Of a stretch of 47,863 nt of DNA, positions 1 through 47,863 are shown one piece after another. The notes beneath the pieces are model-generated. The model did no database searches and was not told the DNA's origin. It saw nothing but the letters and a program-made list of their open reading frames with translations. The number at the start of each line of letters is the position of its first letter. Positions within the stretch are counted from its first letter, which is position 1. The translations under genes were made by a program, and so were the position numbers. The DNA is from a virus, in IMG/VR virus record IMGVR_UViG_3300031240_000013, positions 1 to 47,863 of that record; one strand, written 5' to 3'.

Positions 1-145
1 TGTGGTTTTCGTCCCACGTGATGTGGTCCGGGCTAACCCAGGGTTTGAGCAGCCCCGCGTCCTTCATCGCCAAAGAAATTGGATCAGAGCTACAAGAGCC
101 TCTGACCCCAGATCGAATGTGCTTTTCAGTTACGTGGATTTTCAT
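1..145 (-). CDS. Hypothetical protein, partial (continues off left edge)
   Basis: N-terminal 48 codons of a gene that runs out of the window. The ATG at 145 follows a GAGG ribosome-binding site and begins 6 bases after the TGA of the SSB gene, so it belongs to the same minus-strand operon. The visible peptide starts MKIHVTEKHIRSG. I recognise no domain. Confidence 0.7.
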   Translation of the reverse strand, partial: MKIHVTEKHIRSGVRGSCSSDPISLAMKDAGLLKPWVSPDHITWDENH

Positions 146-151
146 AGGGCC

Positions 152-577
152 TCAGAACGGAATCGGATCGTCGAACGGATCATCGGATGCTGGTGCGGCT
201 GCTCTCGGGGCTGGAGTGGTTTGTTGACGGGTTGCTGTGGCGCTGCGGGTACCTTCGGATTTGGAACCGCTGTCGAGGAAGGTGATGTCTCGGGCTACAA
301 CCTCTGTCCGATATTGCTTCACGCCATCCTTTTCCCAACTACGGGTTTGGAGTGTTCCCGATAGAGCGATGGTTTTGCCCTTTTTTAAGAAGCGTTCCGT
401 CAGTTCGGCCAGTTTTTCCCAAACTACGATGTTGACCCACTCGGTCTTTTTGGCATCCCCGAAGCCTTGATCCACAGCAACCGAGAAATTAGCGACTTTC
501 TTTCCGGTTGGTGTGGACTTGACCTCGGGGTCCCTGCCGAGAGACCCGACTACCGTGACGTTAATGTACCCGCTCAC
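152..577 (-). CDS. ssb: Single-stranded DNA-binding protein
   Basis: Binds ssDNA during replication and recombination. The first ~105 of 141 residues read as a bacterial-type SSB OB fold (SGYINVTVVGSLGRDPE near the N-terminus, then KKVANFSVAVDQ). A Thr/Gln/Pro/Ala-rich linker follows, then the acidic tip DDPFDDPIPF, which in this family docks partner proteins. I chose the GTG at 577 because it follows GGAGG at normal spacing and overlaps the TGA of the upstream gene (GTGA), implying translational coupling. It lies two genes downstream of Bet, so it probably serves the same recombination/replication module. Confidence 0.93.
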   Translation of the reverse strand: MSGYINVTVVGSLGRDPEVKSTPTGKKVANFSVAVDQGFGDAKKTEWVNIVVWEKLAELTERFLKKGKTIALSGTLQTRSWEKDGVKQYRTEVVARDITFLDSGSKSEGTRSATATRQQTTPAPRAAAPASDDPFDDPIPF

Positions 578-891
578 TGAGCCTCCTTCTTCACGCACTT
601 TGCGACAAACACGTAGTGGGTATTGCCACTATCTACGAGGGTTGCGAAACCACCCCTGGTGTCATAGGTTATATACCCCGAAGAAGTCCACGAAGGGGAG
701 GAACCAACCACATACCACTCCAGCTTGAAATCATCTCTCGGACAGAAGGGTTGCGAATCTTTGTATTGGGGCTCTACCACACCTTTTGGAATTTCTTCCT
801 CTAGGTTGGGGCACGGGTGCTTGAGTTGGTGGGTTACCTGCGCTGGTAGCAAAGTAGCGACGGCCAGAATGGCTAGGATTGCACGCTTCAT
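574..891 (-). CDS. Small exported protein with signal peptide
   Basis: 105 residues. The N-terminus MKRAILAILAVATLLPAQ is a typical Sec signal peptide (Lys-Arg, hydrophobic core, A-Q cleavage region) without a lipobox Cys. The mature part has four Cys and no family I know. ATG 891 overlaps the TGA of the preceding gene (ATGA), and its own TGA overlaps the GTG of ssb. An envelope role after export is inferred only from the signal. Confidence 0.75.
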   Translation of the reverse strand: MKRAILAILAVATLLPAQVTHQLKHPCPNLEEEIPKGVVEPQYKDSQPFCPRDDFKLEWYVVGSSPSWTSSGYITYDTRGGFATLVDSGNTHYVFVAKCVKKEAQ

Positions 892-1214
892 TGAATAGTC
901 TCCTCGGTCGGGGGTTCGTGCCACATATCAATGATGGACCAGACCTTGCTGAAGAAGTCTTCGTTCTCCTCTTCGGCTCGGCAGGCGGCACACACGTCGT
1001 CCGTGTCCTCCCCAGTCAGATCATCGTGGAAGTAAAAATCAGCTTTGTCGTTCTCCTGTTTGATGACCGCTAAGGTGGCGTGGGCGTTTACTGAGGCGAC
1101 GAGTTTTCCCTCGGAACGGAAGTCGTAAACATCAGGATTGTGGTTGTTGTCGAACGAATCCGCTTCGATGTAAATGTTGCGGTCGTTGATGGTTTTCACT
1201 ACGAATTCTGGCAT
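888..1214 (-). CDS. Hypothetical acidic protein
   Basis: 108 residues starting MPEFVVKTIND, with a strong AGGAG site upstream. Asp/Glu-rich, with a CAAC pair (DDVCAACRAEEE) near residue 80. Coupled by ATGA to the exported-protein gene downstream. No domain recognised. Confidence 0.75.
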   Translation of the reverse strand: MPEFVVKTINDRNIYIEADSFDNNHNPDVYDFRSEGKLVASVNAHATLAVIKQENDKADFYFHDDLTGEDTDDVCAACRAEEENEDFFSKVWSIIDMWHEPPTEETIQ

Positions 1215-1230
1215 TTGTCTTCTCCTCGGG

Positions 1231-2484
1231 TTAAAAGGTTCCTAATTCTTTACTCGGCGGCTTGGTCTCAAACTCTCCCAGCGCCTGCTTCCAGTGTCTT
1301 ACTGGTGCTAAGTTGTGGTCTGTTACTCCAGACAGTTCTAGAATTCGGGCCTGAATGTCCTTACCCTTTGCTCCTTTTGCAGTTAAGGCTCGGATGCGGG
1401 CCACAAACCCGTCCTTCTCTTCTTTGGTTGGGGTTGGGTCCAGATCGGCCACAAAGGCTTCGGCTGCTGCTTTCTCCGCAACCTCGTCCACTACAGGTCG
1501 TGGTTGGTCTACATTGGCGATGTCTTCGTCTGTGATGTCCCCAGGTACTGGGGCTGGTCCATTAACTGGATTTTCCTTCTTGGGCCGACCGCCTTTCTTC
1601 TTTTCTGGGGGAGGGAGTTCGGAGGCTGGTTTGAGGTCGGGAACCGAAGCTCGTGCTGCCTCTCTTCGTTCGTTAAGTTCTTCTCCGACCGTTTTTGCCT
1701 TAACTACTAACACGCTTCCAGAGTGCTCGGGGAGGGTCGCAGGCACGGAGGTGACGTGATACTCAACTTTCGGTTCGTTCGGCCTCGGTGCGTCTGTCGG
1801 AACTGCGGGCTGTTGGTTTACAGGCGGCGCAGTTGGTGGTAGGGGAACTACGGAGGCTGGGGTGACGGCGGTTGGAGCGGGTTCTTCTTCGTTCTTGATC
1901 TCTTCGGACAGGTAGAGCGAGCCGAGTTCTTCCGGAAACGCCTTACGCAAAGCGTCAGCCTCAGCACATTTCGCGTTCTGTTCTGGCCCGCGCTTGACCC
2001 ACATTTCGGTCAAAACAATGTTGTTGCCGCTCTTGTAGGTTCCCGCCACCGAGTCGAACCGGACAATGCTTGTGATTGGCTCGTCGAAATCTTTGCGTTT
2101 GACGGAGATTCGAACCGCCCAAGGCTCTCTTGGGGTGTTTGTTCTGGTCTTATCCGGCAACGGTATCTGGGAGACCACAGTGGGTTCTAGTTGGTCGTCC
2201 AAATAAATGTATTCTGGAGAGGTCGAGCCGCCGTACTGCTTTGTCCGCAGAGCGATCAGGCGCAGCGCCCCGATGGTTGTTATCCAAAATGGTTTTTTTA
2301 CGGATCGCTTAGACCCTGTATCTGGGTCCCACTCCGAGGCGCTACGAAGCTGGAATACACTATGAACTCCCGGCCTCAATGCTCTCGCCTTGCAGTCGCT
2401 AAGATACAACTCCCATTGGCTGTCGGTTGCTCCGCGTCCATATTCTGCGCGAAAAGCCGCTATCTCATTTTCGGTAAATTCCAT
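1231..2484 (-). CDS. bet: Phage recombination protein Bet (Red-beta/RecT-type annealing protein)
   Basis: ATP-independent single-strand annealing protein. Residues ~1-210 carry the Bet signature: FTENEIAAFRAEYGRGATDSQ near the N-terminus, GALRLIALRTKQYGG, then EMWVKRGPEQNAKCAEADAL followed by RKAFPEELGSLYLSEE. The ~205-residue C-terminal part is Pro/Ala/Glu-rich and contains KKKGGRPKKE, an AT-hook-like basic patch. That tail is long for the family. I chose ATG 2484 (GAGG upstream) over a TTG 12 bases earlier. No partner exonuclease is visible here. A copy of the dispersed palindrome (1557-1571) lies inside the frame, encoding PVNGP. Confidence 0.9.
   Translation of the reverse strand: MEFTENEIAAFRAEYGRGATDSQWELYLSDCKARALRPGVHSVFQLRSASEWDPDTGSKRSVKKPFWITTIGALRLIALRTKQYGGSTSPEYIYLDDQLEPTVVSQIPLPDKTRTNTPREPWAVRISVKRKDFDEPITSIVRFDSVAGTYKSGNNIVLTEMWVKRGPEQNAKCAEADALRKAFPEELGSLYLSEEIKNEEEPAPTAVTPASVVPLPPTAPPVNQQPAVPTDAPRPNEPKVEYHVTSVPATLPEHSGSVLVVKAKTVGEELNERREAARASVPDLKPASELPPPEKKKGGRPKKENPVNGPAPVPGDITDEDIANVDQPRPVVDEVAEKAAAEAFVADLDPTPTKEEKDGFVARIRALTAKGAKGKDIQARILELSGVTDHNLAPVRHWKQALGEFETKPPSKELGTF
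1557..1571 (+). repeat. GTCC palindrome site 1
   Basis: gtccattaactggat. Lies inside the bet frame; the last base departs from the consensus GTCCATTAATCGGAC. Confidence 0.7.
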
Positions 2485-2505
2485 GCTGTTCCTCAATTTC
2501 TCAAG

Positions 2506-2533
2506 TTGATTTTACCACTTCCTGTGGTATATT
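2506..2533 (+). promoter_or_regulatory. Promoter for the lone plus-strand gene
   Basis: TTGATT (2506-2511), 16-base spacer, TATATT (2528-2533) with the extended element TGTGG just before the -10. It points against the surrounding minus-strand operon, and the ATG follows 6 bases later, so the transcript would have a very short leader. Confidence 0.55.
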
Positions 2534-2539
2534 TCAAGT

Positions 2540-2686
2540 ATGTCGATCTTCTCCAAGCTCTGGTCCTGGTTAAAACTCGCCCCCGAACCCTACTGCAACC
2601 ATCAAGTAGAGTGGGAGGATATTGGCCGATCTACCAAGCGGGGGTTTTGCATCTGGTGCCTCAAACGCTTTGGAAAGTCCGGTTAA
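2540..2686 (+). CDS. Small Cys-rich zinc-knuckle protein, alone on the plus strand
   Basis: 48 residues starting MSIFSKLWSWLKLAPEPYCN, with a C-N-H pair near residue 19 and C-x-x-C (FCIWCLKRFG) near residue 37. This probably folds around one zinc. It has its own extended -10 promoter and runs opposite to all neighbours between 1 and 22 kb. Its TAA is embedded in a palindrome site that also abuts the stop of the convergent gene at 2691. Function unknown. Confidence 0.65.
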   Translation: MSIFSKLWSWLKLAPEPYCNHQVEWEDIGRSTKRGFCIWCLKRFGKSG

Positions 2687-2691
2687 TGGAC
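2677..2691 (-). repeat. GTCC palindrome site 2
   Basis: gtccggttaatggac. Supplies the TAA of the plus-strand gene 2540-2686 and abuts the TAG of the minus-strand gene 2691-2876. Confidence 0.8.
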
Positions 2692-2876
2692 TATTCCCAG
2701 ACTTTGGGGTCGATTTTTCCAACAATCTCCGACACAGTCTCCTGAATCTCAATACTGAGTCCGTTGGGTAACATGATGTTCGAGACGCCGACTAAAGTTC
2801 CGGCGGACAAGACCGCGATCTGATCCGTATTCACGTAGATGTCGGCTCCCTTAGTTGATTTCAGTTTGATTAGCAT
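2691..2876 (-). CDS. Hypothetical small protein
   Basis: 61 residues starting MLIKLKSTKGADIYV, from the ATG at 2876 with an excellent AGGAGG site. It looks like a compact beta-rich protein (TDQIAVLSAG, NGLSIEIQETV). Its TAG is fused to palindrome site 2. Function unknown. Confidence 0.75.
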   Translation of the reverse strand: MLIKLKSTKGADIYVNTDQIAVLSAGTLVGVSNIMLPNGLSIEIQETVSEIVGKIDPKVWE

Positions 2877-2886
2877 TACTTTCCTC

Positions 2887-3177
2887 CTAGGTAAACATGC
2901 ACAAACAATCATATTGAGAGTCGTGGCGAACTCCGCATCTGTGTAAATCAATAAGTTGTTTCTCAGTTGCCGCCGCCACTAGTTGGTCGGGGCTGACCTC
3001 AAGGAAAATCTCATCGTGTTGCGCGTCAGACACCATATCGAACTCTCCCGGAACCAGTTGGTTCAGCAAGATAAAAGCGTGTATATCTGGGCGGCTAGAT
3101 AACTTGTTTTCTACCCGCTCAAATTTCAGGAACTCATCCGTGTGATCCTCGAAAAAGTCATGTAGATTTTCAATCAT
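2887..3177 (-). CDS. Hypothetical protein
   Basis: 96 residues starting MIENLHDFFEDHTDE. ATG 3177 follows GGAGG and overlaps the TGA of the clamp-loader gene (ATGA), so the two are translationally coupled. The C-terminus is Cys/His-rich (HRCGVRHDSQYDCLCMF). No family recognised. Confidence 0.75.
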   Translation of the reverse strand: MIENLHDFFEDHTDEFLKFERVENKLSSRPDIHAFILLNQLVPGEFDMVSDAQHDEIFLEVSPDQLVAAATEKQLIDLHRCGVRHDSQYDCLCMFT

Positions 3178-4121
3178 TTGTTTCCTCCACCGATAGCTCG
3201 GCAACATTTATACAGAAGGGCTTTCAGGCTCGAATAGGCCACTCCGTCCGCGAACTGGTTGACACCGAGGCCGACCAAGCAAGTTGCAATTGCGTCTCCT
3301 CTCGGCCCGAAACCTTCTTCCAGCAGAGCCCAACTCATTTTGGCAGAAACCACCGCGACCATTGCCCGATAATCCGCTGTTTTGATTTGCTTCAGGAGTC
3401 CAGAAGTTTTGTTCCAGTTTCCTGATAAAACTGCGGTGGCGATCTCAGGATATAAAGGCTCGTGCTCGGCCCCATGAACAGCTTGTTCGAGAGGTACGCC
3501 AGCAAAGTGTTGATCTAAGACACCCAGGATTTCTCTGGGGGAAGTGATTCCTCGGTCATAAAACCACTGGGCGAATTTGGCCGCACTTTCTGAAGCGGCG
3601 GCGTCGTGTGCAGACGGAATCGACCCGTAAATAAGGTCGGAGATTTGAATCTTGGTTAGGGGTTTCAACTCAAACGTAGCCGCGCTGGCCCGAGACTTGA
3701 TGGCGGCTTCAACCTTCTCTGGGCGGTCTGTAGTTAGTATCCAGAGGGCCGGACTCTTCTCCATCGGGTCCTTGAGGACGTTCTGCGCTTGAACAGTGTA
3801 CATGTGGAATTCGTTCAGAATTATCACACGCCGTTGTCCAGAAAATGGACGGCTCTCCGAAAGCTCTGCAAGTTCTCGGGCGGAGTCTACTCCGTTTTCT
3901 GCGGAAGCGTTGATCTCTTGGATGTACTCTGGGTCGGCTCCCGACATGCGAGCGATAATCAATGCGCTCGTGGTTTTGCCGGTACCAGGGGGTCCGTGCA
4001 ACAGAAACACGTTCGGCCAGTTACCCTTCTCGGCGAAGGACTTGACAGCCCGCTTGAGAGAATCCTGCCCGATCAGAGCATCCAGAGAGTCGGGCCTCAT
4101 TGTTAGTGCCAGATTAGACAT
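3174..4121 (-). CDS. Clamp-loader-like AAA+ ATPase (RFC/DnaX type)
   Basis: 315 residues, start ATG 4121. Walker A is GPPGTGKTT (about residue 43). The second acidic motif reads IILNEFHMY, so the usual Asp of the DExH box is Asn while the Glu is kept. A sensor-1 Thr pair (LTTDRP) and a KSRA arginine-finger-like element follow. A helical collar-like C-terminus completes a small-subunit clamp-loader layout. It should load a sliding clamp for the polymerase encoded at 7489-9639. No clamp gene is visible. It overlaps the Tad2-like gene by 8 bases and is ATGA-coupled to 2887-3177. Confidence 0.85.
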   Translation of the reverse strand: MSNLALTMRPDSLDALIGQDSLKRAVKSFAEKGNWPNVFLLHGPPGTGKTTSALIIARMSGADPEYIQEINASAENGVDSARELAELSESRPFSGQRRVIILNEFHMYTVQAQNVLKDPMEKSPALWILTTDRPEKVEAAIKSRASAATFELKPLTKIQISDLIYGSIPSAHDAAASESAAKFAQWFYDRGITSPREILGVLDQHFAGVPLEQAVHGAEHEPLYPEIATAVLSGNWNKTSGLLKQIKTADYRAMVAVVSAKMSWALLEEGFGPRGDAIATCLVGLGVNQFADGVAYSSLKALLYKCCRAIGGGNK

Positions 4122-4314
4122 CTGCAATCTCCCAGTCGTCGGCGAGAAGATCGCCCGTCCACAAAAGTAGAACAGGGTCCGGGCTACCTCGTTGCTTCCA
4201 AAACAGATATATCCGACCCGTTCCGCAATAGTGAGTTCCGGGGTCTTTCCAAAACGCTCTCGTCACTTTCTTCCCCTCTACCATCCACTTCGCAGCCTGC
4301 TTGATGTCTGCCAT
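4114..4314 (-). CDS. Tad2-like DUF2829 protein (possible Thoeris anti-defence)
   Basis: 66 residues: MADIKQAAKWMVEGKKVTRA, an aromatic FWKDPG/YLFWKQ middle, and the hallmark ending LLADDWEIADV. This order (alpha segment with EGKKVxRxxW, then DLLAxDWE) is that of DUF2829. Family members called Tad2 sequester the Thoeris signalling nucleotide. The protein is shorter than typical members (about 80-100 residues), so activity is an inference. Start ATG 4314, GGGAG site. Confidence 0.72.
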   Translation of the reverse strand: MADIKQAAKWMVEGKKVTRAFWKDPGTHYCGTGRIYLFWKQRGSPDPVLLLWTGDLLADDWEIADV

Positions 4315-4315
4315 C

Positions 4316-4516
4316 TCAATACTCCCTCGTAACCAAAATCGCCAATTGACTGATTTTCCGTCTCAACGGCCAGTTTACCAGATCAACGTGCATGTTTTCA
4401 ATGTCCTTCCGTAGAAGTTCCATGAGTTTCGCCTCGGCTTCTGCGCGGTCATACGACGCTCTGGGAATTGTTATTGACTGGATCACTAGTGCTTGCAGGA
4501 ACGTTCTCCTGTTCAT
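4316..4516 (-). CDS. Hypothetical small basic protein
   Basis: 66 residues starting MNRRTFLQALVIQS, with helical AEAEAKLMELLRKDIENMHV. ATG 4516 has a GGAGG site, but the first 68 bases overlap the end of the upstream gene in another frame. A later internal start is possible. No family recognised. Confidence 0.5.
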   Translation of the reverse strand: MNRRTFLQALVIQSITIPRASYDRAEAEAKLMELLRKDIENMHVDLVNWPLRRKISQLAILVTREY

Positions 4517-4856
4517 TTGAAACCTCCGGGATGAGTTTGTTGAGTTCAAAGGCTTTGTTCAAAGCGGGATGACCTTTGATTTCCTCGTGGGGAACGTAGT
4601 CCATTCGATAGCCGTTGGGGTAGTGTTTCCGATAGGAGTTTTCGTGGCGGTCGGATCGGTCGCCTTTAAAGATTCCCAAATCGTAAGGAATGAAGTAGTC
4701 AGCAGAACAGAGGTGAACCCCAAGGACGTGCCCATCTTCTGCAATCGCGAGGGCGCTATACCACCCCACGGAGCCACCGTTATTGAATCCGTAGATCACG
4801 GGGAGTCCCTCTACGGGTTTGTTTTGCGGGTTGAAAATTTCGTAATTCTCGTTCAC
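4449..4856 (-). CDS. Hypothetical protein
   Basis: 135 residues starting at GTG 4856 with GGGAGG upstream (product MNENYEIFNPQNKPVEG). The middle is aromatic and Gly-rich (YGFNNGGSVGWYSALAIAED), with a Ser/Asn/Pro-rich tail. No family recognised. Its 3' end overlaps the next gene. Confidence 0.65.
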   Translation of the reverse strand: MNENYEIFNPQNKPVEGLPVIYGFNNGGSVGWYSALAIAEDGHVLGVHLCSADYFIPYDLGIFKGDRSDRHENSYRKHYPNGYRMDYVPHEEIKGHPALNKAFELNKLIPEVSNEQENVPASTSDPVNNNSQSVV

Positions 4857-4866
4857 AAATCCTCCC

Positions 4867-4881
4867 GTCCATTAATCGGAC
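4867..4881 (+). repeat. GTCC palindrome site 3
   Basis: Perfect consensus gtccattaatcggac. On the minus strand it encodes the final Ser-Asp-stop of the gene 4872-5060. Confidence 0.9.
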
Positions 4882-5060
4882 ATTGCTTCCGCGTCTTTTG
4901 CGTCAATCTGGGCAATAAACTGTGGTGTTGCTCCTCGTTGCTCTAAGTCCATTGTTTCGTACTTTTTCTTGGTTAGTAATCGTTTTTCGAGCCGCTTGAT
5001 TTTTCTCTGAAGTTTCTCGATTAATTTCTGCTGTGTTGCAAGGGCTTCCAAGTCGGTCAT
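4872..5060 (-). CDS. Small coiled-coil protein
   Basis: 62 residues. Residues ~10-32 (QKLIEKLQRKIKRLEKRLL) form a Lys/Leu-rich heptad coil. It ends MSD-stop with TCC GAT TAA contributed by palindrome site 3. ATG 5060 overlaps the upstream TGA (ATGA). Role unknown; probably a dimerising accessory protein. Confidence 0.75.
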   Translation of the reverse strand: MTDLEALATQQKLIEKLQRKIKRLEKRLLTKKKYETMDLEQRGATPQFIAQIDAKDAEAMSD

Positions 5061-5473
5061 TGTGTTTCTTTCACTCGGAGTTCAACTCCACTTTCCTTGA
5101 GGTAGACAGCGGATTCTCCCCACCGATCCAGCCCCCGAAACGGAACCACTACTCGTTTGATCCCAGACTGAATAATCACCGCCGCGCACTGAGAGCAGCA
5201 TAGGTACGGCCAGATGTAGATTGTACACCCATTCAGATCGCGGCGGGATGTTAAAATCGCGTTGAGTTCTGCATGGAGGATCGTCTTGTATTTTTCTTCC
5301 CGGTTCTCCAGCCGTTGGGGTGTGTCCGGCAGTCCTGCGGGGTGGCCGTTGAACCCGAGACTTACCACGAACTTACCCTTGGTGATTACGGCCCCGACCT
5401 TCGTGCTGGGGTCGCGGCTCCAGCTCCCGACCAACTTGGCCATGTCCAAAAATCGTTGATCCCAGTCGGTCAC
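5057..5473 (-). CDS. dCMP deaminase-type zinc enzyme
   Basis: 138 residues from GTG 5473 (overlapping TGA of the upstream gene, GTGA). Cytidine/deoxycytidylate deaminase fold: KVGAVITKGKFVVSLGFNG, catalytic HAELNAI (His67, Glu69), and CSQC (Cys93, Cys96) as the remaining zinc ligands, in PYLCCSQCA. Converts dCMP to dUMP, feeding thymidylate synthesis for phage DNA. A longer in-frame extension upstream exists but overlaps the small membrane-protein gene, so I prefer GTG. Confidence 0.9.
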   Translation of the reverse strand: MTDWDQRFLDMAKLVGSWSRDPSTKVGAVITKGKFVVSLGFNGHPAGLPDTPQRLENREEKYKTILHAELNAILTSRRDLNGCTIYIWPYLCCSQCAAVIIQSGIKRVVVPFRGLDRWGESAVYLKESGVELRVKETQ

Positions 5474-5640
5474 TCTTCCCACCTCATCCAACCTACAATC
5501 TGTTCCCAAGCCGAAGAACCAAAGCAAACCCCAGCCCCCAACAGCGTAACCAGAGCGCACCACGGCATTTTCAAGTGCAGGAGGCAAACGGCCAAGATCA
5601 GGCAGACGGTCCCGAGGAGGGTTTTGTCTAGGGATGTCAT
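5470..5640 (-). CDS. Small membrane protein
   Basis: 56 residues: MTSLDKTLLGTVCLILAVCL, then LLHLKMPWCALVTLLGAGVC, giving two short hydrophobic stretches separated by a Lys, then a Trp-rich tail. ATG 5640 overlaps the TGA of 5637-5861 and its TGA overlaps the deaminase GTG, so it is locked between coupled genes. Function unknown. Confidence 0.65.
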   Translation of the reverse strand: MTSLDKTLLGTVCLILAVCLLHLKMPWCALVTLLGAGVCFGSSAWEQIVGWMRWEE

Positions 5641-5861
5641 GCTTCGACCTTCGCAAGTTTTAATTTGAGTTCAATGATCTCTTCTTCCAAATTTTCACAG
5701 AAGGGACACGGATTTTCTTCCGCTAGATCGTTGACAAAATCTTCGATCAGATTGTAAGCGGTTGATTTGACTATCCGTTCCTGAACTACCGGGTCTTCGT
5801 TCAGAATGGCAGCGTGATAGACTTCATCCATGAGGGATTCGACGAGAGCTTCTAAATCCAC
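5637..5861 (-). CDS. Hypothetical acidic helical protein
   Basis: 74 residues from GTG 5861 (AGGAG upstream). Mostly helical and acidic, with one CPFC pair near residue 51 and a C-terminal EEEIIELKLKLAKVEA coil. No family recognised. Confidence 0.7.
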   Translation of the reverse strand: MDLEALVESLMDEVYHAAILNEDPVVQERIVKSTAYNLIEDFVNDLAEENPCPFCENLEEEIIELKLKLAKVEA

Positions 5862-5869
5862 GGTGGCTC

Positions 5870-6109
5870 CTAGATATCTGGTTCGGGGGTTGGTTTTGGG
5901 AAGCGCAGCAAGAGAGATGTTTCGGAGACTGAGCTATAACGCCCCTCCGCGTAAACGATATATCCAGGGTGGTTCAAGTAGAACTGACCCTCGTGGGCGA
6001 AATCCGGAACATATTCTTTGCAGGACTTCAGCAGGTTCTTCTCGAACTCGTTTTCGGGAGTCAGAACCAGTTGTAGGTTGTTTTCGCTAAAGTAGATAGC
6101 GGTTTTCAT
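5870..6109 (-). CDS. Hypothetical protein
   Basis: 79 residues starting MKTAIYFSENNLQLVLTPEN, with a CAGGAG site upstream. It reads as a small alpha/beta protein of the kind common in phage early regions. No function recognised. Confidence 0.75.
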   Translation of the reverse strand: MKTAIYFSENNLQLVLTPENEFEKNLLKSCKEYVPDFAHEGQFYLNHPGYIVYAEGRYSSVSETSLLLRFPKPTPEPDI

Positions 6110-6112
6110 GGT

Positions 6113-6373
6113 TTACTCCTGCTCGATCACGAGAGTGCCGGTCACTTCGATGAGTTTTCCGCTGGCTGCATCCTTGAAATACCAGCCGTCGGACTGACCT
6201 TCGTTGCTTACGTTTCCGGTCGATTCCCAAGTTTTGATGGCGGTTCCAGTTGCCCCGTACAGAGTGATGCGGTGTCTGGACCCGAGGGCTTGAAATTGTG
6301 CGTATTCCGAGTCTTTACAGCCCGCAAGGGGGAGCAAAGAAACGAGAGCGAGAATTGCAAAAACGATTTTCAT
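6113..6373 (-). CDS. Small lipoprotein
   Basis: 86 residues: signal MKIVFAILALVSLLPLAGCK with lipobox L-A-G-C (Cys19), then a short beta-rich domain (HRITLYGATGTAIKTWESTG, DGWYFKDAASGKLIEVTGTL). Predicted to be lipidated and membrane-anchored after expression in the host. Phage lipoproteins can act in superinfection exclusion, but nothing here proves that. Confidence 0.8.
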   Translation of the reverse strand: MKIVFAILALVSLLPLAGCKDSEYAQFQALGSRHRITLYGATGTAIKTWESTGNVSNEGQSDGWYFKDAASGKLIEVTGTLVIEQE

Positions 6374-6385
6374 GGTTGTCTCCTA

Positions 6386-6401
6386 GTCCATTTAATTGGA
6401 C
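6386..6401. repeat. GTCC palindrome site 4 (16-bp variant)
   Basis: gtccatttaattggac: one base longer than the consensus and a perfect inverted repeat. Lies between the lipoprotein start and the hexamer tract. Confidence 0.75.
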
Positions 6402-6423
6402 AGATTGATATCAAGGGTTAATA

Positions 6424-6586
<163 letters not shown>

Positions 6587-6625
6587 GACCGATAGCGTTG
6601 TTTGGAAGATCGAATCATCCTCGGC

Positions 6626-6892
6626 CTACTTTCCTAGACCGAAGGACTCGATTGCTGATGTTTGGACATACCACTCGGATGCTGGCAGATTCTGGGCGTC
6701 CTTGTAGTTCTTATCTGAGAACGGCCCCGTCTCATAAACGATCTTGGCCCCTTCCAGCTTGACGAAGGTCGCGTTAACCCCGACGAGTTTGCCGGTGTAG
6801 ATATAGTTCAGGCAGAACAGCAGAACGTTTTGGCCGAGCAGGGCCTCAAGACCCTCGCCCTCTACTTCAGTAACAGTTACGATTTGCTTCAT
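6626..6892 (-). CDS. Small LSm-like phage protein
   Basis: 88 residues from ATG 6892 with AAGGAG upstream. The core LLGQNVLLFCLNYIYTGKLV followed by NATFVKLEGAKIVYETG resembles a recurrent phage family with an Sm-like beta barrel (YYTGxLVxVxxxFVxLEDAxxIxxTG pattern). RNA binding is suggested by the fold only. It has its own promoter at 6916-6946. Confidence 0.7.
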   Translation of the reverse strand: MKQIVTVTEVEGEGLEALLGQNVLLFCLNYIYTGKLVGVNATFVKLEGAKIVYETGPFSDKNYKDAQNLPASEWYVQTSAIESFGLGK

Positions 6893-6915
6893 GATTTTCT
6901 CCTTGGATGTTTCAA

Positions 6916-6946
6916 AGTGTAGCACAGAATTAGGGGGAGATGTCAA
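6916..6946 (-). promoter_or_regulatory. Promoter upstream of the LSm-like gene
   Basis: TTGACA (6946-6941), 19-base spacer, TACACT (6921-6916) preceded by TGTGC. The TGA stop of the HNH-AP2 gene is part of the -35 hexamer. The same TTGACA-19-TGTGC layout is seen at 11588-11558. Confidence 0.6.
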
Positions 6947-7476
6947 GCCCAAAAAGCAAATTCTCCGTGAACTTCTTTAGCGGCTTCTGCGTAGAGGGCT
7001 CCTCCCTCTTCTGGAGTATCTGTGCATCCCAAATAAAAGGTTTTTCCGTTCCGAGTAATGCTAACTCGAAAATTGCCCCTTTCGGAGCATCTACTTACTC
7101 CTTTAAACCCAGTCGTATTGTTGATTTGTTTTCCTCGATTGCAAAGGTTTTCTCCTTGAGTGGCCCGGCGGAGGTTAGATCGACGATTATCCAAGGTATC
7201 TTGGTTTTCGTGGTCCACCTTGATCTCATCTTCCCAGACATCAAGAACGAAGCGATTCATTCTTAGGTTTCTCTCCACGCCCGTTGAGAAATCCTTACAA
7301 GTAGCGTAGTATTTTCTGGCACTTGGAGACCACAAAGCGTTCCAATTCCATTGTGTTAACCACGCTAAGTCTTCGGGATCAACCTTTGCAACTTGACCTC
7401 TAGTGAGGGGAATATACCCCACTCCGTTGGTAATCCACCCTTGTCTCTTTTTTCTAGTACCCTTTTTACCTGCCAT
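6943..7476 (-). CDS. HNH homing endonuclease with AP2 DNA-binding domain
   Basis: 177 residues from ATG 7476 (GGAG site). The central HNH has VDHENQDTLDNRRSNLR (His-Asn-Asn pattern); the C-terminal AP2-like domain starts GFKGVSRCSERGNFRVSI and contains YLGCTDTPEEG and EVHGEFAF. This two-domain layout is that of free-standing phage homing endonucleases. It sits directly after the polymerase gene and ends in a promoter, so it looks like an insertion between existing genes. Confidence 0.9.
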   Translation of the reverse strand: MAGKKGTRKKRQGWITNGVGYIPLTRGQVAKVDPEDLAWLTQWNWNALWSPSARKYYATCKDFSTGVERNLRMNRFVLDVWEDEIKVDHENQDTLDNRRSNLRRATQGENLCNRGKQINNTTGFKGVSRCSERGNFRVSITRNGKTFYLGCTDTPEEGGALYAEAAKEVHGEFAFWA

Positions 7477-7488
7477 ACTTATCTCCAA

Positions 7489-9639
7489 TTATTTTCTGTA
7501 GACATCGCTTTCAAAACCTTCTGCGGCCAACGAAAGATTCCCTCCGTACCTTTCTGAAGGAACAGACAGACATTCACAAAGTTCCTTAACGCCTAATCCA
7601 GAATCAATAGCTACGAGAGTGACCGCTTCGTCGTAACAATGCCCGACGACCGAAAATCCTATTTTATCGGCCCGCTTCAATCCATCCACGAGAATATCTC
7701 TGGCATCCCCCTGCGTAGCATTCTCCACCAGATGTCCGCCAAACGTATCCGTTTCCACCCATTGCTTAGTCTTCGGGTCTTTAGCGTGGTAGAAGATCAC
7801 ATCCTGATCGTATTCTCGCTTGACCTTTTTTCCGTCTCGAATTCCTTCCCAAGTTTTATGTTGGGTTTCGACTCGGGGGGTCCAATAGTACAGCGGACGT
7901 TTTGAGGGCAGGATAAGCTCTAAAACTTTATCGGAGTGACATTTAAAAGACAGTGTCGGTTCCTGAATCTTTCGACCAGCTCGTTCGAACAGTTCAAATT
8001 CCCATTTGAGTTCAGGGACCCCTACGCCTGTTACATGACCAGGATGTCGGATCGCAAATGCCGCCGCTCTTTCAATGTCCTTCCACAGCCACGTTACTTC
8101 TTTCCACTCTTTACGCAGAACTGCAATAGCCTCAGTAGCAACCTCTTGGGGAAGTTCAATTCCCATATTTCTGGCATAGCCCATGAGACCTGTGAAGAAC
8201 TTCAATCCCGTCTTCTCGTCGATTCGTTCTTCCCCTGGCCCCAAGGAGTACCCCCCGCCGAGAACAGGAGCCTTACAATACGTCCGCTTCTCCTTGTTTC
8301 CTGCATTGAACTCGGCTAACAAAGCCTCATAAGACATGTTGTACATGCGGACAGCGAAAGCTAGGTACGGGTCCAGACCCTCGCGAAAAACTCTGAGAAT
8401 CGCGTCACAACGAGCGAGATAACCAATGCATCTGTTCTCAATCGCGTTGAGATCAGCCACGACGAATTTGAAACCCTCGGGTGCGCGGAAAGCTGATCGC
8501 TGGACCCCCGCCGCTACGTCCAGAGGTTTTTCAAAGTGTTTTACGATTCCGTCGTAGTCCATTAATCGGACTAGATCGACAGCAAGTTTGAGTTCCTTCT
8601 CCACCTTCTTGTTTGGTTTCAACAAGTTACCGACATTCACGCCATGTGCAGCCCAGCGACCAGTATGTGCTCCGTAGTAAGTGTATTGGTAGCGGAGCCG
8701 CCCGTCAGCAGCCGTCATGTCAGCCAGAGCGGTGTATTTGTGGACGCTGGATTTGGCTGTCTGAAGCCGCAACTCCAAGACCTCGCGTCCTTCGGGGGTG
8801 AGTTCACATTCCCCAGCCAGAGCACGGGCAATGAATTCTTTCCCCAAAGATTCAAATAGGTAGCCTTGGGGTTTTACCCATTCTAAAATCTGATCCCGAG
8901 ACTCAGGATTGGACACCCCAGTAAGGGACTTCAGTCTTTCTAGTAAGGGTCCACGAGCCCGGAGGGCGATCTCTCGGGCATTCCTCACGAGCAAGAGATC
9001 AACCGGCCACCCCGTCTCGTTAATCTTGCTGTCCAGCCTCCACGTCTCCCATTCTTCTTCGGAGGGCCAATAGGGTTTGATCTTCTTGAGGGCCGCTCTC
9101 TCTGCGATAATATCGCCTCGACCGTACTCTACAAACTTAGCCCATTCCGTGGGGTGTGTGTCAGGACCATTAAAAAGAGGCTCGCTGATCCCATAGAGCG
9201 TTTCTTCTCCTCCGACTTCCGTTGGGACGCAAAATAAATTGATGAGTTCTTTGCCAGTTTCTAGTTTGGATTCGTCGCCTAAACCGAGAACCTTGCCCGC
9301 TTCATCCAGCTTACCAGGGAGCCCAGCAAAACGGGCTGCGGACATTACGCAGACCCACTCGTGTACGGGTTTGTCTATTCCAAGCAGACGCAGGGCTACT
9401 TGACGCTCGAAATTTGAGCCCCAAGCGTGACACAAAGAGAAAGGATCGGCCAAAAGATCAGCCAATTCATTTGGAAGTTGTGGGTTTAAATGGGGTTGCC
9501 AAGTTTTGACTTTGTTGTCGCCAACGGCCCAATTAGCTAGAATGATCTTTGCGTCGGGGTGGGAGAGCCATACATCCAGCCCCACATCTTCTAGATTCGG
9601 GACTGACCGAACCTCCCAATCGAGATGCCAGTGTATCAT
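7489..9639 (-). CDS. Family A DNA polymerase with 3'-5' exonuclease
   Basis: 716 residues. The exonuclease domain begins with LDWEV (Asp7-x-Glu9, Exo I). Polymerase motifs: YGAHTGRWAAHG (~322), motif A VVADLNAIENRC (~394), motif B KRTYCKAPVLGGGYSLG (~451, basic Arg/Lys and Tyr), motif C GHCYDEAV (~666, His and Asp-Glu). There is no 5'-3' exonuclease domain. This is the phage replicative PolA. A perfect palindrome site (8557-8571) is in frame and encodes VRLMD (357-361) in what looks like a linker before motif A. ATG 9639 follows GGAAAGAG. Confidence 0.93.
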   Translation of the reverse strand: MIHWHLDWEVRSVPNLEDVGLDVWLSHPDAKIILANWAVGDNKVKTWQPHLNPQLPNELADLLADPFSLCHAWGSNFERQVALRLLGIDKPVHEWVCVMSAARFAGLPGKLDEAGKVLGLGDESKLETGKELINLFCVPTEVGGEETLYGISEPLFNGPDTHPTEWAKFVEYGRGDIIAERAALKKIKPYWPSEEEWETWRLDSKINETGWPVDLLLVRNAREIALRARGPLLERLKSLTGVSNPESRDQILEWVKPQGYLFESLGKEFIARALAGECELTPEGREVLELRLQTAKSSVHKYTALADMTAADGRLRYQYTYYGAHTGRWAAHGVNVGNLLKPNKKVEKELKLAVDLVRLMDYDGIVKHFEKPLDVAAGVQRSAFRAPEGFKFVVADLNAIENRCIGYLARCDAILRVFREGLDPYLAFAVRMYNMSYEALLAEFNAGNKEKRTYCKAPVLGGGYSLGPGEERIDEKTGLKFFTGLMGYARNMGIELPQEVATEAIAVLRKEWKEVTWLWKDIERAAAFAIRHPGHVTGVGVPELKWEFELFERAGRKIQEPTLSFKCHSDKVLELILPSKRPLYYWTPRVETQHKTWEGIRDGKKVKREYDQDVIFYHAKDPKTKQWVETDTFGGHLVENATQGDARDILVDGLKRADKIGFSVVGHCYDEAVTLVAIDSGLGVKELCECLSVPSERYGGNLSLAAEGFESDVYRK
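8557..8571 (+). repeat. GTCC palindrome site 5
   Basis: Perfect consensus gtccattaatcggac inside the polymerase frame, encoding Val-Arg-Leu-Met-Asp on the minus strand. Confidence 0.9.
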
Positions 9640-9648
9640 CTATTCTCT

Positions 9649-9663
9649 TTCCATTAATCGGAC
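9649..9663 (+). repeat. GTCC palindrome site 6
   Basis: ttccattaatcggac. Supplies the Ser-Asp-stop of 9654-10229, 10 bases upstream of the polymerase start. Confidence 0.85.
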
Positions 9664-10229
9664 GCGCGTATGTGATCGGTTTTGAGCTGTTCCCAGAAGG
9701 GTTCGACTTCAATACGAATATTGGTCGGCCACCAACAAACGGGTTCTGCTCTTTTTATGGCCTCGTTCAGTTCCGCGAGTTTCGAGGCCACCTCTTCTGG
9801 AAGCTCTCCGTCTTCGGGTAAGTCGTCGCACCAAATGTCTTCGTCTACATAGTGTAGGCGACCGGGTTTGCATTTCACCAATTGGACCTCTGTCCCTTCC
9901 TCTTGATCGGCCAACCAGTCCAGCAATGATCCCTCGTCGAAGAAGAATCTATCGTCATCCCACAAGCATAGCGGAGTTTCGCCATCCCACTTTTCAACCG
10001 GAAGGGCGTAATATTTCTCGGTTCTTTGTTTTGCATAGCAGGAATCACAAATGGTTCGGTGTTTATCGTGTAGTTTTCCGCACTTGCAAATCTGGTGCGT
10101 ACAACCACCCCACCGAGCGGTACGTTCGTCCCCGCCGTAGAATCGACCGTCCGACGACACCCACCCCTTGATATCTGTTCGGTAAGTTGCCGCCTCCGAA
10201 CTGTCAAACATTATGATTTTGTTGCTCAT
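9654..10229 (-). CDS. Zinc-ribbon hypothetical protein
   Basis: 191 residues from ATG 10229 (GGGGAGGG site; ATGA overlap with the upstream gene). A zinc ribbon CKCGKLHDKHRTICDSC lies at ~residues 47-64, followed by an acidic Trp-rich region (LCLWDDDRFFFDEGSLLDWL) and PEEVASKLAELNEAIKRAEP. This pattern recurs in phage early regions near DNA polymerase. Function unknown. Confidence 0.8.
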   Translation of the reverse strand: MSNKIIMFDSSEAATYRTDIKGWVSSDGRFYGGDERTARWGGCTHQICKCGKLHDKHRTICDSCYAKQRTEKYYALPVEKWDGETPLCLWDDDRFFFDEGSLLDWLADQEEGTEVQLVKCKPGRLHYVDEDIWCDDLPEDGELPEEVASKLAELNEAIKRAEPVCWWPTNIRIEVEPFWEQLKTDHIRASD

Positions 10230-10456
10230 TCATCCCTCCCCTGATCCCAGCACCCGACCACCACAGCCAGCACGAGCCACAAACCAAAGAACATGTTCTC
10301 CTGCGCGATCAGGCAGGCCAGCAGGGACGCTAGTCCAGTTAATGGAACGACGCCGACCCAGAATCGACGGACCTTGCGGCGCATCCGTTCGGCCTTTTCG
10401 GTTTCATCATCGATGTAGTAGAAGACTAGACCTTGGCGATCTTCGGGGTATTTCAT
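10226..10456 (-). CDS. Small two-pass membrane protein
   Basis: 76 residues from ATG 10456: MKYPEDRQGLVFYYIDDETE, a basic RMRRKVRRF patch, then two hydrophobic segments (VGVVPLTGLASLLACLI; MFFGLWLVLAVVVGC). Inner-membrane location is expected. Palindrome site 7 is in frame, encoding PLTGL in the first membrane segment. Confidence 0.7.
   Translation of the reverse strand: MKYPEDRQGLVFYYIDDETEKAERMRRKVRRFWVGVVPLTGLASLLACLIAQENMFFGLWLVLAVVVGCWDQGRDE
10333..10347 (-). repeat. GTCC palindrome site 7
   Basis: gtccagttaatggaa, in frame within a membrane segment of 10226-10456. Confidence 0.65.
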
Positions 10457-10457
10457 C

Positions 10458-10712
10458 TTAAAAGGTCCAATGTTCTCTGGGTTGGAAGTTTCCGTTACTC
10501 CAAGCGTCAATGAATCCGCAGTGAACACAACGCTTGCCTTTAATCCACGACTGTCGCCCGTACCCGTTATCGTGCTCCCATTGGTAGACTTCAGGATTTT
10601 GGTGGTCGCAAATAGTTCGTAACTGAACCTGAAAGTTCGTAATCTCGCCGTATAGCTTGTCAATCCGGCGTTTGCATTTGAGGATTTTCGCTTGTATTTC
10701 TTCGATGGTCAC
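10458..10712 (-). CDS. Coiled-coil zinc-binding hypothetical protein
   Basis: 84 residues. N-terminal coil (IEEIQAKILKCKRRIDKLYG), then CDHQ...CVHCG, a four-ligand zinc site around residues 35-65. Coupled by ATGA to 10709-10888. The layout is common in phage early genes. Function unknown. Confidence 0.75.
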   Translation of the reverse strand: MTIEEIQAKILKCKRRIDKLYGEITNFQVQLRTICDHQNPEVYQWEHDNGYGRQSWIKGKRCVHCGFIDAWSNGNFQPREHWTF

Positions 10713-10888
10713 GGCTTAAACATCCTCTCGTAGTCCGCCCAAAGTTTTGCATCCAACCTCACGCGGTCCAAAATTGGTTCCGGTCGTTTGTCTTCCCAGA
10801 GGTAGAAGATGTGCATAGACCTCATACCTCGGTCGGCCTTTACCAACTGTGTAATAAAGTTGTGGACGAACGCGGTTAGGGTGTCCAT
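10709..10888 (-). CDS. Hypothetical small protein whose start codon is in a palindrome site
   Basis: 59 residues, MDTLTAFVHNFITQLVKADR onward. The ATG (10888-10886) is the ATG of palindrome site 8, and the same site provides the TAA of the upstream gene, giving a TAATG junction. No family recognised. Confidence 0.7.
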   Translation of the reverse strand: MDTLTAFVHNFITQLVKADRGMRSMHIFYLWEDKRPEPILDRVRLDAKLWADYERMFKP

Positions 10889-10897
10889 TATTCGGAC
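10883..10897 (+). repeat. GTCC palindrome site 8
   Basis: gtccattattcggac. Provides both a stop (Ser-Glu-TAA of 10888-11355) and a start (ATG of 10709-10888). Confidence 0.85.
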
Positions 10898-11355
10898 TTT
10901 TCTTTCAACTTCTGAATCAACCCGAGGCGATAGATTTCGGCGTGCTGTTCCGAGCCGAAACTGTGTACCCAAATGCCGTCAAGATTCACATGAAACGGAT
11001 ATCCTTCTTCGTGTTGTGTGTCTTGGATCGTCACCCTCTCCTCAACCGTCTTCGGCTTGAGGCAGCGCGCGCGACGATTAGCAATGAGATCAGCCAGTGC
11101 GTAGTGGTACGCCTCCCACCCACGCGTAGTTGGGCCAGTCATCACAGACTCCTTGAATTTGCGTTCCATCTGATCCTTCTCAAATGTCGCAGCATCCGCG
11201 AGCAACTCCCCCACCGCCACATCGAGCGCGGAGGACATTCCCAAACGCAGCTCGTGCCAATACTCAGCGTTCCTATTTTGAGGAAGAATAACGCTTTGAT
11301 TTCTACCTGCCGCCTCTTCCTCGATCATCCTGTCAACCAACTCATCCCTCGTCAT
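10888..11355 (-). CDS. Hypothetical protein
   Basis: 155 residues, helical N-terminal half (MTRDELVDRMIEEEAAGRNQ) and a beta-rich end (HEEGYPFHVNLDGIWVHSFG). No domain recognised. Ends Ser-Glu-stop within palindrome site 8. Confidence 0.75.
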   Translation of the reverse strand: MTRDELVDRMIEEEAAGRNQSVILPQNRNAEYWHELRLGMSSALDVAVGELLADAATFEKDQMERKFKESVMTGPTTRGWEAYHYALADLIANRRARCLKPKTVEERVTIQDTQHEEGYPFHVNLDGIWVHSFGSEQHAEIYRLGLIQKLKEKSE

Positions 11356-11532
11356 TTACGCCTCCCGCCTTTCCATTACCACCAAGTTTGAAGGTTTCTC
11401 AATTTGAGAAACTGCTACTGTCCTGATCCAGTCGTCAATCGCTGAATCTAAACAGGTTTGGACCGGAATTCCTGTTAGTTCTGAGTACTCCACGATACAT
11501 CCAGCCTGTATTTCGTTCACAGATATCAACAA
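11356..11532 (-). CDS. Hypothetical small protein (TTG start proposed)
   Basis: 58 residues if started at TTG 11532, which has GGGGG 7 bases upstream and lies just after the promoter at 11588-11558. An alternative ATG at 11679 gives 107 residues but overlaps the upstream gene by 95 bases. Sequence includes NEIQAGCIVEYSELTG and ends VVMERREA. No family recognised. Confidence 0.55.
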   Translation of the reverse strand: MLISVNEIQAGCIVEYSELTGIPVQTCLDSAIDDWIRTVAVSQIEKPSNLVVMERREA

Positions 11533-11557
11533 ACACGTACCCCCTGAATATGCCAAT

Positions 11558-11588
11558 ATTCTAGCACACTCAGGGGGTAGAAAGTCAA
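11558..11588 (-). promoter_or_regulatory. Promoter inside the end of 11585-12244
   Basis: TTGACT (11588-11583), 19-base spacer, TAGAAT (11563-11558) with TGTGC before the -10; same geometry as the 6946-6916 promoter. Confidence 0.5.
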
Positions 11589-12244
11589 GCAGCTTTACGT
11601 CGGCCTCTTTGGGCTCTGAATGTATCTGGTACCGCCATTGGGGAGAAGGTTTGAGTACTGGCGATTCCGAATCGTCCAAGCAGCATCCCGATCAAGGCTT
11701 GGGCAAAGGCGGTTCTGCTTTTGTGATTGTTTGGCAGTTGATTCCAGCGGATAGACACAAAATTCACGCATTCCTTCAATAGCATATCGGGGGATTTGAC
11801 CACCTCCACTCTAGTGGGGCGTAGAGTAGAGAGATATTCTGCGATTTTTCCCCTGTCTTCGGTTTTGGGCGGAGGGTTGTGCAGCAAAACATCCGCCGTG
11901 AGTTTGGTTCCCTGCTGTTTGGCCATTTCCAGGACGGGGTGCGGCGTACTCGCCTTGATGTCTTGATACTCCCTCAATGTTTGATAGGCCCAAGACCTGG
12001 ATTTTGCTTTGCGGCGGGTGCTTAACCACCACATTAACCATTTGTTGAACTGACGTTTGGGCGTGAGCAGACGGCTGATGTTGTCTAAATGCTCCCCAAC
12101 TTCGAGATTGGTCATCTCAAAAGCATCTACAGCCTTCTCCAACGCTTGGATTGCGACTGTCAGTTTAGACTGCTCCAAAGGTTCTAATTTGCCCCACCCC
12201 TGAAACTTTTCCGGGCTCGCCTCAATTGCTGTTGACTTCCTCAT
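11585..12244 (-). CDS. Possible DNA-binding regulator (DUF3102-like)
   Basis: 219 residues. Residues ~30-95 (VGEHLDNISRLL, RQFNKWLMWWLST, SWAYQTLREYQDI) resemble the helical pattern of DUF3102-type phage/plasmid proteins, which carry a helix-turn-helix-like core. The C-terminus is basic (RAQRGRRKAA). The gene is preceded by a nested palindrome (12244-12282) that could be its own operator. It is the best, though weak, in-window candidate for a dedicated DNA-binding protein. Confidence 0.5.
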   Translation of the reverse strand: MRKSTAIEASPEKFQGWGKLEPLEQSKLTVAIQALEKAVDAFEMTNLEVGEHLDNISRLLTPKRQFNKWLMWWLSTRRKAKSRSWAYQTLREYQDIKASTPHPVLEMAKQQGTKLTADVLLHNPPPKTEDRGKIAEYLSTLRPTRVEVVKSPDMLLKECVNFVSIRWNQLPNNHKSRTAFAQALIGMLLGRFGIASTQTFSPMAVPDTFRAQRGRRKAA

Positions 12245-12282
12245 TAGTAATACCCCCTTCTGCCCTTTCGGGCACTTACTAA
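12244..12282. promoter_or_regulatory. Nested inverted repeat upstream of 11585-12244
   Basis: Outer arms TTAGTAA (12244-12250) and TTACTAA (12276-12282) are perfect complements. Inside them TGCCC-TTTC-GGGCA (12261-12274) is a tight hairpin. It ends at the start codon of the following gene, so it can act as an operator in DNA or a translational switch in RNA. Confidence 0.55.
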
Positions 12283-12339
12283 TAAGATGGTACGCGGTTC
12301 CCAGAAGGTTGTATGGTCAATAACGCTCACTTCGTCCAT
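12244..12339 (-). CDS. 31-residue peptide starting at a palindrome site
   Basis: MDEVSVIDHTTFWEPRTILL onward, 31 residues. ATG 12339 is the ATG of palindrome site 9, with GGAG spaced 8 bases upstream. Its TAA overlaps the ATG of 11585-12244 (TAATG). It could be a leader peptide coupling translation of the downstream gene. The nested palindrome 12244-12282 covers its 3' half. Confidence 0.5.
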   Translation of the reverse strand: MDEVSVIDHTTFWEPRTILLVSARKGRRGYY

Positions 12340-12348
12340 TAATCGGAC
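12334..12348 (+). repeat. GTCC palindrome site 9
   Basis: Perfect consensus gtccattaatcggac; gives the ATG of 12244-12339. Confidence 0.9.
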
Positions 12349-12358
12349 TCCTTCGCGA

Positions 12359-12667
12359 TTACGAGCATGGCGGCTCCTTGAGGGCTGCGCGAAACTCATC
12401 TCCTAAGCGATAAGTGCTCACCATCTCGTCATCGATCTCAACTTCACATAAATCCCAGTCCGTAGCAATATGCGTCAGTTGCTCTGCTTTCCGTAGCGCC
12501 TCAGTCAGCACCTTGATCCGCTCCTGCGCTGCGGCGAGGCGTTCGATGAGAATTAGCTCTGATAACAAGCCAAGCTCTGAAGGCATGGTCGTGTCCTCGG
12601 TAACAGGGCCGCGTATCCATGTGCTCAGTTCAGAATACCGACCTTGCAAATCTTCAGGTATCTCCAT
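12359..12667 (-). CDS. Hypothetical helical protein
   Basis: 102 residues starting MEIPEDLQGRYSELS, with a coiled-coil middle (IERLAAAQERIKVLTEALRK). ATG 12667 overlaps the upstream TGA by one base (TGATG); a GTG one codon earlier is possible. From here to ~14.8 kb the GC content looks higher than in the flanks. Confidence 0.7.
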   Translation of the reverse strand: MEIPEDLQGRYSELSTWIRGPVTEDTTMPSELGLLSELILIERLAAAQERIKVLTEALRKAEQLTHIATDWDLCEVEIDDEMVSTYRLGDEFRAALKEPPCS

Positions 12668-13473
12668 CACTCCCCCTTCCCGGCGCTCTCTGCGAGGGCG
12701 GTACGTGCAGTAACTTCTAGATTACTTAGCTTGTCGTAGTCCGCATACACATCCGGTTCGCTTGCATCGCCTCTGCCGAAGACAGCATCAGCGAGCAATA
12801 AGAGAGCTTCCCGCAGCTTCTCCCTCACCGCATCGGGCGCAGGGCTGGGCGCGTTTACGATCTTTTGCGCTTCGAGGACGGCACGCTCGTACTCTGTTTC
12901 GCCGTCTGAAGTAGTGTCGCAAAACCTCAGCAGCTTGATGAGCGCGTCTCGTGCGTCACTGTTCGCAGGGCTGGGCGGGGGGGGTTGAGCGCGGGTGGGA
13001 GAGAGTCGTCGAGCAGCGTTGAATAGCTCCGCAAGATTGTCAGCCACAGGCAAGTCGCTTCCTTTGAATTGCCAGTACCACGCCTCGCCATCGTCGGTCT
13101 GAACGAACTGAGGCTGCCCAAATTCACAGCACAGTTCATCAATTTCGTCATAGCTAAACCGCCTCTCGCACTCGGCTTGGCTCGCGAGAAGCTGGGCCTC
13201 TAGCTTGGCGTACTCTTCGTATTGAACGAACAAGCCTGAACTCAGCTTAAGGGTGGCGTCCTTCTCCTCCCCCGCAGGATCGGCGGGGCGCTCGGAGCCG
13301 GCGTTGCGAAGCTGCTCATAAAAGTGTGGCGTAGGCTCCTTCGGCGGGCAAGTACACTTCGGCGCCGCATCAGGGCGAATACCGCAGTGACACGTCTCGC
13401 AAATGTATGGGCACCGACCGGACGGAGTGCCGTAGTGCAAGCCTCCGCAGTGGAGACAATCTGGCTGTGTCAT
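12667..13473 (-). CDS. Cys-rich hypothetical protein
   Basis: 268 residues. The N-terminal 45 residues hold many Cys (CLHCGG, CPYICETCHCG, CTCPP), probably two zinc sites. The rest is helical and Ala/Glu-rich with a Pro linker (~160). It looks modular and recently acquired; no family recognised. Confidence 0.7.
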   Translation of the reverse strand: MTQPDCLHCGGLHYGTPSGRCPYICETCHCGIRPDAAPKCTCPPKEPTPHFYEQLRNAGSERPADPAGEEKDATLKLSSGLFVQYEEYAKLEAQLLASQAECERRFSYDEIDELCCEFGQPQFVQTDDGEAWYWQFKGSDLPVADNLAELFNAARRLSPTRAQPPPPSPANSDARDALIKLLRFCDTTSDGETEYERAVLEAQKIVNAPSPAPDAVREKLREALLLLADAVFGRGDASEPDVYADYDKLSNLEVTARTALAESAGKGE

Positions 13474-13503
13474 TCCTTCACTCCTTCGCCGCGATGGGCG
13501 CGG

Positions 13504-13713
13504 CTACTGATTGGTCTTACTTGAGTCGTCGCAGCGGAATAAGGGTCGCTTCTCCCCTAATGTTGCATAGAGTGTGTCGAGCCGCGCAATAGCCTCTATC
13601 TGCATGAGCGCGCGAGGCGCGTTAATCTGAATTGTGGCGGGGCCGCAGTCTAAGACATGCTGGTACCCATCCGTAGTCTTCTTGATTGCAGCCTTGATCT
13701 GTTTCACTGTCAT
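13504..13713 (-). CDS. Hypothetical small protein
   Basis: 69 residues from ATG 13713 with a GGAGGGGG site: MTVKQIKAAIKKTTDGYQHV onward. No family recognised. Confidence 0.7.
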   Translation of the reverse strand: MTVKQIKAAIKKTTDGYQHVLDCGPATIQINAPRALMQIEAIARLDTLYATLGEKRPLFRCDDSSKTNQ

Positions 13714-13755
13714 CACATCCCCCTCCATTCTCGCCTCACGGCGGCTGTGCTGCGG

Positions 13756-14088
13756 TTACTTGCGCTCCAGCAAATCAAGAATCTTGTCTGCGATCTCGGG
13801 AGCACGATCGGGATACTGCTTCAGCACGTCAACGATCTTCTCTCGTAGCGTTGGCTCAGGTGCGATCAGGGCGCGGCGACGATTGGCGAGGAGTCCATTG
13901 ACCTCACCGCATGTAAACCCCCACTTAGCTTCCGCATCCGTCACCGACGAGAGAGCCCTCTCCAGCTCCTCCTCGTGCAGCTTCTGGAGCACGGCGGCTG
14001 CGGCGCGCCATCTCTCCGTAACCGCGCGTCCTAGATTGTCTGTATAGGATTGGCGCATCTGCTCAATGATCTTGTCGTCAATCTTCAT
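13756..14088 (-). CDS. Hypothetical helical protein
   Basis: 110 residues, MKIDDKIIEQMRQSYTDNLG onward, AGGAG site upstream. Almost wholly helical; the segment LLANRRRALIAPEPTLREKI recurs loosely in neighbouring genes of this block. No function recognised. Confidence 0.7.
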   Translation of the reverse strand: MKIDDKIIEQMRQSYTDNLGRAVTERWRAAAAVLQKLHEEELERALSSVTDAEAKWGFTCGEVNGLLANRRRALIAPEPTLREKIVDVLKQYPDRAPEIADKILDLLERK

Positions 14089-14161
14089 CGTTTCTCCTCC
14101 CGCGTATCTTCAGCGCGTCGTGCAGGCTTGGGCACCATGCCGCTAAAGTCTATGCGCCAGA

Positions 14162-14440
14162 TCATAAAATTGAGCTATCTCCAGCCCAAAATTGCCCGCT
14201 GCGCTCCCAGCAATAGTGGTCGATCTTTTTAGCGCACCCTTGGCACGGCTGAACATACGGAATCCACGAGCAGCCTTCCGCTTCATCGCAGACGTGTTCA
14301 AACTCGTTGCCACATGTGCAGCGCCAGCGTTCGCCATCCTGGGCCTGTGCATGGGACGGGTAGGTGCGATTCAGAGCGCGGTCACAATCGTGATGCGCGT
14401 TGGCGATTCTGGGCTCGTGCTCGGTGCGGCGCTCGGTCAT
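14162..14440 (-). CDS. Zinc-ribbon hypothetical protein
   Basis: 92 residues from ATG 14440 (ATGA overlap with the upstream gene). RWRCTCGNEFEHVCDEAEGC followed by QPCQGCAKKIDHYC suggests two zinc-binding half-sites. Function unknown. Confidence 0.65.
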   Translation of the reverse strand: MTERRTEHEPRIANAHHDCDRALNRTYPSHAQAQDGERWRCTCGNEFEHVCDEAEGCSWIPYVQPCQGCAKKIDHYCWERSGQFWAGDSSIL

Positions 14441-14763
14441 GGCTGGACTGCCTTGGCAAGCGCGGCTTTGACGGCGGCGTAATGATCGCTCAGTCTGCAA
14501 TCGCATTCAGCTATAGGCAGGCTGCACGCCCCGTAAGCGTCTTCGGTGTGCAGTGTTTCTAGAAACTGGAGAGACTCATTCAGAGCCTCGTACATTTCGG
14601 GCGCGGCTGAGATAAGACGACCATTAGCTTCGCCCTCACCTTGGGAGGCTGCGTAACCTATCAGAGCCTCTGCGGTAAGTCCGCGCGCGCTTGTGACGTG
14701 AACTACACGCAATGAAGTATTCGCAACGTGCCACGGTCCCTTAGTAAACTTTGCTTCCTTCAT
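14437..14763 (-). CDS. Conserved phage protein of unknown function
   Basis: 108 residues from ATG 14763 (AGGAGG site). TKGPWHVANTS near the start and ANGRLISAAPEMYEAL in the middle match a motif (ANAxLIAAAPEMLEAL) that recurs in many tailed-phage proteins of unknown role. The segment ending DHYAAVKAALAKA is helical. Confidence 0.75.
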   Translation of the reverse strand: MKEAKFTKGPWHVANTSLRVVHVTSARGLTAEALIGYAASQGEGEANGRLISAAPEMYEALNESLQFLETLHTEDAYGACSLPIAECDCRLSDHYAAVKAALAKAVQP

Positions 14764-14791
14764 CTCACCCTCCTGCCGCCCGAAGCGACCA

Positions 14792-15757
14792 TTACGCTGC
14801 TTCGAACACTTTCCTAACGTTCTCTTGCATTGTATCACGGTTCGGCCATCTTTTACTAAGATTTTCCAGAGCCTTTTTTCCTACAGGTCCGTTCTTAAAT
14901 TCAGGATCAGACCATCTCTTTTTATGTTTTTCTGACATCTTCTCTCGGTATCCCGGTTGCGCCCACACCAAGAGTTGGCCTTTTGACATCTTTTCCTTGC
15001 ATTCAACGGTCGCCATCGCTTCAGCCCGTTTTTCGCGAAAATTTTCGTCTTGCCATCTCTGAAGAGCGGCAACAGAACAGTTTTCCTTGTACTCCGGCTT
15101 CCCTTGAGCCTCTAGCATCCCCTCAGCCCTTCTCTGTCTGTAGACGGGGTCCTCCCATTTTTCCAGCATGGTGTTTGACATTGATTGTTTTCGCTCTGTA
15201 TTACCACCCCACGATTCGACAGCGGCTGCTCTCCTATTTTGAATAGCTTGGGGTTCATTAAAAGCCTTTATCATTTTTTCCCGGAATTCTGGATTTTCCC
15301 ATCTAATAATGTTAGCCTCAGACATATTCTCGCGGTAATGAGGGTTATCCCAGGCGAGTTTGATGGCCTGTGATCGTTTGTCTCTCATCGCGGGGTCTTG
15401 CCATTCGGACAAACGCAACTCGGATATTTTCTTTCTCGTTTCTTCTAGGTGCCTTCCCCTAGAACCCCCGCGCTTGATGTTATACCCAAAGGCAGAACTA
15501 ATGGAATTAAAGGCAAGTATCCACGCATCTTCGAATGTATCTAATTCCTCTTGGGTAACAACCCCTGTAGCTAAGGGTTTGAGTACAAAATTTTCGGGGC
15601 CGTGTTTACGGATGGAATTGTGAAGCGGAGTTGTGCTCCCAGACCGCGTACTACCGAGATGTCTTGACCATCGAAAAGGTATTGTGTGCCAAGTTTGTCC
15701 CACGTAAACCTTTTCTGTTACTTTATTTGTGATTAGATAGATTGTTCCCGTCTCCAT
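14792..15757 (-). CDS. GIY-YIG homing endonuclease with tandem NUMOD-like motifs
   Basis: 321 residues. The N-terminal GIY-YIG nuclease has GTIYLITNKVTEKVYVGQTW and a later catalytic region ending GYNIKRGGSRG. From residue ~105 on, about nine imperfect repeats of a W-x-(D/N)-P-x-(Y/F)-R-E-K-M-S pattern follow, typical of nuclease-associated modular DNA-binding motifs. The start overlaps the 3' end of the integrase by 35 bases, consistent with insertion directly after it. Confidence 0.88.
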   Translation of the reverse strand: METGTIYLITNKVTEKVYVGQTWHTIPFRWSRHLGSTRSGSTTPLHNSIRKHGPENFVLKPLATGVVTQEELDTFEDAWILAFNSISSAFGYNIKRGGSRGRHLEETRKKISELRLSEWQDPAMRDKRSQAIKLAWDNPHYRENMSEANIIRWENPEFREKMIKAFNEPQAIQNRRAAAVESWGGNTERKQSMSNTMLEKWEDPVYRQRRAEGMLEAQGKPEYKENCSVAALQRWQDENFREKRAEAMATVECKEKMSKGQLLVWAQPGYREKMSEKHKKRWSDPEFKNGPVGKKALENLSKRWPNRDTMQENVRKVFEAA

Positions 15758-16850
15758 TAAAAGCACCCCTCACCCGACCCTGCATCTTGTCCGTGAATTT
15801 TCCGTAAGCTCTTTCAAGCGTGAAAATTGTGTCCCCCACGATCTTTGAAATATCGTAGATTGGGATTTCTTTCTCTAACAAGTATACCACGAAATTCGCT
15901 CTGTAGCGATGCAGGTTGGCCCCTTCAACTCCAGCCTTGGACCCTAGTCCCAGCATCATCCTTGACAGCTTGTCTCGGGTTATGTTGGGCAGCACTCTGT
16001 CCTTCTCTTCTGGACTCAACAGGTTATGCCAATGAGTCAACTCTTCCAACAAGGGCGGAGCCATCGGAATGATAACGAGCTTCCTGCATTTTTGTGTAAC
16101 ACGAGTGATCCGCTGCGCCGTGAGGTCGATTTCTTTCCAGGTTAGGGCTACAACATCTTGTCCCCGTAGCCCGGTCCAGCGCAGCAAGAGGTAGGCGAGA
16201 AGTGCAATACCTCGGGCCTGCTGGCCGATCCGTTCGATTTCGTCTGAGGTAAATGGTTCGGCACCCTCAACTTCACCCAGGACTTTCGGGGCCTCGGGGA
16301 GTTTGATAGGGGGCATGAATTTCTCTTCTACGCAAAACTGGATAAACCGCCGCACTGCTGAGAAGTCGGTTAGAATTCCACTACCGTTCGTGGCTTGCTT
16401 AGTCGCCTTAATTTGTTCCAGCCGTTCCAGAAAATACTGCTCCAGTAGATTGGCGGTCAGTTCGTCCATTAATCGGACACGGCCCCCAACCCACTCGACG
16501 AAAAGCTGGACACAGTGCTCGTAGGTATTTACGGTCCCGCTGGCCAGCCTGCCTAGTTTCAACTGCCGATCCAGCTTCAGGCAGAAGGCCCTTTCTATTT
16601 CTTGCAGGGAGGAACTGGGTGCCGGTCCAACCAGAGCACGGTTCAAAAGACTGACGGTCGAGGGCGGTAAAATTAGCCTAAGTGTTGACCACGAATCGCT
16701 TTGCGGTCCAGACGCAGCGGCATATTCCAGTTGGTTCGCAAGTTTGCGGGCGATCTCTGGGTTTTTAGTTCCAAGAGACCCCCGCAGACGCCTGCCCGAA
16801 ACCATCACTGAAAAATGGTGGATGCCGTTTCTTTTGAATGTGCGAAGCAC
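15723..16850 (-). CDS. int: Tyrosine recombinase / integrase
   Basis: 375 residues from GTG 16850. An N-terminal arm- and core-binding region (~1-190), then the catalytic domain: Arg229 in TGLRGQD, Lys254/257 region (TQKCRK), His314-x-x-Arg317 in HRYR, and nucleophile Tyr349 in ERAYGKF. The usual second His/Trp position reads VGDTIF, so Asp stands where LGH is common. Integrates or excises the phage genome; no attachment site could be identified. Palindrome site 10 lies in frame and encodes VRLMD (125-129), the same residues as in the polymerase. Start overlaps the upstream TAG (TAGTG). Confidence 0.9.
   Translation of the reverse strand: MLRTFKRNGIHHFSVMVSGRRLRGSLGTKNPEIARKLANQLEYAAASGPQSDSWSTLRLILPPSTVSLLNRALVGPAPSSSLQEIERAFCLKLDRQLKLGRLASGTVNTYEHCVQLFVEWVGGRVRLMDELTANLLEQYFLERLEQIKATKQATNGSGILTDFSAVRRFIQFCVEEKFMPPIKLPEAPKVLGEVEGAEPFTSDEIERIGQQARGIALLAYLLLRWTGLRGQDVVALTWKEIDLTAQRITRVTQKCRKLVIIPMAPPLLEELTHWHNLLSPEEKDRVLPNITRDKLSRMMLGLGSKAGVEGANLHRYRANFVVYLLEKEIPIYDISKIVGDTIFTLERAYGKFTDKMQGRVRGAFNGDGNNLSNHK
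16114..16125 (-). repeat. TGCGCCGTGAGG repeat, copy a
   Basis: tgcgccgtgagg, inside the integrase frame (minus strand encodes Leu-Thr-Ala-Gln). Other copies are intergenic at 17930, 18995, 19860 (one-base variant) and 20716. Confidence 0.6.
16464..16478 (+). repeat. GTCC palindrome site 10
   Basis: Perfect consensus gtccattaatcggac inside the integrase gene. Confidence 0.9.
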
Positions 16851-17077
16851 TACTCGTCTTCCTCATCTTCCCCAAATGCAAGATGTGCTTCGGCTTCCCA
16901 CGGTTTCGGGCAGTAGCAGATGTTGCCTTGGTTAAACTGTCGAAGGGTCTCCCAGGATTCTACATCCGTTAGTGACGCTTCATCAAGAGCCTTTTCAATC
17001 GCCTCTTCTTCAGATTCAGCGTTAACCGTCCGATATGCGTGGCCCGCAATTGGGATTGTTACTTCGTAGGTTTTCAT
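16850..17077 (-). CDS. Hypothetical small acidic protein
   Basis: 75 residues. MKTYEVTIPIAGHAYRTVNA then ESEEEAIEKALDEASL: a beta strand pair and a helix, the pattern of small phage proteins where a short strand is followed by A-x-S-x-E-E-A. Ends in an acidic run. A similar layout is seen in 18527-18721. Function unknown. Confidence 0.7.
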   Translation of the reverse strand: MKTYEVTIPIAGHAYRTVNAESEEEAIEKALDEASLTDVESWETLRQFNQGNICYCPKPWEAEAHLAFGEDEEDE

Positions 17078-17078
17078 T

Positions 17079-17312
17079 TCAGCTACTTTTCCTCGCTTTC
17101 TTCTCCGCCTTTTGTGCGGTTACAAACTTCAGAACTGCCAGATTGTAAATCGACGCGGGTGAAACTTCAAAGGCAGAACGCATTCCCTTTAGGCGAACCT
17201 TCACGCCGTAAGGACTGAAATCCATGACGATCTCCCGCAGTTTTCCACGTTCACGGACGCAATCAGAGAACTCTACAGACAACTTGCTCTTGCGTTTTGC
17301 TAGACTGGTCAC
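17079..17312 (-). CDS. Hypothetical basic protein
   Basis: 77 residues from GTG 17312 (GGAGG site, GTGA overlap with the upstream gene). Lys/Arg-rich at both ends (SLAKRKSKLS; QKAEKKARKSS); nucleic-acid binding is possible but unproven. Confidence 0.65.
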   Translation of the reverse strand: MTSLAKRKSKLSVEFSDCVRERGKLREIVMDFSPYGVKVRLKGMRSAFEVSPASIYNLAVLKFVTAQKAEKKARKSS

Positions 17313-17434
17313 AACACCCTCCAAACCAACCAAACGATTATACCATCAATCGGTAGAGAAAAGGCTAGAGCATTTCTGATGCCCCGAATCAGGTTCAGCT
17401 CGTCTTGTTCGGTTAATGTATAGATCACGGTCAT
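17309..17434 (-). CDS. 41-residue hypothetical protein
   Basis: MTVIYTLTEQDELNLIRGIR onward, with a hydrophobic end (GIIVWLVWRVL) that could be one membrane segment. ATG 17434 overlaps the upstream TGA (ATGA) and its TGA overlaps the next GTG, so it is a coupled link in the operon. Confidence 0.55.
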   Translation of the reverse strand: MTVIYTLTEQDELNLIRGIRNALAFSLPIDGIIVWLVWRVL

Positions 17435-17628
17435 TTCGTCCTCCCCCACTCCTTCAGCTTCTTACAGATCGCCTGTCGGCGTGCCTTGTTCTCGGGTGAA
17501 CTTGGATTAGGCTCGTACAGCAGGATTTCGAGGAGAGTCGCGGACAGGTGCCGGATCGCTTCTTTCCTCTCGGCCTCGGTTGTGCCGGTTTCAGGGTCGT
17601 AGCCTCTGGACCACTTTACGGCGTCCAT
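17431..17628 (-). CDS. Hypothetical protein starting within a palindrome site
   Basis: 65 residues, MDAVKWSRGYDPETGTTEAE onward. The ATG at 17628 belongs to palindrome site 11, which also ends the upstream gene (TAATG), with GGAG correctly placed upstream. Helical; no family recognised. Confidence 0.7.
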   Translation of the reverse strand: MDAVKWSRGYDPETGTTEAERKEAIRHLSATLLEILLYEPNPSSPENKARRQAICKKLKEWGRTK

Positions 17629-17637
17629 TAAACGGAC
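17623..17637 (+). repeat. GTCC palindrome site 11
   Basis: gtccattaaacggac. Provides Ser-Val-TAA of 17628-17873 and ATG of 17431-17628. Confidence 0.85.
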
Positions 17638-17873
17638 TCCTTTATCAGGCTTTCGAGGTACCGGCCCAGAACCACGTGAGCACAAGCCGACCCGCAGATG
17701 TGCTTAACATCGCGTCGAGTCGCGATTGTATCATTCCAAAGAAATATTGCCACCCCAAAGACGTGAGAATCATCTTCCCAAACGCCACCCTCGGCCTCGC
17801 AACTTAGGAACCAATGATTCTCAGGTCCTCGTATCGCTCCACATACATCACACTTTACAACTTCAGCAATCAT
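17628..17873 (-). CDS. Small zinc-binding protein
   Basis: 81 residues. CDVCG (residues 8-12) and HICGSAC (~59-65) make a four-Cys zinc site around a beta-rich centre (ESEAEGGVW region, VFGVAIFLW). First gene after the promoter at 17918-17891. Function unknown; common phage early-gene style. Confidence 0.75.
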   Translation of the reverse strand: MIAEVVKCDVCGAIRGPENHWFLSCEAEGGVWEDDSHVFGVAIFLWNDTIATRRDVKHICGSACAHVVLGRYLESLIKESV

Positions 17874-17890
17874 TTCTGTTTCACCCCCTC

Positions 17891-17918
17891 AGTTTAAACC
17901 CGTTTGGGAAAATGTCAA
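17891..17918 (-). promoter_or_regulatory. Sigma70-like promoter
   Basis: TTGACA (17918-17913), 16-base spacer, TAAACT (17896-17891), 18 bases before the ATG of 17628-17873. Confidence 0.65.
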
Positions 17919-17929
17919 GTACAAATTGC

Positions 17930-17941
17930 TGCGCCGTGAGG
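17930..17941 (-). repeat. TGCGCCGTGAGG repeat, copy b
   Basis: tgcgccgtgagg directly after the stop of 17944-18165 and just upstream of a promoter. Confidence 0.7.
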
Positions 17942-17943
17942 TT

Positions 17944-18165
17944 CTAGCCTTTATAGTCCTGATCTGCAACAATCCGTATGCTGCGGTACATGGTCGGCGG
18001 GTAGTCTTGAGGCTCAATGATCTTAGGGACCTGATCCCAGGAATCAAACTGCACCACAACCTGTTGATGCCCGACAGGTATACTCTTTAAACCTAATTTC
18101 TTAGCGTTTGCTGCCACGTGTGTATCCCAGCACCCGCAACCTCGACCGTCGAAGTGAATGAACAT
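17944..18165 (-). CDS. Hypothetical small protein
   Basis: 73 residues, MFIHFDGRGCGCWDTHVAAN onward; a CGCW motif near the start. AGGTGG site upstream. No family recognised. Confidence 0.7.
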   Translation of the reverse strand: MFIHFDGRGCGCWDTHVAANAKKLGLKSIPVGHQQVVVQFDSWDQVPKIIEPQDYPPTMYRSIRIVADQDYKG

Positions 18166-18238
18166 AAACCACCTTTCCGCGACACCTTTGGTAACCGCTC
18201 AACTCCCGCCACCGTGAAGGCAGTATCGCTAGGGAGTC

Positions 18239-18254
18239 TGCCCGCCGAAGCGGG
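18239..18254. terminator. Hairpin after 18261-18482 (possible terminator)
   Basis: GCCCGC-CGAA-GCGGGC, 6-bp GC stem with a tetraloop, just downstream of the gene's stop on the minus strand. There is no U-run, so it may only stabilise the mRNA end. Confidence 0.35.
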
Positions 18255-18260
18255 CGTGTG

Positions 18261-18482
18261 CTACGCCGCGTCGATCAAGACCCCCAATTTCCAAAGATCA
18301 ACCACCGTCACTTTCGTTATTTGATCGTTTGGAATATCCGCGATAATTCGCGCACCCTCCATAAGATCGGTCATTGTATGATACCGAGGGTTACAGAGCA
18401 AAACGGACTCCGCAACTTTTTGGTGTGCCTCGGTTGGCCATTTCTGCTTTGTCACTTTCAACATGTTGGGAAACACGTACAT
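18261..18482 (-). CDS. Hypothetical small protein
   Basis: 73 residues, MYVFPNMLKVTKQKWPTEAH onward; start ATG 18482 with AGGGGGG. Between its stop and 18165 lie ~95 bases with only a GC hairpin. No family recognised. Confidence 0.7.
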   Translation of the reverse strand: MYVFPNMLKVTKQKWPTEAHQKVAESVLLCNPRYHTMTDLMEGARIIADIPNDQITKVTVVDLWKLGVLIDAA

Positions 18483-18504
18483 AGCAGCAACCCCCCTCGT
18501 TTCC

Positions 18505-18519
18505 GTCCACTAACCGGAC
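18505..18519 (+). repeat. GTCC palindrome site 12
   Basis: gtccactaaccggac, intergenic between 18261-18482 and 18527-18721. Confidence 0.75.
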
Positions 18520-18526
18520 TAGGTTA

Positions 18527-18721
18527 TTACTTCGTGGAATGGTCACAGCTTAGATCAACAACTACGGTGTCAGAGTCGTCTTCCAAGTTTAGAACCTCGA
18601 AAGCGGCTCTTTCCAGAGGGTGTTCGGCCTGCCAGATTTGGGTTTGTTCGGCAATACCGGCAGCTTCTTGCGCAGAATCCGCTTCTAATTCTACAACCCA
18701 AATTACTCGATACATCGTCAT
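18527..18721 (-). CDS. Hypothetical small protein
   Basis: 64 residues from ATG 18721 (GAGGAGG): MTMYRVIWVVELEADSAQEA onward. A strand followed by an Ala/Glu helix and an acidic strand, the same layout as 16850-17077. Function unknown. Confidence 0.7.
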   Translation of the reverse strand: MTMYRVIWVVELEADSAQEAAGIAEQTQIWQAEHPLERAAFEVLNLEDDSDTVVVDLSCDHSTK

Positions 18722-18734
18722 TTGTCGCACCTCC

Positions 18735-18962
18735 TCAGTGTTTGCATTCCAGCACCAGGGGATTAACCGCGTCCCCCTGCTCAACGATTTTGACGGCCTT
18801 CTCTTCGCAGACTAGCTGGCGGTCTGATCCGAACAAAAACAGCCGGTAATCCCCGTTTGCTTGTGGGACGTAGACAAGGTGAATGGATTCCTTCTTGCTG
18901 CCTGCACCATTCGCCGCTGCGAACGATAACAAGAGAGCGCCTATGTAGAGTAGTTTACGCAT
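18735..18962 (-). CDS. Small exported protein
   Basis: 75 residues. MRKLLYIGALLLSFAAANGA is a Sec signal peptide without a lipobox. The mature part is short and charged. AAAGGAGG site. Likely periplasmic or cell-surface; function unknown. Confidence 0.72.
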   Translation of the reverse strand: MRKLLYIGALLLSFAAANGAGSKKESIHLVYVPQANGDYRLFLFGSDRQLVCEEKAVKIVEQGDAVNPLVLECKH

Positions 18963-18978
18963 GGTGCCTCCTTTGGTT

Positions 18979-18993
18979 TTCCATTAATCAGAC
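18979..18993 (+). repeat. GTCC palindrome site 13 (degenerate)
   Basis: ttccattaatcagac, two changes from consensus, intergenic. Confidence 0.6.
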
Positions 18994-18994
18994 T

Positions 18995-19006
18995 TGCGCC
19001 GTGAGG
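18995..19006 (-). repeat. TGCGCCGTGAGG repeat, copy c
   Basis: tgcgccgtgagg, two bases after palindrome site 13, just after the stop of 19016-19555. Confidence 0.7.
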
Positions 19007-19015
19007 TCAGAGCCT

Positions 19016-19555
19016 CTAGCTGATTTCCTGCATTTCCTCGATCTCTTCGGGCGTGAAGAATCGGGTAATCTTGCGGTATTCCTCTTGGACGGCTAGATAC
19101 ACGTCGAAGGCTTTACGGCTGTCCGAGTCATACACGAAATTTCCGCAGAAGTCATCAAAGGTTCCAGGATCGCTCTTTTCGACGCAGGCTAGAAGGTCGT
19201 AAGCCGTGGGGGTTTTCATGGCCGCTTTGCCTTTGAGCCCAAACTTGAAAGGGGTTTCCCCGTTGCGGTAATGTTTGTCGCCTAGCGCGTTAAACTCCTC
19301 GTCGGCATAGGAATTCCAGAAGTCGAAAACCACGGCAGACGCGGACGCTTTTCTTCGCAAGATTGTGCAGCGGTAGTGCTTGCCGTGAATATGGGACTTG
19401 CGCGGGTAGACGCTGGTTTTGTCCATGTCCTTACCCTTGGCCGCGTCTTCGCAGAACTTCGGGCAATCGGACCCGACGAGCACGGCGGCAAAGGTTAGGC
19501 TATGCCGCGACAGAAAATCCTCAGCTTGTTTCTCGTAATCGGTTACGGTTTGCAT
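19016..19555 (-). CDS. Conserved phage protein of unknown function
   Basis: 179 residues, MQTVTDYEKQAEDFLSRHSL onward. Contains HIHGKHYRCTILRR and AYDLLACVEKSDPGTFDDFC, a combination I associate with widespread phage hypothetical proteins. Start ATG 19555 (GAGGGA). Function unknown. Confidence 0.78.
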   Translation of the reverse strand: MQTVTDYEKQAEDFLSRHSLTFAAVLVGSDCPKFCEDAAKGKDMDKTSVYPRKSHIHGKHYRCTILRRKASASAVVFDFWNSYADEEFNALGDKHYRNGETPFKFGLKGKAAMKTPTAYDLLACVEKSDPGTFDDFCGNFVYDSDSRKAFDVYLAVQEEYRKITRFFTPEEIEEMQEIS

Positions 19556-19621
19556 GTTCCCTCTTTTGCCGGTATACGATCCGGCAAACGGTTCCCGGTT
19601 TATCAGATTGAGAAACCCTCT

Positions 19622-19636
19622 GTCCGTTAATTGGAC
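19622..19636. repeat. GTCC palindrome site 14
   Basis: gtccgttaattggac; provides Ser-Asn-TAA of 19627-19836. Confidence 0.8.
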
Positions 19637-19836
19637 AGATTAGATGTGAGGACCAGAAAGCGAAGGTCATCGGCAATAGATTGAATTTCCGATGCGGCAT
19701 GAAGGTACATTTTGCACGCAGCTTTTGAGCGAACGCACTTTTCCATAGACCGATTCTGTTCGGCCCGAAGTTCAAGGTATTGAATCATGTCTTCGCGAAA
19801 ACCTTCGAGAGTTACTGCATTCGAGACGAGTTTCAA
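19627..19836 (-). CDS. Hypothetical helical protein (TTG start)
   Basis: 69 residues, product MKLVSNAVTLEGFREDMIQY from TTG 19836 with GAGAGG 8 bases upstream. Helical throughout. Ends in palindrome site 14. No family recognised. Confidence 0.65.
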   Translation of the reverse strand: MKLVSNAVTLEGFREDMIQYLELRAEQNRSMEKCVRSKAACKMYLHAASEIQSIADDLRFLVLTSNLSN

Positions 19837-19859
19837 AGTTTTGCCTCTCTTTCCGTTGC

Positions 19860-19870
19860 TTGCGCCGTGA
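19860..19870 (-). repeat. TGCGCCGTGAG repeat, copy d (variant)
   Basis: ttgcgccgtga followed by a instead of gg; intergenic, 14 bases from palindrome site 15. Confidence 0.5.
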
Positions 19871-19883
19871 ATTGCGGGCCTTT

Positions 19884-19898
19884 GCCCATTAATCGGAC
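19884..19898 (+). repeat. GTCC palindrome site 15
   Basis: gcccattaatcggac; provides Ser-Asp-TAA of 19889-20095. Confidence 0.85.
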
Positions 19899-20095
19899 GC
19901 GCCTGTTAATGCCGCGATACACTTGTCAGACGGCCAACGGTTGATATCATCTCGACAATCGCCCATAAACCCCGATGGATGATAGCAACCACATTGGCCG
20001 CATTCTTCCCACTCATCGGGAGGATTTTCTTCGTACCTCACGTTAGGCTCAAGAGTCCAAATCTTCGGACCAACAAACAAACCAGACGGTTGCAT
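19889..20095 (-). CDS. Zinc-knuckle hypothetical protein
   Basis: 68 residues. The core CGQCGCYHPSGFMGDCRDD is a Cys/His zinc knuckle seen in many small phage proteins. Start ATG 20095 (GGAGGG). Ends in palindrome site 15. Transcribed from the promoter at 20151-20123. Confidence 0.78.
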   Translation of the reverse strand: MQPSGLFVGPKIWTLEPNVRYEENPPDEWEECGQCGCYHPSGFMGDCRDDINRWPSDKCIAALTGASD

Positions 20096-20122
20096 GTCAT
20101 TCCCTCCATTCAGGATACAGCC

Positions 20123-20151
20123 ATAATAGGTTGATACTGCGCCATTGTCAA
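20123..20151 (-). promoter_or_regulatory. Strong sigma70-like promoter
   Basis: TTGACA (20151-20146), 17-base spacer, TATTAT (20128-20123). The -35 hexamer contains the TGA stop of 20148-20354. The best promoter match in the window. Confidence 0.75.
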
Positions 20152-20354
20152 GACAATTCTTGCGCCTGCTCTGTTTTCTCTTTCAGCTCCTGGCATCCGG
20201 GGCAGGCAGGATCATACATTCCACCGTGCGCCGTGCGGACATGGTTTATTAGTGCGGACCCGTCCCGGTATGCTTTGCCTTGGTGCCGTTTCTGACAGAC
20301 AGAGGCAAAGCTAGGGTTGATCGCTTGGCCGAAATTCAGCTTGAATGGTCGCAT
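20148..20354 (-). CDS. Zinc-finger-like hypothetical protein
   Basis: 68 residues from ATG 20354 (TAATG overlap, GGAG site). VCQKRHQGKAYRDGSALINH followed by VRTAHGG and CPGC: C-x(13)-H-x(4)-H plus a C-x-x-C, a C2H2-like arrangement. Function unknown. Confidence 0.7.
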   Translation of the reverse strand: MRPFKLNFGQAINPSFASVCQKRHQGKAYRDGSALINHVRTAHGGMYDPACPGCQELKEKTEQAQELS

Positions 20355-20695
20355 TAATTCTCTCCTTGATTCACGATCCATTCAATAGCTGTCCTGCTCC
20401 GCCCCGTTCCACCGCAGTCCAAGATAAAATCAAATTGCTTCAAGGCGTAGTCTGCCGTGCATTCTCCGACCCACGTTTTAACAATCCGGTCTAGCAGCTC
20501 TTTGCAGGAATACCCATTTGCGTGTGTGGCGAGCATTGAAAATCCTAGTTTGCGGTCATCTTCGTACATGAGCGCGTGTGTTTCTATTTCGGCCAGCGGA
20601 ATTACTTTCAAGGTGCCGAATTTATGAGATACTTCGCGGTACGTGCTCGAATCGTGCGAAGACAGCAACGATCCTCCGAAATTGCTTTTTCCCAT
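20354..20695 (-). CDS. Hypothetical protein
   Basis: 113 residues from ATG 20695 (AAAGGA site): MGKSNFGGSLLSSHDSSTYR onward. Contains HANGYSCKELLDRIVKTW. Earlier in-frame ATGs exist. No family recognised. Confidence 0.68.
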   Translation of the reverse strand: MGKSNFGGSLLSSHDSSTYREVSHKFGTLKVIPLAEIETHALMYEDDRKLGFSMLATHANGYSCKELLDRIVKTWVGECTADYALKQFDFILDCGGTGRSRTAIEWIVNQGEN

Positions 20696-20715
20696 AATCA
20701 TTCCTTTCAATTCGT

Positions 20716-20727
20716 TGCGCCGTGAGG
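20716..20727 (-). repeat. TGCGCCGTGAGG repeat, copy e
   Basis: tgcgccgtgagg, intergenic, 12 bases from palindrome site 16. Confidence 0.7.
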
Positions 20728-20738
20728 ACTAAGCACTA

Positions 20739-20753
20739 GTCCGATTAATGGAC
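20739..20753 (-). repeat. GTCC palindrome site 16
   Basis: gtccgattaatggac, the perfect consensus in reverse orientation, intergenic downstream of 20764-21408. Confidence 0.9.
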
Positions 20754-20763
20754 GGATGCGGGC

Positions 20764-21408
20764 CTAGTAGATTTTCCCGGACTCCGTGAATTCATACTCA
20801 TTGGCCCGTATCGCATCGTCTACGTTTTCCTCAGACATGCGGTATTCATAGTCATCGCGGAGTCCCTTGTAAATCCAATTGGCAAATTCGCGCATAAGCT
20901 CCTGTAAATCCTCTTCGGCATTCTCGGACACGTCTTCCCCGTCTTCGCGCTCCGTCCAATCGACGTACATGGTATGCGCGTGAACGTAGTTTCCACGCTG
21001 GTCGATTTCCCCTGTAAGGCTGTTTCCGTTCTTCGCTTGTAAGTCTGCTAGGTCATCGGCAATCTTCCATAGTGCCTCATCTCTACCGAATTCAGCGCGA
21101 ACCTTTGCAGGACTGTCTACAGCAAACCCATAACGGGCCTTGAAAGATGCGCCGTCACCTTGGGAAGAGAATCCGGACCAATAGATAATGGATTCTTGTC
21201 TAGTCCCTCCTCCCATGAGTTTTACGGGACGGGTATCTAGTTCAATTCCCAACAGTTGCGCTGCTGTTTCCGCGAATTCCAATTCATCGCCAAACGAACC
21301 GAATTCGGAGCTTTCGCATTCTCTCCACCAGTCGCGGGCCTTTTCCTTCGCCGCATCCGACAATTCATCGAATGAATAGACTTTGGTTACTTTCACATCT
21401 TCGCGCAT
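20764..21408 (-). CDS. Conserved phage protein annotated elsewhere as antitoxin-like
   Basis: 214 residues from ATG 21408 (GGAGG site). The N-terminus KVYSFDELSDAAKEKARDWW is the signature of a widespread phage family often labelled antitoxin of a toxin-antitoxin stability system. No toxin partner is adjacent, so that label should not be trusted for function. The C-terminus contains DDAIRANEYEFTESG, also typical of the family. Confidence 0.8.
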   Translation of the reverse strand: MREDVKVTKVYSFDELSDAAKEKARDWWRECESSEFGSFGDELEFAETAAQLLGIELDTRPVKLMGGGTRQESIIYWSGFSSQGDGASFKARYGFAVDSPAKVRAEFGRDEALWKIADDLADLQAKNGNSLTGEIDQRGNYVHAHTMYVDWTEREDGEDVSENAEEDLQELMREFANWIYKGLRDDYEYRMSEENVDDAIRANEYEFTESGKIY

Positions 21409-21469
21409 AAATCCCTCCAATTTGCTCTAGTCATCTTCAGTACCGGCATTAGAGCGTATCCGGTAGACC

Positions 21470-21484
21470 GTCCATTATTCGGAC
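21470..21484 (+). repeat. GTCC palindrome site 17
   Basis: gtccattattcggac, intergenic, 9 bases after the stop of 21493-21645. Confidence 0.8.
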
Positions 21485-21492
21485 GGTTTCGA

Positions 21493-21645
21493 CTACGCGC
21501 AGGGGAAAACGTCCCAAACTACGCGCGGATGTGCTCCACGGTTTAGACGTTTCGCCGCTGCTCTGCATTGTTTCTCAGTTCCATTGAACACGGCGGAGCT
21601 TGCTACAGTTTCCCCGTCAATTGTCATCCCAACGTAGAATTGCAT
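21493..21645 (-). CDS. 50-residue hypothetical protein
   Basis: MQFYVGMTIDGETVASSAVF onward; GGAGG spaced correctly before ATG 21645. Small alpha/beta protein with a Cys near residue 27 and a basic stretch (AAAKRLNRGAHPR). No family recognised. Confidence 0.65.
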   Translation of the reverse strand: MQFYVGMTIDGETVASSAVFNGTEKQCRAAAKRLNRGAHPRVVWDVFPCA

Positions 21646-21647
21646 GG

Positions 21648-21869
21648 CTATTCCTCCAATCGTTTGACAACAATCTCTCGTTTACCCGTCAAGGTTGGTG
21701 GATGGTCCTGCCAGCCCATAGGGGAAGGAATCACATCCGGATCAATCACAGGTACGCGCGGAACGTCCAAAATATCCCGCATAGCCCGCATCGACCGTTT
21801 GTGCTCCAGATATGCAGGAATCCCGATGGTGAGAATTCCAGCGCTGTAAGCAAGGATTAATCCTGCCAT
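21648..21869 (-). CDS. Single-pass membrane protein
   Basis: 73 residues: MAGLILAYSAGILTIGIPAY is an N-terminal membrane anchor, followed by a basic/Pro-rich cytoplasmic tail. Overlaps the upstream gene by 13 bases. Confidence 0.68.
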   Translation of the reverse strand: MAGLILAYSAGILTIGIPAYLEHKRSMRAMRDILDVPRVPVIDPDVIPSPMGWQDHPPTLTGKREIVVKRLEE

Positions 21870-22015
21870 CTGTCACCGTTCAACTCGGCGAGCTGGGCAT
21901 CCGATACTGCCGGATACAGGTACTTGTTAAGGTATTCAGGATCAGGAGCGGGAATAGTTTCCGCCTTGACTCCGAGTAGAAAAGCGATGAATCGCGTAAA
22001 CCAATGCTTGTACAT
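21857..22015 (-). CDS. Hypothetical small protein with hydrophobic N-terminus
   Basis: 52 residues from ATG 22015 (GGGAGGAG site): MYKHWFTRFIAFLLGVKAET onward. Possibly membrane-associated. The tail ends LAELNGDRWQD. Confidence 0.62.
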   Translation of the reverse strand: MYKHWFTRFIAFLLGVKAETIPAPDPEYLNKYLYPAVSDAQLAELNGDRWQD

Positions 22016-22017
22016 GG

Positions 22018-22281
22018 TTACTCCTCCCGTTTGAAATAGAAACTCTCTCCGCTCCATATATGGGTTGGATTGTCCCTATCAGGCCGAAACTCGACGCGGA
22101 TATCTCCAGAGCAGTTGGGGATATACCCGTCAGACTCTTCTATTTCGACACCGAACATATCCGCCACAAAATCAGCGAATACCCGCTCATCCATTATCTC
22201 TTCGCCGTCTAGCTCTCGTTCCAGATATACTTCGTCTGTTCTGGGCGAATAGACTACAACGTACATTGTCGAGTCACTCAT
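22018..22281 (-). CDS. Hypothetical protein
   Basis: 87 residues from ATG 22281 (GGGG site): MSDSTMYVVVYSPRTDEVYL onward; beta-rich and acidic. A longer in-frame reading upstream would run through palindrome site 18 and overlap 22313-22474, so I reject it. Confidence 0.68.
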   Translation of the reverse strand: MSDSTMYVVVYSPRTDEVYLERELDGEEIMDERVFADFVADMFGVEIEESDGYIPNCSGDIRVEFRPDRDNPTHIWSGESFYFKREE

Positions 22282-22297
22282 GTTAACCCCGTTTCCA

Positions 22298-22312
22298 GTC
22301 CGATTAATGGAC
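22298..22312 (-). repeat. GTCC palindrome site 18
   Basis: gtccgattaatggac, immediately after the TAA of 22313-22474 and before the start of 22018-22281. Confidence 0.9.
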
Positions 22313-22474
22313 TTATTTTTCCCGTTTGTACCGGATAACTCCATCCTGTACAAAGCGATATTCAACCTTGGTTGATCGTTCCCACTCAGTAGACAATGGA
22401 AACGAATTCGAGACAATCGCGGGCAAATTCGACCCGTTAGTTTCGTGGATTTTGAGAGATACGATTGTTAGCAT
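22313..22474 (-). CDS. 53-residue hypothetical protein
   Basis: MLTIVSLKIHETNGSNLPAI onward; GGGGGA site before ATG 22474. Ends YKREK with its TAA abutting palindrome site 18. Beta-rich; no family recognised. Confidence 0.65.
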   Translation of the reverse strand: MLTIVSLKIHETNGSNLPAIVSNSFPLSTEWERSTKVEYRFVQDGVIRYKREK

Positions 22475-22498
22475 TGAATCCCCCTAAAATGGAACGGG

Positions 22499-22771
22499 CT
22501 AGAGCTTGACGGTAATCATCCAAGACTCAAGGCCGTATGTCTTGAGAAAATAATTGATCGAACCCGCACGTTGCTGGCAATGGGTAATGACGTTCTCACT
22601 AGTCTCGCCGCGTCGATAGTCTGCAATCTTTCCAGCGGTGTAATGAGACCACTTGCCCGTGCGATAGACTTTGCCTCTCTTGGCGAGTTCTTCCAACGTC
22701 ATTGCGGATTCTTCGAGACTTGGCAAACGCATCAAACTATCGCCTAACTGGTATGGCATCCAATCAATCAT
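22499..22771 (-). CDS. Hypothetical protein
   Basis: 90 residues, MIDWMPYQLGDSLMRLPSLE onward; contains TLEELAKRGKVYRTGKWSHY. First gene after the promoter at 22832-22805, opposite a divergent HNH gene. No family recognised. Confidence 0.7.
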   Translation of the reverse strand: MIDWMPYQLGDSLMRLPSLEESAMTLEELAKRGKVYRTGKWSHYTAGKIADYRRGETSENVITHCQQRAGSINYFLKTYGLESWMITVKL

Positions 22772-22804
22772 TTCTGAACCCCTCGTTTCAGCCTTACAAG
22801 GGAT

Positions 22805-22832
22805 ACAATAGCATACCGGCAGGCAGTGTCAA
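22805..22832 (-). promoter_or_regulatory. Sigma70-like promoter (leftward)
   Basis: TTGACA (22832-22827), 16-base spacer, TATTGT (22810-22805) with ATGC before the -10. Forms a divergent pair with the extended -10 promoter at 22858. Confidence 0.65.
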
Positions 22833-22854
22833 GAGGTATTTTAACTATTTTTCG

Positions 22855-22863
22855 TGGTATAAT
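22855..22863 (+). promoter_or_regulatory. Extended -10 promoter (rightward) for HNH gene
   Basis: TGG-TATAAT (22855-22863), no good -35. The same CGTGG/TGTGG-TATAAT form precedes the GIY-YIG gene at 43942 and the lone gene at 2540. Confidence 0.6.
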
Positions 22864-22918
22864 GTGCTATTCGACCAAAAACAGTCTATAGGTTTCACCT
22901 ATTAGAGGGGTAAAAGAT

Positions 22919-23380
22919 ATGGGAATGTTAGATGGAATTGTGCCTATTCCCTGCATTTTCTGCGATCAAGCTAAATCCGAGTTCGAGTTTTGGGACCGTC
23001 GTTTACTGGCCAATCGATGCAAGGAATGCGACCAAAAGGCCAAAAGACATTCGCTCGTTACGCGCCTGTGGTGCGGAGCGAAGCAACGATCATTCGATAA
23101 ACGTTTGCCGTTTGATATTGAGGAAAGCGATATCGTCATCCCTGAGACGTGCCCCGTGCTAGGGATAAAGTTGAATCCCGGCAAGCACTCGCGTTTTGCG
23201 GATGATATCCCTAGCCTAGACAAATTGATTCCCAAACTAGGCTATGTCAAAGGAAACATATCGGTTATTTCGTGGCGTGCCAATCGGATTAAGAATGATG
23301 GCACGATAGACGAACACCAGAAAATCATTGATTGGATGCGAGCACAAGGCGCAGAGACCAGTGACGAACCAAAAGATTAA
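22919..23380 (+). CDS. HNH / endonuclease VII-like nuclease
   Basis: 153 residues. CIFCDQ...CKECDQ (residues ~12-40) is a four-Cys zinc site; CPVLGIKLNPG then SLDKLIPKLGYVKGNISVIS and RANRIKNDGT match the phage HNH/endo VII-type pattern (Asp-Lys-x-x-P...GY-x-x-GN...AN-x-x-K). It is the only plus-strand gene pair with 23525 in a minus-strand region and has its own promoter, as expected for a free-standing homing endonuclease. GAGGGG site. Confidence 0.82.
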   Translation: MGMLDGIVPIPCIFCDQAKSEFEFWDRRLLANRCKECDQKAKRHSLVTRLWCGAKQRSFDKRLPFDIEESDIVIPETCPVLGIKLNPGKHSRFADDIPSLDKLIPKLGYVKGNISVISWRANRIKNDGTIDEHQKIIDWMRAQGAETSDEPKD

Positions 23381-23383
23381 GTT

Positions 23384-23467
23384 CAGGGCCGGATAGCGCG
23401 TCTATCTTCTAGACTTTCCAATGCGGTAATGCGCTCGCACGGTTGAATCCGAAGTATACCGGCCCTG
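23384..23467 (+). ncRNA. tRNA-sized closed-stem RNA of unknown type
   Basis: 84 bases between two plus-strand genes. CAGGGCCGG (23384-23392) pairs perfectly with CCGGCCCTG (23459-23467). Inside, AGCGC pairs with GCGCT and encloses TCTA-TCTTC-TAGA, and CGG-TTGAAT-CCG sits where a T-arm would be. It resembles a degenerate tRNA but has no CCA and no convincing anticodon loop. Could also be an mRNA-end structure. Confidence 0.45.
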
Positions 23468-23477
23468 TTAAATCATT

Positions 23478-23492
23478 GTCCGATTAATGGAC
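23478..23492 (-). repeat. GTCC palindrome site 19
   Basis: gtccgattaatggac, perfect reverse consensus, 11 bases after the closed-stem RNA. Confidence 0.9.
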
Positions 23493-23524
23493 TCGACACC
23501 GTACCAGATACCAGACTAGACGCT

Positions 23525-23716
23525 ATGGCCAAAACCCGAACCGATATCCAAGTATTGGCCCTGCTAGAAGTGATTCAGGATGCTGCTAGTTCAACGGACC
23601 AGAAACTAGACGCTAGTCGCCAACTGATAGCATTGAAAAAGGTTCCGCGTCGAGTCTATCGCAAGCAAGTAAAGTCCTCCAGCTCGCAAGCAACTAGCGT
23701 GTTAGGTTCCAAGTAA
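23525..23716 (+). CDS. Hypothetical small helical protein
   Basis: 63 residues, MAKTRTDIQVLALLEVIQDA onward, followed by a basic tail (KKVPRRVYRKQVK). Weak ribosome-binding site. Ends just before a bidirectional terminator-like hairpin. No family recognised. Confidence 0.6.
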   Translation: MAKTRTDIQVLALLEVIQDAASSTDQKLDASRQLIALKKVPRRVYRKQVKSSSSQATSVLGSK

Positions 23717-23726
23717 ACAAGAAAAT

Positions 23727-23751
23727 GCCCCTACACTCGACGCATAGGGGC
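23727..23751. terminator. Hairpin between convergent genes
   Basis: GCCCCTA (23727-23733) and TAGGGGC (23745-23751) with an 11-base loop, between the stops of 23525-23716 (+) and 23775-23996 (-). It is preceded by AAAA, so it could terminate leftward transcription. Confidence 0.55.
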
Positions 23752-23755
23752 GGAA

Positions 23756-23770
23756 TTCCATTAAACGGAC
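23756..23770 (+). repeat. GTCC palindrome site 20
   Basis: ttccattaaacggac, between the hairpin and the stop of 23775-23996. Confidence 0.75.
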
Positions 23771-23774
23771 TGGA

Positions 23775-23996
23775 TTACGCTAATGCTTTGCGAACCTTCC
23801 CTAGTAGGATCAACTTTCCGCGCGTCTCACTTGCATTAGCTCTTGTCACTCTAGCAGGGTTCGAACGATTCCAGCGTGATTCCTGCAACATGCTGGCATG
23901 GATGCGGTTTAGGTCATAGGACGTGCCCGGTCGAATCGGGCCAATCCATTCTAAATGCAGTTGATAGGCCGCATTGATAGCGTCACGTATCGTCAT
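23775..23996 (-). CDS. Possible HNH-related small protein
   Basis: 73 residues, MTIRDAINAAYQLHLEWIGP onward; contains DLNRIHASMLQESRWNRSNP and VTRANASETRGKL. AGGAG site. The short repeated R/N-rich signature is reminiscent of phage nuclease fragments but I cannot assign it. Confidence 0.55.
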   Translation of the reverse strand: MTIRDAINAAYQLHLEWIGPIRPGTSYDLNRIHASMLQESRWNRSNPARVTRANASETRGKLILLGKVRKALA

Positions 23997-24021
23997 CTGG
24001 TCATTCTCCTATCCGGATTGT

Positions 24022-24189
24022 TTAGAGTTGCACCTTGTATATGCGAATTGCGCCGTCTGCCCGCGTGACGTGTTCATACAGGTCATCTCCCACGCGGTAA
24101 TCCTGCGCAATTGACTTGTTATCGATCAAACGTAACGGTTCGCCGTCCTTGACTGCACCCTTCGGCAATTGTGATACTTGAATGAGCAT
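24022..24189 (-). CDS. 55-residue hypothetical protein
   Basis: MLIQVSQLPKGAVKDGEPLR onward, beta-rich, ends RIYKVQL. Start ATG 24189, 24 bases downstream of a good promoter (24240-24213). Probably the first gene of the leftward operon. Function unknown. Confidence 0.65.
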   Translation of the reverse strand: MLIQVSQLPKGAVKDGEPLRLIDNKSIAQDYRVGDDLYEHVTRADGAIRIYKVQL

Positions 24190-24212
24190 ATCGAATCCTC
24201 ACTTTCCTGCAT

Positions 24213-24240
24213 AGAATAGCACGAAACAAACGTTTGTCAA
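24213..24240 (-). promoter_or_regulatory. Sigma70-like promoter at the head of the leftward operon
   Basis: TTGACA (24240-24235), 16-base spacer, TATTCT (24218-24213) with CGTGC before the -10. Confidence 0.7.
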
Positions 24241-24267
24241 CAATTATTTTCTGGCCAATCGTTTCAA

Positions 24268-24366
24268 TCACTTGCCCGCTATGGGTTTACGTGGCTGTAT
24301 CACTTCGAAGAATTCCGCCAGCATATCATTCGACAATGGATCAATCAGCCCGCTATCCATGCACAT
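24268..24366 (-). CDS. Possible 32-residue peptide
   Basis: Starts MCMDSGLIDPLSNDMLAEFF and ends RKPIAGK. The ribosome-binding site is weak (TTGGA) and no promoter is obvious, though TTGACA occurs at 24425-24420. Reported only because it lies at the operon head. Confidence 0.28.
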   Translation of the reverse strand: MCMDSGLIDPLSNDMLAEFFEVIQPRKPIAGK

Positions 24367-24687
24367 TTATTCCAAGTCTATTAGAATCAATGACCTAATC
24401 GGCCTTTGTGTCATCACCGTGTCAAATGGCCTTTGGTTTGGGTCGAGCGGAGTGCTTAGGAGTACAGCATAACGAGTCTAGTTCTAGAGTAGAGTGAGTG
24501 CTTAAGTCTTTTAGTTTCTGTGAGTTGAGAGCGGGGGTCCCTGGAACGGTTTCGCCTATCCCGGCCTTGACCCCTCGACCACCTCGCTCGGGACTGAAGT
24601 GACCCAGCAACCCAAGGGGTCCTTTTCAAGAAAATAATACTATAGTACAGTGTACTAGCGACTGTACTAGCCAGTGTACTATAAACT
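24367..24687. promoter_or_regulatory. Divergence region between leftward and rightward operons
   Basis: About 320 bases without a supported gene. Left of it genes run leftward, right of it rightward. It contains CTAGTTCTAGAG-type short palindromes (~24478-24490) and, at its right end, the 12-bp iterons. It is a plausible control region and possibly a replication origin. Confidence 0.5.
24645..24687. repeat. Three 12-bp GTACTA iterons plus an inverted half
   Basis: gtactagcgact (24652-24663), gtactagccagt (24664-24675) and gtactataaact (24676-24687) are tandem 12-bp repeats ending exactly at the ATG of the next gene. gtacag at 24645 gives a fourth, more degenerate GTAC. Spacing of about one helical turn suits cooperative protein binding. 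Confidence 0.7.
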
Positions 24688-25017
24688 ATGCGCAGAACAA
24701 TTGACGTTTGGGAATGCGATCTATGCGGACATCGGTGGATTCCGCGAACCGAGAAAACTCCAGTTCAGTGCCCCAGCAGAAAATGCAGGTCACCGAAATG
24801 GAACGAGGGTAAGTCAAGCGGACCCGAGAAACGAATTCGACACAATGAGGACCCCTCCGCTCCAATAATTCAACCCCATAAACCCGAATCCGAGGAAGAC
24901 CCATTCGCGGACCCAGAGCCGAAAGCAAAGACCAAGGTCCTCGGCAGCAAGAGTTGCCCCGAGTGTTTTGCTCTGAATGGAATGCACCACAAGACCTGTT
25001 CAAAGAGACGCAAGTAA
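24688..25017 (+). CDS. Zinc-ribbon protein
   Basis: 109 residues. CDLCGHRWIPR and QCPSRKCRSPKWN (residues ~10-41) form a zinc ribbon of the CxxCGHxW...CPxxxCxSxxWN kind, and a second pair SCPECFALNGMHHKTC is at the C-terminus. The centre is charged and Pro-rich. Its ATG directly follows the iterons, so it may be autoregulated. DNA or RNA binding is inferred. Confidence 0.8.
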   Translation: MRRTIDVWECDLCGHRWIPRTEKTPVQCPSRKCRSPKWNEGKSSGPEKRIRHNEDPSAPIIQPHKPESEEDPFADPEPKAKTKVLGSKSCPECFALNGMHHKTCSKRRK

Positions 25018-25118
25018 TCCTCGTCTGCCCAAACTGCTCCTCTCCATTAATGGACTTCCGCTGCAAACTGGTTTGTAAGGTCTGCGGATATTTTATGAGC
25101 TGCTCAGATTATGTCTAA
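24963..25118 (+). CDS. Small double zinc-ribbon protein (start uncertain)
   Basis: About 51 residues in a different frame from, and overlapping, the end of 24688-25017. VCPNCSSPLMDF then CKLVCKVCGYFMSCSDYV is a clear four-Cys ribbon (CPNC...CKxCGYFxSCSD). No good start: GTG 24963 or TTG 24954 are options. Palindrome site 21 is in frame, encoding SPLMD. Confidence 0.6.
   Translation: MFCSEWNAPQDLFKETQVILVCPNCSSPLMDFRCKLVCKVCGYFMSCSDYV
25042..25055. repeat. GTCC palindrome site 21 (14-bp variant)
   Basis: ctccattaatggac, in frame within 24963-25118. Confidence 0.65.
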
Positions 25119-25126
25119 GGACCTAA

Positions 25127-25495
25127 ATGAAAATTACCGTGGTCCTTCTGGGACTCGTGATCTGGAACCTTCTCCTGACCGGCGTTCTATACGTCGGGTA
25201 CGAGATTGCGGTCGGGCAGGCTTTTGAAGTAGCGTCCCTGCGGCAGGATTTGAGTAAAGCCAGAGTTCGAATCAGCCGGGATGAAACCGTCCTGGTTCAG
25301 CTCAACAAGCAACTAGGCAAGACCGGAACCCGAGAGCACGAGTTGGAACTGATCGTGGCAAAGCTGATCTCGATCCTGACCGAACCTGATTCTCAAAATG
25401 AGAAACCCTCGTCGGACCAAACTAAATCGTGGTGCGGCTCCGCTTTTTGTGCAGGAACCCCTCCGGGATGGATCGTATCATCAACGAGTAGATAA
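25127..25495 (+). CDS. Membrane-anchored coiled-coil protein, probable inner spanin (Rz-like)
   Basis: 122 residues. An N-terminal membrane segment (VVLLGLVIWNLLLTGVLYVG) is followed by a long helical region (ASLRQDLSKARVRISRDETV, then REHELELIVAKLISIL). Directly upstream of and overlapping the endolysin, as expected for a lysis cassette. No separate outer-spanin lipoprotein is visible, so the spanin call rests on topology and position. Confidence 0.6.
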   Translation: MKITVVLLGLVIWNLLLTGVLYVGYEIAVGQAFEVASLRQDLSKARVRISRDETVLVQLNKQLGKTGTREHELELIVAKLISILTEPDSQNEKPSSDQTKSWCGSAFCAGTPPGWIVSSTSR

Positions 25496-25950
25496 TGAAG
25501 ACTTCCATTAATGGACTGAACCTGATTAAGAGCACCGAAGGTTTGCGACTGGTTCCCTACAACGACGCGACCGGAAACGCTACTGTAGGCTACGGGCATC
25601 TTCTCCATCACGGCCCCCTGAACGGAACAGAGCAGTCCGTCACCGAAGATCAGGCAGAGAGCCTTCTCCATTTGGACGCTTTTCGCCGAGCCGAAGTCTA
25701 CGTCAACGAATATGTGTTCGCCCCCCTGAACCAGAATCAGTACGATGCTCTGGTCTCCTTCTGCTACAACGTAGGACCCGCAGACCTCAAGATCGTGGTT
25801 TCCGAAACTGGACTGAATCAGGGAGACTACCAGAACGTTCCACCGAAGATTTTACTGTACGACAAAGCCAGAAACCAACAGGGTCGGCTCGTGAGTCTTC
25901 CCGGCCTGACCAAACGCCGCCAGCAAGAAGCAGCCTTGTTCCAATCCTAG
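25495..25950 (+). CDS. Endolysin, GH24 lysozyme (muramidase)
   Basis: 151 residues. Catalytic Glu15 in STEGLRLVPYNDATGNATVG, with Asp24 and Thr30 completing the E-D-T triad of T4-type lysozymes, and YGHLL next. The later region includes QYDALVSFCYNVGPADL and LPGLTKRRQQEAALF, both typical. It cleaves peptidoglycan at lysis. There is no signal peptide, so a holin is needed; none is recognised here. Palindrome site 22 forms codons 3-7. Confidence 0.93.
   Translation: MKTSINGLNLIKSTEGLRLVPYNDATGNATVGYGHLLHHGPLNGTEQSVTEDQAESLLHLDAFRRAEVYVNEYVFAPLNQNQYDALVSFCYNVGPADLKIVVSETGLNQGDYQNVPPKILLYDKARNQQGRLVSLPGLTKRRQQEAALFQS
25503..25516. repeat. GTCC palindrome site 22 (14-bp variant)
   Basis: ttccattaatggac, within codons 3-7 of the endolysin. 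Confidence 0.65.
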
Positions 25951-25964
25951 CTTAGGAGTTGCCT

Positions 25965-26267
25965 GTGAAGCCGGACATGCCGAAGTCCATCAAGGTCGGA
26001 CCTCATGTCTACTCGGTTTTGCGCAAGGCCGGAATCAATTTCAATGGTTCCTGTGAATTCAATACCCTCCAGATATGTGTAAAGAAACGGCTTAGAAAAA
26101 GTAAGGCGCAAGAGATTTTGTTGCACGAGACCCTTCACGCCTGTACCCACCCCTCGTTAAATGGTGACAAGCCCTATAAGGACGAGGAGTTTGTGGACGG
26201 AGTGGCTCCCGTGCTTTTGCAGGTTCTTCAGGACAACCCTAAACTACTGGAGTATTTGACTCAGTGA
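25965..26267 (+). CDS. HExxH metallopeptidase-like protein
   Basis: 100 residues from GTG 25965 (AGGAG site). The core EILLHETLHACTH holds HETLH (HExxH zinc motif). Substrate unknown. It could be a peptidoglycan- or protein-cleaving enzyme. Overlaps the next gene, also an HExxH protein. Confidence 0.72.
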   Translation: MKPDMPKSIKVGPHVYSVLRKAGINFNGSCEFNTLQICVKKRLRKSKAQEILLHETLHACTHPSLNGDKPYKDEEFVDGVAPVLLQVLQDNPKLLEYLTQ

Positions 26268-26617
26268 GTGAGAAGCAAAAATGGACGCCCAAGGAACTGT
26301 ATGACTTTTTGAACGGGCGGTATTTCAGGAACAGCCTGCCCGATATTCGGGTGGTCTGGAGTCTGACCTACTACGAACCAGCGCGAAGACGACATCTGAT
26401 GGGTTCGACTTGGTACGACGGGTTAACCGGACGGCCAAAGAAGATTACTCTGAACCCCAAGTACAAGACTGCTTTTGCTGTGTGGGCTCCTACTCTGATC
26501 CACGAGATGGTGCATGTACAACAGTGGAGAGTTCCAGTCAAGCAAGCGCATGGTCGTAAGTTTGAGAAGCGAATGAAGCAGTTAGCCGCCCGAGGCGCTT
26601 TTAGTGGTTTGTGGTAG
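26264..26617 (+). CDS. SprT-like zinc metalloprotein
   Basis: 117 residues from GTG 26264, overlapping the upstream stop. TPKELYDFLNGRYFRNSLPD, ITLNPKY, then LIHEMVHVQQ (HExxH) and HGRKFEKRM (third zinc His): the SprT pattern. Its TAG is fused to palindrome site 23. Family members act on DNA-bound proteins; the role in this phage is unknown. Confidence 0.82.
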   Translation: MSEKQKWTPKELYDFLNGRYFRNSLPDIRVVWSLTYYEPARRRHLMGSTWYDGLTGRPKKITLNPKYKTAFAVWAPTLIHEMVHVQQWRVPVKQAHGRKFEKRMKQLAARGAFSGLW

Positions 26618-26631
26618 TCCATTTTCTGGAC
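26617..26631 (+). repeat. GTCC palindrome site 23
   Basis: gtccattttctggac, fused to the TAG of 26264-26617 and lying in the spacer of the promoter before 26652. Confidence 0.7.
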
Positions 26632-26634
26632 TTG

Positions 26635-26643
26635 TGATACAAT
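26635..26643 (+). promoter_or_regulatory. Extended -10 element
   Basis: TGA-TACAAT, preceded by palindrome site 23 where a -35/spacer would be. The same TGTGATACAATAG string recurs at 26855-26867. Confidence 0.45.
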
Positions 26644-26651
26644 AGATCATC

Positions 26652-26858
26652 ATGAAAACTGATCCCCGCAAATTCAATCGCAGGCGTTTCAAAGCCCTTG
26701 TCCACTACATCATCTACAAGATGGGTCCGATGGATGAGGCTACGCTTTGTCATATTTTGTGGCAATGCGATATGACGGCCTATGGCCAACTTGGGCAGTC
26801 GATTACGGGCGCGACCTACATTCGAGGAAAAGACTACCCGATTCCCTGCCACCTGTGA
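26652..26858 (+). CDS. Short Panacea/DUF4065-like protein
   Basis: 68 residues. RRFKALVHYIIYK and DEATLCHILWQCDMTAYGQL, then GQSITGATYIRGKDYPIPCH, match the middle of Panacea (DUF4065, SocA-like) domains: a tyrosine/Asp helix followed by (S/P)ITGxxYxxxxYGPVP. Panacea proteins act as antitoxins in many toxin-antitoxin pairs. This one is about half the usual length and has no evident toxin partner. Confidence 0.6.
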   Translation: MKTDPRKFNRRRFKALVHYIIYKMGPMDEATLCHILWQCDMTAYGQLGQSITGATYIRGKDYPIPCHL

Positions 26859-26864
26859 TACAAT
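26856..26864 (+). promoter_or_regulatory. Extended -10 element
   Basis: TGA-TACAAT in the end of 26652-26858, just before the HNH gene at 26871. Confidence 0.4.
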
Positions 26865-26870
26865 AGCAGA

Positions 26871-27422
26871 ATGTCATCTGGATCAATGATAAATAAAGCC
26901 GTTCTCGTGTTAAATAGCTCTTACGAGCCAGTTAGTATCACGCGAGCAAAGAACGCCCTGAAGCTCCTAGTCAAAGGAGCAGCGGTCGCGGAGGAAGATT
27001 ATGGAGTCGAGGTCTACCCCGGCATCCCCCTTCCCTGCGTAATACGGCTACGGAACTACAAAAAAATTCCCATCCGGATTTCGATACTGACTCGGTCGAA
27101 CATCTATGCTCGGGATCGGTATCTCTGCCAATACTGCGGGGCTAAAGAAGGAACCACGAGGACCCTTCATGGGAAACCGACCAAGGTCGTCCTCACCCTC
27201 GACCACGTTCTACCAGAGAGTAGGAGCGGTCCGTGGACGTGGGACAACCTAGTTTCTTGTTGTCGCGAGTGCAATCTTAAGAAGGGCGACCGGACTCCGG
27301 AAGAAGCCGACATGCCGCTGCTTCATATTCCCGGCAGGCTAACCGTACACACGAGTCGGTATCTCCTTCGATTGATTGGGCTTGAGGAGGACAGGCGTTG
27401 GGCTCGCTACCTTTATTTATGA
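26871..27422 (+). CDS. HNH endonuclease
   Basis: 183 residues. KAVLVLNSSYEPVSITRAKN at the N-terminus, then RDRYLCQYCGAKEG (zinc), VLTLDHVLPESRSG (HNH Asp-His), WDNLVSCCRECNLKKGDRTP (Asn and second zinc pair), EEADMPLL. This is the bacterial/phage HNH type with a CxxC...CxxC zinc site. It could be a host-defence-like or packaging-associated nuclease; located immediately before the tRNA array. Confidence 0.85.
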   Translation: MSSGSMINKAVLVLNSSYEPVSITRAKNALKLLVKGAAVAEEDYGVEVYPGIPLPCVIRLRNYKKIPIRISILTRSNIYARDRYLCQYCGAKEGTTRTLHGKPTKVVLTLDHVLPESRSGPWTWDNLVSCCRECNLKKGDRTPEEADMPLLHIPGRLTVHTSRYLLRLIGLEEDRRWARYLYL

Positions 27423-27528
27423 AGAAACAGACGGGAAAACCCTCGCGGGAAGAAAACTGCCCGAAGAACATAAAGCTAAGATTTCTTCTGGATTGAAACG
27501 CAGCGAAAGATACAATAGGGCCGCTTGA
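27421..27528 (+). pseudogene. Remnant of a NUMOD3-type homing endonuclease
   Basis: An open frame without a usable start reads GRKLPEEHKAKISSGLKR and SERYNRAA-stop. This is the NUMOD3 pattern (G-K/R-x-L-S-E-E-H-x-x-K-I-S). It lies between the HNH gene and the tRNA array and looks like the end of a lost endonuclease. Its TGA is part of the TTGACA of the array promoter. Confidence 0.5.
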
Positions 27529-27554
27529 CATCTTCTAGGGAGTTGTGGTAGTCT
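27525..27554 (+). promoter_or_regulatory. Promoter of the tRNA array
   Basis: TTGACA (27525-27530), 18-base spacer, TAGTCT (27549-27554) with TGTGG before the -10; the first tRNA starts at 27561. Confidence 0.65.
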
Positions 27555-27560
27555 AAGGTT

Positions 27561-27740
27561 GAAGAGTTGGTGGAATTGGAAGACACAGCCCGACGTTCTC
27601 GGGTGACGGACCAAATAAGGCAGGACCACGGGGTCGCTCCTCTATAGGGTAAAACTGCTTGGGATGATGTGGCCGACGGGTCGAAGCCCCTTAACCGAAC
27701 GGAAAGTCAATTGCAGGTTCGAGTCCTGCACTCTTCACCA
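27561..27740 (+). tRNA. Interrupted tRNA, 180 nt (identity uncertain)
   Basis: Acceptor GAAGAGT pairs with ACTCTTC at the far end, followed by ACCA. The D-arm region is Leu-like (GGTGGAATTGGAAGACAC), and the T-arm GCAGG-TTCGAGT-CCTGC is canonical. Between them is about 95 nt more than any tRNA needs. The first hairpin after the D-arm, GCCCG-ACGTTCT-CGGGT, would give anticodon GTT with C33, but it may be part of an insertion. Too short for a standard group I intron. Confidence 0.5.
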
Positions 27741-27745
27741 ATTTA

Positions 27746-27760
27746 GTCCAGTTAATGGAC
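27746..27760 (-). repeat. GTCC palindrome site 24
   Basis: gtccagttaatggac between two tRNA genes. Confidence 0.85.
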
Positions 27761-27762
27761 AC

Positions 27763-27839
27763 GCGATCATAGCTAATTGGCAAAGCGGGACCCTTAAAAG
27801 GTCTGACTATGGCGGGTTCGAATCCCCCTGATCGCACCA
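27763..27839 (+). tRNA. tRNA with anticodon TAA (Leu), class I body
   Basis: Acceptor GCGATCA/TGATCGC, CCA encoded. Anticodon arm GGACC-CTTAAAA-GGTCT gives TAA. The variable loop is short, unlike the long arm of normal tRNA-Leu. Confidence 0.8.
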
Positions 27840-27840
27840 T

Positions 27841-27917
27841 CTTCCGGTGGCGAAGTGCTTTAACGCGGCGGTCTGCAAAACCGTTATTCATGGGTTGAAA
27901 TCCCATCCGGAAGTCCA
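27841..27917 (+). tRNA. tRNA-Cys(GCA)
   Basis: Acceptor CTTCCGG/CCGGAAG, anticodon loop CTGCAAA, CCA encoded. Confidence 0.88.
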
Positions 27918-27920
27918 AGT

Positions 27921-27998
27921 TTGCAACGATACTCCAGTACCTCTTGAAGATTCGGATGCTTGATGAGGTTGTTACTCGCCCCGAGCGTTTCGTTGCAA
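27921..27998 (+). ncRNA. tRNA-sized closed-stem element without T-arm
   Basis: TTGCAACGA (27921-27929) pairs with TCGTTGCAA (27990-27998). Inside are CCTC/GAGG and CTCG-CCC-CGAG. No TTCGA loop and no CCA. The minus strand also reads open with a protein-like sequence here, so it may instead be coding debris. Confidence 0.4.
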
Positions 27999-28008
27999 TT
28001 AGTTTTAT

Positions 28009-28091
28009 GCCCGTATGGTGAAATTCGCAGACACGCCAGTCTTAGGAACTGGTCCTTCGGGATGGGGGTTCAAGTCCCTCTACGGGTACCA
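28009..28091 (+). tRNA. tRNA-Leu(TAG)
   Basis: Class II. Acceptor GCCCGTA/TACGGGT, loop CTTAGGA, variable arm with TCC-TTC-GGGA, T-loop TTCAAGT, CCA encoded. Confidence 0.9.
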
Positions 28092-28097
28092 TAATTA

Positions 28098-28180
28098 GCC
28101 GATGTGGTGGAACTGGCAGACACGCTGGCTTCAAACCCCAGTGCTTAGGCGTAAGAGTTCGACTCTCTTCATCGGCACCA
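28098..28180 (+). tRNA. tRNA-Leu(CAA)
   Basis: Class II. Acceptor GCCGATG/CATCGGC, loop TTCAAAC closed by a C31-C39 mismatch, CCA encoded. Confidence 0.88.
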
Positions 28181-28184
28181 AGTT

Positions 28185-28264
28185 CTTCTGGCAATGCAGA
28201 CTGTGCTAGTTGCGTCTAACCGTGACCGGACCCGCCGCACAGCGGAACCCGATCATGCCAGAGG
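28185..28264 (+). ncRNA. tRNA-sized closed-stem element without T-arm
   Basis: CTTCTGGCA (28185-28193) pairs with TGCCAGAGG (28256-28264). Internal hairpin CCGC-ACA-GCGG. No canonical anticodon or T-loop. Confidence 0.4.
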
Positions 28265-28273
28265 AAGTTTTAC

Positions 28274-28359
28274 GGAGCACGGGCAGGACGATAATGCAAC
28301 CGCCCGCTAAGCGGTACAACCGAAAGGTTGACTGAGTTTGACTCTCAGGTGCTCCGCCA
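28274..28359 (+). tRNA. tRNA-Ser(GCT), C33
   Basis: Class II. Acceptor GGAGCAC/GTGCTCC, discriminator G, variable arm AACC-GAAA-GGTT. Anticodon arm ACCGC-CCGCTAA-GCGGT puts C at position 33 in place of U. Confidence 0.88.
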
Positions 28360-28363
28360 TTTA

Positions 28364-28450
28364 GGAAAGTAAACCCGGCAGGGTCTGGGGCTCCGTTGGA
28401 AACGGATGCGGTCTGAAAGGACTGGCCTTCGATTGGTCTGCTTTCCGCCA
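28364..28450 (+). tRNA. tRNA-Ser(GGA)
   Basis: Class II. Acceptor GGAAAGT/GCTTTCC, discriminator G, loop TTGGAAA, CCA encoded. Confidence 0.87.
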
Positions 28451-28451
28451 C

Positions 28452-28539
28452 GGAAGATGGCGACCAAGGTGGTCAAGCTGGCTCGAACCCAGTGCCGTCC
28501 ATTTAACGGACGAGGTTTCGATTACTTCATCTTCCGCCA
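28452..28539 (+). tRNA. tRNA-Ser(CGA) with a palindrome site as variable arm
   Basis: Class II. Acceptor GGAAGAT/ATCTTCC, discriminator G, anticodon arm GCTGG-CTCGAAC-CCAGT. The variable arm is CGTCC-ATTTAAC-GGACG, which is palindrome site 25 in full. Confidence 0.88.
28497..28511 (+). repeat. GTCC palindrome site 25
   Basis: gtccatttaacggac forming the variable arm of tRNA-Ser(CGA). Confidence 0.8.
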
Positions 28540-28550
28540 CTTGGTGTAAC

Positions 28551-28575
28551 GAAACCCCTCGAATCAGGGGGTTTT
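28551..28575 (+). terminator. Terminator-like hairpin inside the tRNA array
   Basis: AAACCCCT-CGAATC-AGGGGGTTTT: a stem of about 7 bp followed by a T-run, in the 39-base gap between two tRNA-Ser genes. It may attenuate array transcription or be an RNA-processing signal. Confidence 0.45.
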
Positions 28576-28578
28576 GAT

Positions 28579-28663
28579 GGAAGGTGCTGCTGATGGTGAT
28601 GCGACCGGCTTTGAACACCGGGGCTCCTTCGGGATGGGCGTTCGATTCGCCTGCCTTCCTCCA
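28579..28663 (+). tRNA. tRNA-Ser(TGA)
   Basis: Class II. Acceptor GGAAGGT/GCCTTCC, loop TTTGAAC with a C31-A39 mismatch, variable arm CTCC-TTC-GGGA, T-arm with TTCGATT. Discriminator T is odd for Ser. Confidence 0.8.
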
Positions 28664-28668
28664 TTTTT

Positions 28669-28755
28669 GCAAGTGACGCGCTAAGGTAGCCAAGCTCTCT
28701 GTAAAAGAGCTTTCTCTTCGAGATACAGCAGTTTCGATTACTGCCACTTGCACCA
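28669..28755 (+). tRNA. tRNA-Tyr(GTA)
   Basis: Class II. Acceptor GCAAGTG/CACTTGC, anticodon arm GCTCT-CTGTAAA-AGAGC, variable arm present, CCA encoded. Confidence 0.9.
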
Positions 28756-28761
28756 GTTTGA

Positions 28762-28834
28762 AGCGCGGAAGTGAACAGGTGTCACGCCGTCCTCATAAGT
28801 CGGAGAGCCGGATCGTTACCGGCGAGCGCAACCA
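28762..28834 (+). tRNA. tRNA-Met/Ile2-like(CAT), degenerate
   Basis: Anticodon loop CTCATAA and D-arm GTGA/TCAC are clear. The T-arm GCCGG-ATCGTTA-CCGGC has a non-canonical loop, and only 4-5 acceptor pairs form. CCA encoded. Possibly a decaying gene. Confidence 0.55.
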
Positions 28835-28841
28835 ATTTTAC

Positions 28842-28917
28842 GCGGCTGTAGCTTAACTGATAAAGTGCTTCCTTGTCACGGAAGAGGATGCGAGTTTGAG
28901 ACTCGTCGGTCGCGCCA
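28842..28917 (+). tRNA. tRNA-Asp(GTC)
   Basis: Acceptor GCGGCTG/CGGTCGC, anticodon arm CTTCC-TTGTCAC-GGAAG, discriminator G, CCA encoded. Confidence 0.9.
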
Positions 28918-28921
28918 TTTT

Positions 28922-29000
28922 GGGGTAGTTGGCAAGTTGGTTTAAGCCACCTCTTTCTCATAGAGGTCATGCGTGAGTTCGAATCTCACCTACCCTTCCA
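28922..29000 (+). tRNA. tRNA-Glu(CTC)
   Basis: Acceptor GGGGTAG/CTACCCT, loop TTCTCAT, T-arm GTGAG-TTCGAAT-CTCAC, CCA encoded. Confidence 0.82.
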
Positions 29001-29001
29001 C

Positions 29002-29078
29002 CACGGTGAATGCAAAGCGTTCGAGCACCTTGTCTTTCACACAAGTCCTAACGGGTTAAAGCCCCGTCACCGTGACCA
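29002..29078 (+). tRNA. tRNA-Glu(TTC)
   Basis: Acceptor CACGGTG/CACCGTG (C1 is unusual for Glu), loop CTTTCAC, T-loop TTAAAGC, CCA encoded. Confidence 0.85.
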
Positions 29079-29086
29079 AGTTTTAT

Positions 29087-29161
29087 TGTGCGGTCGTATA
29101 ACGGCATTACACCAAACTGTTAATTTGGATGATGTGAGTTCGACTCTCACCTGCACAGCCA
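29087..29161 (+). tRNA. tRNA-Asn(GTT)
   Basis: Acceptor TGTGCGG/CTGCACA, anticodon arm CCAAA-CTGTTAA-TTTGG, CCA encoded. Confidence 0.9.
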
Positions 29162-29168
29162 TTTATGT

Positions 29169-29242
29169 TGGCTATTCGTTCAGTGATAGGACGGTTGCCT
29201 CTGGAGCAACACACCGGGGTTTGATTCCCTGATAGCCAGCCA
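29169..29242 (+). tRNA. tRNA-Gln(CTG)
   Basis: Acceptor TGGCTAT/ATAGCCA, anticodon arm GTTGC-CTCTGGA-GCAAC, discriminator G, CCA encoded. Confidence 0.9.
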
Positions 29243-29246
29243 ACAC

Positions 29247-29319
29247 AGGGGGATGGCCGAGCGGCTTAGGCGATGGCCTTTGGACCCATCTAGTCCGGTT
29301 CAACTCCGGGTCCCCCTGC
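29247..29319 (+). tRNA. tRNA-Gln(TTG)
   Basis: Acceptor AGGGGGA/TCCCCCT, loop CTTTGGA closed by a C31-C39 mismatch, CCA encoded. Confidence 0.85.
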
Positions 29320-29320
29320 C

Positions 29321-29396
29321 ATGCGGGCATTATCTAATGCTAGGGTGCGATCTTGCCAAGATCGACGTACGGGTTGGATTCCCGTTGCCCGCTCCA
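29321..29396 (+). tRNA. tRNA-Gly(GCC)
   Basis: Acceptor GCGGGCA/TGCCCGC, anticodon arm CGATC-TTGCCAA-GATCG, CCA encoded. Confidence 0.9.
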
Positions 29397-29425
29397 TTTC
29401 AAAACCAATCATCAGGAGAAGAAAC

Positions 29426-29662
29426 ATGAGTTGGTCAATAAACCTAAGCGGTCCGCCCGAAGTCGTAACTAGGGAAATAGCCGATGCTATTCTTTTGCTG
29501 GATCGTGCGCTGGACTATTCACAGAATTCTGACGCACATACTGTAAGCGTGTCCCTCGGTGGATATGTCTCGTGGAACGAAGATCGAGAAGTAACATCGT
29601 CTAACGTTTCCTTTTCGGTTGGGGAGACTTTGCATCCTCCGAACCCACCCTCTGTAAATTAG
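29426..29662 (+). CDS. Small hypothetical protein inside the tRNA array
   Basis: 78 residues, MSWSINLSGPPEVVTREIAD onward, AGGAG site upstream. Helical start, then beta-rich (HTVSVSLGGYVSWNEDREV). Its TAG shares its last base with palindrome site 26. No family recognised; not an endonuclease. Confidence 0.7.
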   Translation: MSWSINLSGPPEVVTREIADAILLLDRALDYSQNSDAHTVSVSLGGYVSWNEDREVTSSNVSFSVGETLHPPNPPSVN

Positions 29663-29676
29663 TCCAGTTAATGGAT
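29662..29676 (-). repeat. GTCC palindrome site 26
   Basis: gtccagttaatggat, fused to the TAG of 29426-29662. Confidence 0.75.
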
Positions 29677-29679
29677 TTT

Positions 29680-29753
29680 GGCCGATTAGTTCAGTGCTAG
29701 AATTTCGCCTTCGTACCGCGAAGACCTGGGTTGAATTCCCAGATTGGCCTCCA
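29680..29753 (+). tRNA. tRNA-Thr(CGT)
   Basis: Acceptor GGCCGAT/ATTGGCC, loop TTCGTAC closed by a C31-C39 mismatch, CCA encoded. Confidence 0.85.
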
Positions 29754-29754
29754 T

Positions 29755-29829
29755 GCTATGCTCGGCTATGTGGTAAGCCTACTGCTCGGTAAGCAGTGAA
29801 AGACCGTTCGAGTCGGTCGCGTAGCTCCA
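29755..29829 (+). tRNA. tRNA-Thr(GGT)
   Basis: Acceptor GCTATGC/GCGTAGC, anticodon arm ACTGC-TCGGTAA-GCAGT, CCA encoded. Confidence 0.9.
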
Positions 29830-29874
29830 TCTAGGCGTTAATTCGCCTGAAAGTAAAATAGGCGGAAAGCCGCC

Positions 29875-29904
29875 TTGACAGATCGTTATGGTCTATGGTA
29901 GTAT
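29875..29904 (+). promoter_or_regulatory. Promoter of the first array HNH gene
   Basis: TTGACA (29875-29880), 18-base spacer, TAGTAT (29899-29904) with TATGG before the -10; same geometry as the array promoter. Confidence 0.65.
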
Positions 29905-29916
29905 GATTTAAACACG

Positions 29917-30513
29917 ATGGGAATGACAAGATCAGAGTCGGGCAAGTTAGGTGCTCTTAAATCTAAGATCACTAACTTGCTTAACAAACAAAAGCGTGTT
30001 GAGGCGTATAACACGGACCCTCGTATCTGCAAGACTTGTGAAAAGCCTTTACCTTACGAGAAACGCAAAAATACATATTGCAACCAATCTTGTGCCGCCA
30101 GAACAAACGTTCCTATAGGAAGAAGAACCGTAAGATACAAAGGGCCTCGTTTGTGCGTGATATGTAGAAAAGAAAGAAACACAGGGCGTAAATACTGCGT
30201 AGATTGTTACAAAGACGTTCAAAAATCAAGACTTGGTACTTGGGAAACTGTTAAAACCAATCATGTTGCTAGACGTTTGTTGCTTGAAGAATTTGGACAT
30301 CGATGTTTTGGGTGTGGACTGGAAAAGTGGCTGGATGTTTTGCTTCCGCTGGAAGTACACCATGAAGATGGAGACGCCGAAAACTATCAAAAGGAAAATG
30401 TTAAACTTTTATGCCCTAATTGCCACGCTTTGACACCAACATTCAGAAATAGAAATCCACAAGCGAGCGAGAAAAGACGTAGAAGAAGAAAGACCAAGGA
30501 TTTTGCACCTTAA
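29917..30513 (+). CDS. HNH homing endonuclease (array insertion 1)
   Basis: 198 residues. Two N-terminal zinc modules (ICKTCEKPLPYEKRKNTYCN; LCVICRKERNTGRKYCVDC), then the HNH: HRCFGCGLEKW, LEVHHEDGDAENYQKENVKL, LCPNCHAL. The first residues MGMTRSESGKLGALKSKI are helical and basic. It has its own promoter, and its last 9 bases, including the TAA, are the first bases of tRNA-Thr(TGT). AT-rich compared with the tRNAs, suggesting separate origin. Confidence 0.88.
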   Translation: MGMTRSESGKLGALKSKITNLLNKQKRVEAYNTDPRICKTCEKPLPYEKRKNTYCNQSCAARTNVPIGRRTVRYKGPRLCVICRKERNTGRKYCVDCYKDVQKSRLGTWETVKTNHVARRLLLEEFGHRCFGCGLEKWLDVLLPLEVHHEDGDAENYQKENVKLLCPNCHALTPTFRNRNPQASEKRRRRRKTKDFAP

Positions 30514-30579
30514 ACATTGCCGGTGATGCCTGCTCCTGTAAAGCAGTTCAACAGAGTTCGAATCTCTGAGGGTGCTCCA
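30505..30579 (+). tRNA. tRNA-Thr(TGT), C33
   Basis: Acceptor GCACCTT/AGGGTGC, anticodon arm CTGCT-CCTGTAA-AGCAG with C33, T-arm with TTCGAAT, CCA encoded. Overlaps the HNH stop codon by 9 bases. Confidence 0.88.
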
Positions 30580-30584
30580 ATTTT

Positions 30585-30658
30585 GGGTTAGAAAGCAAAT
30601 GATGAGCTGGCGGACTGTGACCCCGCTGTAGTACGTTTGATTCGTACCTAACCCTCCA
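30585..30658 (+). tRNA. tRNA-His(GTG)
   Basis: Acceptor GGGTTAG/CTAACCC, loop CTGTGAC closed by an A31-C39 mismatch, CCA encoded. Confidence 0.86.
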
Positions 30659-30750
30659 AGCAGGCAGAAATAGTGGTTCGAATCCATATTCGTACCGAGG
30701 GTCACCTCGGAACGTCGTCTAAGGGTAGGACGCTGCCAACTTTTTAAAAT
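30659..30750 (+). tRNA. Candidate circularly permuted tRNA
   Basis: The 3' half precedes the 5' half. First comes GGCAG (30663-30667, 3' anticodon stem) and the T-loop segment TGG-TTCGAAT-CCA. Then GTACCGAG (3' acceptor) and a short loop lead into CTCGGAAC (5' acceptor). A canonical D-arm CGTC-TAAGGGTAG-GACG follows, then CTGCC (30733-30737, 5' anticodon stem), which pairs with GGCAG. It exactly fills the space between tRNA-His and tRNA-Ala. The anticodon cannot be read without knowing the joint; an A-A mismatch interrupts the acceptor stem. Confidence 0.6.
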
Positions 30751-30826
30751 GGGCCTATGGTGAAAGCGGCCATCACAGAACTCCTGCAAAGTTCAGTTCT
30801 CGTTTCGACTACGAGTAGGTCCACCA
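30751..30826 (+). tRNA. tRNA-Ala(TGC), C33
   Basis: Acceptor GGGCCTA/TAGGTCC, anticodon arm GAACT-CCTGCAA-AGTTC with C33, T-arm CTCGT-TTCGACT-ACGAG, CCA encoded. Confidence 0.88.
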
Positions 30827-30999
30827 AATGTTAACCAGCACAGGGCCGAGCACCGAAAGGGCTGTTGGCTAACAACAGGTCCACCAAAGTTTGGGGGCCT
30901 ATTTGACGGGGTCTTGTCAGAGATTCTATCGGATAGGTTGGCTGACACCACGAAACGCACCACGCCAAAACTGTGGTCCGTTAGCCTCAGAGCAATTTA
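30827..30999 (+). other. 173-base gap in the array with unassigned hairpins
   Basis: No canonical tRNA. GTTAACCAGC (~30830) pairs with GTTGGCTAAC; GGCTGAC-ACCAC pairs with GTGGT-CC-GTTAGCC (~30940-30985). AGGTCCACCAAA repeats the 3' end of the preceding tRNA-Ala, suggesting a partial duplication. Possibly eroded tRNA genes. Confidence 0.4.
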
Positions 31000-31077
31000 G
31001 TGGGATGAGCTAGTCTGGTGATTTAGCGTCCGTCTGAAGAACGGAAGAACAGCGTTCGATTCGCTGATCCCGCACCA
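31000..31077 (+). tRNA. tRNA-Phe(GAA)
   Basis: Acceptor GTGGGAT/ATCCCGC, anticodon arm TCCGT-CTGAAGA-ACGGA, CCA encoded. Confidence 0.9.
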
Positions 31078-31087
31078 TAGTTTTAAA

Positions 31088-31161
31088 CGGTGAGTGGTGT
31101 ATAGAATGCATCCGAGTCTTGGGCACTCGTGGACAGAGTTTGAGTCTCTGCTCGCCGACCA
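31088..31161 (+). tRNA. tRNA-Pro(TGG)
   Basis: Acceptor CGGTGAG/CTCGCCG, anticodon arm CGAGT-CTTGGGC-ACTCG, CCA encoded. Confidence 0.9.
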
Positions 31162-31171
31162 TCTTTGTAAC

Positions 31172-31246
31172 GCCCGGTTCGTATAACGTATAAGACAGAA
31201 AGCTACGAACTTTCAGACAGTGGTTAGACTCCACTACCGGGCACCA
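31172..31246 (+). tRNA. tRNA-Arg(ACG)
   Basis: Acceptor GCCCGGT/ACCGGGC, anticodon arm GAAAG-CTACGAA-CTTTC, T-loop TTAGACT, CCA encoded. Confidence 0.9.
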
Positions 31247-31247
31247 C

Positions 31248-31318
31248 AGGGGATGATCTGGGATTATGCCAGTCTCCAAAACTAGCAGTGAGGAGTTCGA
31301 TTCTCCTATCCCCTGCCA
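31248..31318 (+). tRNA. tRNA-Trp(CCA)
   Basis: Acceptor AGGGGAT/ATCCCCT, loop CTCCAAA, discriminator G, CCA encoded. Confidence 0.9.
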
Positions 31319-31323
31319 TTTAC

Positions 31324-31399
31324 GCCAGCGAAGACGAAGAGGATAGTCGAGGCCCTCATAAAGCCTGAGTAGCTGATTCGAGTTCAGCCGTTGGCACCA
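31324..31399 (+). tRNA. tRNA-Met or Ile2 (CAT)
   Basis: Acceptor GCCAGCG/CGTTGGC, loop CTCATAA with a C31-A39 mismatch, CCA encoded. Elongator Met and lysidine-modified Ile2 cannot be separated by eye. Confidence 0.85.
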
Positions 31400-31400
31400 T

Positions 31401-31492
31401 GCCGGAACCCAGTGGCTGGAGCGGAGCCTTATAATCTCTGTAGTCGGTAGATGACCGATGCTCGGCGAGTTCGATTCTCCCTTCCGGCACCA
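31401..31492 (+). tRNA. Class II tRNA with anticodon read as TAT (Ile?)
   Basis: Acceptor GCCGGAA/TTCCGGC, CCA encoded, variable arm TCGG/CCGA. The anticodon loop is 9 nt (CCTTATAAT) or 7 nt (CTTATAA) with a mismatch; the centre reads TAT. A long arm is unexpected for Ile, so identity is uncertain. Confidence 0.65.
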
Positions 31493-31493
31493 T

Positions 31494-31570
31494 GCGTCCG
31501 TCGTATAGCGGAGTATTATACCTGACTCTTAATCAGGCTGACACTGGTTCAAATCCAGTCGGGCGCACCA
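31494..31570 (+). tRNA. tRNA-Lys(CTT)
   Basis: Acceptor GCGTCCG/CGGGCGC, anticodon arm CCTGA-CTCTTAA-TCAGG, CCA encoded. Confidence 0.9.
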
Positions 31571-31576
31571 AGTTTT

Positions 31577-31651
31577 GCTTCGCGAGTGTGATGGCTGCAT
31601 AACGGACTTTTAATCCGTTTGGATAGGGTTCGATTCCCTAGCGAAGTACCA
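31577..31651 (+). tRNA. tRNA-Lys(TTT)
   Basis: Acceptor GCTTCGC/GCGAAGT, anticodon arm ACGGA-CTTTTAA-TCCGT, CCA encoded. Confidence 0.9.
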
Positions 31652-31653
31652 AG

Positions 31654-31729
31654 GCAACCGTGGTCTAACGCATAAGGCGTCAACCTTCTAAGTTGAACGA
31701 TGCGAGTTGAAGTCTCGCCGGTTGCTCCA
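31654..31729 (+). tRNA. tRNA-Arg(TCT)
   Basis: Acceptor GCAACCG/CGGTTGC, anticodon arm TCAAC-CTTCTAA-GTTGA, CCA encoded. Confidence 0.9.
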
Positions 31730-31734
31730 AGTTT

Positions 31735-31860
31735 GGTTCTTGTATCCTGCGCGGATCGTTACCGCCCTCGTAAGAGAAATGGATGCAGATCAAGAACGGA
31801 GGTTCGACTCCTCCCGATAGTTCTGATGCTCGCGACTATATGGACTATTGCACCGGGTTT
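31735..31860 (+). other. 126-base gap with tRNA-like pieces
   Basis: GTTCTTG pairs with CAAGAAC and encloses GCGG-ATCGTTA-CCGC, whose loop equals the odd T-loop of the degenerate tRNA-Met at 28762. A perfect T-arm GGAGG-TTCGACT-CCTCC follows, but no matching acceptor strand was found. Probably broken or rearranged tRNA genes. Confidence 0.4.
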
Positions 31861-31937
31861 GCCGCTCTAGCTTAACCGTATAAAGCACTTCGGTCCTAAC
31901 GAGGAAGATTCCCGTTAAAGTCGGGAGAGCGGCCCCA
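31861..31937 (+). tRNA. tRNA-Arg(CCT)
   Basis: Acceptor GCCGCTC/GAGCGGC, anticodon arm CTTCG-GTCCTAA-CGAGG, discriminator C, CCA encoded. Confidence 0.85.
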
Positions 31938-31940
31938 AGA

Positions 31941-32078
31941 TCGTCAGTAGCTCAGAACCTACGAATTTTCTGACTCGCTTTCTAGATAATCGTGGAGGCT
32001 GTCGTAGGCAGGGAGAGCGCCTGATTCTAATCAGGAGGTCGGGTGGGTATAAGTCGAGCCTCCCACCCTGACGACCCA
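31941..32078 (+). tRNA. tRNA with a ~50-nt insertion in the D-loop (anticodon unclear)
   Basis: Acceptor TCGTCAG/CTGACGA is perfect, CCA encoded. The D-stem GCTC (31949-31952) pairs with GAGC (32014-32017), but the loop between them holds an extra block bounded by CCTACGA (31958-31964) and its complement TCGTAGG (32002-32008). The anticodon stem CCTGA/TCAGG encloses only six bases, TTCTAA, readable as CTA (amber) or TCT (Arg). The T-stem is also extended (GGGTGGG/CCCACCC). Confidence 0.55.
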
Positions 32079-32083
32079 ATTTT

Positions 32084-32161
32084 GCGGCCATATCGGGCTT
32101 CCCTCCGAAGGAAGACACCGTAGATGGAATAAGGCTGGTTCGAGTCCAGTTGGCTGCTCCA
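32084..32161 (+). tRNA. tRNA-Arg(CCG)-like, D-arm abnormal
   Basis: Acceptor GCGGCCA/TGGCTGC, T-loop TTCGAGT, CCA encoded, and a hairpin CTTCC-CTCCGAA-GGAAG that reads CCG. Only seven bases separate the acceptor from that hairpin, so there is no room for a D-arm, and about 20 extra bases follow it. Confidence 0.5.
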
Positions 32162-32163
32162 GT

Positions 32164-32245
32164 TGTGCGGTTAGTTAGGGAAGGGCAAGCTCCACCTCCC
32201 GAAGCGTCTGATGAGCAAAAGAATGTAGGGCCAGACAACCGCGCA
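32164..32245 (+). ncRNA. tRNA-sized closed-stem element without T-arm
   Basis: TGTGCGGTT (~32164-32172) pairs with AACCGCGCA (~32237-32245), enclosing GGGA...TCCC and GTCTG...CAGAC. No anticodon or T-loop signature. Confidence 0.4.
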
Positions 32246-32250
32246 GTTTT

Positions 32251-32328
32251 GCCAGAGTGGTGTGAGTGGTCTAAACCGTCTCTCCTACAAAGAGAATTTC
32301 GCTGGTTCGAATCCAGCCTCTGGTACCA
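32251..32328 (+). tRNA. tRNA-Val(TAC), C33
   Basis: Acceptor GCCAGAG/CTCTGGT, anticodon arm TCTCT-CCTACAA-AGAGA with C33, T-arm GCTGG-TTCGAAT-CCAGC, CCA encoded. Confidence 0.88.
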
Positions 32329-32334
32329 TGTTTT

Positions 32335-32408
32335 GCCCGTGTCGCATAATGATAATGCGCCCGTCCGATTAACGGGTCATTGTGGTTTGACTCCACACGC
32401 GGGTACCA
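32335..32408 (+). tRNA. tRNA-Ile(GAT), C33
   Basis: Acceptor GCCCGTG/CGCGGGT, anticodon arm CCCGT-CCGATTA-ACGGG with C33, CCA encoded. The arm contains GTCCGATTAA, the first ten bases of the dispersed palindrome in reverse orientation. Confidence 0.85.
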
Positions 32409-32423
32409 TCTTCGAGGATCAAA

Positions 32424-33065
32424 ATGTCAGAGCCAAAATACTGTTTTCGCTGTGGCGATCTGATTACTAGTAAGTACGGCAAAAAGTTTTGTTCCAATAA
32501 ATGCGCGGCCCTCCACGCTAATGAATTCGCGGCGAAAGCTACGAGAAAAGACAAATCTCACCCTTGCGACGAGTGTGGAAAAGTTTTTGAAAAACAAGAC
32601 ACCCAGAGCAAGTTTTGCAGCCGTTCCTGCTCCGCCAAATTTCACAATAGAAAAAGATCACAAAGAGTAAGACACCGTTGTCTGGGTTGTGAGAACACAA
32701 TTCTCGGTCGTCAGTCTTATTGTTCCTCTGCTTGCAGAACCGCGCATAATATTCGCTTGTGGATAGAAGGACAATTTAACGCCACCAAGACATACACTAT
32801 ATCAAAATTTATTCGTGATTATGTTATTGAAAAGGCAGGGTATAAATGCACGAAATGTGGGTACTCGCAACGTCGAGGCGACGGTAGCCACATTCTTCAA
32901 GTACACCATGTGGACGGAGACTGGGAGAATAGCCGTCCGGAAAACCTCGAATGCCTTTGCCCAAACTGCCACGCGCTCACCGATAACTATGGCGCTCAGA
33001 ATATGGGAAAGGGTAGAAAATGGAAAAAGAAGTATAGTCTTTTTGCTGGGCTGGCCGAACGGTAA
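32424..33065 (+). CDS. HNH homing endonuclease (array insertion 2)
   Basis: 213 residues. Three Cys-rich modules (YCFRCGDLITSKYGKKFCSN; HPCDECGKVFEK...FCSRSC; HRCLGC...YCSSAC) precede the HNH (YKCTKCGYSQRR, QVHHVDGDWENSRPENLECL, CPNCHALT). Same architecture as the gene at 29917. Its last six codons and TAA (AGLAER-stop) are formed by the start of tRNA-Gly(TCC), a 21-base overlap. Confidence 0.88.
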   Translation: MSEPKYCFRCGDLITSKYGKKFCSNKCAALHANEFAAKATRKDKSHPCDECGKVFEKQDTQSKFCSRSCSAKFHNRKRSQRVRHRCLGCENTILGRQSYCSSACRTAHNIRLWIEGQFNATKTYTISKFIRDYVIEKAGYKCTKCGYSQRRGDGSHILQVHHVDGDWENSRPENLECLCPNCHALTDNYGAQNMGKGRKWKKKYSLFAGLAER

Positions 33066-33130
33066 GGCGCTTGTCTTCCAAACAAGAGTTCGAAAGAACA
33101 TAGTGGGTTCGACTCCCACGCCCCGCCCCA
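33045..33130 (+). tRNA. tRNA-Gly(TCC) with long variable arm
   Basis: Acceptor GCTGGGC/GCCCCGC (one mismatch), anticodon arm CTTGT-CTTCCAA-ACAAG, T-arm GTGGG-TTCGACT-CCCAC, CCA encoded. The variable region GTTC-GAAA-GAAC is a hairpin not normally present in tRNA-Gly. Last gene of the array. Confidence 0.85.
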
Positions 33131-33271
33131 CACAATTAAGTCCATTAATCGGACACACATTTGCGGCCATAACTGTCCGCGATGCAGACGGCGCAAGCGT
33201 CTAAGAAGGGGCCATTCAGGGGCCTTGTACCACAACCTGACCATCTCCAACTACATCAAAGGATCAACAAA
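33131..33271. other. Intergenic region before the structural genes
   Basis: 141 bases with palindrome site 27, a hairpin AGACG-GCGCAAG-CGTCT (~33185-33201) and two GGGGCC repeats. No gene supported. Confidence 0.5.
33140..33154 (+). repeat. GTCC palindrome site 27
   Basis: Perfect consensus gtccattaatcggac, 9 bases after the last tRNA. Confidence 0.9.
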
Positions 33272-33919
33272 ATGGCACGTACAGATACAAGTTACGGCAT
33301 TAATAATTATGTCGTAACCCCCTCCCAGTATACCGCAGGCAGCGAACAGGTTCTCTATGCTCCTCTCGCCGCAGGCGTAAACCCGAACTTTCCTTCACCG
33401 TTGTTCCCGCTTTCAACCAGCACCTACCCAGTAGCGGTGTACATCGCGCCGTCGCCTGATATTGCGGGATCGGTATTTGACGGACACCCGTTTGAAGTTA
33501 AGTTCGCGGCAAAGTTTACGACCGCCGCTTCGGCCAGCATTACCCTGAACATGTATCAGGTGACGAACTCGGTCCTTACTTCGGGAATTACCTCGACTAC
33601 ATACGGCACTCTGACCCAGGCTTCTCCCTCGGGAACGGGCATTACCAAGCTCGTGACTGGAACTTCGACGGCTGCGAATACAACCTCCGGAACGCTTACC
33701 TTCAGTCAGCAATATGCTTGGGATTCGACCTCGAAACTGTTGGCCATTAACACGACGGCTACGACGTATCAAAAGGGTGTTTCTATTTCGAATACCCAAT
33801 CTGCGGCGACTGTAGCCAGCTTGGCATTCACGGATTTGAACTTCATCCCGACGTTCACGTTCACGACCGCGTTGCCTACTGTGTTTACGATCACGGAGTT
33901 TAACATTATTCGTATCTGA
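33272..33919 (+). CDS. Putative virion structural protein
   Basis: 215 residues from ATG 33272 (AAAGGA site): MARTDTSYGINNYVVTPSQY onward. Thr/Ser/Ala-rich and beta-rich throughout (SASITLNMYQVTNS, FTDLNFIPTFTFTTA), with few charged residues, as in head-decoration or tail-fibre-associated proteins. No named family recognised. First gene of the rightward late block. Confidence 0.65.
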   Translation: MARTDTSYGINNYVVTPSQYTAGSEQVLYAPLAAGVNPNFPSPLFPLSTSTYPVAVYIAPSPDIAGSVFDGHPFEVKFAAKFTTAASASITLNMYQVTNSVLTSGITSTTYGTLTQASPSGTGITKLVTGTSTAANTTSGTLTFSQQYAWDSTSKLLAINTTATTYQKGVSISNTQSAATVASLAFTDLNFIPTFTFTTALPTVFTITEFNIIRI

Positions 33920-33977
33920 ACCCAACCAGCGGGTGTTTCTTCGGAGGCACCCGCATACTTTTTGAGCAGGAGGCGAA

Positions 33978-34199
33978 ATGGAATATCTAATCTATTTGCT
34001 GGTCGCCGCTGTTCTGATCGCATTAGCCCTCATCGCCGCCGACAGACACCTTTGCCTGAAGGATGTGGAGCGCGATCTTAAAGAATACTTGGGTGACATA
34101 GAAGTCGCTAGAAACTGCTGTCACTTTGCGATTCGGATACATTTCGATGCTCAAGTATACGCAATAAAGGCGCTGATCCGCAGACACTTCAAACTGTAA
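33978..34199 (+). CDS. Membrane-anchored small protein
   Basis: 73 residues from ATG 33978 (AGGAGG). MEYLIYLLVAAVLIALALIA is an N-terminal membrane segment; the rest is a charged helix. Position between structural genes would allow a holin-like or accessory role, but one membrane segment is not diagnostic. Confidence 0.65.
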   Translation: MEYLIYLLVAAVLIALALIAADRHLCLKDVERDLKEYLGDIEVARNCCHFAIRIHFDAQVYAIKALIRRHFKL

Positions 34200-34208
34200 G
34201 GAACATAA

Positions 34209-34562
34209 ATGAGTAACGTCCTCGTAAACCAGCCTATCCAAATTGATGCAGATATCACGACATGGCGAAGCGCCACAGCGGTTAAAGCCTTGGGCATCAC
34301 CACGGGTATTCGCGTCCTGAAACTCGTCTTATCTGTTGCCGGAGGCGGGGCTTCCTCTGCGGGTAACGTGACTATTACCGCTCCCTCGGATTCAGCCGTT
34401 CTTTACCCCACTCTCGCCGTTCCCGCTGCACAACCCGCGAATACAATTCTCTTTACGGACGAACCCACCTCCCCCTCCTCGACTTTGACTTGGAGGGATT
34501 TTGCTGTCACGGGAGTTACGGCGACAGGTACGAAGCTCTATCTCTACTACGCGCTTGGATAA
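34209..34562 (+). CDS. Putative structural protein
   Basis: 117 residues, MSNVLVNQPIQIDADITTWR onward (AAGGA site). Gly/Ser/Thr-rich beta pattern (LKLVLSVAGGGASSAGNVTI, GVTATGTKLYLYYALG). Probably part of the tail-fibre or capsid-surface set with its neighbours. Confidence 0.6.
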   Translation: MSNVLVNQPIQIDADITTWRSATAVKALGITTGIRVLKLVLSVAGGGASSAGNVTITAPSDSAVLYPTLAVPAAQPANTILFTDEPTSPSSTLTWRDFAVTGVTATGTKLYLYYALG

Positions 34563-34563
34563 C

Positions 34564-37500
34564 ATGAAGAAACTCCTACTCCTTTTCGGCCTGCTCGTTA
34601 CTTGTCCATTAATCGGACGAGCGCAGGCTCCTGCTTATCAGAACGTGACCTTCGTCGGGTCGGCCCCTTCTGGGGCTTGTACCAACGGTTCGCCTGCTCA
34701 GATTGTGATTTCCACAGGTGTTATTTACACTTGCCAAGCCTCAACTTGGGCTGTTGCTGGTGGTGGAGGCGGGGGTGGTCCCTATCTCCCCCTCGCAGGC
34801 GGCACGCTGACAGGAGCCACGGGCGGCGCACCGATAGCAGGAGGGATCAATGCCACGCAGTACCTCCAAAACGGAATGCCCGTAGGGGCCACATTCGACA
34901 CCGCAGACGCTACGCTCTGGGATGTGTTCGATCTTCATGAAGGCAGCGGTGGGACACTGACCGGCATCGTAAACGGTAACACCTGCACGTTTACTCCGAC
35001 GACGAATCAATTGAGTTGGAGCGGGAATTCTCTGGTCTTCGCCAGCGGCAACTTCCAGACTGGAATTTCTTGCGCTGGGGCGACGAACGCAGTGATTGTG
35101 CAGGTTGTGGTGAATTGGAGTACGGGCTCTGCTTCCGAGAATCATTACGGGCTATTCGGCGTGGCGAATGCTCCAGCCACCCCACTCGAACTTTCCTTCG
35201 ATGGCTATAACAACAATGGATTTTCTGGCATCCCGGCAATTCCAGGCATCACGGGCGTGCAGTACGGAATTGCTTCGGCTGGCAATCAGTATCAGGTGTG
35301 GACTGAGCAGGCTGGGGCTTCGACCTACGTCTTCAAAGACAACCTGGGGATCACCCCGACGAATGTAAACTCTGGAACTCTGACATGGGGAGCAACTTCG
35401 GCGAGCGCAAATGCAACCGTTATCGGCGCAGTGACAGACTCGATCACCTGTACTGCCATCGCCAACTGCATCATGCGGAACGGAACGATCCTCGGTTTCG
35501 CCATCTATACAAGCGCAGCTTCAACCTACTCCGCGCTTCAGACTCTTGTTAGCCGAAACGAAACTGCGTGGGCACAGATTGCCGCGAACCACGGATTCCA
35601 GCTTGGCCCATTTGTCAACACCAACGCAATCACCAAGAACATTCTGTTCTGCAACGGCACCTCGATTGAGGCGGGCTATCCGGTCGGAACTCCTATCTGC
35701 GCCGCGACCCTCACGGGCCTCAGCTCATCGACCTATCAGCCTTTGAGTGCGGCAGTGCCGTCCGCGCGACTCTCGGCGGGTGTCGCTAATCTCACGCAAG
35801 CGGCATTCTATGCGGCCAGCCCTTCGGCGAACAGTATCATCGCTTTCCACGGCGATGCTTGTACAAACGATATGGGCAATGGCAGCGTGACCGCCGCAGC
35901 ATGCTTCAATAATCTCCAGACCACGGTCACGGCGTACAGGAAACTCGGGTTTACGCCTGTCCTCATCGGTACGCAGATTTCTCGCACGGGGCAGGATACA
36001 AACAAGAACACTTGGAACGCCTTGGTTCGAGCCTCGGCCAATATGCTTGGATACACGCTCTGCGACATCGCGGCCAATCCGCTTGTGGGAGCAGACGGAG
36101 CCTATGCCAGCTCGACGTACTTCCAGGCAGACGGGGTCCATCTCAAGGCCGCAGGGCAGGCTCAGTACGCGCCAACCATCGCTTCCTGCGTGCAATCAGC
36201 ACAAGGAGCGACGGCAAGCGCCCCAACCGCGCAGGCGGCGAACTCGTACTCGATGACTCCTGCTGATAATTACCTCGTCCAGACCATCACTGGAGCAGGA
36301 ACAACGACACTGCCGGAGTGCGTCGGTCTGACCGGCTATCCTTATCAGATCACGAACCTGAACTCGGGATCATTCGCAATTACCGTCTCCGGGGCAGGGA
36401 GCGAGACGATTACAGGTTCATCTACGATCGCGCCAAATTCAACGGCACGCTTCACGGCACAATTAACCGGACCGACTACAGGCGGGTGCTATTGGCAGAG
36501 GACGCTAGACGCCCTTCCCATCGCGGGCGGAGCGCTGACGGGTCCGCTCCAAACCCCCCAGATCATCGACGGCATCGACAACGCCACATATCACCCGGCA
36601 GCGTGCGGAACACTGACCAATGTGCCATCGTGGTGCGCGGGCTCCGATATGGGCGCGTGGATTAATGCGGCCTACGCTGCGGGCACATCGCCGGTGGGGA
36701 TTATCGTCGATGCTGGAAATTACAGCTTCTCGACGCCGATTGTCTTTGGCGTGAACAACAAAGAGGTAACGGTGTGGACCAACGGCGCGCAGCTTACCTA
36801 CACCGCAAGCAGCGGCACCGCCATTACGTTCCAAACCGGAACTTCGGTCAATGCGCCGTCCTCGATCTATGACTTAAATCTGACAACAAATGTAAGCGCA
36901 GCAACCACGACAGGTCTTGCGATCGGTGCGTCGGGGACGCAGGCTAATTTCGTCAAGCTCGTGAATCCGAGCATCAATAGCTTCAAGTATCTGGTGACAG
37001 ATATAAGCTATGGTGCTGAAATCATCAGCCCGACGTTCTATAACTGCTCCTCGGCTGCCGGCTCTCAGGGCATCACAATCACAGGCAGCGGCGACGACTT
37101 ACATGTGAAGGGCGGCAACATCACCGGATGCGCGACGAATGTCTATCAAAGCGCCAATGAGAACAACTGGCTCGACAATGTGATATTGGCAAATGCGACG
37201 ACAGATGACGTTGTAGTAACCGCTGGGCAGATGCGTTGCACCGCCTGCCATTTTGTTAATGCACCGGGGGCTACCGCTCTATATCTTAACAACGCGAGCA
37301 CATTTGCTACTGACAATTCATACTACGAGGATGATGCGACGTCAGGGAATTCAGCCTCTCCGATTGTCAACACGGGCGTTCTAAGCAATACCGCAACCAC
37401 CATTTATTCAGCCGGAGAGACGTACACGAATTTCATCAAAACCACGGGAGTCCAATGGAATCTGTCTTACACGGGATTCATACAAGACTACGGCGGTCAT

Positions 37501-38631
37501 ATCGCGGACGCCTACAATCTCTCGACTCGTGGTGACAGGCAGATCACTCTGTCTAACCCTGATTTCGAGAACAGTTCCCTCATTCCTCCTCCTGGCTGGA
37601 TCACCGTGAATGGAGCGGTGGTGGCGTCCTATGAAACATCCACGCAGTACACGGGCAAAACTCAGTCCATCAAGTTCACTGGGAATACGCAGTACAACGG
37701 ACTTGAGTATCTGACATCGTTTTCTGTAGTGCCAGGCGATGTCTACTCTCTTCAGTGCGCAATGAAAAGCGATGCGACCAGCACCCCTAACTGCGTGTTG
37801 CAGTTCCAGACCAATACGGGGGGCTATGTCTCCAATCTAGGAGTATCGAACAGCACGACCTCATGGGTGTTGGCCACGGCAAGCGCCATCGTCCCGGCGA
37901 CCGCTGTGAAGGCCGTCCTGTTTCTTCAAAACAATACGGCAGCCGGTGCTGGAACTTCATGGTTCGATGAGGTAAGCGTCCAAAAAAGCAACTTCCCTGG
38001 AGAGGTCACCGGGAATGGACACTGGAATACGCAGGCTAATTCCGGTTCCAATCTCTGCGGCTCCGCAACCTTGAGCGGAACGAATTGGGCTGGATCGGGG
38101 CTTGGGCCCTATACGCACTCGTCGGGCAGCACGGTTGCCTTAACGGCTTCCGGCTGTACCGCTCTTGTGGCCGGCCAATCCTATCTCGTGACTTATACGC
38201 AGGTGGCTGGAGGTGGGGCAAATGTTACTCCGAGCTTCGGCGGTCTGAGCGGCACCGCAAACTCTGCGAGCAACACATATACGCAGTACGGCACCGCGAC
38301 ATCGACTACTGCTGTCGCGTTCACGCCCGTCACCGGATTCACGGGCACAATCACTCTGGGCACGGTGGTTGCGCAAGGTCCGAAGGCTACCTCCTGCGGG
38401 ACTCCTGTGATTGTTCAGGGAAGCACGGATCATGCCGGCAAGCTCACCACTGCGGCGTCAGGATGTGTTATTACCTTCCAAACGGCTTATACGAACGCCC
38501 CTAGTTGCCACTTCACTCCCGATACCGCAGTCACCGGAGACGCCTCGCAGTCCGTGACTAACTCATCTATGACCGTGACGGCTGTGGGAATGACCGCGTT
38601 GGATTATGAATGTACAGGTTTGAATGAATAG
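34564..38631 (+). CDS. Large tail-fibre/tailspike protein with SGNH hydrolase domain
   Basis: 1355 residues. The N-terminus MKKLLLLFGLLVTCPLIGRA reads as a signal peptide, unusual for a virion protein. Then Gly-rich repeats (GGGGGGGPYLPLAGGTLTGA, a common fibre motif). A GDSL/SGNH-type domain follows, with GTSIEAG (~364), HGDACTNDM (~427) and DGVHL (~522) as Ser, Asn and Asp-His blocks. A Ser/Thr-rich right-handed beta-helix-like region (~665-1000, beginning DMGAWINAAYAAG) and a jelly-roll-like carbohydrate-binding region (~1000-1150) come next. Likely binds and deacetylates or cleaves host surface glycans. Palindrome site 28 encodes CPLIGR within the signal. Confidence 0.8.
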   Translation: MKKLLLLFGLLVTCPLIGRAQAPAYQNVTFVGSAPSGACTNGSPAQIVISTGVIYTCQASTWAVAGGGGGGGPYLPLAGGTLTGATGGAPIAGGINATQYLQNGMPVGATFDTADATLWDVFDLHEGSGGTLTGIVNGNTCTFTPTTNQLSWSGNSLVFASGNFQTGISCAGATNAVIVQVVVNWSTGSASENHYGLFGVANAPATPLELSFDGYNNNGFSGIPAIPGITGVQYGIASAGNQYQVWTEQAGASTYVFKDNLGITPTNVNSGTLTWGATSASANATVIGAVTDSITCTAIANCIMRNGTILGFAIYTSAASTYSALQTLVSRNETAWAQIAANHGFQLGPFVNTNAITKNILFCNGTSIEAGYPVGTPICAATLTGLSSSTYQPLSAAVPSARLSAGVANLTQAAFYAASPSANSIIAFHGDACTNDMGNGSVTAAACFNNLQTTVTAYRKLGFTPVLIGTQISRTGQDTNKNTWNALVRASANMLGYTLCDIAANPLVGADGAYASSTYFQADGVHLKAAGQAQYAPTIASCVQSAQGATASAPTAQAANSYSMTPADNYLVQTITGAGTTTLPECVGLTGYPYQITNLNSGSFAITVSGAGSETITGSSTIAPNSTARFTAQLTGPTTGGCYWQRTLDALPIAGGALTGPLQTPQIIDGIDNATYHPAACGTLTNVPSWCAGSDMGAWINAAYAAGTSPVGIIVDAGNYSFSTPIVFGVNNKEVTVWTNGAQLTYTASSGTAITFQTGTSVNAPSSIYDLNLTTNVSAATTTGLAIGASGTQANFVKLVNPSINSFKYLVTDISYGAEIISPTFYNCSSAAGSQGITITGSGDDLHVKGGNITGCATNVYQSANENNWLDNVILANATTDDVVVTAGQMRCTACHFVNAPGATALYLNNASTFATDNSYYEDDATSGNSASPIVNTGVLSNTATTIYSAGETYTNFIKTTGVQWNLSYTGFIQDYGGHIADAYNLSTRGDRQITLSNPDFENSSLIPPPGWITVNGAVVASYETSTQYTGKTQSIKFTGNTQYNGLEYLTSFSVVPGDVYSLQCAMKSDATSTPNCVLQFQTNTGGYVSNLGVSNSTTSWVLATASAIVPATAVKAVLFLQNNTAAGAGTSWFDEVSVQKSNFPGEVTGNGHWNTQANSGSNLCGSATLSGTNWAGSGLGPYTHSSGSTVALTASGCTALVAGQSYLVTYTQVAGGGANVTPSFGGLSGTANSASNTYTQYGTATSTTAVAFTPVTGFTGTITLGTVVAQGPKATSCGTPVIVQGSTDHAGKLTTAASGCVITFQTAYTNAPSCHFTPDTAVTGDASQSVTNSSMTVTAVGMTALDYECTGLNE
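34604..34618 (+). repeat. GTCC palindrome site 28
   Basis: Perfect consensus gtccattaatcggac within codons 14-19 of the tail protein. Confidence 0.9.
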
Positions 38632-38661
38632 GAACCTCACCGAGATCGCAGGAAGGAAATT

Positions 38662-38973
38662 ATGAAAAGTTCAAGAGCTAACAGCCACATGGGTGGCGGG
38701 AAAAGCAAGTCGAAATCGAAGTCCGGCGGCAAGAAGCCTCATTCGATGCACGTAAAGCGTGCTCATTCTGGTGGGTTCATTGTTACGCATCACCACCAGC
38801 CCGACGAAACGGGGGCCTCTCCAGAACCCGAAGATCACGTCGTACCTGACATGCAGTCGCTCCAAGATCACATGCAAGCCGGGATGGGGGATCAACCCCC
38901 AGCACCAATGACTCCTCCAGCAGCCGCAGGTCCCGCAGCGGGAGCAGGCGGAGCCCCGCCAGCAGGGATGTAA
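38662..38973 (+). CDS. Conserved phage protein of unknown function
   Basis: 103 residues, GGAAGGA site. Lys/Ser/Gly-rich start (GGGKSKSKSKSGGKKP), a core MHVKRAHSGGFIVTHHH and EDHVVPDMQSLQDHM, then a Pro/Ala/Gly tail. The core (H-x-K/R-R-A-x-x-G-G-F/Y-I/V-x-x-H) recurs in phage structural regions next to portal and terminase. Function unknown. Confidence 0.72.
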   Translation: MKSSRANSHMGGGKSKSKSKSGGKKPHSMHVKRAHSGGFIVTHHHQPDETGASPEPEDHVVPDMQSLQDHMQAGMGDQPPAPMTPPAAAGPAAGAGGAPPAGM

Positions 38974-38974
38974 T

Positions 38975-39238
38975 ATGACTTGTTTCTGGACAGCCTTCTT
39001 CGATTTCTGGAGCGCAATCGGCCAGCACATCCGAGCAAACGGCGGGGTGTATGGAACAGCGGCGGTAGCTGTAGCTTTGGCCGCAGGAAAGAACATGCCT
39101 CCCGTTATTCCGAAAAGCATTCAGGACTTGTGGTCTTGGGCATATAGCACGGTCCAAACCGCGCTGCCCATGTCACACACCAATGCTCAACTTCCAAACC
39201 CTATTCAGCCGGTACCCACTCCGGCCCAAACCAAATAG
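38975..39238 (+). CDS. Hypothetical protein in structural block
   Basis: 87 residues, MTCFWTAFFDFWSAIGQHIR onward, with AVAVALAAGKNMPPVIPKSI and a Pro-rich tail. The same layout (small protein with an Ala helix, Trp near the centre) is common between tail and terminase genes. Function unknown. Confidence 0.68.
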   Translation: MTCFWTAFFDFWSAIGQHIRANGGVYGTAAVAVALAAGKNMPPVIPKSIQDLWSWAYSTVQTALPMSHTNAQLPNPIQPVPTPAQTK

Positions 39239-39249
39239 AGGAGATTCAC

Positions 39250-39627
39250 ATGGCATCATTCAAGAGTGTACTTGCAACAATCGGCGCAGACGCAAAGTTG
39301 GTTTTTGCGTGGATCGGTAGCGCACAAGGACAGAAAGTTATTTCCGTCGGAGAAGCTGCTGTGGAAACAATCGCTCCGCAACTCACTGGCATTATCAATC
39401 TCGCGAACCAGGGTCTGGCCGAAGTTGTCAAGGTCGAAGCCTTGGCAGCAGCCGCCGGATCACAGTCAGGCACTGGGGCCCAGAAGTCCGTGGCCGTAGC
39501 TTCTGCTATCACCCCCGCTGTCTTGGCCTACGCTCAACAGAACGGCCTACCCGTCCCGACAGCAGACAAAATCCAGAACGCGACCAACGGCCTAGTAGCC
39601 TTCTTCAACGCTCTCGAAGGCAAGTAG
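39250..39627 (+). CDS. Hypothetical Ala-rich phage protein
   Basis: 125 residues, GAGGAG site. Ala/Val-rich helices (VISVGEAAVETIAPQLTGII, VAVASAITPAVLAYAQQNGL) and a C-terminus DKIQNATNGLVAFFNALEGK. TAG fused to palindrome site 29. I know similar proteins from phage late regions but no function. Confidence 0.72.
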   Translation: MASFKSVLATIGADAKLVFAWIGSAQGQKVISVGEAAVETIAPQLTGIINLANQGLAEVVKVEALAAAAGSQSGTGAQKSVAVASAITPAVLAYAQQNGLPVPTADKIQNATNGLVAFFNALEGK

Positions 39628-39641
39628 TCCATTAATCGGAC
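39627..39641 (+). repeat. GTCC palindrome site 29
   Basis: Perfect consensus, sharing its first G with the TAG of 39250-39627; the next ATG is 4 bases downstream. Confidence 0.9.
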
Positions 39642-39645
39642 GGTT

Positions 39646-40362
39646 ATGAATTTCCTCTCTTGGGCCAAATCGGTAGCCCTGCTGTCTCTGGCTGTTTTCC
39701 TCGGTTTCGGATCGTACTTGGTCTGGACCGCGACGAAAGCTGTCGAGAGCCTCGGCCAGCAGGGTTCCGCCGTACTAACCCAAGCAAGCACGACCCTGAC
39801 GACAATCAACGCGGGGTCGGCCCAGACATTCGATAATCTGAATCGTCTTTGTGGAACAGGTAAACCTTGCGGGACGTTTTCGGACTTAAACACAACTCTC
39901 GGCAGCATCAGACTAGCAGCCGGACAAATTACGGCGCTTTCTCAGTTTGAAAAACCCCAACTAGAAGCCATCAACACACAAGAGCTTCAGTTATTCGCGG
40001 ACACACACAAGGTCCTCGGAGGGTTGTCCGATACAATAGTTTCGACGAATAACGTGGTTGTCAATTTCATTCCACTACAGAAACAAATTGACACAGAAGC
40101 GTTCCTGCTTCAAAAGTCCACCAGAGACTTCGACTCACTACTGCTCTCGCCCGATATTACGGGAACCCTAAAAGGGATTGACGTAACTTCAAACAACCTA
40201 GCCCAGACTACCACGGATTTCCAAACCAAGTTCCATTCTGTTCTGTTCCCGCCGCCCTGCAAAGGTAAATTCTGCTTCGTGATTAAAGCGTGGCCGTATT
40301 TCAAAGCAGCGGGCGAGTTATCCGAACCGGCGTACTATTTCTCGCAACTTCTAGGAAAATAA
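39646..40362 (+). CDS. Membrane-anchored helical protein
   Basis: 238 residues. One N-terminal membrane segment (VALLSLAVFLGFGSYLVWTA) and a long helical region rich in Gln/Thr/Leu (LTTINAGSAQTFDNLNRL; LGSIRLAAGQITAL), with Cys pairs near 70 and 212. Resembles MlaD- or methyl-accepting-protein-like helical bundles in composition only. Function unknown. Confidence 0.68.
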   Translation: MNFLSWAKSVALLSLAVFLGFGSYLVWTATKAVESLGQQGSAVLTQASTTLTTINAGSAQTFDNLNRLCGTGKPCGTFSDLNTTLGSIRLAAGQITALSQFEKPQLEAINTQELQLFADTHKVLGGLSDTIVSTNNVVVNFIPLQKQIDTEAFLLQKSTRDFDSLLLSPDITGTLKGIDVTSNNLAQTTTDFQTKFHSVLFPPPCKGKFCFVIKAWPYFKAAGELSEPAYYFSQLLGK

Positions 40363-40544
40363 TGACAGCAGCCACTCTGGAGAGGTTGAAACTGTTCATA
40401 GACGGACACCGACACAAGTCCCGTGTGTCTGCTTTGAATTGTAGAGAAGGCGGCTACAAAATGTTAGCCGCCGAGCACGATAACGAGGCGGTCATGGCCG
40501 ACATGTTGTTGGTGGAGTTAGCGAAGGAGGAACCGAATGCCTGA
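40362..40544 (+). CDS. Hypothetical small protein
   Basis: 60 residues from ATG 40362 (TAATG overlap): MTAATLERLKLFIDGHRHKS onward. Helical, acidic C-terminus. Overlaps the next gene by 8 bases. Confidence 0.65.
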   Translation: MTAATLERLKLFIDGHRHKSRVSALNCREGGYKMLAAEHDNEAVMADMLLVELAKEEPNA

Positions 40545-40716
40545 TAAAAAGCCTACGACTAAGGTCGGTAAGAGAGCGGCAATGAAAACTGTTATGGATG
40601 AGTGGAAAGGCGGCTCGCTCCACTCTGGATCGAAGAAGGGTCCGAAGGTAACATCTCAAAAACAGGCAATTGCGATAAGTCTTTCCCAAGCGGGACTTTC
40701 TAGGAAAAAGAGCTGA
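40537..40716 (+). CDS. DUF6496-like small basic protein
   Basis: 59 residues, GAAGGAGG site before ATG 40537. MKTVMDEWKGGSLHSGSKKG then TSQKQAIAISLSQAGLSRK matches the DUF6496 pattern (V-M-x-E-F/W-K-x-G-x-L-x-S-G...QAIAIALSEA). Family role unknown; often beside packaging genes. Confidence 0.75.
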   Translation: MPDKKPTTKVGKRAAMKTVMDEWKGGSLHSGSKKGPKVTSQKQAIAISLSQAGLSRKKS

Positions 40717-41183
40717 TGATTTCTTCTGAATATGCGGCTGGGTTCTTCGATGGGGAAGGATGTGTAAATTTCAGTAAGCGTGGACGGTCGCGGCAGCAGT
40801 TTCTTAGAGTTATGATAACCAATACCGACCCGCAAATACTTTCTGATTTGCAGGAAACGTTTGGTGGCAGATTAGCTAAACCCAGAGTACTTGCGGATGG
40901 GTGGAAGGCTTTCCGACAGCTAATCTTGGTGGGCGAGGAGGGTTTCAAATTTCTTAGAATTGTATATCCGTATTTGAGGCTGAAGAAGAAACAAGCTGAT
41001 TTAGCCTTTCGTTTTGAGTTCTTTCGTGCTCTTCCTAAAAGCGAACGTTGCAACTTCGAACACCGTCCTTTGCCAAAAATGCCCCACAGAATAGTGGCAA
41101 AAGTTAAATCCGAAGTTTTGGAAGAGGAACATCGCATGTTTTTGGAGATGAAGGAACTCAACAAAAAGGGCAAGAAAAAGTAG
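40716..41183 (+). CDS. LAGLIDADG homing endonuclease
   Basis: 155 residues, TGATG overlap. EYAAGFFDGEGCVNF is a LAGLIDADG motif with the catalytic acid (DGEG), followed by FLRVMITNTDPQILSDLQETFGG-type strands. A single motif implies a homodimer. It sits between DUF6496 and terminase, a common place for such mobile genes. Its TAG is fused to palindrome site 30. Confidence 0.85.
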   Translation: MISSEYAAGFFDGEGCVNFSKRGRSRQQFLRVMITNTDPQILSDLQETFGGRLAKPRVLADGWKAFRQLILVGEEGFKFLRIVYPYLRLKKKQADLAFRFEFFRALPKSERCNFEHRPLPKMPHRIVAKVKSEVLEEEHRMFLEMKELNKKGKKK

Positions 41184-41197
41184 TCCATTAATCGGAA
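41183..41197 (+). repeat. GTCC palindrome site 30
   Basis: gtccattaatcggaa, fused to the TAG of the LAGLIDADG gene. Its GGAA forms part of the terminase ribosome-binding site. Confidence 0.8.
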
Positions 41198-41200
41198 TTC

Positions 41201-43219
41201 ATGACGAATCTCAGCTTCGACGAGTTACAAGACCAATACGGAAGTAAGCAGGACATTCCAAATGATGTTCTGTACGATCTTCTGCTGCGGATTAGACAAG
41301 ACCTTATCAATCAGGCGAAGCTGGGAATAGATCACATACCAAACTCCTTTCTGGGAAAAGAAGTTCGTCGCCGCTGCCAAACAGATTTGATGTGGTTAGC
41401 CCGGTACTTCACGTGGATGTCTAACCCGGCCTCAGACAACGGCTTGGTGCCTCTAGAAAATAACATCTTCGATGAGGAGTTCTATAGCCCATTTCCGAAG
41501 TTGTTCGTAAAGAAAGACCCGTCAAAACCAATCAACCAGCAGAGCGAGGTTAAGACCCGCCTCTTGTTGTGGCCTCGTGGCGGAGCCAAGTCTACCTTCG
41601 ATCACGTAGATACGGTCCAGTGGATTCTCTGTTTTCCTGACATACGAATTCTCTACCTGACCGCCGAGAAAGATTTGGCTGAAGGTTTTGTCGGAGAAAT
41701 CAAGGGCCATTTCTACGTTAAAGAAGACCCAAGCTGGATGAACTTGTTCTGGCCGGAATTCTGTGTAGAGGAAAATAAAGCGGGGGCCAAGCGCGAGTTC
41801 ACTTGCCCCGTCTACGCGGCGAAGAAGACAGGCCGTAAAGAACCTACTGTTTACGCCTCGTCCGTAGGCAAAAATAAGGCGGGTTGGCGGTACGAATTAA
41901 TCAAGGCAGACGACGCGGTCTCGGATACCAACTCTGAAACCTCTCTGCTCTGCGAAAAGATTTCGAAGGCTCTGTTCCTCGCGGAAAAGCTATTGGCCCT
42001 CGGCGGGTTCTACATTGACTATATTGGAACTTGCTACGCAGAAGAAGACCACTACAGCGTTCTACTATCCAAGAACATCGGTAACATCACGGTCACCAAG
42101 GGAGTAGGCTGGGAGTTCTTCGAAAACCAGACTACAAACAGTAATATCCTAGTAGGTCGGGCGATCCAGATCAAACCCGAGGTTGCTGAAAGACTCCGCA
42201 ACGAAGGCCGTCCGGTCACCTACCAAGAAGCGGGTGAAGAAGGATGCGTATTTCTTCTCCCGAAAGTCATGCCCTTTGCTTGGTGCATGGCCGATCTAAC
42301 GAAGGATGAAAAATCTTTCGAAGGCCAACGTAACCAGAATCCCCGCACTGCTGGCCAAGTAGTATTCGATAGAACCACTCTTCTACGAGCAACCGTTCCG
42401 TACAATCTTCTCCCACGCCAAGGTCCGGTATCCCAGTTTTGGGACTTGTCCTTCAGCGAGAAAAAAGGAGTTGATTATTGCGTAGGCAGCTCCGTTATGT
42501 GGGCCGACGAGGACATCCTGACCCCCGACGGAAAGAAGACTCCCAACAAGAAGACCGTAGGTTACGTCCGGAAACTCGTCCGAGATAAGTTCAATCCCTT
42601 CACCGCCGCACAGGCTGTCGTCCAGTTAGCCGTTGAGGAACGACCCTTTGTAATCGGGTTGGAAGACGCAAGCGGCAGCAAGCTCCTTCTCCCCACGATT
42701 ATTGCCGAGGCGATGAAGACCAAAGACCCCTTCATTATCGCGGTCTGTTCGAACATCGACCTTGTCACGCCCGACAACCAAAAAGATGCTAAGAAGATTC
42801 GCATGGGCGGTTTGCTCCCGTGGCTGGCTGAAGGCCGGATGAAGTTCGCCAACTTCTGTATGCAGCCCAAATATCAGAACCTGGATGTGCTTTATTCTGA
42901 GTTCGATAAGTGCATGGGGTCGCACCACCACGACGACATTCCAGACAACTTAGGCTATCAGCCCCGCTACGCACCCCGCGCCACACAAGCCATTGTAGAG
43001 AACAACACCGACATGTTCTCCCGCGTAGATCAACAAGGCTGGAACGAACTCTTCAACCCCGGATCGACCACAAACGCCTACTACCAAGACGATAACGGGC
43101 AGTTAGTTCCTTGGGACCAGCCGATCCAGCCGTTTGATGATTTCATTCCCCAACCAGAAATTCAACGATCAGAATACTTCGGGATGGACAACATTCTTGG
43201 AGTTGGGATGCACGGATGA
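41201..43219 (+). CDS. terL: Large terminase subunit
   Basis: 672 residues. Packaging ATPase: Walker A LLWPRGGAKST (~122-132), Walker B LIKADDAVSD (~233). Nuclease domain with Asp415 in QFWDLSFSEKKG, GLEDASGSK (~485) and GSHHHDDIPDN (~575-585) as further acidic ligands. It cuts and translocates DNA into the prohead together with the portal at 44715. The small subunit is not recognised. Confidence 0.9.
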   Translation: MTNLSFDELQDQYGSKQDIPNDVLYDLLLRIRQDLINQAKLGIDHIPNSFLGKEVRRRCQTDLMWLARYFTWMSNPASDNGLVPLENNIFDEEFYSPFPKLFVKKDPSKPINQQSEVKTRLLLWPRGGAKSTFDHVDTVQWILCFPDIRILYLTAEKDLAEGFVGEIKGHFYVKEDPSWMNLFWPEFCVEENKAGAKREFTCPVYAAKKTGRKEPTVYASSVGKNKAGWRYELIKADDAVSDTNSETSLLCEKISKALFLAEKLLALGGFYIDYIGTCYAEEDHYSVLLSKNIGNITVTKGVGWEFFENQTTNSNILVGRAIQIKPEVAERLRNEGRPVTYQEAGEEGCVFLLPKVMPFAWCMADLTKDEKSFEGQRNQNPRTAGQVVFDRTTLLRATVPYNLLPRQGPVSQFWDLSFSEKKGVDYCVGSSVMWADEDILTPDGKKTPNKKTVGYVRKLVRDKFNPFTAAQAVVQLAVEERPFVIGLEDASGSKLLLPTIIAEAMKTKDPFIIAVCSNIDLVTPDNQKDAKKIRMGGLLPWLAEGRMKFANFCMQPKYQNLDVLYSEFDKCMGSHHHDDIPDNLGYQPRYAPRATQAIVENNTDMFSRVDQQGWNELFNPGSTTNAYYQDDNGQLVPWDQPIQPFDDFIPQPEIQRSEYFGMDNILGVGMHG

Positions 43220-43584
43220 AAGCCTATTTAGTAATTAAAGACGATAATGGCGATATCCAACTTGAGGCTGAGTTCGATGCGGGCCAGCCCTACGGATTCC
43301 GTCAGCCTTCCAGCAAGAAACTGGTCTCGGCAATGCCCCAGAATTCAGATAATTCTCCAACGGGGTCCTACGAACTTTTCGGCTTCACCTATCAACCACA
43401 TGTTCGCGTAGACCGCCCGAATGGGTGGAAAGAACCACCTCCCGTTCCGTGGCAAGGAACCCCCGTAGCCCGTCCAGTTAATGGACCGAGTGCTTTCAAG
43501 AGCAGTTTAGGCGGCTTAAATAGCTTTCAAAAGCAGGGCGACCCTACGCCTGCTAGTTATCCAAATCCAATTTCAAGAGGTTAA
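43216..43584 (+). CDS. Hypothetical protein between terminase and portal
   Basis: 122 residues, ATGA overlap with terminase. MKAYLVIKDDNGDIQLEAEF, then a Pro/Ser/Gly-rich tail. Palindrome site 31 is in frame, encoding RPVNGP. No family recognised. Confidence 0.7.
   Translation: MKAYLVIKDDNGDIQLEAEFDAGQPYGFRQPSSKKLVSAMPQNSDNSPTGSYELFGFTYQPHVRVDRPNGWKEPPPVPWQGTPVARPVNGPSAFKSSLGGLNSFQKQGDPTPASYPNPISRG
43472..43486 (-). repeat. GTCC palindrome site 31
   Basis: gtccagttaatggac inside 43216-43584. Confidence 0.85.
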
Positions 43585-43587
43585 ATC

Positions 43588-43920
43588 ATGACAGTAGGAT
43601 CACTCATTTCTCTAGGCGGTAATCTGGAAAACCCGCGCAATGCCAAGGCCAGCGACTTCGGATCGGGCGACTACGCCTCTGGTCCTGCTGGCTCGTCTTC
43701 GGGCGCAATGCAGCTCGTAAAGCAAACCACAACCCAAGAGGGTCCGATGCACACGCAGGATTCCGGAGAAGGATCGCCATCCGTCTGGGGTAAGGCAGAT
43801 TTTCCCGTGGGCAAAAACATGGGGGAGGGTGGAATGAAGTCCACTGCTCTTTCCATTCCCTGTTCTGTGAATCTGAATACAGGTCAAATGGAGCCCACGG
43901 CGGACAAGCAAACTTATTAG
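43588..43920 (+). CDS. Hypothetical Gly/Ser-rich protein
   Basis: 110 residues, AAGAGG site, MTVGSLISLGGNLENPRNAK onward. Low-complexity and probably disordered, with GEGGMKSTALSIPC near the end. Possibly a minor head protein; function unknown. Confidence 0.68.
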   Translation: MTVGSLISLGGNLENPRNAKASDFGSGDYASGPAGSSSGAMQLVKQTTTQEGPMHTQDSGEGSPSVWGKADFPVGKNMGEGGMKSTALSIPCSVNLNTGQMEPTADKQTY

Positions 43921-43926
43921 AATCTG

Positions 43927-43935
43927 TGGTATAAT
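43927..43935 (+). promoter_or_regulatory. Extended -10 promoter for the GIY-YIG gene
   Basis: TGG-TATAAT, no good -35, 7 bases before the ATG at 43942; same TGTGG-TATAAT form as other mobile-gene promoters here. Confidence 0.6.
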
Positions 43936-43941
43936 GGGACT

Positions 43942-44715
43942 ATGTTCACGATTTATACCATAACTAATTTGGTCAACGGGAAGATATACGTCGGCCAGTC
44001 CGTTAATTGGACTAAGCGGTGGAAGGGCCATACCCACTCCGCGTTCGTGAGAAAAGAAGACCACCCTCTTTATCATTCCATGCGGAAGCATGGCTTGGAC
44101 AAGTTCATTTGTGAACCTCTTTTGCAAGTCAAAACTAAAGAAGATGCTGATTATCAAGAACGAATGTGGATTCTGCTTCTCGGAGCCCATGTTTCCAAGC
44201 ACGGATACGTTTGCACTTGGGGCGGAAATGGTTGGACAGGCCCGAGCGACGAAATGCGAAAGAAGAAGTCAGAATCGGCCAAATCCGTGTTTGCTGCTGA
44301 CATCACACGTCATGCGAAATATCGTTCTGATATCGACACCAACGAACTTATCCGACTTTATCGAGACGAAGAATGGACTCAGAAACAGATAGCAGAACGG
44401 TTCTCTTGTTCTCCTCAACTCGTTGCCTCTCGTATGCGGAAGGCCGGAATTATAGTCGGTAAGGGTAGACATAAACCGGGTTATAAGCTATCCGAAGAAA
44501 CTTGTAGAAAAATGGGTAATGGTTCCCGGCGGGGAAACAAGAGTCCTGTATTTCTTCCTATAGATTTAGAAAAAGCCTCTCGTCTTTATACCGAAGGAAA
44601 CTCCTTAAAACAAGTTGGAGCAATACTTGGGTGCTCTGGTACCTGCATCAAGAACAAACTTTGTGAAATAGGGTTTGTTTTGCGACCATCTAACAACGTA
44701 AAGAGAGCCCCTTAA
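43942..44715 (+). CDS. GIY-YIG homing endonuclease with HTH motifs
   Basis: 257 residues. FTIYTITNLVNGKIYVGQSV (GIY-YIG), RWKGHTHSAF, HPLYHSMRKHG and the catalytic E in YQERMWILLLG. The C-terminal part has two helix-turn-helix-like units (TQKQIAERFSCSPQLVASRM; SLKQVGAILGCSGTCIKNKL). Inserted directly before the portal gene (TAATG junction). Palindrome site 32 overlaps codons for QSVNWT. Confidence 0.88.
   Translation: MFTIYTITNLVNGKIYVGQSVNWTKRWKGHTHSAFVRKEDHPLYHSMRKHGLDKFICEPLLQVKTKEDADYQERMWILLLGAHVSKHGYVCTWGGNGWTGPSDEMRKKKSESAKSVFAADITRHAKYRSDIDTNELIRLYRDEEWTQKQIAERFSCSPQLVASRMRKAGIIVGKGRHKPGYKLSEETCRKMGNGSRRGNKSPVFLPIDLEKASRLYTEGNSLKQVGAILGCSGTCIKNKLCEIGFVLRPSNNVKRAP
43998..44012. repeat. 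GTCC palindrome site 32
   Basis: gtccgttaattggac inside the GIY-YIG gene. Confidence 0.75.
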
Positions 44716-46805
44716 TGTCCGTATTACCCGAACCTAAAACGAGTCCGTACGAACCCATAACCCGCGAACAAGCTACGGCTCGTATGGATGCGGGAGTGTG
44801 GACGACGGACGATCCCGCGCTCCGACTCGTTTGCCAGGACGCGCAAAGAGCTGAGGAGCACGAAGCCACTAAAAATTTTGTCCTCGGATGGGCCTCGGCG
44901 CAGCAACTCTATACCAGTCCTTTCGCGCCCCGCTTCTGGCCTGGGACTCAGTCTGAAGCCGCCTCGATTCCGTTCTTCACGGTAGCCACAGCAGTCCGAG
45001 GGATTGTTCCGCAGGTCATGTCCGGGTTGTTTTACGAGAACCCTCCATTCATGGCACAGGAACGCCCCGGCACTACTGCGCAGGCGGCTAGAGCACAGGC
45101 TGCATTACTGGGATACCAACTTGAAGACATCAACTTCCGCGAAGAACTAGCCCTTGGAGTGGACAACTGTTTGCTGTTCGGAACGGTTCTATTCCAGTAC
45201 GGCTGGGAAAAGTTCACCAAAGAACGGAAGATTGTCAAGAGAAAAGAGCCGGTCAAGATTATTGCCTCGACAGTTCCGGGCGGGCCTCCGACTCGAATTT
45301 CCACGGGTGAATTAGAAGAAGAAGTCGTTGAGGAAGTCGTAGATCGGCCATCCTTCGAACACATCGTAAATCTGCGCGAAGTCCTTGTTGATCCGTCCTT
45401 GAACGTGCCGGATATCCGCAAGGCGAAGTATGTCATTCGCCGCAGATACATGACATGGGAAGACCTCGACAAACTCCGCGAACGCGAAGGATACACTCTC
45501 CCGTCTCGCGAGAAGTTGCTTGAACTCTTTCTGCCCCCGCAGGAACCCGTAGAAGCAGCGACCAACGAGCTAGGCTCGCGCTCTCCGATTTGGGATGCTC
45601 GGGCCGAACCCCGCTGGGAAGATGTTACTGCCGACCCCCTACAGAAGCCTCTTGAGGTTCTGGAACGGTGGGACAACGGCACGTACATCGTCGTTCTCCA
45701 GAAGAAACTCGTCATCTATAACGACCGCAATGTCTACGGGAAGATTCCGTTCCTAAGCTGCGGTTGGTGGGATGTACCGGGAGCCTTCTGGTCACTCGGC
45801 CTCGGTCGGACAATCGGTTCGGAGCAGCGCCTGCAAACGGGCATCACGAACCTTGTTCTGGACATCACAAACCTGAACCTGAACCCCCCGTTGGTTCGCG
45901 TTCGCGGAAAATCCATCCCAACTCAGTCCATCCGAATCGGCCCCGGAAAAATCATCGAGGTCGATAACAAAGATGACCTGAAGCCCTTGGAAAGATTCGC
46001 ACCCGTTCCTGAAGCAATGGAACTGATGGCAATGTCCCAAGGTCGCGCCGATACCGTCTCCGGTGCCAACCCCATCACTAGTCTAGGCCAAGCCGGATCG
46101 TCAGGCCACTCGAATATCGCCCGCAGTTCTGCCGGTGCTCAAGGATTGATGCAGGGGGCTGGTTCTGGAATTTCGGAATTCGTGGACAAGTTAGCGAACC
46201 AAGTCTTCGTCCCATTCCTGTACGAAATGATTGAGATGAACCGCGCCATGCTGCCGGAATCTCAGTTGAACTACATCATGGACGAGAACCTCAAGCATGA
46301 ATACCTGAACGAAGAAGGACAACCCGGAGACTTACTGGACATCCTGAATGCTCGGACCAAGTTCTCTATGCTGGCTGGGTCCAAAATGCAAGTCCGCCGT
46401 AATGCCGCGCAAGCCCTGCCTCTGCTGTCGCAAAACCTAGCAAGCCCCGCCGTCTCCCAAAACCTTGGAATTCAAGGCAAGAAAATCGACTGGCTGGAAA
46501 TCACCAGACTTTGGTTTATGGCCGCAGAACTACCGGACATCAACGACGTAATCGTGGACATGACGCCCGAGGATATGCAGAGAATGCAGGCTCAAAGTCA
46601 GGGCGGGGCGATCCAGCAAAAGACGCAGGCTCAGTCGGCGTTGGAACAACAGAAGTTCCAGAATGCACAGGCTTTGGCCGATCAAGAGAACGTCAGCCGC
46701 GCAAGTCGCGACGTTCTGAGAGAGGTCTTCAAGAAATCTGTGGAACCTGAAGCACTCACCGGACTTCCCCAATCTAGTGGAACTGGGTTTGGTGGTTTAG
46801 TGTAA
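44715..46805 (+). CDS. Portal protein
   Basis: 696 residues. The dodecameric portal through which DNA enters the head. Features: TVATAVRGIVPQVMSGLFYE (N-terminal helices), RRYMTWEDLDKLREREGY, WDVPGAFWSLGLGRTIGSEQ followed by TNLVLDITNLNLNPP (stem/clip), SQGRADTVSGANPITSLGQA, and a Gln-rich coiled C-terminus. Length and order fit the long podovirus/siphovirus portal type. Start TAATG-coupled to the GIY-YIG gene. Confidence 0.85.
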   Translation: MSVLPEPKTSPYEPITREQATARMDAGVWTTDDPALRLVCQDAQRAEEHEATKNFVLGWASAQQLYTSPFAPRFWPGTQSEAASIPFFTVATAVRGIVPQVMSGLFYENPPFMAQERPGTTAQAARAQAALLGYQLEDINFREELALGVDNCLLFGTVLFQYGWEKFTKERKIVKRKEPVKIIASTVPGGPPTRISTGELEEEVVEEVVDRPSFEHIVNLREVLVDPSLNVPDIRKAKYVIRRRYMTWEDLDKLREREGYTLPSREKLLELFLPPQEPVEAATNELGSRSPIWDARAEPRWEDVTADPLQKPLEVLERWDNGTYIVVLQKKLVIYNDRNVYGKIPFLSCGWWDVPGAFWSLGLGRTIGSEQRLQTGITNLVLDITNLNLNPPLVRVRGKSIPTQSIRIGPGKIIEVDNKDDLKPLERFAPVPEAMELMAMSQGRADTVSGANPITSLGQAGSSGHSNIARSSAGAQGLMQGAGSGISEFVDKLANQVFVPFLYEMIEMNRAMLPESQLNYIMDENLKHEYLNEEGQPGDLLDILNARTKFSMLAGSKMQVRRNAAQALPLLSQNLASPAVSQNLGIQGKKIDWLEITRLWFMAAELPDINDVIVDMTPEDMQRMQAQSQGGAIQQKTQAQSALEQQKFQNAQALADQENVSRASRDVLREVFKKSVEPEALTGLPQSSGTGFGGLV

Positions 46806-46807
46806 CC

Positions 46808-46822
46808 GTCCATTAACTGGAC
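46808..46822 (+). repeat. GTCC palindrome site 33
   Basis: gtccattaactggac, 2 bases after the portal stop codon. Confidence 0.85.
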
Positions 46823-46864
46823 ACAACCCCCTCAGCAGGCGTGGATTACGTCGGGAGAGATGAA

Positions 46865-47230
46865 ATGAAGAAATGGTTTAAACATCAGTGGGTGCTCGTG
46901 TTGTTTTGGGCACGAAAGTTAGAAAACTGGGCCAAAAGAAAAGGTCTTGTCAAGCCACCTAAGTACGACCCCAAGCCTTACCCACGCATGGAGTTGGACG
47001 AGTACGCCGACGATCAAATCAAGGCGCTCATTGTTGCTGCTAAAGCGTACAGAAAAGCCAAGGCAAACCCCGCCCTCTTTGTTGAGCAGTATTTTGGAGC
47101 CAAGATCGCGCCGCGACCTAGTCCAGATACTTGGGCTTATGACTTATGTCGGCGCGAACGTTATAAAGATAACAGTCCCTACTCAGACGAAGACGGCCAA
47201 GTAGAGTTTACATGGAGTGGGAGAGACTAA
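46865..47230 (+). CDS. Hypothetical protein downstream of portal
   Basis: 121 residues from ATG 46865 (GGGAGA site): MKKWFKHQWVLVLFWARKLE onward. Basic N-terminus with a hydrophobic patch, then Lys/Tyr-rich (LIVAAKAYRKAKANPALFVE). No family recognised. Confidence 0.68.
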   Translation: MKKWFKHQWVLVLFWARKLENWAKRKGLVKPPKYDPKPYPRMELDEYADDQIKALIVAAKAYRKAKANPALFVEQYFGAKIAPRPSPDTWAYDLCRRERYKDNSPYSDEDGQVEFTWSGRD

Positions 47231-47451
47231 TGAACCAATTTCGACAACCCAGACCCGATTCCGACACCCTCGGATACAAACCCACGGAGTTCGATAACCT
47301 GTCCGACGAAGACCTAGCCAAGCTAATCAACGCCACAGGCCGTGTTCGAGTAAACCAGCAGCAGCGCCCCCAACAAAAACGGGAGCTAGACTTAGACGAT
47401 CCGAACGTGCTTCGGCAGTTCGCGAGGAAGCCGAATGACACTAGAAGTTGA
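47230..47451 (+). CDS. Hypothetical protein
   Basis: 73 residues, TAATG overlap. MNQFRQPRPDSDTLGYKPTE onward; disordered-looking, Gln/Arg/Asp-rich. Overlaps the next gene by 17 bases. Confidence 0.65.
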   Translation: MNQFRQPRPDSDTLGYKPTEFDNLSDEDLAKLINATGRVRVNQQQRPQQKRELDLDDPNVLRQFARKPNDTRS

Positions 47452-47782
47452 TGCTAGGTTAGAGCAGGACCTCAAACTCTACGAGCGCGGAATCGAACTC
47501 CGGCCTCTGGTAAATTCCCCGAATTGGGAAACCGTTCTAGACACGATTCAAGCCTATGTAGACGACGTGGACCAGCAGGTTCGGTATTTGTTACCCGGCG
47601 ACCCCGCAGTAATTGCCGCCCACGCCGCACTTTACGCTCTCAACGATTTCGCGGTCAAGTTCAAGCAGGATATCGAACGCGCCGTAGATTTCGCAAACCA
47701 ACCGAATGACGAAGTTCGCAACTATTTATTTGGAGTCCGCGATGCTCTGGATGTATCTGGGGCAATGGGACTAGGAGGTTAA
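47435..47782 (+). CDS. Hypothetical helical protein
   Basis: 115 residues, MTLEVDARLEQDLKLYERGI onward; helical (NWETVLDTIQAYVDDVDQQV). The VRYLLPGDP...AHAALYALNDFAVKF pattern suggests a small head-assembly helper. Function unknown. Confidence 0.68.
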   Translation: MTLEVDARLEQDLKLYERGIELRPLVNSPNWETVLDTIQAYVDDVDQQVRYLLPGDPAVIAAHAALYALNDFAVKFKQDIERAVDFANQPNDEVRNYLFGVRDALDVSGAMGLGG

Positions 47783-47783
47783 T

Positions 47784-47863
47784 ATGGCACAATACCCAAC
47801 AGGCAGTATCAATGCGGTTCCGCAGCACCCGGAATACGTTCAAACTACGGGCTACTGTCAAAT
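47784..47863 (+). CDS. Protein truncated by right window edge
   Basis: MAQYPTGSINAVPQHPEYVQ is visible; AGGAGG site before ATG 47784. Possibly the major capsid or scaffold gene by position, but 26 residues cannot show that. Confidence 0.6.
   Translation, partial: MAQYPTGSINAVPQHPEYVQTTGYCQ

What the first reader, a model, noticed from the sequence alone, without database searches (positions are those of the whole stretch)
30659..30750. Candidate circularly permuted tRNA between tRNA-His and tRNA-Ala
A consensus T-loop segment (TGG-TTCGAAT-CCA) is followed by a 3' acceptor strand GTACCGA, a short loop, and the matching 5' acceptor TCGGAAC. Then comes a consensus D-arm (CGTC...GACG). The outermost segments GGCAG and CTGCC pair as an anticodon stem. 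All four helices of a cloverleaf are present but in 3'-half-first order. RNase processing of the flanking tRNAs would release precisely this unit with both ends in the anticodon loop. Permuted tRNAs are established in some algae and archaea; I know of no described phage example of this layout.
Basis: partly seen in the sequence, partly recalled or inferred. Interest (0 to 1): 0.87.

Follow-up and report, generated by a model that had tools for sequence, protein, structure and literature searches.

The report
Capped permuted tRNA mimic in phage
Between two ordinary tRNA genes this virus encodes a small RNA built like a tRNA cut open at its anticodon and sealed at its amino-acid end; related viruses keep one to three such units at the same spot, so it looks like a conserved tRNA look-alike that probably cannot carry an amino acid and may bind proteins that recognise tRNA.

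Summary
Window 30663-30737 folds into a cloverleaf in 3'-half-first order: T-arm, acceptor hairpin, D-arm, closed by an anticodon-type stem (z = -3.15, 0 of 200 shuffles as good). It is not decayed tRNA halves. Seven other array-bearing relatives in IMG/VR carry 1-3 tandem units upstream of tRNA-Ala, in six of them directly after tRNA-His. All stems differ in sequence yet pair; the closest homologue shows three double compensatory changes in 12 differences. The interpretation "permuted tRNA gene" is not supported. No CCA is encoded, the acceptor is a capped hairpin of 3 to about 10 bp depending on the unit, the closing stem often exceeds 5 bp, U33 is missing, and the window array already has all 20 isotypes. 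The architecture is that of the tRNA-like domain of bacterial Y RNA (YrlA, RF02553). A terminase relative encodes Ro60 with a YrlA-like module directly downstream, and an unrelated phage carries a UUCG-capped unit in its tRNA array about 3 kb from Ro60. The window unit lacks the Ro60-binding stem and scores far below Rfam's cut-off, so it is a variant, not a member. Most likely mechanism: a non-chargeable tRNA-elbow mimic released by processing of its neighbours, acting as ligand or decoy. Function is inferred.

The parts
30585..30658 (+). tRNA-His (GTG), upstream neighbour with encoded CCA
   Evidence: Found by ARAGORN only at relaxed threshold, as 30581-30654; 7-bp acceptor GGGTTAG/CTAACCC and CCA at 30656-30658 read from sequence; tRNA-His is also directly upstream in L029, L114, L179 and L191
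30659..30662 (+). 5' flank AGCA; also follows the CCA of tRNA-His in L029, L114 and L182
30663..30667 (+). closing (anticodon-type) stem, 5' strand GGCAG
   Evidence: double compensatory change against L145
30672..30688 (+). T-arm, loop TTCGAAT at 30677-30683; 4 bp paired in the fold
30691..30714 (+). capped acceptor hairpin, loop GTCA at 30701-30704, A.A mismatch at 30694/30711, no CCA
   Evidence: two double compensatory changes against L145, mismatch kept
30717..30731 (+). D-arm, loop AAGGGTA with GG pair
30733..30737 (+). closing stem, 3' strand CTGCC
30738..30750 (+). spacer AACTTTTTAAAAT before tRNA-Ala, of the same T-rich kind as other spacers of the array
30751..30826 (+). tRNA-Ala (TGC), downstream neighbour with encoded CCA
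   Evidence: ARAGORN

Best explanation
The 75-nt unit is a conserved circularly permuted tRNA-like RNA, not a tRNA gene: a YrlA-type tRNA-mimic module placed in a phage tRNA operon. SHOWN by sequence: T-arm, capped acceptor, D-arm and closing stem; conservation with compensatory change; tandem copies in relatives; no CCA; acceptor of variable length. INFERRED: it is transcribed with the tRNA array, freed when RNase P trims the 5' end of tRNA-Ala and 3' processing trims tRNA-His, folds with the T-loop/D-loop elbow of tRNA, and because its acceptor is sealed and it has no anticodon loop it cannot be charged or decode. It then serves as a stable elbow mimic that binds a tRNA-recognising protein, as reported for YrlA with PNPase, TruB and DusA: either as the effector half of a Ro60-type particle or, where Ro60 is absent, as a decoy or tether for a host tRNA-binding or tRNA-attacking factor. 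Identity as a capped permuted tRNA mimic about 0.85; this kind of mechanism about 0.5; the specific partner unknown.
For: Fold equals the permuted cloverleaf, z -3.15. L145 homologue: 75 nt ungapped, 12 differences, 3 double compensatory pairs, 21 of 22 pairs kept; random substitution gives 3 or more doubles in 159 of 300,000 trials. Units upstream of tRNA-Ala in L029, L114 (3), L145 (2, the second decayed), L178 (3), L179 (3), L182 (2), L191 (2). 15 units: 8 different closing-stem and 13 different T-stem sequences, own strands pair 5.0/5 and 4.0/4 against 3.2 and 2.2 for strands swapped between units (units were picked for structure, so this is partly circular). Model R1 from the window plus L145 finds L233, L191 and L178 units at 37.5, 35.2, 32.9 bits; ordinary tandem tRNAs reach about 31. 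Terminase relative G004 has Ro60 (TROVE plus Ro60 vWA) with a 7-bp UUCG-capped YrlA-like module downstream, RF02553 27.7 bits, E 2.5e-5. L233: stemless UUCG-capped unit between tRNA-Phe and tRNA-His, Ro60 about 3 kb away. YrlA biology: PMC8394870, PMC7790460.
Against: No expression data. The window and most relatives are incomplete contigs; Ro60 is absent from the window and from L179's 104.7-kb record that carries units, so no partner is shown. No Ro60-binding stem. Rfam YrlA does not reach its cut-off for any unit (best 27.8 of 69), and the same model scores 25 bits on an ordinary tRNA/tRNA junction. The folds of the L029 and L145 units alone do not recover the full permuted cloverleaf. Three units (L114 u1, L179 u1, L191 u2) have long acceptor loops, and L179 u1 has a full 7-bp acceptor with A73 and T8, which would also suit a processed permuted tRNA.
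Confidence: 0.66

Rival explanations
1. A true circularly permuted tRNA gene: processing of the flanking tRNAs frees the unit, a phage or host RNA ligase joins its ends in the anticodon loop, and RNase P/tRNase Z open the acceptor loop to give a working tRNA.
For: 3'-half-first order with all arms. L179 u1 has a perfect 7-bp acceptor, A73 and T8. L179's record encodes an RNA ligase. A one-nucleotide intervening sequence is known in a Thermofilum pendens permuted tRNA (PMC3978253).
Against: Acceptors of 3-5 bp under 3-5-nt caps in sister units; A.A mismatch and two extra bases in the window; no CCA although neighbouring tRNAs encode it; 6-8 bp closing stems; no U33 on joining; all 20 isotypes already in the array; ligase also in L180 without units; RtcB absent in 13 records.
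Confidence: 0.1
2. Debris: a tandem duplicate of a tRNA whose outer halves were lost, or the halves of two separately decayed tRNAs.
For: The array contains degenerate tRNAs; L145 u2 is a decayed unit and L178/L179 u3 lack the D-arm.
Against: Compensatory changes in closing and acceptor stems between homologues; 1-3 units kept upstream of tRNA-Ala in 8 of 9 arrays read; T-loop and D-loop kept.
Confidence: 0.06
3. A structural spacer: the hairpins guide folding or RNase processing of the long tRNA precursor and have no function in trans.
For: It always lies between tRNA genes; arrays of this lineage contain other structured spacers.
Against: A plain spacer does not need a tRNA elbow (TTCGANT with AA..GG.A) or a capped acceptor; the same module occurs as free Y RNA beside Ro60.
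Confidence: 0.15
4. A Y RNA proper that works with a Ro60 encoded elsewhere in the phage or by the host.
For: Ro60 in a terminase relative and in two other phages with array modules (L233, L262).
Against: No basal stem and no GGTTACTT motif around the window unit; no room between the flanking tRNAs; no Ro60 in the 104.7-kb L179 record.
Confidence: 0.15

Closest known systems
YrlA bacterial Y RNA, tRNA-like effector module (RF02553)
   Same: T-arm, capped acceptor hairpin, D-arm in permuted order; tRNA elbow; no free CCA end
   Different: No basal Ro60-binding stem; closed by a short anticodon-type stem; sits between tRNA genes; tandem copies; far below the Rfam cut-off
Circularly permuted tRNA genes (Cyanidioschyzon merolae, prasinophytes, Thermofilum pendens)
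   Same: 3' half before 5' half, arms complementary across the halves
   Different: Variable capped acceptor, no U33 loop, no CCA; bacterial hosts are not known to have the archaeal/eukaryotic BHB splicing endonuclease (own knowledge)
Permuted (two-piece) tmRNA (RF04321)
   Same: T-arm and acceptor 3' strand precede acceptor 5' strand
   Different: No reading frame or pseudoknots in the unit; canonical D-arm present; no CCA

Membership tests
YrlA / bacterial Y RNA | tRNA-like domain with T-arm, capped acceptor, D-arm in that order | tested here: met
YrlA / bacterial Y RNA | basal stem of 5' and 3' ends that binds Ro60/Rsr | tested here: not met
   only a 5-bp closing stem; tRNA-His 4 nt upstream, tRNA-Ala 13 nt downstream
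YrlA / bacterial Y RNA | Rfam RF02553 gathering score of 69 bits | tested here: not met
   no match at the window unit; best unit of the family L178 u2 27.8 bits
YrlA / bacterial Y RNA | Ro60 gene nearby | tested here: inconclusive
   none in the 47.9-kb window fragment or in L179's record; present in G004, L233 and L262 records
YrlA / bacterial Y RNA | modified by TruB/DusA, binds PNPase | not testable with these tools
   needs RNA and protein assays
circularly permuted tRNA gene | 3' half precedes 5' half | tested here: met
circularly permuted tRNA gene | joining restores a normal tRNA (7-bp acceptor, 5-bp T-stem, 7-nt anticodon loop with U33) | tested here: not met
   A.A mismatch, two extra bases, no U33; sister acceptors of 3 to about 10 bp. 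ARAGORN only gives joint-dependent calls on rejoined sequences
circularly permuted tRNA gene | BHB motif at the termini, circular intermediate | not tested
   no motif scan was made; the intermediate needs RNA from infected cells
permuted tmRNA | tag-coding region and RF04321 match | tested here: not met
   no tmRNA match at the unit

The most novel reading that the evidence does not exclude
Phage tRNA operons carry a distinct class of stemless, Ro60-independent, tandem capped permuted tRNA mimics that act in trans as uncleavable and unchargeable tRNA decoys, for example against host nucleases or toxins that recognise the tRNA elbow.
Probability: 0.25. Interest if true: 0.82.

Novelty: new variant of a known kind. 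Interest (0 to 1): 0.62.

Why it matters
tRNA arrays in phages are usually read as codon supply or replacement of cleaved tRNAs. A conserved, non-chargeable tRNA look-alike in the middle of such an array suggests that some array genes are ligands rather than adaptors. It also places YrlA-like modules inside tRNA operons, apart from Ro60 and sometimes in tandem, which makes the tRNA-mimic half of Y RNA testable on its own. tRNA finders and Rfam miss these units.

Tried and rejected
Direct blastn of the locus in 50,697 phage records: no match. Terminase tblastn: only a 26%-identical Tunturiibacter phage. Direct scan with the 1376-aa tail protein: nothing. ARAGORN on computationally rejoined halves gives scattered low-threshold calls (Phe, Cys, Lys, Ala, Leu) that depend on the chosen joint, so not evidence for a tRNA. 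MAFFT alignments of all units misplace the arms, so covariation was counted on the ungapped window/L145 pair and by explicit dissection. Permissive scans of tRNA arrays return many chance T-arm/D-arm pairs; model scores under about 31 bits are background. YrlA model matches at tRNA/tRNA junctions (L114 4105-4173) rejected as chance. The G016/L102 candidate proved to lie beside a permuted tmRNA and was dropped. Normal-order reading with CTG-CCA as a 3' end rejected: at most 3 bp of acceptor (by inspection).

Full report
Setting. The window is a 47.9-kb IMG/VR virus record with an SU10-like portal, terminase, a family-A DNA polymerase and RecT and a long tRNA array at about 27.7-33.1 kb. ARAGORN finds 25 genes in the window; relaxed search and reading of the gaps add more, so that all 20 amino acids are covered (Val by reading the gene ARAGORN calls Cys-aca as anticodon TAC). 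By terminase the phage is closest to a group of uncultured phages in IMG/VR; the only isolate with a terminase match is a 26%-identical Tunturiibacter phage.

The unit. Between tRNA-His (30585-30658) and tRNA-Ala (30751-30826) lie 92 bases. Of these, 30663-30737 fold into GGCAG/CTGCC enclosing a T-arm, an acceptor hairpin and a D-arm, the minimum-energy and centroid fold, z = -3.15. The T-loop TTCGAAT and D-loop AAGGGTA are canonical elbow sequences. The acceptor hairpin continues 3 bp past the acceptor's last pair (the first of them at the position of A73) and is closed by GTCA; there is no CCA although the neighbouring tRNAs of the array encode it.

Is it more than chance? A closing stem between the T-arm of one tRNA and the D-arm of the next arises by chance fairly often. 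The proof is comparative. (a) L145 carries an ungapped 75-nt homologue. Its 12 differences include three pairs changed on both sides (2-74 GC to CG, 30-51 GC to UA, 31-50 UA to CG), one GU to AU, one broken T-stem pair and the rest in unpaired positions; sliding the partners by 1-3 columns leaves no double change. Random substitutions give three or more doubles in 159 of 300,000 trials. (b) Using proteins near the array and DNA patterns I found other array-bearing relatives. Units lie upstream of tRNA-Ala, directly after tRNA-His in all but L145, in L029 (1), L114 (3), L178 (3), L179 (3), L182 (2), L191 (2); L145 has 2, after an ORF; L180 has none and an HNH-type ORF instead. In L178 and L182 tRNA-His was read from the sequence or from a weak Rfam match. 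In L178 and L191 some 80 bases separate it from the first unit. (c) Across 15 dissected units there are 8 different closing-stem and 13 different T-stem sequences, essentially all complementary. These units were chosen for their structure, so this count is supporting, not independent.

What it is not. A permuted tRNA gene must yield a standard tRNA after joining and opening of the acceptor (PMC3978253). Here acceptors vary: CCC-TAT-GGG, CCTC-GGGTA-GAGG, CGGTC-TTTG-GACCG, CTCCGCC-CTAA-GGCGGAG, and 9 bp plus a mismatch in the window. Closing stems reach 6-8 bp. Joining the window ends cannot give a 7-nt loop with U33. RtcB is absent from 13 records; an RNA ligase occurs in L179's record (with units) and L180's (without). 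I therefore put the permuted tRNA gene at about 0.1; L179 u1, with a perfect 7-bp acceptor, A73 and T8, is its best support.

What it resembles. The YrlA Y RNA has a tRNA-like domain with D, T and acceptor arms, is modified by DusA and TruB and binds PNPase (PMC8394870); it has been proposed as a competitive inhibitor of a tRNA nuclease (PMC7790460). In terminase relative G004 a Ro60 gene (TROVE and Ro60 vWA domains) is followed at once by such a module: T-arm, 7-bp acceptor capped by UUCG, D-arm, flanked by the stem motif GGTTACTT, which recurs in two more candidate Y RNAs around the gene. Some array modules have a long basal stem (L262, L302), others have none and sit directly between tRNAs (L233, L306, L282, L265; L238 directly after a tRNA). 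L233's record encodes Ro60 about 3 kb from its unit. Similar unannotated stretches appear in isolates such as mycobacteriophages Sparky and Phabba, in line with Y RNAs reported from mycobacteriophages (PMC12282133).

Mechanism. Shown: architecture, conservation, position, absence of CCA, variable capped acceptor. Inferred: co-transcription with the array, release by processing of the neighbours, tRNA-elbow fold, no charging, and binding of a tRNA-recognising protein as effector module or decoy. Ro60 dependence is open: two Ro60 phages carry array modules, but L179's 104.7-kb record, which has three units, shows no Ro60.

Limits. All relatives are metagenomic contigs, many partial; there is no RNA evidence; single-sequence folding of the L029 and L145 units does not give the full permuted cloverleaf; Rfam YrlA stays far below threshold for every unit.

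Noticed in passing
L182 3024-3333; L102 1493-1806: Phage-encoded permuted tmRNA (RF04321, 94.4 and 70.5 bits; ARAGORN tag AVPFELPMAA in L182), in L182 inside the tRNA array.
   Followed up: partly
window 30886-30940; L178 about 640-700: Right after tRNA-Ala a stretch resembles a tmRNA 5' piece (window GGGGGCCTATTTGACGGGG, L178 GGGGGTGTATTTCGACGGG); in the window it is preceded by AGGTCCACCA, possibly a diverged permuted tmRNA. No Rfam match.
   Followed up: no
window 27741-27762, 29660-29679, 33131-33155; L114 1413-1440, 2459-2485: Recurrent spacer motif close to TCCA-NNTAA-TGGAC in the arrays of this phage group, possibly a hairpin with a regulatory or processing role.
   Followed up: no
window 27918-28008, 30827-30999; L029 2513-2594: Other structured, non-tRNA spacers of about 75-170 nt between tRNA genes, not assigned to any family.
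   Followed up: no
L176 9836-11161 (-) and flanks: Phage Ro60 gene with three candidate Y RNAs carrying the motif GGTTACTT, one upstream and two downstream.
   Followed up: partly
L145 2916-2973 (-): Twister-P5 ribozyme (40.0 bits, above the gathering score) in the relative that carries the closest homologue of the unit.
   Followed up: no
window 29917-30513, 32424-33065: Free-standing HNH endonuclease genes inserted in the tRNA array.
   Followed up: partly
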